From a virus: a DNA stretch of 27,907 nucleotides. Under the pieces are notes generated by a model. The model had not been told where the DNA came from. It searched no databases and saw only the letters and a program-made list of their open reading frames with translations. Made by a program: the position numbers and the translations under genes. Each line of letters starts with the position of its first letter. Within the stretch, counting starts at the first letter, position 1. Positions 1 through 27,907 of this stretch are shown one piece after another. Location: IMG/VR virus record IMGVR_UViG_3300027608_002709, positions 1 to 27,907 of that record; one strand, 5' to 3'.

Positions 1-166
1 AAATAATTTAGTACTAGCAAGTGGTGGCACATATACCAGCTTTGTAGTTAACTTTACCGGTACTACACATACAGTTAATGGTAATGGTAATGGAGCTGGT
101 ACCGTCACAATTAACAATGCGTCTGGAACAGTTACTTTAACCGGTACATATGGTACCGCTGCCACT
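1..166 (+). repeat. Direct repeat copy A (near-identical to 556-721)
   Basis: Bases 1-166 match bases 556-721 at 165 of 166 positions; the only difference I find is T at 122 against G at 677. The offset is 555 bases (185 codons). The two copies diverge immediately after GCCACT. This is far closer than other repeat units in the gene, so this unit was duplicated or homogenised recently. Confidence 0.9.
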
Positions 167-3100
167 ACTACGGCATTTACTTTGACTGCTGGAACATTGG
201 CACTGAGTGGTTATAATTTAACCACTGGTATATTTTCTTCAACAAACACCAACACAAGAGCCATTGCATTTGGTACCAATAATATCATATTAAATCATTC
301 GGGTTCGGGGCAAACTGTACTGGCAATGCAAATTGCCACCGGTTTTACATATACAGGTACAGGTGGATTTACTTCACCAATGACAGTGACCAGAACATTT
401 TCTTTTGGTTCAACGAGTGGTGGTACTGCTGCCAATGCACCAAATCTATCAATAACTTCTGGCACGGCTATGCCATCTTTCACCCCAACTAGTTTTTTCA
501 ATACATTAAATTTTACTGGTAGTTCAACTACTAACGCAGACGGAACTGTAACTCCAAATAATTTAGTACTAGCAAGTGGTGGCACATATACCAGCTTTGT
601 AGTTAACTTTACCGGTACTACACATACAGTTAATGGTAATGGTAATGGAGCTGGTACCGTCACAATTAACAATGCGGCTGGAACAGTTACTTTAACCGGT
701 ACATATGGTACCGCTGCCACTGCTACTCCTAGGACATTTACATTAACTACTGGAACATTAGACCTTGGTGGTTATAATTTAACCACTGGTATATTCTCTT
801 CAACAAATTCAAACACAAGAGCGATTACATTTGGTACCAATAATATCATATTAAATCATTCGGGTGCGGGGCAAACTGTACTGGCAATGGCAATTGCCAC
901 CGGTTTTACATATACAGGTACAGGTGGATTCTCTTCACCAATGGTAGCAACCGCAACTTTTAACTTTGGTGCAACGAGTGGTGGTACCTCATCTAATGCA
1001 CCAAATCTATCATTAACTTCCGGCACGGCTATTCCATCTTTCAATACAGGTTCGTGGTTCAATACATTGAGTTTTACTGGTAGTTCAACTACACCAGCAG
1101 CCGTAACAACAGTAAATGTAACCAATTTGACATTAAGCACAGGTGGCACATACACCGGTTTAAATGTGACCTTTGTTAGCACAGGTACATATACCAGTAC
1201 CGGTAAAACAATTGCGGCATTGACCATCAATCATTCAGGTACAACCACTTTGGCTGATGCTGGCAGTTGTACCACCTATACACAAACCACAGGTACAGTT
1301 AATTTTGCCACATACAATTTGACCTGTTCTGGTGCGGTGGCATATACCGCAGGTACATTAAGCAATATGGGTACCATAACCTGTACCACTTGGACGATTG
1401 CGGCCGCTTCGACATTTACCATGACTGGTGGTACCATTACACCAAGTACCAGTTTTGTATTAACATCGGGTGCATTTAACTTCAATGGCGGAACGCTAAA
1501 TGCTCCGTTGTTCACACACACCGCCGGTACAGTAACGCTGGGTGCGGCCATGACTCTTCCGGCAACCAGTACATATACTTTAACTGCTGGAACATTGACA
1601 CTTGGTACTTACAATCTAACCACTGGTATATTCAGTTCCACAGGCAATGTCACCAGGTCAATTGCATTTGGATCCAATAATATTATATTGGCCCATACAA
1701 CTGCGGCTCAAACTGTACTGTCAATGGCTGCGGCAAGTAATTTTACATATACAGGTACTGGTGGGTTTACTTCAGCAATGACAGTGACCAGAACATTTAG
1801 TTTTGGTAGTAGCGTTGATGGTAGTACCGCCAATGCACCAAACCTATCATTAACTTCTGGTGCAAGTATTCCAACTTTCACAACAGGTTCGTGGTTCAAT
1901 ACATTGAGTTTTACTGGTAGTTCAACCACACCAGCAGCCGCAACATTAAATGTAGCCAACTTGACATTAAGCACAGGTGGTACATACACAGCATTGGGTG
2001 TAACCGCCGTTGGTACAGGGACATTTACTTTTACTGGTAAAACAATTGCGGCATTTGTAGTCAACAACGGTGCAGGTACAACCACTTTTGCTGATGCTGG
2101 CAGTTGTACCACCTATAATCAAACCGCAGGTACAGTTAATTTTGCCACATTTAACTTGACCTGTTCTGGTACTGTGGCATATTATACTGGTGCATTAAGC
2201 AATACGGGCACCATAACCTGTACTACTTGGAGTGTGACTGGTACATTTACCATGACCAGTGGTACCATTACACCTAGTGTGAGTTTTGTATTGACATCGG
2301 GTGCATTCAATTACAATGGTGGTACACTGAGTGCTGTTCCACTATTTACACACACAGCTGGTACTGTGACATTGGGACAATCATACGCATTGACAACCAA
2401 TGGTATGTATACATTGACTGCTGGAACATTAAATCTTAGTGGATACAATTTAACCACTGGTATATTTTCATCCGATGTATCAACCACAAGATCCATTTTA
2501 TTTGGTGTTGGTAATATTATACTAACTTATAATGCAGGTAATACTAATGTAATTTATATGCAAGCCGCCACCAATTTTACATGGACAGGTACAGGGGGCT
2601 TTACTGCGACAGCAGATACCTCAAAATCATATGCATTTGGTAATGGTAGTGGTGGTAGTGCCGCAAATGCACCCAACTTGACATTTACTGGGTCGGGTAC
2701 AGCAATACAATATATTACCACTGGCACTTGGTGGAATACATTAAATTTCGGCACCACTGCATTTGTTTTTTCAGTGGCAACATTAAATGTAGCCAGCTTA
2801 ACATTATCAAGTGGTGGTACATACACAGCATTGTCTGTAAATGCAACCACTACAGGGACATTTACCACCGCCGGTAAAACAATTGCGGCATTGACGGTCA
2901 ACAACGGTGCAGGTACAACTACCTTGGCCAATGCTGTCAGTTGTACCACCTATACTCAAACCGCAGGTGCTGTTAATTTTGCCACATACAACTTGACCTG
3001 TTCTGGTGCGGTGGCATACTCAGCAGGTACACTATCTAATATTGGTACAATTACTTGTACTACTTGGACTGTAACTGGTACATTCACACTAACTCAAGGA

Positions 3101-6100
3101 ACCATTACACCAAGTACCAGTTTTGTATTGACATCCGGTGCATTCAATTACAATGGTGGTACACTGAGTGCTGTTCCAACATTTACACACACAGCCGGTA
3201 CCGTGACACTAGGACAAGCCTACGCATTGACAGCAACCGGTACATATACATTAACCACCGGAACATTGTCACTTGGTACTTACAATCTAACCACTGGTAT
3301 ATTTTCATCCACGGGAACGGGCACAAGAGCCATTGAATTTGGCACAGGTAATATTATTTTGGCCCACACAACTGCGGCTACTGCTGTACTCGCCATGGCA
3401 ACGGCCACCGGTTTTACCCGCACAGGTACAGGTGGATTCTCTTCAGCAATGACAGTGACCCGAACATTTCAGTTTGGTGCCACTGGTGGTAGCACCGCCA
3501 ATGCAGTAAATCTTTCACTGACTTCTGGTTCAAGTATTCCAACTTTCTCCACCAGCAGTTATTTCAATACATTAGATTTTACCGGCAGTGCAACAACCCC
3601 AGCAACCACAACAATATTTGTAAACTCATTAACATTAAGCACAGGTGGTACATACACCAGTTTAATTGTGACCTTTGGTGGCACAGGAACATGTACCAGT
3701 ACTGGTAAATCACTAAGCGGATTAATAATTAATAGTACTTCAGGAACAACTACCTTGGCTGATGCAGCCGCCACTACTGCTACTGGTACAACAACACTAA
3801 CTTCTGGCACACTGGCACTGGGTGGTTTTGATTTGACTACTGGTATATTTTCATCCAGCAACTCAACCACAAGGGCAATTGCATTTGGCACAGGTAATAT
3901 CATATTAAATAATTCGAGTGCGTCTGTCATGGGACTCGACATGGCAACTGCTACAGGGTTTACTTATACAGGTACAGGTGGATTCTCTTCAGCTATGACA
4001 GTGGCCAGATCATTTCAATTTGGTAGTACCACTGGTGGTAGTACTGCTAATGCAGTAAACCTTTCACTGACATCAGGCTCGAGTATCCCAACTATCACAA
4101 CAGCTTCGTGGTTCAACGCATTAAATTTTACTGGTAGCACATGTACACCAACTGCCACATCAATATTTGTAAACACTCTGACACTGGCCACAGGCGGCAC
4201 ATACACAGCGTTGATACCAACACTTACTGCGACACAAACATGGACTCCGCAATTTAGCAAACAACTTGGAGGATTCAGTATCCAAGGCACCGGAATAACT
4301 GTGACCATGGGTGGATCACAATCATTGGTGGCAGATGCAACAACAACACTGACTTCTGGCACACTGGATCTTGGTGGATATGATTTGACCACTGGTATAT
4401 TTTCATCCTCGAACAGCAACACAAGAGCAATTGTATTTGGTACCAATAACATCATATTATCACATTCAGTTGCGGCTACCACGATACTGTCAATGTCAAC
4501 TTCCACTAATTTTACATACACAGGTACAGGTGGATTCTCTTCACCAATGACAGTGGCCGCGACATTTGCATTTGGTTCAGCTACTATGACCAATGCACCA
4601 AATTTAGCATTAACTTCTGGCTCAGCTGTTCCTACTATCACAACAGGTAGCTGTTTCAACGCATTAAATTTTACTGGTAGTACATGTACACCAGTCGCTA
4701 ACCCTGTATACGTAAATAGTTTGACATTAGCCACAGGTGGTACTTATACTTCTCTAATACCGTACTTTACTGCGACACAAACATGGACTCCACAATTCAG
4801 CAAACAACTTGGCGGATTTGGTATCCAAGGCACCGGAATAACTGTGACCATGGGTGGATCACAATCATTGGTAGCCACAGCCACAACAACATTAACATCT
4901 GGCACACTGGATCTTGGTGGTTATGATTTGACCACTGGTATATTTTCATCCGCGACCTCAAGCACCAGATCAATTGCATTTGGTACCAATAACATCATAT
5001 TGGCCCATACATCTGCGTCTCAAACTGTACTGTCAATGGCAACGGCCACCGGTTTTACATACACAGGTACAGGTGGGTTCTCTTCAGCAATGACAGTGAC
5101 CAGAACATTTAGTTTTGGTAATAGCAGTGGTGGTAGTACCACTAATGCACCAAATCTTTCAATAACTTCTGGTTCAATCAACTCCACTATCACAACAGGT
5201 AGTTATTTTGGAACATTGAGTTTTACGGGTAGTTCATGTACAGTATTAACCACAGCATTGAACCTAAATGGATTGACATTGGCCACAGGTGGCTCATACA
5301 CTGGAATAACTGTGACTTTTGTTGGCACAGGTACATATACCAGTACCGGTAAAACAATTGCGGCATTGACCATCAATCATTCAGGTACAACCACCTTGGC
5401 CGATGCTGGCAGTTGTACCACCTGGACTCAAACCACAGGTACAGTTAACTTTGCCACATACAATTTGACCTGTTCTGGTGCTGTGAGTTATACCGCAGGT
5501 ACATTAAGCAACATGGGCACCGTCACATGTACCAGTTGGACGATTGCGGCCGCTTCGACATTTACCATGACCAGTGGCACAATTACACCAAGTACCAGTT
5601 TTGTATTGACATCAGGTGCATTCAATTACGATGCTGGTACACTAAATGCTCCGTTGTTCACACACACCGCTGGTACAGTAACACTGGGACAAGCATTGAC
5701 AACAACCGGTACATATACAATGACTGCCGGAACATTGTCACTTGGTAGTTCTACTTTGACCTGTGACGCATTTAGTTCTGCTAATAACAACGTAAGAACA
5801 ATTGCATTTGGTACTGGTAATATCACAGTGACTGGGTCTGGAACCGTTTGGACCACAACAACTGTCACCAACTTGACAATAACTGGCTCTAGAACTGTCA
5901 ACGTGACCAACGCAACTGCAACTGCAACAACAGTGATACCGGGAAGTTTGACAGAAGCACAGGCTATTGATTTTAATTTCACAGCAGGCACCTATGAGTT
6001 GACTTTCCTGAATGGCCTAAATCACAACGCACGAACTGTAAATTTCACCGGATACTCTGGGTCCTGGCTGCATGGCGGTACTTGTATTCTTTACGGATCT

Positions 6101-6946
6101 ATCACATACAGCAACACAATGAGTGTGACTGATGCTTCTAGAGTCTCAGCCGGAATAACATTTGGTGCCACCAGTGGAACACAAACACTCACACCTGGCC
6201 TAAATGTACCAATTGCTCCAATTGTTATGAACTGTTCAGGAGCAACTTTGGCAATCGCCACTGGTTCAGTGGCGATTGTTTCCAGTAGTAACAATAATTA
6301 TTTAGATCTTCTTACCTTGACAAACGGTACATTGAATTTGAATGGTGGCACAATAAGCGTGAATAGATGCATAACAGCAACTGGTACAAAAAATATCACA
6401 TTTAATGGTGGCACATTGCTGTGTAGAAGTATCGTCACAGGTACATCAAACAATGGATTTTATAATGAAGTTCCAACTAATTTTTCAACAACTGCAGGCA
6501 CTGGTACAGGATACATTGCCATGTACGGGGGACACTTTGAAGGAGGCGGTTCTACCTATAATTGCACTCTTCAAATGACAGGTAGTACAACCATTGTGGG
6601 GTCTAATACATTCACAGGAATACAATTTAATCCGCTATATTCAGGAAGTTTATTGTTCGCTGAGAGCACAACTACCACAGTTACCAATTGGAGCGTTTAC
6701 GGACTCAGCCCATACTATGTGACACTAGATACCAGTACTGGCTCAGGAACTTTTACTTTGTCTAAAGCAAGTGGTACTGTGAACTCGTACAACTTATCAA
6801 TAATACGATCCACAGCCACAGGTGGTGCCAATTGGTATGCAGGAGCATCCATAGATAACGGATCAAATTCTGGTTGGATTTTTACATATCCACCAACCGA
6901 TGCCAAAGGTTCGTTTTTGGCATTTTTTGATGATGAAGCCAATTGA
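2..6946 (+). CDS. Giant Thr/Gly/Ser-rich repeat adhesin / tail-fibre-like protein (5' end outside window)
   Basis: The reading frame is open from base 2 to a TGA at 6944-6946, giving 2314 residues here; the start lies upstream of the window. Nearly the whole protein is made of repeats anchored on LTTGIFSS, followed by an FGTNNIIL segment, a GFTYTGTGGF segment and an NAPNLSLTSG segment. There are eight clear copies and a degraded ninth (LTCDAFSSAN) near base 5759. Composition is dominated by Thr, Gly, Ser, Asn and Ala with short alternating hydrophobics, as expected for a beta-solenoid or stacked beta-sandwich fibre. The last 350 residues are less repetitive and end in a Trp-rich cap (NWYAGASIDNGSNSGWIF). 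No enzymatic motif is visible. Its place in a myovirus structural cluster, just before a glycosyltransferase-like gene, suggests a virion fibre or receptor-binding protein. A host-derived surface adhesin is the alternative. The role is inferred; the repeat structure is seen directly. Confidence 0.8.
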   Translation, partial: NNLVLASGGTYTSFVVNFTGTTHTVNGNGNGAGTVTINNASGTVTLTGTYGTAATTTAFTLTAGTLALSGYNLTTGIFSSTNTNTRAIAFGTNNIILNHSGSGQTVLAMQIATGFTYTGTGGFTSPMTVTRTFSFGSTSGGTAANAPNLSITSGTAMPSFTPTSFFNTLNFTGSSTTNADGTVTPNNLVLASGGTYTSFVVNFTGTTHTVNGNGNGAGTVTINNAAGTVTLTGTYGTAATATPRTFTLTTGTLDLGGYNLTTGIFSSTNSNTRAITFGTNNIILNHSGAGQTVLAMAIATGFTYTGTGGFSSPMVATATFNFGATSGGTSSNAPNLSLTSGTAIPSFNTGSWFNTLSFTGSSTTPAAVTTVNVTNLTLSTGGTYTGLNVTFVSTGTYTSTGKTIAALTINHSGTTTLADAGSCTTYTQTTGTVNFATYNLTCSGAVAYTAGTLSNMGTITCTTWTIAAASTFTMTGGTITPSTSFVLTSGAFNFNGGTLNAPLFTHTAGTVTLGAAMTLPATSTYTLTAGTLTLGTYNLTTGIFSSTGNVTRSIAFGSNNIILAHTTAAQTVLSMAAASNFTYTGTGGFTSAMTVTRTFSFGSSVDGSTANAPNLSLTSGASIPTFTTGSWFNTLSFTGSSTTPAAATLNVANLTLSTGGTYTALGVTAVGTGTFTFTGKTIAAFVVNNGAGTTTFADAGSCTTYNQTAGTVNFATFNLTCSGTVAYYTGALSNTGTITCTTWSVTGTFTMTSGTITPSVSFVLTSGAFNYNGGTLSAVPLFTHTAGTVTLGQSYALTTNGMYTLTAGTLNLSGYNLTTGIFSSDVSTTRSILFGVGNIILTYNAGNTNVIYMQAATNFTWTGTGGFTATADTSKSYAFGNGSGGSAANAPNLTFTGSGTAIQYITTGTWWNTLNFGTTAFVFSVATLNVASLTLSSGGTYTALSVNATTTGTFTTAGKTIAALTVNNGAGTTTLANAVSCTTYTQTAGAVNFATYNLTCSGAVAYSAGTLSNIGTITCTTWTVTGTFTLTQGTITPSTSFVLTSGAFNYNGGTLSAVPTFTHTAGTVTLGQAYALTATGTYTLTTGTLSLGTYNLTTGIFSSTGTGTRAIEFGTGNIILAHTTAATAVLAMATATGFTRTGTGGFSSAMTVTRTFQFGATGGSTANAVNLSLTSGSSIPTFSTSSYFNTLDFTGSATTPATTTIFVNSLTLSTGGTYTSLIVTFGGTGTCTSTGKSLSGLIINSTSGTTTLADAAATTATGTTTLTSGTLALGGFDLTTGIFSSSNSTTRAIAFGTGNIILNNSSASVMGLDMATATGFTYTGTGGFSSAMTVARSFQFGSTTGGSTANAVNLSLTSGSSIPTITTASWFNALNFTGSTCTPTATSIFVNTLTLATGGTYTALIPTLTATQTWTPQFSKQLGGFSIQGTGITVTMGGSQSLVADATTTLTSGTLDLGGYDLTTGIFSSSNSNTRAIVFGTNNIILSHSVAATTILSMSTSTNFTYTGTGGFSSPMTVAATFAFGSATMTNAPNLALTSGSAVPTITTGSCFNALNFTGSTCTPVANPVYVNSLTLATGGTYTSLIPYFTATQTWTPQFSKQLGGFGIQGTGITVTMGGSQSLVATATTTLTSGTLDLGGYDLTTGIFSSATSSTRSIAFGTNNIILAHTSASQTVLSMATATGFTYTGTGGFSSAMTVTRTFSFGNSSGGSTTNAPNLSITSGSINSTITTGSYFGTLSFTGSSCTVLTTALNLNGLTLATGGSYTGITVTFVGTGTYTSTGKTIAALTINHSGTTTLADAGSCTTWTQTTGTVNFATYNLTCSGAVSYTAGTLSNMGTVTCTSWTIAAASTFTMTSGTITPSTSFVLTSGAFNYDAGTLNAPLFTHTAGTVTLGQALTTTGTYTMTAGTLSLGSSTLTCDAFSSANNNVRTIAFGTGNITVTGSGTVWTTTTVTNLTITGSRTVNVTNATATATTVIPGSLTEAQAIDFNFTAGTYELTFLNGLNHNARTVNFTGYSGSWLHGGTCILYGSITYSNTMSVTDASRVSAGITFGATSGTQTLTPGLNVPIAPIVMNCSGATLAIATGSVAIVSSSNNNYLDLLTLTNGTLNLNGGTISVNRCITATGTKNITFNGGTLLCRSIVTGTSNNGFYNEVPTNFSTTAGTGTGYIAMYGGHFEGGGSTYNCTLQMTGSTTIVGSNTFTGIQFNPLYSGSLLFAESTTTTVTNWSVYGLSPYYVTLDTSTGSGTFTLSKASGTVNSYNLSIIRSTATGGANWYAGASIDNGSNSGWIFTYPPTDAKGSFLAFFDDEAN
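221..5768 (+). repeat. In-frame long/short tandem repeat array within the adhesin gene
   Basis: Repeat anchors (ACCACTGGTA or its variants) start at 221, 782, 1619, 2453, 3290, 3836, 4388, 4931 and, degraded, 5759. Successive spacings are 561, 837, 834, 837, 546, 552, 543 and 828 bases. All are multiples of three and fall in two size classes of about 550 and 835. Long units contain an additional segment of about 280 bases that short units lack. The copies vary in sequence but the frame is kept throughout. Confidence 0.85.
556..721 (+). repeat. Direct repeat copy B (near-identical to 1-166)
   Basis: Partner of the repeat at 1-166, in the same reading frame of the adhesin gene, with a single difference at 677. 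Confidence 0.9.
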
Positions 6947-6998
6947 TATGTATGCGAGACACTTTTAGTCCCATCGGACTGAACTTAACACTATAATC

Positions 6999-7006
6999 AA
7001 TAAATA
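6999..7006 (+). promoter_or_regulatory. T4-type late promoter motif AATAAATA
   Basis: AATAAATA resembles the T4 late -10 element TATAAATA. With T4 spacing the predicted +1 is near 7012, giving a 15-base leader that holds the ribosome-binding site AAGGA (7013-7017) ahead of the ATG at 7027. Confidence 0.6.
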
Positions 7007-7026
7007 CAGTATAAGGATCCATACAC

Positions 7027-7719
7027 ATGCAAACAGTTAAACAGTTATATCGCGAATCATACACGGGTGAAGATGTAGTTACTACATTGACTTACAAAAA
7101 CGCCCAATGGACACCAAAGTATGAATGGATTCCTAATGCCATTACCAATATACACACAACCAGTCAAGCCATAGTAATTGGCGCCAGCTCACGAGCCGAA
7201 TGGCGCCATGAATACCAAGGATTTGACATCAATTTGTTGGTCACACACAAAGGTGGCCTGTTTGGCGCAGACAAATTACAGACTTATGGAACCAATGGCC
7301 TATACAAGGAATTCACTCCAGATTTTCTAATTATCGACAACAAAGAAGTTGATGAGATAGTACAATCTGATTACTGCAACAACAACATTGTTTATGCACA
7401 CGCCAATCCAATTTTGGCTCATCCCGGTAAGTTTTATTTAATTCCACAAGACCCCAGCTGGAACGCAGGCACTATCGCTGTATATCTAGCCTGCTTTGAT
7501 GGACATTCAAAAGTGTATCTAATGGGATTTGATGGCCGCCAAGGTGATGATACATTCTACGAAAAAACTTTGAAACTGGTTTTTGAACTATATCCCAATG
7601 TGGATTTTGTTCGTGTGACACCAACTTCTGAATACTACATGCCTGAGTCATGGAAGTTTCAGGTCAACCTAAGACAAATTACTTTTAGAGAGTTCGTTCT
7701 TGAAGCTGACATCGGATAA
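7027..7719 (+). CDS. Maf/DUF115-like (glycosyltransferase-related) protein
   Basis: This 230-residue cytoplasmic-looking protein has no signal peptide or membrane segment. Residues 48-55 (AIVIGASS) form a Rossmann-type first strand and turn. Residues 145-170 read WNAGTIAVYLACFDGH then SKVYLMGFDG, which matches the pattern of Maf/DUF115 and sialyltransferase-like proteins (AG...A..LA...G...IYL.G.D). In those families the protein transfers or handles a nucleotide-sugar. A late promoter and AAGGA site precede the ATG. The gene follows the giant Thr-rich adhesin by 80 bases, which makes modification of that protein or of a host surface glycan a reasonable guess. Its 3' end overlaps the convergent Nudix gene by 51 bases. 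Family assignment is from the motif only; the exact substrate cannot be told. Confidence 0.55.
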   Translation: MQTVKQLYRESYTGEDVVTTLTYKNAQWTPKYEWIPNAITNIHTTSQAIVIGASSRAEWRHEYQGFDINLLVTHKGGLFGADKLQTYGTNGLYKEFTPDFLIIDNKEVDEIVQSDYCNNNIVYAHANPILAHPGKFYLIPQDPSWNAGTIAVYLACFDGHSKVYLMGFDGRQGDDTFYEKTLKLVFELYPNVDFVRVTPTSEYYMPESWKFQVNLRQITFREFVLEADIG

Positions 7720-8130
7720 TACAGTTTCCATAGTTCGTAATTTATCCACAATGGCAGTAAACTTAAAACTACGCCACACCCCTGGGTGCAATGGCTTAGG
7801 GTGATCATCTAAGGGAACCCAACAATATCCTCTGTGCTCGTGATTTAGCATCGGCACAAACTCTCGGTCCACACTGATTAGATAAGTGTGAAACACAAAT
7901 TTATCATTGTCGCTGGTGTATTGTTCGATGGGAATAATCTTAGCGTCTTTGATTTCGCCACCCAATTCTTCTTGTATTTCTCGATGCAGTGCTTGTATAA
8001 CTGATTCGTTTTCTTCTACTTTCCCGCCAACAATTCCCCAACTACCCGAGTGTCGGTTACTGTTTCTAAGCAAAAACAAATATCGATGTGTTTGGATGCA
8101 ATATATCAATGCACCGGTACTTGATAACAT
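7669..8130 (-). CDS. Nudix hydrolase
   Basis: The 153-residue product carries a Nudix box at residues 36-58: G36, five residues, E42, seven residues, then REIQEELGG. This is the catalytic helix that binds divalent metal and hydrolyses nucleoside diphosphates linked to another group. The last box position, usually a bulky hydrophobic, is Gly here. Residues 32-35 (GIVG) form the strand leading into the box. The ATG directly follows the stop codon of the gp15-like gene (TAA ATG, no gap), so it is translated in the same minus-strand operon. The 3' end overlaps the convergent gene at 7027-7719. Possible substrates include oxidised nucleotides, ADP-ribose, capped RNA ends or Ap4A; the sequence does not decide. 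T4 also carries a Nudix enzyme (NudE). Confidence 0.88.
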   Translation of the reverse strand: MLSSTGALIYCIQTHRYLFLLRNSNRHSGSWGIVGGKVEENESVIQALHREIQEELGGEIKDAKIIPIEQYTSDNDKFVFHTYLISVDREFVPMLNHEHRGYCWVPLDDHPKPLHPGVWRSFKFTAIVDKLRTMETVLSDVSFKNELSKSNLS

Positions 8131-9504
8131 TTAAATTACAATACTCCAGTTGTCTGCTAGATACAATCCTTCAACACTCTTAACCCATTCATTATTTTCG
8201 TAATCGAATTTATATTGAATACTAGTGGCCAAATTGGTTACAAAGATATATCTGTCTGCCTCTTGACTATGAAAACTAACAGTCCATCCATTTGTAGTAT
8301 ACTCAACGATATCATTGGCATCAGCAACAAACCACGGATTAGTTCCCCAGGCTACGGCACCCTCACTGTTATTATAACTGCCAATGGCGTTGGTGATCAA
8401 GTAGCGTGTGCCCAAAGTTGGTGTTAGTAACTGCAAACTGTCCACATCAACAGATTCCGGATCAATGATAGCTGTAATTGCGGTAATGGTATTTACGGGC
8501 AAAGTGTCTATGTTTGGGTCGTATAACAGTATGCTTTCATCTGCTGGATGTTGGGCAACAGTGCCAACAACTTCACTAACGCCATCGGCATGTCTTAGCC
8601 GTACTTGACTAACACCGTTTCTTATTTGTCCATATTCGGCCATTAACTGTGCCCAACTGTTTGCGGATCCAACATGAACATTACTATCCATGGTGTCTGT
8701 GCTGTTAACTAATTTTAATTGATTTCCGATGTATACTAAGTTGTAATTTCTAAAGGTAGTTGCTCGTCGTGCCAACAAATCTGCATCTGTAAATATGTCT
8801 TCGGTCAAGTTACCATTGGCATCATACATGTTGGCAATAACTTTTGTTACTACACCCAGTCGTTTAACTTTAGCAGGACTGCTTAACCAAATTGGCAATT
8901 CAAACTGTAGTGTGGCAATGCTAATACTTTCGTCGGTACCGCTAGGAACTGATCTTGAATCCCATATGGTACTTTTTAGTTCTACCACTGTCAAACTGCC
9001 CCAGTCGATAAAATTGTCAGTGTTTTGAATTTCCACACTGGGATTAAACAAAGTTGATATCTGTTCCCATAATTGTAATTTTTGTTCTGTGTTGGTGGTC
9101 CACACATCCATCTTAAGAGTCAACTTATATGGCACTGGCATCATACGCTCTACAGTATATGCATCTCCTGGACCGGCCAGATAGTTACCAGTAGTTGGGT
9201 CGTATTCTCTTTTTCTAACACTGATTTTACTAATGTAACTGGGATCTTGCATACGCTCACGATCATAATCCAATGCACTGATATAAACAGCAATAGCAGG
9301 CACGCTACTCAACAAGTTTTCGCTGTTTTGTTTGAGTATCTGTGCCGCTTGTCTGCTTTGATCGCCGTAGATAACCGGTACTTGTTGTAAGGCTCTCTGT
9401 CCATTGGCACCTTGTCCAAACTCAACTTGAAAACCCGACACCAGCCTGATAAACTGAGTTAGAAATCTGCGTATTTGATTATCGTAAAAAAATTGCTGTG
9501 CCAT
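8131..9504 (-). CDS. 15: Tail sheath stabiliser and completion protein (T4 gp15-like)
   Basis: This 457-residue protein begins FFYDNQIRRFLTQFIRLVSG and continues with VPVIYGDQ (residues about 43-50), SVPAIAVYIS, RMMPVPYKLTLKMDVWTT and LFELP-type strands. The pattern matches T4 gp15 (FYNSSFRRY...VPITYA...), which caps the sheath and tube at the neck. T4 gp15 has 272 residues. The extra length is a C-terminal half of about 200 residues made of beta-rich modules, ending in tryptophan-containing segments (YTTNGWTVSF, YENNEWVKSV). The start overlaps the stop of the upstream gp14-like gene (TAATG), indicating coupled translation. The gene is on the opposite strand to sheath and gp13, unlike T4 where 13, 14 and 15 are collinear. 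Confidence 0.75.
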   Translation of the reverse strand: MAQQFFYDNQIRRFLTQFIRLVSGFQVEFGQGANGQRALQQVPVIYGDQSRQAAQILKQNSENLLSSVPAIAVYISALDYDRERMQDPSYISKISVRKREYDPTTGNYLAGPGDAYTVERMMPVPYKLTLKMDVWTTNTEQKLQLWEQISTLFNPSVEIQNTDNFIDWGSLTVVELKSTIWDSRSVPSGTDESISIATLQFELPIWLSSPAKVKRLGVVTKVIANMYDANGNLTEDIFTDADLLARRATTFRNYNLVYIGNQLKLVNSTDTMDSNVHVGSANSWAQLMAEYGQIRNGVSQVRLRHADGVSEVVGTVAQHPADESILLYDPNIDTLPVNTITAITAIIDPESVDVDSLQLLTPTLGTRYLITNAIGSYNNSEGAVAWGTNPWFVADANDIVEYTTNGWTVSFHSQEADRYIFVTNLATSIQYKFDYENNEWVKSVEGLYLADNWSIVI

Positions 9505-10643
9505 TAGTTATCTGCCTGTATTTTTAATGCCTGACTTAGACTTTGGCGTTCAGATTCAACTTGACCTTCTAAGTTTGTAAAAGTCTTGGTATTATTAACA
9601 AAACTACCCTTCACGGTATTATTTGATCCGGGTGTTATATTTGCTCTTAATAAATCTTCAACCATTGACCAGCGTTTTCCATTGTATCGGAATAGCCTGT
9701 TGGGCAAATAGTCAGTACGCAAATAGTAATCTCCAGTTGACGGTAAATTTGGAAATTCTATGCCTGCTACCAATGGTAATCCGTTTGGTGCTAACCCATC
9801 ACCTACCAAGTAACCTTTAATTTTTGTCTCTGAACTAATAGTTGTATTATCTACAGTAACATTACCATCCGCAGTGACATCGGTGTTGTCGGCGTTTGTG
9901 CCTTGATATTCAGGACGAAGATACATCTTGCTAGTATCGTATCCAGACTTGGGAACATCTACCTCGGCCTGTGCAACTACAGCCGCATTGATGTTCATAT
10001 AAACACCGTAATTACTCATGATACTGGCAGTAGTGGTACTGGCAGTACCTTCTACAATGGTGTTAAGGATATCTTTGTATTCTTGACTATCTACTAGCGG
10101 ATTAATCTTAACACGCCATAAGTGCGGCCACCAAGTTGGAGTAAATCCTTCTGCGGCTAAACTAGCATCTGCGATAACATAGTAACGCTTTAATGCCGCA
10201 GGGACATCTTGGTCCAATGCATTGTAATCTTTTAAATGTTCTAGTTCTAATACATCGCCAGCCATTAGTTTACGACCAACGGTGTCCATCATATCGTTGA
10301 TATGAAAGGTCATAAACAAGGTACCAGTTTGTAAGAACAGACCAAATTGGCTTAGGTCAAAGTCTTGGTCGGCACGAGTGTATATGCCCCGCATCTTATA
10401 AACATCTGGGTCGTACTTGCGATCACGGTTTTCCACAAACAGCAAATCTTGTATGTTCTTTTCGCTTTGGTTTGTGTAGTTAGGCTGTGTAAGATCTGTG
10501 CTGTCAGTTTGTTGATTTGTGCCCAGATATTTGTGAATGATAATACCAGTGCCGCCCATAGTAAACATCTCACTGATCCTACGATCGAAGAACTTGTAAT
10601 CATTTGAGTGTCGTCCGTCTTTCCAAAGCGATAAGCGAGCCAT
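9504..10643 (-). CDS. Neck/virion structural protein, gp14-like by position
   Basis: The 379-residue product starts MARLSLWKDGRHSNDYKFFD and carries DLLFVENRDRKYD (about 67-79), FDLSQFGLFL (95-104), TLFMTFHINDMMD (108-120) and GDVLELEHLKDY (129-140), then PHLWRVKINPLVDSQEYKDI. The architecture (virion strand, GD.LELE..., then a strand typed like the C-terminal part of gp14 proteins) and its position directly upstream of gp15 suggest it fills the gp14 neck role. I do not see strong residue identity to T4 gp14, so it could be another conserved virion protein. Residues 301-330 form a beta module (GDYYLRTDY...LFRYNGKRWS) also seen in the sheath. A late promoter and an AGGA site precede the start. 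Confidence 0.55.
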   Translation of the reverse strand: MARLSLWKDGRHSNDYKFFDRRISEMFTMGGTGIIIHKYLGTNQQTDSTDLTQPNYTNQSEKNIQDLLFVENRDRKYDPDVYKMRGIYTRADQDFDLSQFGLFLQTGTLFMTFHINDMMDTVGRKLMAGDVLELEHLKDYNALDQDVPAALKRYYVIADASLAAEGFTPTWWPHLWRVKINPLVDSQEYKDILNTIVEGTASTTTASIMSNYGVYMNINAAVVAQAEVDVPKSGYDTSKMYLRPEYQGTNADNTDVTADGNVTVDNTTISSETKIKGYLVGDGLAPNGLPLVAGIEFPNLPSTGDYYLRTDYLPNRLFRYNGKRWSMVEDLLRANITPGSNNTVKGSFVNNTKTFTNLEGQVESERQSLSQALKIQADN

Positions 10644-10662
10644 GTATCATCCTATATTATAG

Positions 10663-10670
10663 TATTTATG
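10663..10670 (-). promoter_or_regulatory. T4-type late promoter CATAAATA for the minus-strand neck operon
   Basis: On the minus strand CATAAATA lies at 10670-10663. Predicted +1 is near 10657, giving a 14-base leader that contains AGGA (10653-10650) before the ATG at 10643. It sits back to back with the divergent sigma-70 promoter at 10674-10702, with a gap of three bases. Confidence 0.65.
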
Positions 10671-10673
10671 GGT

Positions 10674-10702
10674 TTGACATGTATTGGCTTTTATCGTATA
10701 AT
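10674..10702 (+). promoter_or_regulatory. Consensus sigma-70 promoter, TTGACA-17-TATAAT
   Basis: TTGACA (10674-10679) and TATAAT (10697-10702) are both perfect consensus, with a 17-base spacer. Predicted +1 is about 10709, two bases before the ATG at 10711. No Shine-Dalgarno sequence fits before that ATG, so the transcript should be nearly leaderless. Confidence 0.85.
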
Positions 10703-10710
10703 ACGCACTT

Positions 10711-10974
10711 ATGCAACCGCAACACGAAGCACATATAGTCAAATTGGAGCAACTGTTGGCATCCGTTGCTCACACCAAAGACATTCGTGCCCGTAGCACT
10801 CTTCATAAATTCTATAAAACATGCAGGGAAATTTACACAGAAATGGACAAAGAAATGGTTCTTTGCAGGCGCAGAGGTAAATTAACACAAAAGTACACAG
10901 AATTAGAGGACCAATTCTCTGAGGCCATAAACACATTTGAACAGTGGACTGTAATGGCCGCACTAATGTACTAA
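10711..10974 (+). CDS. Small helical protein, function unknown
   Basis: This 87-residue protein is charged and predicted helical, with a stretch rich in Lys and Arg (CRRRGKLTQKYTELEDQF, about 52-69) that could form a coiled coil. I do not recognise a named domain. The ATG is fixed by the perfect promoter ending eight bases upstream and by the absence of any other Met before residue 45. The stop codon (10972-10974) abuts the TTGACA of the next promoter. It is the first gene of a group with host-type promoters, so expression early in infection is likely (inference). Confidence 0.7.
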   Translation: MQPQHEAHIVKLEQLLASVAHTKDIRARSTLHKFYKTCREIYTEMDKEMVLCRRRGKLTQKYTELEDQFSEAINTFEQWTVMAALMY

Positions 10975-11003
10975 TTGACACAAAATGGTTGATTTGCTAT
11001 AAT
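10975..11003 (+). promoter_or_regulatory. Consensus sigma-70 promoter, TTGACA-17-TATAAT
   Basis: TTGACA (10975-10980) and TATAAT (10998-11003), spacer 17, both perfect. Predicted +1 is 11010, which is the A of the ATG of the next gene, so a fully leaderless mRNA is expected. Confidence 0.85.
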
Positions 11004-11009
11004 ACGGGT

Positions 11010-11240
11010 ATGATGTATAAATTAATAACAAAAACGCAAGAACAAGAATTTGACAATTTGGATCTAGCAATGGATCGGGCTAAAGTACTCAACGAGTTTG
11101 TTACTATAACAGGCAACGGATTCGAGATTGTGGGTCGGTTTGGCGTGGATTCTGTTCGGGATGGCAAATGTCCCGATGGAGTCGCATATGATTGGAACAA
11201 GACGAGCCGTATTGGCCGTGTAAAAAAGGAGCGAAAATAA
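11010..11240 (+). CDS. Small protein of unknown function with a conserved-looking C-terminus
   Basis: The 76-residue product begins MMYKLITKTQEQEF and ends with FGVDSVRDGKCPDG, VAYDWNKTSRIGR and a basic tail. The frame is open further upstream (an ATG at 10944), but that start would lie before the promoter and inside the previous gene, so 11010 (or the next codon, 11013) is the likely start. From memory similar small proteins occur in marine T4-like phages, without a known role. The stop overlaps the ATG of the next gene (TAATG). Confidence 0.7.
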   Translation: MMYKLITKTQEQEFDNLDLAMDRAKVLNEFVTITGNGFEIVGRFGVDSVRDGKCPDGVAYDWNKTSRIGRVKKERK

Positions 11241-12409
11241 TGGCTACAGTAGCAGGCATTAAGATTAAATCAAAAGCACCCAAGGTCCAGCGGGCTAAGT
11301 TTGCCGATGAAAAGTACACAGGCAGTGAGCCAGTATGGGATACCGAACGAGCATTGGGATTTACTGATTCAGATTTTGATCACCACATGCGTCGTAGTTT
11401 TTATTATTACAATTATCATTACAATCAAAAGGACTGTAAAAAGCATGTGGTAGAATGGATGCAAAAACAGACGACAGTTTTTACTAAGAAAGACCTTGGT
11501 GCTTTTATCCGTGCGCCAGACCGTTCGTTGTCAATGACTGCATGTAGTTTGATTATGGCACATAGACAAGGTATGCCGTTAAAAGCTCGCCATACCGACT
11601 TTTTGAAAGAAGCAATCGGAGAAGCTGTTAAACTAGCAGAGCCAGAAGCAGTTGAAGTCACCACAACAAAAGTAGAAGTATATCGTCCCACTATCCAAGA
11701 CCGATTGAGTGAGCGTACTAGCGAAATACTTGGCGAAATTGAAGGGGTGTATGATGAAGTACATTCAAACAACAAGGTTGACTTCAAGCCCTACGACTTT
11801 TTGGTTGCCAACAATGTAGTACAAAGTCAGCTTGGCAAGTACGAAACACTTTTTGGCAACAGACGAGCAGAACTGGAACTTGCACAAAGTAAAAAAGACG
11901 AACAAGTGCGAGAAGGTTACAGCAATTACAAGACTGCTGACTTTAAACGCATGATCACCTGGATCGATAACTTACTAGCGGCAGTGGACCAATACCGCGG
12001 AGTTAAGAAAGCCACTAAGAAAGCCCGTGTCAAGAAAGCACCAAGCAAGGAAAAACTGATTGCCAAGCTCAAATATGCAAAAACTGACACAGCACTAAAA
12101 ATTGTCAGCATCAATCCTGCAGACATCCTGGGTGCCAACGAACTATGGGTATATAACACAAAGTCACGCAAGTTGGGCAAGTATGTGGCCGCAAGTTATC
12201 AGACACTCAGTGTCAAGGGTACCACGATCATTAACTTTGATGAACAGAAGAGCACCAGTAAAACATTGCGTAAGCCTGAAGAAAAGCTCAAAGAGTTTGC
12301 CAAAGCAGGCAAAGTGCAGTTACGCAAGTTTTTAGATGATGTCCGTGCCACAGAAACACTGTTAACTGGGCGTATCAACGCAGATATAGTCCTGCTCCGA
12401 GTGCAATAA
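11240..12409 (+). CDS. Lys-rich phage protein of unknown function
   Basis: This 389-residue protein starts MATVAGIKIKSKAPKVQRAK. The ATG at 11240 is chosen over an in-frame ATG at 11192 because a good AAGGAG site (11225-11230) lies just upstream and the start overlaps the preceding stop. The first 250 residues are mostly helical. A strongly basic linker follows (KKATKKARVKKAPSKEK, about 261-277), then a compact domain with SINPADILGANELWVYNTKS and a terminal INADIVLLRVQ strand. The basic linker suggests nucleic-acid contact, but no named domain is recognised. It shares the early-type promoters of the two upstream genes. Proteins with the same C-terminal pattern are, from memory, found in marine T4-like phages. 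Confidence 0.75.
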   Translation: MATVAGIKIKSKAPKVQRAKFADEKYTGSEPVWDTERALGFTDSDFDHHMRRSFYYYNYHYNQKDCKKHVVEWMQKQTTVFTKKDLGAFIRAPDRSLSMTACSLIMAHRQGMPLKARHTDFLKEAIGEAVKLAEPEAVEVTTTKVEVYRPTIQDRLSERTSEILGEIEGVYDEVHSNNKVDFKPYDFLVANNVVQSQLGKYETLFGNRRAELELAQSKKDEQVREGYSNYKTADFKRMITWIDNLLAAVDQYRGVKKATKKARVKKAPSKEKLIAKLKYAKTDTALKIVSINPADILGANELWVYNTKSRKLGKYVAASYQTLSVKGTTIINFDEQKSTSKTLRKPEEKLKEFAKAGKVQLRKFLDDVRATETLLTGRINADIVLLRVQ

Positions 12410-12411
12410 AT

Positions 12412-12454
12412 AGGAATCCTGTTGCGGTAATAAATACTGTAAACAGGATTTCCT
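12412..12454 (+). promoter_or_regulatory. Split hairpin sequestering the gp13 ribosome-binding site
   Basis: AGGAATCCTGTT (12412-12423) is complementary to AACAGGATTTCCT (12442-12454) apart from one bulged T. The second arm ends immediately before the gp13 ATG and contains its AGGA site. The late promoter at 12429-12436 lies in the loop, and its predicted +1 (12442) is the first base of the second arm. Read-through RNA from the early operon would fold; late RNA would not. Confidence 0.65.
12429..12436 (+). promoter_or_regulatory. T4-type late promoter AATAAATA for gp13
   Basis: AATAAATA in the loop of the hairpin at 12412-12454. Predicted +1 is 12442, with a 13-base leader AACAGGATTTCCT before the ATG. 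A second match (AATAAATA, 12405-12412) overlaps the previous stop codon and is less convincing. Confidence 0.65.
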
Positions 12455-13588
12455 ATGAGTGTAACAATTAAAACCGGACTCAGCTCACAGGGTAGTATAA
12501 CTACCGATAGTCTAGCAGGTCCGGGCCCAATAGCATACGACGCAACACTTTACGACAGTTCGAATACCAAGCGGGCAGAAGTGGTTGATTATATTCGTAT
12601 GCGCCTTGGCGATGGCATTGTGGATGTTGAGCTAGAACTTGAACACTATGAAATGGCCATCAAACAGGCCTTGATCAAATATCGTCAGCGTAGTGCCAAT
12701 GCAGTTGAAGAAAGTTATGCGTTCTTGGACCTGTTGCCAGAAACACAAGAATACATACTACCAGCGGAAATACAGTCTGTGCGACAAGTGTTCCGCAGAG
12801 GTATTGGATCAGTCACAGGCACTACAACCAGTCAATTTGAACCTTTTGCATCAGGTTTCTTGAACACATACATGTTGGTTGCAGGTCGTGTTGGCGGCCT
12901 GGTCAACTATGAACTATTTGCCAGTTATCAGAAGTTGGCCATGACCATGTTTGGCGGGTACATCACTTATACATTTAATCCGGTGACTAAAAAATTAACT
13001 ATCACCCGTAAGATACCTAATGCTGGACATACCAATGCTAGAGTAGCAACACTAACAGCAAGTGGCACAGCAGTTGGTAGCACTATTACAATAACCACTG
13101 GCGCACCTTACATGGTAAGTGTGGGCGATACCATTATTATCAGCAACTGTCCCGATCCAGGCTACAACGGCATGTATCCCGTACTGACACGCAATGATGA
13201 TCATACTTTGTTTACAGTGGCAGCAGGTCGCACATTGAGCAGTACACAGGTCATTGGATTTGATTTGAGTAAAACTAAAATTTACAGTAATGTGGTAGAT
13301 CAATTTGCTGAGAATTGTTTGCTTTGGGTATACAATAAAAAGCCTGATCAAATGCTGTTAAATGACATTTATGCTTTTCCGTGGTTGCAAGAATATGCCT
13401 ACAGTTTTGCCAAACGCATACTAGGTGAAGCTCGTAGTAAGTTTAATCAAATTGCAGGCCCACAAGGCGGTGCAAGTCTGAATGGCGATGCACTCAAGAC
13501 CGAGGCTGCCGCAGAAATGGAAGATTTAGAAAAACAGTTGATAAACAACATAGAAGGCAATATGCCACTAACCTGGGTAACAGGATAA
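12455..13588 (+). CDS. 13: Neck protein, T4 gp13-like
   Basis: In this 377-residue protein, residues 41-80 (AEVVDYIRMRLGDG, then VDVELELEHYEMAIKQAL) match the N-terminal helical region of gp13-type neck proteins. Residues 300-345 (MLLNDIYAFPWLQEYAYS, ILGEARSKF, AGPQGGASLNG) match their conserved C-terminal region. gp13 binds the portal side of the head and, with gp14, forms the neck. Residues about 195-265 look like an inserted beta domain (TITITTGAPYMVSVGDTIII, GYNGMYPVL), absent from T4 gp13 (309 residues), which accounts for the extra length. The next gene starts three bases after the stop. The hairpin and late promoter upstream suggest expression is restricted to late infection. Confidence 0.78.
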   Translation: MSVTIKTGLSSQGSITTDSLAGPGPIAYDATLYDSSNTKRAEVVDYIRMRLGDGIVDVELELEHYEMAIKQALIKYRQRSANAVEESYAFLDLLPETQEYILPAEIQSVRQVFRRGIGSVTGTTTSQFEPFASGFLNTYMLVAGRVGGLVNYELFASYQKLAMTMFGGYITYTFNPVTKKLTITRKIPNAGHTNARVATLTASGTAVGSTITITTGAPYMVSVGDTIIISNCPDPGYNGMYPVLTRNDDHTLFTVAAGRTLSSTQVIGFDLSKTKIYSNVVDQFAENCLLWVYNKKPDQMLLNDIYAFPWLQEYAYSFAKRILGEARSKFNQIAGPQGGASLNGDALKTEAAAEMEDLEKQLINNIEGNMPLTWVTG

Positions 13589-13591
13589 CTT

Positions 13592-14287
13592 ATGAAAATT
13601 AATGAAATAATCACAGAAGGGTGGAGTCAAAAGTACAAGAGCAGTATCAATTGTAGCCATCCTAAGGGATTTTCACAAAAGGCTCATTGTGCCGGCAAGA
13701 AAAAACACACGGAATCCATTGAAATGGAAATGACTTGTGAAGACTGTGGCATGTGTCAAACACATGGTAACATCAACGAGATTGCAAAAGGTGCCAAAGA
13801 CTCAAATGGATATACCAAGTGTTGGCCTGGCAAGCATGCCGAAGGCACCAAGAAGGGCAAGAATGGCGGCCAGGTTCGTAACTGTGTGCCCAATGAAAGC
13901 GTAGAAGAACAATTTGATCAGATCGAAGACATGGTAGAAGCATTTGCCCTACATCACGGAGTTGATGCCGAACAGATTTGGGAAGAGTTTGAATCTGTAG
14001 ATGATCATGAGCTACTGGACGAGTCCGCTGCCTGGCATCGCAAAGCCGGCAAGAACAAGAACGGTGGACTCAATGCCAAAGGTGTTGCCAGCTACCGTAG
14101 AGAAAATCCTGGATCTAAACTACAAATGGCAGTGACCACAAAGCCTAGTAAATTAAAAGCAGGCTCAAAGGCCGCCAACCGCCGTAAATCATTCTGTGCT
14201 AGAATGGGCGGTGTAAAAGGCCCCATGAAGAAACCCAACGGCAAACCCACACGCAAAGCCCTGGCCCTGCGTAAATGGAATTGTTAA
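13592..14287 (+). CDS. Cys-rich basic protein with capsid-targeting-like N-terminus (DUF6321-like C-terminus)
   Basis: This 231-residue protein begins MKINEIITEG, comparable to the T4 capsid-targeting sequence MKTYQEFIAEA, with a possible prohead-protease site after I-T-E. It then shows short Cys modules: C21...C33 (CSHPKGFSQKAHC), CEDCGMC (49-55), CWPGKHAEG...NC (77-98), and a final block from about 146 (AWHRKAGKNKNGGLNAKG to KWNC). The final block resembles a phage-associated family I recall as DUF6321. An acidic helix (104-145) separates the blocks. The C-terminal block is highly basic, compatible with DNA or RNA contact inside the head. It is translated three bases after gp13 and followed by a terminator. 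Packaging in the head is inferred from the N-terminus only. Confidence 0.7.
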   Translation: MKINEIITEGWSQKYKSSINCSHPKGFSQKAHCAGKKKHTESIEMEMTCEDCGMCQTHGNINEIAKGAKDSNGYTKCWPGKHAEGTKKGKNGGQVRNCVPNESVEEQFDQIEDMVEAFALHHGVDAEQIWEEFESVDDHELLDESAAWHRKAGKNKNGGLNAKGVASYRRENPGSKLQMAVTTKPSKLKAGSKAANRRKSFCARMGGVKGPMKKPNGKPTRKALALRKWNC

Positions 14288-14289
14288 AG

Positions 14290-14318
14290 TTGACCTTATA
14301 TTACAAATAAGTTAAAAT
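14290..14318 (+). promoter_or_regulatory. Sigma-70-like promoter, TTGACC-17-TAAAAT
   Basis: TTGACC (14290-14295) and TAAAAT (14313-14318) each differ from consensus by one base; the spacer is 17. Predicted +1 is about 14325, within the loop of the terminator hairpin at 14314-14341. The 17-base leader contains AGGAG (14329-14333), eight bases before the ATG. Confidence 0.75.
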
Positions 14319-14341
14319 GCTCTGTAATAGGAGCATTTTTT
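14314..14341 (+). terminator. Rho-independent terminator overlapping the next promoter and ribosome-binding site
   Basis: AAAATGCTC (14314-14322) pairs perfectly with GAGCATTTT (14331-14339) around an eight-base loop, and a T run follows (14336-14341). It should end the gp13 transcript. The 3' arm carries part of the AGGAG site of the dNMP kinase gene, and the 5' arm overlaps its -10 element. Confidence 0.8.
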
Positions 14342-14956
14342 ATGATCATTGGCATTTGCGGGTTCATTGGTTCGGGCAAAGATACTGCGGCCGACTATCT
14401 AGTTAACTTTCATGAATTTAAACGCGAGAGTTTTGCGGCAACATTAAAAGATGCTGTGGCCCATGTGTTTGGTTGGGACCGCGACATGCTAGAAGGGCGC
14501 ACCAAAGAAAGCCGTGAGTGGCGTGAAACCGAAGATGCTTGGTGGACAACTCGATTAGGTACACCTATTACCCCGCGATGGATATTACAGTACTGGGGTA
14601 CTGATGTATTGCGTCAACATTTTCATGATGATATCTGGATTGCCAGCTTAGAAAATAAACTGCGTACATCACGAGATAATATTGTTATTAGCGATTGCCG
14701 TTTCCCCAATGAGATTCAAGGATTAAAAGCCCAAGGTGCACGGATAGTATGGATACAGCGTGGTATAACACCACACTGGTATGATATTGCGGCACAGGCC
14801 AACCGGGGTAGTGCAAATGCACAAAATTGGTTAACAGAGCAAAAGATACATGCCAGTGAATATAGCTGGGCTGGCACAGACTTTGATGTGACAATTGACA
14901 ACGATCAAAGCATTGGTCACTTGTATAATCAGCTCAAAAGTCTTGTACAACCTTAG
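14342..14956 (+). CDS. 1: Deoxynucleoside monophosphate kinase (T4 gp1-like)
   Basis: This 204-residue protein begins MIIGICGFIGSGKDTAADYL; the GFIGSGKDT loop (residues 7-15) is the P-loop form typical of T4-type dNMP kinases, which phosphorylate dNMPs (including modified dCMP in T4) to dNDPs for phage DNA synthesis. Further family features are AATLKDAVAHVFGWDRDML (36-54), the WILQYWGTDVLR segment (80-91) and VISDCRFPNEI (117-127), where D and R line the active site. It has its own host-type promoter, suggesting early expression although it lies among late genes. Its end overlaps the convergent minus-strand gene by 23 bases. Length and motif order agree well with the family. Confidence 0.9.
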   Translation: MIIGICGFIGSGKDTAADYLVNFHEFKRESFAATLKDAVAHVFGWDRDMLEGRTKESREWRETEDAWWTTRLGTPITPRWILQYWGTDVLRQHFHDDIWIASLENKLRTSRDNIVISDCRFPNEIQGLKAQGARIVWIQRGITPHWYDIAAQANRGSANAQNWLTEQKIHASEYSWAGTDFDVTIDNDQSIGHLYNQLKSLVQP

Positions 14957-15284
14957 CAGGTTTCCATCCCATCCGACCTTTGCTGATTACTACTCTACAG
15001 TTTAAACAAACTGTTTTTAAGTTGTTCTGATCGCAATTATTTAAATTACTATCCACATGATACACCAGACTTTGATCTGGAAACTTGAATGTAAAGCCAC
15101 ATTGTTCGCATTGTGGCTTTTTTCTATAGCCTCGTTTAAACCACTGCGGTGGTATTGGTTTTAGTTTCTTGCCTTTGCGAGCACAAGCATCACAAACACC
15201 ACGGTAATGTACACTATCTTCTGTTAAATAGTTAACAGCAACAGGTCTTTCGAAACAGGTGGGGCATAATGGGCGTTCAGGCAT
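14934..15284 (-). CDS. Four-CxxC zinc-binding protein with degenerate HNH-like motif
   Basis: This 116-residue protein has four CxxC pairs: CPTC (7-10), CDAC (31-34), CEQC (59-62) and CLNC (93-96), enough for two zinc sites. The second half resembles an HNH domain: VYHVDSN with H76, then NNLK with N88, then CLNCR. The final His of the usual CxxCH is Arg97, so nuclease activity is doubtful and a DNA-binding role is possible. The ATG at 15284 is preferred over an in-frame TTG at 15323 because a late-promoter motif at 15289-15296 places +1 at this ATG. There is no Shine-Dalgarno site for either. The gene is convergent with the dNMP kinase and divergent from the sheath gene. Confidence 0.7.
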   Translation of the reverse strand: MPERPLCPTCFERPVAVNYLTEDSVHYRGVCDACARKGKKLKPIPPQWFKRGYRKKPQCEQCGFTFKFPDQSLVYHVDSNLNNCDQNNLKTVCLNCRVVISKGRMGWKPAKVVQDF

Positions 15285-15288
15285 GCTG

Positions 15289-15296
15289 TATTTAGT
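15289..15296 (-). promoter_or_regulatory. Late-promoter-like ACTAAATA, leaderless position
   Basis: On the minus strand ACTAAATA spans 15296-15289. With T4 spacing +1 falls at about 15283-15284, the first base of the ATG of the zinc-finger gene. The match to TATAAATA is imperfect. Confidence 0.45.
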
Positions 15297-15357
15297 ATTT
15301 TTCAGATATAGAAACCTTTGCAAAGGGCAAACTAACCGCCTGAAATTAGACTATATG

Positions 15358-15387
15358 AATAAATATCAATAACATAACCTATTATGT
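15358..15387 (+). promoter_or_regulatory. Late promoter AATAAATA and 5'-terminal hairpin of the sheath mRNA
   Basis: AATAAATA lies at 15358-15365 and predicts +1 at 15371. The RNA would start A, then ACATAA-CCTA-TTATGT (15372-15387), a six-pair hairpin right at its 5' end. The AAAGGA ribosome site (15388-15393) follows directly, then the ATG at 15401. A 5'-terminal hairpin often protects abundant mRNAs. Confidence 0.65.
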
Positions 15388-15400
15388 AAAGGAAAATAAC

Positions 15401-18400
15401 ATGGCTATATTAGTTTCACCAGGACAAAGCATTACAGTAACAGACATGAGCGCCTATGTATCAAGCGCCGCAGGAACTGTGCCTTTGGTTATCCTGGCCA
15501 CCGCTCAAGATAAAACTGCTCCCGATGGTACTGCCGCAACCGGTACATCAATGACAAATGCTGGTAGATTACAATCGTTTACCAGTCAACGTGAATTGTC
15601 GCAGGCAATGGGGTATGCAACATTTAAACAAAGCTCAAGCGGCACACCATTGAATGGTGACGAAACAAACGAATATGGTTTGTTAGCGGCTTACAGCGCA
15701 CTTGGTGCAGCCAACAGTTTATTTGCTGTTCGTGCTAACATCGACCTAGACCAATTAGAAGGTACAAGTAACCGCCCAGATAGTCCTCCTGACAATGGCA
15801 CATATTGGTTAGATTTAGCAAACACCACATGGGGCATCAACGAATGGGATGCCACAGCAGGCACATTTACACTACAAACACCCACAGTTATCACAGACAC
15901 AGCAGACTTGACCAGCGGCGTACCGTTGGCATCAATTGGTAAGGTTGGAAGCTATGCAGTGACAGTTGCAAGTTCGGATAACGGATTGTTTTATAAAAAT
16001 AGCACCAATGCATGGGTACAAGTTGGTAGCACAGATTGGGAAAATAGCTATTCTACAGTAGTAGGAACAACAACAAATCCAACATTTACTGCAAACTCCA
16101 ATGTTGTAATCAACACAACAACAGTGCAATTAACAACAGCAACTACATTGGCCGGTGTGGTTAGTAGAATCAACTCAGCCGCCATCACAGGTGTTACTGC
16201 CAGTGACACCGGTAGTAAACTAAATTTAATAGTAAATAACACATCAAGAAGCAATGGCAGCGACGCTGATGGTAAAATATTACTGGCCGATGCTACAGGC
16301 GCACCATTGGCAGCCGCAGGCATTACTGCTGGTACATATTATAGTCCTCAGGTATCACGTGACACCTATGTTGGTGTACCAAGTTGGAGAAGTACTGATA
16401 CTGTTGCCGCACCGAGTGGTAGTGTGTATATTAAAACTTCAGTGCAAGGCAACGGTATGAATCTTGCTGTCAAAAAATACAATGCCACAGCAGGAACATT
16501 TACAACATTATCTGTGCCAGTGTACGAATCACCAGCAACTGCTATCTATGGTTTGGATCCATCGGGCGGCGGCAACGGTATTGCGGGCGGTACAGTAATT
16601 GGCCGTTATTTCATTAGTTCTAATAGAAATTTATGCGGGGTAAGATTATTATTCCGCAATGCAGGACCAAAGACCATTGTGACCGGCGACACACTAGGTG
16701 GTGCACTTACTAGTGGTAATAGCTTTACAGTAGCAGTAACACAATTAGGAACAAGCTCGTTGGCCACTGTTACTGCCACATTGGGTGGTACTACTGCCAG
16801 CAGTTTTGCCAGTGCAGTATTGGCAGCCATGGGCACAGCGGGAATTGATTATGTTTCGTGTTCTGTAACCAGTGCTGGCACTATTACTTTCACACACGAT
16901 TACGGTGGTGAAATTATTCTTAATAACGTTACAGGAACACCATTGGCAACAGCTGGTTTCACTACCACTACAACTGGTGTTCGTGCTGATCCATCTACTC
17001 CAGGTTTGGTATTAAGCAATTGGGTAAACGGTGGCGACGGTACAGGTTATCAAGCATACACTTTCAGCTTCTATACACCATACCAAGCACCAGCAGATGG
17101 TACATTGTGGTATTACGGCGATCCTGCTGATGTTGATATCATGATCAACAATTCGGGTTGGAAAGGTTACAAATTAGTAACCAGTGATGCTCGTGGATAT
17201 AACCTAACCAACACAGATCCAGCTGGTGTTATTGTTAGTGCAAGTGAGCCAACAACACAAACCGATAACACAGCATTGGTTGCTGGTGACTTGTGGTTAG
17301 ATAGTGGCGACCTAGTGAACTATCCGGCCCTGTATCGCTACAACGGTACCAAGTTTGTTGCAATTGACCGCACAGATCAAACTGGACAAAATGGTATCTT
17401 GTTTGCTGATGCTCGGTGGGACACAGATGGTACAACTGATATTGTAACTGGGTCATATCCATTGATTACAGATCTGCTATCAAGCAATTATATTGACCAA
17501 GATGCTCCGGATTATCGATTGTACCCACGCGGTATGATATTGTTTAATACCCGCCGTAGTGGTTTTAACGTTAAGCAGTATGTAAGCAATTATTTTAATG
17601 CAACTAGCTTTCCTGATACTCCTGCTGTTCCAAACGCCGGTAATTCATTACCTGATGTAGCCACTGTATGGCAAACAGTCAGTGGCAACAAGTTTGATGG
17701 CAGCATGTTTGCAGGCCCTGCCGCACAGCGCAACATGGTTGTTAAGGCCATGCAATCGGCTGTGTTGGCCAGCGAAGAAATTCGTGAAGAACAGTTTGCC
17801 TTTAACATTATTTGTGCACCTGGGTATCCAGAGTTGATTGATGAAATGGTATCATTGAACAATGACCGTGCCAACACAGCTTTTGTTATTGGTGACACGC
17901 CAATGACATTGGCTCCTAATGCAGTGGCCATTACCAATTGGAGTAACAACAGCGACGGATACGGATTAAGCACAGCTGATCCATACCTGGGTGTTTACTA
18001 CCCAAGTGCGGTATCTACTGATGTCAGGGGCAATACAGTTGTGGTTCCTCCAAGTCATATCATGTTGCGTACATTTATTCGCAATGACAGTGTTAGTTTT
18101 CCGTGGTTTGCACCAGCTGGTGTGCGCCGTGGCCTGGTTGATAATGCCACAGATATTGGTTATATTAACCAAGATACAGGTGAGTTTAATCGCAATGGTG
18201 TAAGTCAAGGCTTACGCGATGCCATGTACCAGAGGAATGTTAATCCAATTACAATTCTTCCAGGAGTCGGATTGGTAGTATTTGGTCAAAAGACTCGTAA
18301 TCCAGTCACAAGCAGTATGGATCGTGTGAATGTGGCTCGTTTAATCAATTATATTCGTACAATCCTGAGTAAAGCTGGTAACTCATTCTTGTTTGAGCCC

Positions 18401-18649
18401 AACGATAAAATCACTCGCGATCAGATCAAGCGTACCATTGAAGGAGCCATGAACGACCTGGTTTCGAAGCGCGGTATTTACGACTTCTTGGTAGTGTGTG
18501 ACACCAGTAACAATACTCCAAACCGTATTGCTAACAATGAACTTTATGTTGATATTGCCATTGAACCAGTGAAGGATGTTGAGTTTATCTATATCCCAAT
18601 TCGCTTGTTGAACCCAGGTTCAATTGCCGCAGGTCAATTAGGAGCTTAA
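15401..18649 (+). CDS. 18: Tail sheath protein (T4 gp18-like), enlarged
   Basis: At 1082 residues this is much longer than T4 gp18 (659). The N-terminus (ILVSPGQSITVTDMS, then GTVPLVILATAQ, LQSFTSQRELSQAMG and AANSLFAVRANID) and C-terminus (NVARLINYIRTILSKAG, FLVVCDTSNNTP, VDIAIEPVKDVEFIYIPIRL) match contractile sheath proteins, which polymerise around the tube and shorten on infection. The excess length lies between about residues 125 and 657 and includes four similar surface-type modules: NGTYWLDLAN (125-160), LFYKNSTNAWVQVG (about 183-214), DGTLWYYGDP (564-591) and GDLWLDSGD...LYRYNGTKFV (about 625-657). These probably decorate the outside of the sheath. It has its own late promoter and a downstream hairpin. 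Identification as sheath is firm; module function is unknown. Confidence 0.9.
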   Translation: MAILVSPGQSITVTDMSAYVSSAAGTVPLVILATAQDKTAPDGTAATGTSMTNAGRLQSFTSQRELSQAMGYATFKQSSSGTPLNGDETNEYGLLAAYSALGAANSLFAVRANIDLDQLEGTSNRPDSPPDNGTYWLDLANTTWGINEWDATAGTFTLQTPTVITDTADLTSGVPLASIGKVGSYAVTVASSDNGLFYKNSTNAWVQVGSTDWENSYSTVVGTTTNPTFTANSNVVINTTTVQLTTATTLAGVVSRINSAAITGVTASDTGSKLNLIVNNTSRSNGSDADGKILLADATGAPLAAAGITAGTYYSPQVSRDTYVGVPSWRSTDTVAAPSGSVYIKTSVQGNGMNLAVKKYNATAGTFTTLSVPVYESPATAIYGLDPSGGGNGIAGGTVIGRYFISSNRNLCGVRLLFRNAGPKTIVTGDTLGGALTSGNSFTVAVTQLGTSSLATVTATLGGTTASSFASAVLAAMGTAGIDYVSCSVTSAGTITFTHDYGGEIILNNVTGTPLATAGFTTTTTGVRADPSTPGLVLSNWVNGGDGTGYQAYTFSFYTPYQAPADGTLWYYGDPADVDIMINNSGWKGYKLVTSDARGYNLTNTDPAGVIVSASEPTTQTDNTALVAGDLWLDSGDLVNYPALYRYNGTKFVAIDRTDQTGQNGILFADARWDTDGTTDIVTGSYPLITDLLSSNYIDQDAPDYRLYPRGMILFNTRRSGFNVKQYVSNYFNATSFPDTPAVPNAGNSLPDVATVWQTVSGNKFDGSMFAGPAAQRNMVVKAMQSAVLASEEIREEQFAFNIICAPGYPELIDEMVSLNNDRANTAFVIGDTPMTLAPNAVAITNWSNNSDGYGLSTADPYLGVYYPSAVSTDVRGNTVVVPPSHIMLRTFIRNDSVSFPWFAPAGVRRGLVDNATDIGYINQDTGEFNRNGVSQGLRDAMYQRNVNPITILPGVGLVVFGQKTRNPVTSSMDRVNVARLINYIRTILSKAGNSFLFEPNDKITRDQIKRTIEGAMNDLVSKRGIYDFLVVCDTSNNTPNRIANNELYVDIAIEPVKDVEFIYIPIRLLNPGSIAAGQLGA

Positions 18650-18659
18650 TTAACTATGT

Positions 18660-18691
18660 AGATAATGTTGGGGTAACAGCCAACATTATCT
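18660..18691 (+). terminator. Perfect 12-bp hairpin after the sheath gene, no T run
   Basis: AGATAATGTTGG (18660-18671) pairs perfectly with CCAACATTATCT (18680-18691) around the loop GGTAACAG. There is no T tract after it, so it may be a weak terminator or an mRNA 3'-end stabiliser. The tube gene's late promoter follows 12 bases later. Confidence 0.6.
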
Positions 18692-18703
18692 AACAGCATA
18701 ATT

Positions 18704-18711
18704 GGTAAATA
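18704..18711 (+). promoter_or_regulatory. Late-promoter-like GGTAAATA for the tail tube gene
   Basis: GGTAAATA keeps the TAAATA core. Predicted +1 is near 18717; AGGAG (18719-18723) then precedes the ATG at 18730. Confidence 0.5.
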
Positions 18712-18729
18712 AGAGTATAGGAGAATACA

Positions 18730-19350
18730 ATGGCTATTACAGCAAGTCTAAAGAATTTTACAGTACCGGTAGGTAGTGACGGTGGTGGCCTATTGATGCC
18801 AAAACTGAAATATCGTTTCCGTGCAAGTTTTATTAATTTTGGTTCAGGTAAAGATGTTACAGAATTAACTCGTCAGGTGGTTGACATTAAACGACCAAGT
18901 GTTAATTTTAATCCTTTTGTACTAGATATCTACAACAGCAAGATTTATATGCAAGGCAAACCAGAGTGGGCAGAAACTTCAATTAACTTGCGTGATGATG
19001 TGACTGGTTTGGTATCTAAATTGGTCGGCGAACAAATCCAAAAGCAATTTGACTTCTTAGAACAATCAAGTGCTGCCAGTGCTGGTGACTATAAATTTGC
19101 ATTGAAGTACGAAGTACTTGATGGTGGCAATGGAACTAATTATCAAGTGTTAGAAACATGGGAACTAGATGGTTGTCAAATATCACAATGTGATTGGGGC
19201 GACATGAACTACGGATCAAACGAAGCCGCAATGATAGCGGTGACAATTAGATTTGATAATGCAATTCTAGTGCCATTATCTGTACCAAATGCTGATACAG
19301 CTGGTTTTGGTCAAACCCATCAACAAGGTGGTTCTCGTACAACTGCTTAA
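18730..19350 (+). CDS. 19: Tail tube protein (T4 gp19-like)
   Basis: The 206-residue product lies directly after the sheath gene, as gp19 does in T4. Features of the tube fold are visible: KYRFRASFINFG (27-38), ELTRQVVDIKRPSVNF (45-60), the paired strand WAETSINLRDD, and near the C-terminus VLETWELDGCQISQCDWGDMNYGSNEAAMIAVTIRFDN, matching the gp19 pattern (LKGLWPTNVG...TFEVTLAL). It would form the hexameric rings of the inner tube through which DNA passes. T4 gp19 has 163 residues; the difference is mainly the loop around residues 85-115 and the C-terminal tail. It has its own late promoter with a strong AGGAG site, and a rho-independent terminator follows, giving a one-gene, highly expressed unit. 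Confidence 0.85.
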   Translation: MAITASLKNFTVPVGSDGGGLLMPKLKYRFRASFINFGSGKDVTELTRQVVDIKRPSVNFNPFVLDIYNSKIYMQGKPEWAETSINLRDDVTGLVSKLVGEQIQKQFDFLEQSSAASAGDYKFALKYEVLDGGNGTNYQVLETWELDGCQISQCDWGDMNYGSNEAAMIAVTIRFDNAILVPLSVPNADTAGFGQTHQQGGSRTTA

Positions 19351-19367
19351 TTGATTATACAGTACAC

Positions 19368-19396
19368 AAAGCCTGGTTAATTCCAGGCTTTTTTTT
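19368..19396 (+). terminator. Rho-independent terminator after the tail tube gene
   Basis: AAAGCCTGG (19368-19376) pairs with CCAGGCTTT (19383-19391) around TTAATT, followed by T to 19396. Confidence 0.9.
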
Positions 19397-19399
19397 GAC

Positions 19400-19407
19400 C
19401 ATAAATA
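19400..19407 (+). promoter_or_regulatory. T4-type late promoter CATAAATA, leaderless position
   Basis: CATAAATA at 19400-19407 predicts +1 at 19413, one base before the ATG at 19414. It begins four bases after the preceding terminator. There is no ribosome-binding site. Confidence 0.65.
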
Positions 19408-19413
19408 ATATAT

Positions 19414-21006
19414 ATGGCTACCGCTCGCAGACCCGATGACCCAATTTTATTTGACCGTAACCATGCGTCAAAAATATTTGTTGCCAACAACCATGGGTTG
19501 TCGCCCAAGTACGGTTTCTTATTTCATGTGGCATTTGACTTGAATCCTGAAATAGCCAGGATATCAAATGACGATATATTAAAAATGGGCTTTGTTGTTA
19601 AGAGTACAAGTCTACCACGATTTACAATTGATACAAAAACACTAAATGCCTACAATCGAGTTGACATAGTGCAGACAAAAGTAAAATATGATACTGTTTC
19701 AATTAAATTTCACGATGACAACTTAGACATTGTTAGAAATTTTTGGTATGACTACTACAGTTATTATTACAGAGACAGTGACTGGAATGAAAGCATATAT
19801 GCCTCGCCTACAAAATACAGCGAAAGACAGCAACAGACTTGGGGTTACACTCCTAGACAATATCCAGCTAGTAGTCCTGCCACACAACAATTTCTAAGTG
19901 CCATTAGAATTTACAGTTTGCACAATAAAAAGTTTGCTGAATACACATTAATTAATCCAGTTATTACACAATTCCAACACGGTGATCATGCCCACGGTGG
20001 CGACGCTGGTACATTGGAAAATACCATGACCATACAGTATCAGGCTGTGAAATACAAATATGGCCAAGTCAGTGAAGACACAGTATCAGGTTTTGCTACA
20101 TTATCATATGACACAAGGGAAAGTCCAATGGGTACAACACCAGTGACAGATCGTACTGTGCATGAAATGAGCGATGGACTAACCGGACTTCCGGGCATAC
20201 TCAACAATATTAAAAATATCAACGGATCTGCCATACTAGGTGGAGCACTAAGCACAGTGGGTTCTGGTTTGCTAACTGGTGCAGTGGGATTTGGTGTTGC
20301 CAATTTTGGATCGGGTATAAAAGCAATTGCCGGCGGAGCATCAGACCTACTGGGCAAGGCCAAGTCAGGCTTGGGTAAAGTTTTTAGCAACGGCGAAAAT
20401 GTAGACGGAGCTACTATCGATGGCGGCAACGGATTGTTTGGCGATCCCGCCCAACCTCAAACAGCAGAACAGGTTCAAGCCAGTATAGATCAAACTACTG
20501 CACAGATTGCTGCCGACGAAGCCGCAATTGAACAGGCAAATGCTGACCTAGAAAATGGTGAAGCCGAACAAGCCCAACTAGAAACACAAATTGAAGCAGA
20601 CACTTATAACTTAGAGTACGATCCTAACTTAACCGAAGAAGACATAGCGGCACTTGAACAAATCATTGACGATAACAAAGCCAAACTGGCTGGAGTGATC
20701 AATGAAAACCAAACAACAAGAGAAAACTTAGATGGGTTATCTAGCACAGTGATGGAAAATACTAGTAAATTGGATCAATTAAAAGAAGCATTGAATGCCA
20801 GTGGTAACAGCGCCTCCGAAGGAGGACCCGGCCCGGGTAGTAGTACTGAATACGATCCGGCGTCTGGCGAAACTATTACAACTAATCCAGACGGCAGTCA
20901 GACCATTATTAGTGCAGATGGCTCTATATATACTAACCCACAGCAAAATCCTGTAGATAATCCCAATGCATCAAGCAATCAATCAACCGCATACCCGGAC
21001 CCCTAA
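19414..21006 (+). CDS. Tube-fold tail protein with Gly-rich and coiled-coil extension
   Basis: This 530-residue protein has four parts. Residues 1-225 resemble a gp19/gp54-type tube domain (YGFLFHVAFDLNPEIA, VKSTSLPRFTIDTK, VDIVQTKVKYDTVSIKFHDD, YTLINPVITQFQHGD). Residues 260-315 are Gly-rich and hydrophobic (SAILGGALSTVGSGLLTGAV), like membrane-active or tape-measure segments. Residues 351-465 form a long acidic coiled coil rich in Gln, Glu and Ala. Residues 466-530 are Gly/Ser/Asn/Pro-rich and probably disordered. It may be a tube initiator or terminator, or a baseplate-proximal tube protein rather than the bulk tube subunit. It has its own late promoter at the start codon and probably carries the two following genes. 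The fold assignment is from pattern; the role is uncertain. Confidence 0.65.
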   Translation: MATARRPDDPILFDRNHASKIFVANNHGLSPKYGFLFHVAFDLNPEIARISNDDILKMGFVVKSTSLPRFTIDTKTLNAYNRVDIVQTKVKYDTVSIKFHDDNLDIVRNFWYDYYSYYYRDSDWNESIYASPTKYSERQQQTWGYTPRQYPASSPATQQFLSAIRIYSLHNKKFAEYTLINPVITQFQHGDHAHGGDAGTLENTMTIQYQAVKYKYGQVSEDTVSGFATLSYDTRESPMGTTPVTDRTVHEMSDGLTGLPGILNNIKNINGSAILGGALSTVGSGLLTGAVGFGVANFGSGIKAIAGGASDLLGKAKSGLGKVFSNGENVDGATIDGGNGLFGDPAQPQTAEQVQASIDQTTAQIAADEAAIEQANADLENGEAEQAQLETQIEADTYNLEYDPNLTEEDIAALEQIIDDNKAKLAGVINENQTTRENLDGLSSTVMENTSKLDQLKEALNASGNSASEGGPGPGSSTEYDPASGETITTNPDGSQTIISADGSIYTNPQQNPVDNPNASSNQSTAYPDP

Positions 21007-21015
21007 GGAACAACC

Positions 21016-21420
21016 ATGGCAGTAATAGATACATTTGCACAATTAAAAAATAATCCTAGTAATCTAGGAACTATCAATTTAAATAATATATCTGGTGACG
21101 GCAGTAAGTTCTTTAACAATTATTTTGATAAAACTATTACAATTAGCTCAGCCAAAGATGATGCAGTACTCACTTACTTTGAAAAAATTTGTGAAAACAA
21201 AGAAAGTGCGTTGGCACTTAGTAGTGCAGTGATATATACAGCTCGAGTTCAAAATGTTGATGTCATGGCAGTATTGGATGAGTTTAAAAAGTTAAGTAGA
21301 GAACAACTTGGTCCGTATATAAGCTACTTTTTAAATCTCAGTAGGATTGGCACCAGCCTGATAGGTGTGCAAAACAGTACAAATAAAAACAAATATGTAG
21401 CTCGAACAATTATAGCATGA
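21016..21420 (+). CDS. Phage protein of unknown function between tube-like and gp4-like genes
   Basis: This 134-residue soluble protein has an N-terminal polar segment (about 1-40) followed by helices: DDAVLTYFEKICENKESALALSSAVIY and VMAVLDEFKKLSREQLGPY. The last 25 residues (SLIGVQNSTNKNKYVARTII) resemble the C-termini of small virion-associated proteins in marine T4-like phages as I recall them, but I cannot name a family. It starts nine bases after the previous stop, with AAGGA (21005-21009) as ribosome site, and its stop overlaps the gp4-like ATG (ATGA). The context implies a late virion or assembly role. Confidence 0.65.
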   Translation: MAVIDTFAQLKNNPSNLGTINLNNISGDGSKFFNNYFDKTITISSAKDDAVLTYFEKICENKESALALSSAVIYTARVQNVDVMAVLDEFKKLSREQLGPYISYFLNLSRIGTSLIGVQNSTNKNKYVARTIIA

Positions 21421-21851
21421 GTAAGTACGCACAGGGAAAATATCAATTACAGAATCCGGCTAAGTATGTGGGTAACAAGACGCCAACTTACCGGTCGGGG
21501 TGGGAGTGGACTTTTATGCAGTTCTGTGATGTTAATCCAAATATACTTCAATGGGCTAGCGAAGCCATACATGTTAACTATCGTAATCCGTTGACAGGCA
21601 AAAATACAATTTATGTACCAGATTTTTTAATTGTTTACAACGATGCTCAAGGCCGACAACATGCCGAGGTGATTGAAGTTAAACCAAAAAAAGAAACCAC
21701 GCTAGAAGGTAACACCAATGCTAGATCACAGGCCGCCGCAATACTCAATATGGCTAAATGGGAAGCTGCCAGAGCCTGGTGCAAGAATCAAGGCTTGTCC
21801 TTTCGTGTGATAACAGAAGATCAAATTTTTCATCAAGGCAAGAAGAGATAA
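21417..21851 (+). CDS. 4: Head completion nuclease (T4 gp4-like, TnsA-type fold)
   Basis: This 144-residue protein has the restriction-like endonuclease signature: E30 in SGWEWTFMQF, D69 in IYVPDFLIVY, and E87-x-K89 in AEVIEVKPKK. These are the usual metal-binding and catalytic positions of TnsA-type nucleases and of T4 gp4 (also called gp50/4). In T4 the protein is needed to complete filled heads so that tails can join, and it is thought to trim DNA at the neck. The length fits (T4 gp4 has 150 residues). The start overlaps the previous stop (ATGA). The TAA stop lies within the late promoter of the following accessory gene. Confidence 0.88.
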   Translation: MSKYAQGKYQLQNPAKYVGNKTPTYRSGWEWTFMQFCDVNPNILQWASEAIHVNYRNPLTGKNTIYVPDFLIVYNDAQGRQHAEVIEVKPKKETTLEGNTNARSQAAAILNMAKWEAARAWCKNQGLSFRVITEDQIFHQGKKR

Positions 21852-21857
21852 TAAATA
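21850..21857 (+). promoter_or_regulatory. T4-type late promoter AATAAATA for the TctC-like gene
   Basis: AATAAATA at 21850-21857 overlaps the gp4-like stop codon. Predicted +1 is 21863. The 47-base leader holds a GAGGAAA ribosome site (21901-21907) before the ATG at 21910 and two short inverted repeats (AGTA/TACT; GTCC/GGAC). Confidence 0.65.
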
Positions 21858-21909
21858 CTGTTAGTATCGACTACTAGTCCCATGAACGGACACAATTACT
21901 GAGGAAATT

Positions 21910-22818
21910 ATGAAAAAGCTATTAGCTACACTAGCCATAGCCTTGTCTTTTGCGGCAACGGCTCAAGAAAATGTAACCATTTATTACGCATTTAGTCCTG
22001 CTGACAGTATTGCCAATTATGGCCGTACCCTGGTACAGGAAGCAAATCGTATTCAAACCAAATACAATTTTATGTTTGACACCAAACCCGGAGCAGGCAA
22101 TGCCATTGCGGCAAACTTTGTAAAGACAAATCCCAACACTATCTTGTTTACCAGTAGTGCATTCTTTATTCGTCCAGAGTTTTACCCAAACGAAAGTTAT
22201 GAGGTACGAGACTTTCGTGAGTTTATGCCATTTTGTACCAGCCCAGTGGCAATCAGTTCAGTCAAGTACAAGTCTTGGGACGAAGTACCCAAAGATCGAC
22301 CCCTGAACATCGGTGTCAGTGGACTTGGCGTTACTACACACTTGATCAGTTTACAGATTGTTGACAAATATCCAAATGCACAAGCAGTGCCTTTCAAAAG
22401 CACTTCAGAAGCCTTCATGGGTTTGATCAGTGGATCACTGGATTTTAGTCTTGGGTTTCTAACAGATCATCACGCCTGGGCCAGCGACCCAGCTAGAAAA
22501 GTACAGACATATGTACTGGGCATCACAGGTGCCAAACCCATGTTGGGATACAAACCCATAGCCGGAATGGGTTTCAATCCAGTTACTAAATTGTTAAACA
22601 TTCCACATCATATGGTAGTGCCAGTCACAACACCAGATGCCAAGTTTAAAGAATGGAGAGCTATACTAACACAAGCAGTACAGGCCAAAACTGTGTTGGA
22701 CAGTTACAAAGCAGACATGTGTGAGCCACTGGTACTAAAAGACAACGAACTAGACTCTTGGTACACCGAGCAACATCAAAAGTGGAAAAAGTTAACCACA
22801 GGCATTAAACTTAACTAA
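21910..22818 (+). CDS. Exported TctC/Bug-family solute-binding protein
   Basis: This 302-residue protein starts with a Sec signal peptide: MKKLL, a hydrophobic core to residue 15, and an A-T-A cleavage site after residue 18. The mature part follows the Bug/TctC order of motifs: VTIYYAFSPAD (22-32), KPGAGNAIAANFV (59-71), RDFREFMPFCTSPVAISS (100-117), GVSGLGVTTHLISLQI (135-150), AVPFKSTSEAFMGLISGSLD (159-178). Bug proteins bind small carboxylates or other metabolites in the periplasm, usually for tripartite tricarboxylate transporters or signalling. No transporter membrane subunits are present here. It has its own late promoter, strong ribosome site and terminator, and lies in a virion gene cluster, so it is probably an accessory (moron) gene acquired from a bacterium. 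Ligand unknown. Confidence 0.82.
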   Translation: MKKLLATLAIALSFAATAQENVTIYYAFSPADSIANYGRTLVQEANRIQTKYNFMFDTKPGAGNAIAANFVKTNPNTILFTSSAFFIRPEFYPNESYEVRDFREFMPFCTSPVAISSVKYKSWDEVPKDRPLNIGVSGLGVTTHLISLQIVDKYPNAQAVPFKSTSEAFMGLISGSLDFSLGFLTDHHAWASDPARKVQTYVLGITGAKPMLGYKPIAGMGFNPVTKLLNIPHHMVVPVTTPDAKFKEWRAILTQAVQAKTVLDSYKADMCEPLVLKDNELDSWYTEQHQKWKKLTTGIKLN

Positions 22819-22819
22819 C

Positions 22820-22842
22820 AAAAGGACCGCAAGGTCCTTTTT
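22820..22842 (+). terminator. Rho-independent terminator after the TctC-like gene
   Basis: AAAGGACC (22821-22828) and GGTCCTTT (22833-22840) pair perfectly around a GCAA tetraloop, followed by T residues to 22842. It is only a few bases from the stop codon at 22818. Confidence 0.85.
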
Positions 22843-22846
22843 CAAT

Positions 22847-22854
22847 GTTAAATA
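22847..22854 (+). promoter_or_regulatory. Late-promoter-like GTTAAATA, leaderless position
   Basis: GTTAAATA at 22847-22854 predicts +1 at 22859-22860, at the ATG (22859). No ribosome-binding site can fit. Confidence 0.5.
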
Positions 22855-22858
22855 CTCT

Positions 22859-23668
22859 ATGCCCTATCCTGATCGACAAGAGATACTCAACAAATTATAT
22901 TTGCGTAAACGAGATAGTATCTTGTTGGGCAACTTAGCTATCAAGCAGTTAGAGTTCATCGAAAGAAATGCACATAAAACTGCATATTTAACTTTAAGTC
23001 GGGTGTCCGACCCTGATGTAGTAGTAATATACACATACGGCGGAGTAACTCCCCATCACTTTTACTTTACTAATACTGGGGAAATATCCGATAAGACAGT
23101 AAAGCACCATCAATTTACATGGGAATGGATAAATCACTGGTTAGACCAAGGGGTTGCTGTCGTTATATTCGATGTACCTGATTATTTCATGTCTTACGAA
23201 AATCCATGGGTAAGTAGTTTCTACAGGACCAGCGAAGATCGATTAGCTGAAAGTTTCCAACTTATTGATCTAGTAGCACAGAAATTGCCTGGCGCATCTA
23301 TCAACTGGTTTGGTATTAGTTATGGAGCACAAGATGCGGCCAATATTAGTCTACACACATCCAAGTTACGAAAAATAGTATCTGCATCTGGCACTTGGCA
23401 TGTGCTTAAAAATATTGATGAATTCCGTCAAGGTGCTAGATTAGATTGGTACAATGTTGCTGATTCAACATGTCCTGTGCTTATAGTCATGCACGAGAAA
23501 GAAGTGTTTCGAAAAGCACAAGAAGAAATGCTCAAGACAGATTCTATCTTAGTGGCTAATTTTGTACCTGCAAGTGAAGGACATTTTTTTGCCAAGAAAG
23601 AATCAGAGGTTGTGACAGCAATCTGCGACTGGTACAGAGACAAACCTATACCAAAAATAATACAATAA
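22859..23668 (+). CDS. Alpha/beta hydrolase-fold protein
   Basis: This 269-residue protein has the serine-hydrolase nucleophile elbow G152-I-S154-Y-G156 (INWFGISYGA), an oxyanion-loop candidate YTYGG (58-62) after the VVVIYTYGG strand, and a catalytic His candidate H242 in EGHFF. The acid is probably E213 or E215 in VMHEKEVF, where Asp is more usual. It has no signal peptide, so it should act in the cytoplasm. Possible activities are esterase, lipase-like or peptidase. The gene lies between the TctC-like gene and the small terminase gene; its start is placed directly after a late-promoter motif. With its neighbour it forms an accessory pair that is not part of the usual T4 morphogenesis set. 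The substrate cannot be inferred. Confidence 0.78.
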   Translation: MPYPDRQEILNKLYLRKRDSILLGNLAIKQLEFIERNAHKTAYLTLSRVSDPDVVVIYTYGGVTPHHFYFTNTGEISDKTVKHHQFTWEWINHWLDQGVAVVIFDVPDYFMSYENPWVSSFYRTSEDRLAESFQLIDLVAQKLPGASINWFGISYGAQDAANISLHTSKLRKIVSASGTWHVLKNIDEFRQGARLDWYNVADSTCPVLIVMHEKEVFRKAQEEMLKTDSILVANFVPASEGHFFAKKESEVVTAICDWYRDKPIPKIIQ

Positions 23669-23671
23669 ATA
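23664..23671 (+). promoter_or_regulatory. T4-type late promoter AATAAATA, leaderless position
   Basis: AATAAATA at 23664-23671 spans the hydrolase stop codon and predicts +1 at about 23676-23677, the ATG of the small terminase gene. There is no ribosome-binding site. Confidence 0.6.
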
Positions 23672-23675
23672 CCAT

Positions 23676-24191
23676 ATGACTAAACGACTTGAAGAAACAT
23701 TTAACTTACCATCAGCAACAACAGATGAAGCTGGTGGTACAACCACAGAAGATATTAGAACAGTAATTGCACAAAACAGAGACATGATAACTGATGTTGA
23801 TGCGGCTATAGATAAGATTGATGCGGCCCTGCCCTATGTTAGAGATTTAGATACCGCGGACAGCGAACTAGATGAACTGGCCCTGTTGGCCAAAAGCAAA
23901 GCAGAGGACCTAATAGATTTGGGTATGAATGTTGATCCACGATTTGCAGGTGTTATATTGCAAACAGCGGGCCAGTTACTGGGCCATAGTATCACCGCCA
24001 AGACAGCCAAAATGGACAAAAAACTCAAGATGATACAGTTGCAATTAAACAAGGCCAAACTGGATCATCAAATAGCCAAGGACAACAGTCGAGAAGAAGA
24101 CGAACCTGTGGATGGCCGGGGCATGGTACTGGACCGCAATGCGCTACTAGATCAGATTCTGGGCAAAAATCGCACAGAAGAAAAGAAGTAA
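23676..24191 (+). CDS. 16: Terminase small subunit (T4 gp16-like)
   Basis: This 171-residue protein has length and layout close to T4 gp16 (164 residues): a variable N-terminus, a central coiled helical hairpin (about 60-140: SELDELALLAKSKAEDLIDL, then FAGVILQTAGQLLGHSITA and MDKKLKMIQLQLNKAKLDHQ) and a polar C-terminal segment with a short hydrophobic helix (RNALLDQILG). In T4 this helix pair oligomerises into rings that present DNA to the large terminase gp17. The large subunit is not in this window. Adjacent genes are head-related, consistent with packaging. The motif match is by pattern rather than long identity, so some doubt remains. Confidence 0.7.
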   Translation: MTKRLEETFNLPSATTDEAGGTTTEDIRTVIAQNRDMITDVDAAIDKIDAALPYVRDLDTADSELDELALLAKSKAEDLIDLGMNVDPRFAGVILQTAGQLLGHSITAKTAKMDKKLKMIQLQLNKAKLDHQIAKDNSREEDEPVDGRGMVLDRNALLDQILGKNRTEEKK

Positions 24192-24196
24192 TCGGA

Positions 24197-24204
24197 CATA
24201 AATA
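24197..24204 (+). promoter_or_regulatory. T4-type late promoter CATAAATA
   Basis: CATAAATA at 24197-24204 predicts +1 at 24210, giving a 17-base leader with AGGA (24213-24216) before the ATG at 24227. It probably drives the four genes to the end of the window. Confidence 0.65.
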
Positions 24205-24226
24205 TAGAATACAGGACTATTCCACT

Positions 24227-24826
24227 ATGAAAAATTTATCAGCATATTTTCACGAAACACACAAAGTTTACGAGTTTCGTATCAAAATGGCACACGTAGA
24301 GCCCAAGGGCGAAGTGCTAGATCGTATCAAAAACGCACTGGATTGTTTTCAAGTTGAAACTATCAGTGCTGTAAAAAGATTACCGGTAACCGAGCATTAT
24401 GAGTTTGCCAAAGAAGGTGCATGTGATTGCTACATGCTAGATGTTGGTTTGAAGTATCCAACTATCCCGGGACAAATTCGTCAATTGATTGGCGAACGAG
24501 CCGGTGTTAATGCCGCCTGGGTTGATGTTAAGACCATGGCTGATGCATTGAATGAGCAGTTGGTGTGGGGACATGTTGAAAGCAACGAAGATGAAAGTCC
24601 TGTGCTGACCAAAGAAGATCTAGGTGGTGCCAGCGCACAAGATGCAGTTGGCCAGAAACGCTTAACTGGCCTGATCAAAGAACTCAGTGCCAACACACGC
24701 AAATATGAAGTGCAAGGCACTGATACGGAGTATGCCAGTGGTAAAACCACCAACGATACTCCACAACAAAATAACAGTCCCATTGGCAGTACTAAAAACA
24801 CCCTACAACGTCCCCGAGGAAAATAA
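24227..24826 (+). CDS. Head-cluster protein of unknown function with capsid-targeting-like start
   Basis: This 199-residue protein starts MKNLSAYFHET, which aligns position for position with the T4 internal-protein leader MKTYQEFIAEA (Glu at 10). A compact domain follows: KVYEFRIKMAHVEPKGEVLD (13-32), VETISAVKRLPVT, DCYMLDVGLKYPTIPGQIRQL (67-87) and AGVNAAWVDVKTM, a ferredoxin-like alternation of strands and helices. The C-terminal third is polar and ends SGKTTNDTPQQNNSPIGSTK. From memory, proteins with this start and this KTTND.P...SP ending occur near capsid genes in many marine phages, with no settled function. It lies two bases upstream of the scaffold-like gene. Confidence 0.65.
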   Translation: MKNLSAYFHETHKVYEFRIKMAHVEPKGEVLDRIKNALDCFQVETISAVKRLPVTEHYEFAKEGACDCYMLDVGLKYPTIPGQIRQLIGERAGVNAAWVDVKTMADALNEQLVWGHVESNEDESPVLTKEDLGGASAQDAVGQKRLTGLIKELSANTRKYEVQGTDTEYASGKTTNDTPQQNNSPIGSTKNTLQRPRGK

Positions 24827-24828
24827 TC

Positions 24829-27354
24829 ATGAGCAACATGTACACAATTTTAGATAGTCTCAAAAAAGTAACACCAAAACAAGAGCCGCTAGAGAATAAG
24901 AAACCACAGGCCATCTACGAAAGCGTAGAAGCCAAAGGGTCAATTCTTGAGGGTGTGGCTAAAGTCGAAGAAAAACTCAAAGAGCAATTTGCTAAATTCA
25001 ATGAAGGTGACACTGAATATAAAAACGGTGTCACCAAGCATAAAGGTACATATGGTACTGAGTACCAAGGTGATCCCGATGACGAAGACGCTCCCAAGCG
25101 TGGCCGTCCTGCCAAGGGCACAGCCAAAAAAGAAAAAGTTGTTCGTGTAAAAGGTCCCAAAGGTCGTCCTAAGAAAGATCCTGCGGCCAGTGCTCCTGCC
25201 AAAATTGGCAATGATCCATTTGGTCGTGTGCCAGACAAAGCACCCAAGGGTGCCAAAGGCACCGTGGTCAAAGGCAAAGCAACACAGGACACTAACGAAG
25301 ACCAAATCAATGAACTGAGTCCTGAACTGCTAAAGAGAGCAAGAGATGCGGCAGGTATGAAATATGCTGATGCTGACGACCGCCGAGATCAAAAAGCATC
25401 TGACAAATACAACGCACAAGATGACAAGTTTCATAGTGCCATGCGTAAAAAACAAAAAGACATGACCGAAGCAGAAAATCCATTTGCTAGTTTTAAAAAG
25501 CAAGCCAAAGGTGCAGGCCTACTTCGTTCCAAGACCAAAACTAAGACAATGGAAAGTAGTCGTCGTATGGCCAAGCTGTTGATCGAAGGTGTTAACTTCA
25601 CTGAGATGATCAAGAAGAAAGACATGACACTACAAGAGATGTTGGCTGAATTGCAAAACGACATTCAAGCATTTAAAGAAACAGGACATTGCAGTGAACT
25701 CCTGCGTGACTGCATGGAAGTACACAGTTACGGTAAATCACAGTTGAATGATGCAACAGAAAATCCAATGGACAATGATAATTTCCCCATGCCACTGGCA
25801 CCCGCACGGCCCAGCATGATGGATCGTGCCAAGCGCCTGGGCGGACAAGTTCTAAATACATTGGGCCATGGTAGCGATGAAGACATGAAAGCAGACTTGC
25901 GCCACAAGATGGGTATGCAAGAAGCCGCAGAACTAAACGAACTGGCCCGTCTAGCAGGCTTGACAGTAAAAGAAGCCAATGACGGCAACTTGGCCAACAA
26001 TGCCAAGCCATATAAAACAGTAACTAGACGCGATGTTATTCAAGGTGCTCAAGGAAAAGACGAACAGGGTGGCGAAGCAGAAGTCGATGAAGCGGCCAAG
26101 TATCGTGATCCCAAATACAAAGATCGTCTGTACACTCAAGAATTACCCGATTATGAAAACGATGATTACAGCGATGACGAGTACTACAATGGCCCTAGAC
26201 CAGATGACTATGCAGGCTCAAAAGACCTAATAGGTGGTGGCGAATTTGATCATAACGATCCGTTACGAAGAGGTTTTGGTCGAAGTGGACATGATGTATT
26301 AGATCGTGGCCCAAGAAAAGGCATGCCTTCGCGTAATCACATCACTAGTTTAAAAGGCAGTATCAAGGCCGCACACGGAACTCATAGTGGACCCAACCTG
26401 CCTGAAGGTGACGAGTCTGAATCCAACATCCGTGATACTCTAGCATATGAAATCAGGATGATTCTTGATGGAGCTCTTGCTGATTACGATCAAACAGATC
26501 ATATCGTTGATGAGCTGGGTGATATATTCAATGATATTGAGGCCAGCGGTGACCGAGAGGCAATGATGGCATATGAGATGATGGTTGATGCAATTGATAC
26601 CGACGCTGACACACAAGTTGATGCCGCCCGCCAGGCATTAAAATTACTAAACCTAGATGAAGGTGACATGGAAGAAGGTGCCGGAGTCATGCACTTCAAG
26701 GCACTACAGGCCAAAGCCGATGGCAAAGACAGTTTTAAACTAGGCGACGAAGAGTTTCCAGTTCAGGAAGGTGAAACATGCCCGACTTGCAAGAGTGAGC
26801 CATGTGCCTGCGAAGACACAGAGGCCGCAGACCGTGAGTTGGCCAAACTCAAAGAGAACTGCGGAATCGTCAGCCCAATTGGTAGCATGGCACAAGACAT
26901 GCAACAGCAACAAGGCAAGATGAGTATCAACACAACACAAAGCAGTGATGGTACCAAGAATATCAATATCAGTGCTGACGGTGAAGCCGCTGATCAACTG
27001 ATGCAGATGTTAAAGATGGCCGGTATGGCAGGTGGACAACAGCAACATGCTGAAGTAGTCGTTACAGCCGAGCCAATGGAAGCCAAAGAATACGGCAACA
27101 CCGACATCGACAAACCCGAAGAAGTATTAAATACTCCTCGCCCTGATGTTCGCGGCATGCACCGTGCAGAAACTGTTGGCTATGCTGATACCACAGATGA
27201 CTTGAACAAGCAAAAAGATCAAGACCCTGAAACAGCCAACCGGGCCGCTAATCCAAAAACACCCAAGGCCAACAAGGTTGAAGAGTCTCACCCACTTGAA
27301 GCACTTGGTGCAAAGTTAATGGCCGAATACCAAAGTATTAAATTAACAAAATGA
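24829..27354 (+). CDS. Large charged scaffold / internal-head-like protein with AT-hook-like motifs
   Basis: This 841-residue, highly charged and mostly disordered-looking protein contains several short ordered motifs. In order: YESVEAKGSILEGVAKVEEK (30-49); two AT-hook-like cores, KRGRPAKG (90-97) and GPKGRPKKD (109-117); INELSPELLKRARDAAG (160-176); KLLIEGVNFTEMIKKK (249-264); ELNELARLAGLTVKEAN (368-384); a short Cys cluster CPTCKSEPCAC (about 650); and a final ISADGEAADQLMQMLKMAGM. Sites of the type L/I-x-E before Gly (ILE-G at 39-42, LIE-G at 251-254) fit a T4 gp21-type prohead protease. Location between terminase and further head-type genes suggests a scaffold or internal head component. 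No single family is recognised. GAGGAAA (24817-24823) is the ribosome site. Confidence 0.6.
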   Translation: MSNMYTILDSLKKVTPKQEPLENKKPQAIYESVEAKGSILEGVAKVEEKLKEQFAKFNEGDTEYKNGVTKHKGTYGTEYQGDPDDEDAPKRGRPAKGTAKKEKVVRVKGPKGRPKKDPAASAPAKIGNDPFGRVPDKAPKGAKGTVVKGKATQDTNEDQINELSPELLKRARDAAGMKYADADDRRDQKASDKYNAQDDKFHSAMRKKQKDMTEAENPFASFKKQAKGAGLLRSKTKTKTMESSRRMAKLLIEGVNFTEMIKKKDMTLQEMLAELQNDIQAFKETGHCSELLRDCMEVHSYGKSQLNDATENPMDNDNFPMPLAPARPSMMDRAKRLGGQVLNTLGHGSDEDMKADLRHKMGMQEAAELNELARLAGLTVKEANDGNLANNAKPYKTVTRRDVIQGAQGKDEQGGEAEVDEAAKYRDPKYKDRLYTQELPDYENDDYSDDEYYNGPRPDDYAGSKDLIGGGEFDHNDPLRRGFGRSGHDVLDRGPRKGMPSRNHITSLKGSIKAAHGTHSGPNLPEGDESESNIRDTLAYEIRMILDGALADYDQTDHIVDELGDIFNDIEASGDREAMMAYEMMVDAIDTDADTQVDAARQALKLLNLDEGDMEEGAGVMHFKALQAKADGKDSFKLGDEEFPVQEGETCPTCKSEPCACEDTEAADRELAKLKENCGIVSPIGSMAQDMQQQQGKMSINTTQSSDGTKNINISADGEAADQLMQMLKMAGMAGGQQQHAEVVVTAEPMEAKEYGNTDIDKPEEVLNTPRPDVRGMHRAETVGYADTTDDLNKQKDQDPETANRAANPKTPKANKVEESHPLEALGAKLMAEYQSIKLTK

Positions 27355-27740
27355 AAATAAACGAGATTATTCTCGAAGGGTCCGCTCCCGCTGGGGGCGG
27401 CTCTACCAAGGCAATTAGCAAAACACACAAAGTTGGGTTGTCAAATGCACTGACCAGCCCCGACTTGAATATGAATTCTGGAAGTTTATATTTAAATTAT
27501 CGTTTTAGTGTTGCACTCGCAGGAAGTCCAGACCAGACCATGGACAAGGACAATTATATTGCTGGGGATCCTTTTTATGCTCCATATGCCGACGAGGAAT
27601 TGGAAACTTTATATCATGCCGCAAAACAAATTGGCATCAAGTTTGATAAAAACTGGGCCAGCAATAAGAGTGAGCTCGACTCAGTGAACAAAACAAGTCC
27701 AGTTAAGTCAGCTGGACCCATTGTGCTTAGAAACAAATGA
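27351..27740 (+). CDS. Small protein with capsid-targeting-like N-terminus
   Basis: This 129-residue protein begins MKINEIILEG, almost the same as the 13592 gene (MKINEIITEG), then a polar Gly-rich linker and a compact part: LYLNYRFSVALAGSPD (46-61), PFYAPYADEELETLYHAAKQIG (73-94) and the ending TSPVKSAGPIV. Similar small proteins are, from memory, widespread in marine and freshwater phages without an assigned role. I-L-E before Gly fits a prohead-protease site. The start overlaps the stop of the 841-residue gene (ATGA) and its stop overlaps the next ATG (ATGA), so it is translationally coupled both ways. Confidence 0.7.
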   Translation: MKINEIILEGSAPAGGGSTKAISKTHKVGLSNALTSPDLNMNSGSLYLNYRFSVALAGSPDQTMDKDNYIAGDPFYAPYADEELETLYHAAKQIGIKFDKNWASNKSELDSVNKTSPVKSAGPIVLRNK

Positions 27741-27907
27741 AACAGTATCGCATAACCGCACCAAGTTATGCACAGGACCACATTCCTGATGCCGCAATGG
27801 CCTCAGACGACTTGGCAGAACTTAAAAAGTTAGCCGGCCTTGGCAATGACCTACTAGAAGACTTTACACCAATTTGTGCCGACGCCAGAGAAATGCCATC
27901 AATGAGT
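27737..27907 (+). CDS. Start of a further head-cluster gene (3' end outside window)
   Basis: An ATG at 27737 overlaps the previous stop (ATGA) and the frame stays open for 57 codons to the window end. The visible part begins MKQYRITAPSYAQDH and contains DLAELKKLAGLGNDLLED, a motif close to ELNELARLAGL in the 841-residue protein. Too little is present to assign a function; the context suggests another scaffold or internal-head protein. Confidence 0.65.
   Translation, partial: MKQYRITAPSYAQDHIPDAAMASDDLAELKKLAGLGNDLLEDFTPICADAREMPSMS

Follow-up and report, generated by a model that had tools for sequence, protein, structure and literature searches.

Identification of a TctC/Bug-type gene on a phage genome fragment

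The window analyzed here is the whole stretch of 27,907 nt of the uncultured virus record IMGVR_UViG_3300027608_002709 (positions 1 to 27,907); all of its features described below are located on the plus strand. An open reading frame at 21910..22818 starts with ATG and encodes a protein of 302 amino acids with a TctC/Bug-type solute-binding fold. The Pfam family TctC (PF03401) was matched just above threshold, with 28.4 bits at a cut-off of 27. This marginal score was settled by a profile built from 13 phage TctC relatives, which matched TphC (E = 1.4e-12) and BugD (3.9e-8) in the PDB, and by an AF2 model (pLDDT 83, pTM 0.81). The model showed a two-lobed type II fold, and its 17 best PDB matches were all of the TctC/Bug type, with TM scores of 0.83 to the ligand-bound terephthalate-binding protein TBP (8HKA) and 0.80 to BugD. 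The assignment as a TctC/Bug-type binding protein made in a preliminary description of this DNA was thus confirmed by profile search and structure comparison, neither of which pointed to a different fold. The Sec signal peptide named there was also found; it is predicted at 21910..21963 (MKKLLATLAIALSFAATA), and a Sec-type signal peptide was recognized by eye, from composition and hydrophobicity, in all 43 TctC family representatives. Comparison of the window TctC with its siblings yielded dN/dS values of 0.05-0.2, indicating purifying selection and, hence, a maintained gene.

The window TctC showed no match in PHROG and none in 50,697 phage records. A known isolate phage gene was therefore rejected as its identity, and no isolate phage carrying TctC was found. 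The tail sheath encoded in the window is nearest to those of jumbo myophages such as PA5oct and Atu_ph07 and is 53-54% identical to the sheath in four records of 220-374 kb. The window, about 28 kb long, therefore probably represents only part of a phage genome of some 350 kb.

Insertion site and neighboring genes

As described before, the TctC gene is located among virion genes; these encode tail tube and sheath proteins and a gp4-like head-closure protein. The gp4-like protein (21417..21851; phrog_218 head closure, 1.8e-41; PF08722) has a TnsA-like endonuclease fold and forms the upstream flank of the insertion. The TctC gene is followed by a gene encoding an alpha/beta hydrolase (22859..23668) with a GISYG nucleophile elbow and without a signal peptide; the hydrolase scored 16.9 bits against PF00561, which is below the cut-off, and had no PHROG match. 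The downstream flank is formed by a phrog_16202 gene (23676..24191), which adjoins gp4 directly in most relatives, the gap between the two being 11-21 bp in most of 79 relatives. Because gp4 and the next gene abut in this way, the TctC and hydrolase genes constitute a moron insertion: they lie between genes that are adjacent in relatives and are accompanied by their own predicted promoter and terminator.

Together, the TctC and hydrolase genes form a 1.8-kb insert in seven sibling records, and in the eighth sibling (L095) the slot holds the TctC gene, a DctP-like gene, and the hydrolase gene. All relatives of the hydrolase found among these close relatives (7/7, plus the one in L095) adjoin TctC in the slot, and in the sibling records the hydrolase gene is always located 3' of TctC. 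In other phages, the slot contains a PP-loop gene, a radical SAM/SPASM gene, a gene for an aspartyl-hydroxylase-like oxygenase, a D-Ala-D-Ala carboxypeptidase-like gene, or homing-endonuclease-like genes. The gp4/phrog_16202 slot is a moron hot spot for such cargo.

Transcription and translation signals

A T4-type late promoter, AATAAATACTGTT, is predicted at 21850..21862; its sequence and position place it near the T4 late promoter consensus, which is TATAAATA-like. The element AATAAATAC occurred four times in the window as compared to 0.6 expected occurrences. Within 165 kb comprising the window and its siblings, where loci overlap and sites are not independent, all 28 of 28 [AT]ATAAATA sites were located 4-54 nt upstream of the start of an ORF on the same strand.

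The TctC leader contains a small stem, GTCC-CATGAAC-GGAC (21877..21891), with arms kept in eight siblings and a varying spacer; the motif matched once in the window with 0.01 matches expected. A riboswitch in this leader was rejected, as the window showed no Rfam match. A ribosome-binding site, GAGGAA (21901..21906), reads GAGGAA or AAGGAAA in the siblings. An intrinsic terminator, GGACC-GCAA-GGTCC-TTTTT, is located at 22824..22842, and its stem is conserved in 8/8 siblings. It is because of this terminator that the unit defined in the preliminary description stops at 22842, beyond the end of the ORF. The late promoter, ribosome site, and terminator claimed for this unit were all recovered at the sequence level. 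The designation "self-contained" holds with respect to these transcription signals; it does not hold for the gene content, since the hydrolase gene always follows in the siblings and, in relatives, TctC is part of a cassette that also includes DctP-like and PP-loop genes.

Further late-promoter-like elements were observed just before the hydrolase ATG (TTAAATACT, 22848..22856), where the element is conserved in eight siblings, and, by motif scan, in front of the downstream flank gene (23664..23672). Both are located just 2-4 nt upstream of the ATG (22848-22859 and 23664-23676), which suggests leaderless transcripts or another role for the motif.

Phylogeny and ligand-binding loops

Relatives of the window TctC were found on 77 viral loci. 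A tree was calculated from 43 representatives together with 18 cellular and 21 other phage TctC proteins; its reading is limited by rooting and long branches. All 43 representatives, including the window TctC, were placed on one side of a branch with a support of 99/96. A second phage group of 10 adjoins this clade, and canonical phage TctC copies were placed among the cellular ones. Members of the clade scored 196-602 bits against the family profile, with 360-600 bits for most of them; in the limited samples of cellular genomes compared, cellular proteins reached at most 65 bits (59.6 bits being the best in 369 genomes of one class), and the best cellular relatives found were about 25% identical to the phage clade. 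The window TctC thus belongs to a deep, phage-only clade. A recent derivation from a host Bug gene was accordingly rejected; no close relative was detected in cellular genome contigs (searched with strict patterns), plasmids, or the 369 genomes of one class. The phylogeny that had been proposed as a means to name the donor therefore does not name one.

The motif PFxAGGxxD in the beta1-alpha1 loop is near-ubiquitous in TctC/Bug proteins, with exceptions noted (PMC5812351). When the window TctC was aligned with cellular TctC and with canonical phage copies, the first ligand "pincer" loop was located at residues 25-39 (YYAFSPADSIANYGR; 21982..22026). Here, the motif reads AFSPADSIA in the window TctC; only F is kept, and P, both G residues, and D are replaced. 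D32 and N36 in this loop are typical for the clade, and the PGAG and SGxGxxxHL loops are retained. Since the motif is largely lost, we place the window TctC in a divergent branch within the fold family and do not class it as a canonical Bug receptor. For the same reason, the ligand could be something other than a carboxylate, and the binding chemistry may differ from that of classical Bug proteins; the earlier proposal that a Bug-type receptor points to organic acids can therefore not simply be assumed.

Genes associated with TctC in related phages

A DctP-type protein, matching with 184 bits in one case, is encoded within three genes of TctC in 45/76 loci, and a PP-loop (SGGxDS) gene of about 395 codons, designated c1, in 38/76. 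Eight records larger than 150 kb, selected because they carry TctC and in part closely related to each other, were analyzed for distances: TctC was found at most 2 kb from DctP in 9 of 19 cases (0.6 at random) and at most 2 kb from a PP-loop gene in 11 of 21 (1.1 at random). A signal peptide was absent from all 21 of 21 DctP-type proteins, and DctM was found in none of 19 records searched. A protein of this kind cannot feed a TRAP permease, and a role of the cassette partner as a TRAP receptor was rejected. In eight loci (L019, L041, L053, L062, L064, L065, L066, and L070), the DctP-like gene is split at the lobe boundary into two adjacent halves (about 160 + 162 amino acids).

The c1 family is phage-specific and occurs on 42 loci (e.g., L083:12717-15034). 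This PP-loop ATPase matched no entry in Pfam, PHROG, or the phage collection, and its model (pLDDT 88) matched known N-type ATP pyrophosphatases only in part. Core matches were obtained to carbapenam synthetase (1.7e-4), LarE, and GMP synthetase, with TM scores of 0.2-0.3. A plain asparagine synthetase or QueC was rejected, no family match being above the cut-off.

In a near-identical sister record, which extends beyond the sequence covered by the window, two PP-loop genes and then a canonical TctC gene follow at a distance of 21 kb. The window phage therefore very likely also possesses a second, canonical TctC gene behind two PP-loop genes. Two fatty-acid-desaturase-like genes adjoin the second TctC gene of the sister phage (L083:16676-18309). 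A gene for a benzoate-CoA-ligase-like adenylating enzyme is located directly 3' of a TctC relative on another locus (L009:7946-9388).

Genes for TctA, DctM, and DctP were searched for in the window and none was found, in agreement with the previous statement that the TctC gene is not accompanied by transporter subunits. Furthermore, the siblings lacked DctM, and TctAB was absent from the window, its siblings, and the four lineage members of 220-374 kb, so that a permease would have to come from the host in this phage. A 158-kb record (G005) encodes a TctB (41 bits) overlapping with a TctA (458 bits) at L189:9148-11063. It also carries a member of the window's TctC clade, a second TctC, DctP halves, three PP-loop genes, a clamp-loader gene, and tail-fibre-like genes. 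TctA was found on five further viral contigs with phage-like surroundings, two of which also carry TctC; TctBA and TctC thus occur together in three phage records (G005, G402, and G404), the TctC proteins of G402 and G404 being placed outside the window's clade. TctB-TctA permease pairs were noted on the viral contigs L192, L193, L195, and L196, and L193 additionally encodes a Gram-negative porin (3751-4929; Porin_4, 116 bits). Tryptophan-halogenase-like genes were observed near tail-fibre regions at L086:6831-8450 (Pfam, 379 bits) and L189:7100-8677 (285 bits).

Among the plasmid records searched, a phage-encoded TctA was 73% identical to a Variovorax protein, suggesting Burkholderiales hosts. 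The host of the window phage is probably also a member of this order.

Proposed function

We propose, with an even chance of being correct, that the late-made protein binds a small organic acid or an amino acid, which is then taken up via TctAB of the host or the phage. In this view, the gene is a moron of a T4-like jumbo myophage whose product, a solute-binding protein from a phage-specific TctC/Bug branch, is exported to the periplasm. Produced late, it would capture the solute in the host periplasm and hand it over to a TctAB-type permease, which would be that of the host in the window phage and is phage-encoded in some others. In this way, the cell might continue to import one nutrient even as expression of its own genes collapses, similar to what is presumed for cyanophage PstS with phosphate. 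The imported compound would probably be used by enzymes of the cassette, that is, the PP-loop ATPase, the cytosolic DctP-like binder, oxygenases, and the hydrolase. Nutrient support would be unexpected so late in infection, and late expression had been taken previously as an argument against a simple early metabolic role. This argument is weakened by the finding that phages with TctC relatives, one of them carrying a member of the window's clade, themselves encode the TctB-TctA pump.

The loss of the motif and the cytosolic DctP partner both point to a function more unusual than mere uptake. Tentatively, a viral acquisition and processing pathway can be envisaged in which exported TctC, sometimes phage TctBA, and a cytosolic DctP-like carrier deliver a ligand that the PP-loop ATPase would adenylate and 2OG-oxygenases or a hydrolase would convert into a finished product; we consider this possible and rather doubtful. 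If true, viruses would possess a metabolic system for which no cellular counterpart is known.

Alternatively, TctC may act as a periplasmic decoy or sponge which removes a small molecule (a signal, an inhibitor, or a defence messenger) and does not feed a transporter. Most carriers lack TctAB, the pincer loop is altered with D32 and N36 as new residues, the accompanying DctP-like protein is cytosolic and has no transporter, and the predicted promoter for late expression is well formed. We nevertheless regard a sponge as unlikely, because TctBA is encoded by a phage carrying the window's TctC clade and no small-molecule defence messenger is known to act in the periplasm. A role in the envelope or in superinfection, by which exported TctC would alter the envelope or block later phages, is quite improbable: the late signals, the export, the moron nature, and the D-alanyl-D-alanine carboxypeptidase-like gene found elsewhere in the slot are consistent with it, but the solute-binding fold with conserved ligand-cleft loops is not, and the window TctC has no membrane anchor and no known exclusion domain.

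BctC in Bordetella has a sensor role and presents its ligand to BctE. In a similar way, the phage protein could present a ligand to a host sensor kinase and change host transcription, and orphan Bug proteins without permeases are indeed common in Burkholderiales (PMC5812351); yet a phage in its late phase would gain little from host transcription and no sensor genes are linked to TctC, which makes this very unlikely. Given the location of its gene among virion genes, TctC could be a virion component, for instance attached to head or tail in the neighborhood of gp4, but this is hardly credible: the signal peptide would export the protein from the cytoplasm, where virions are assembled; the gene is missing from most relatives that share these virion genes; and in other phages of the lineage it is located far from virion genes.

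Comparison with known systems

The window protein shares with cellular TctC/Bug proteins (BugD 2F5X, TphC 7NDR, TBP 8HKA) the full-length two-lobed type II fold, the signal peptide, and the PGAG, GxSGxGxxxHL, and VPF/Y-K loops. It differs from them by an identity of about 25%, its phage-only clade, the loss of most of PFxAGGxxD, and the lack of TctAB alongside. Cyanophage PstS is likewise a phage-encoded periplasmic binding protein without permease which is presumed to feed a host transporter; it binds phosphate and is under host PhoBR control (PMC10976474). In contrast, the window TctC has a predicted phage late promoter, belongs to another fold family, and has no traceable close cellular gene; a recent origin from a host gene does not apply to it, with 65 bits as the best cellular score found in the limited samples of cellular genomes compared.

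Phosphate cases make up most of the known phage-borne nutrient receptors. If the proposed function is correct, large phages would govern the supply of carbon or amino acids to heterotrophic cells as these die. The family also provides a viral counterpart to the orphan Bug proteins, which have long been puzzling in Burkholderiales.

A search of openly accessible journal papers retrieved none on phage TctC/Bug proteins. A putative tctA domain was reported on a SUP05 virus contig (PMC4164917), which is alike in that a tripartite tricarboxylate transporter gene is located on a viral contig; there, the domain match concerns the membrane subunit only, and TctC, TctB, and the cassette are absent. The fold family and bare Bug annotations for phages were already known; the complete cassette may go beyond this. 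UniProt holds entries from uncultured Caudovirales phage named "Bordetella uptake protein" or "PBP2_Bug_TTT" (A0A6J5M1T7 and others); these are automatic annotations only, in which we found no description of a slot, cassette, clade, or TctBA partner. They include the best viral structural match of the window TctC, with a TM score of 0.87 and 29% identity.
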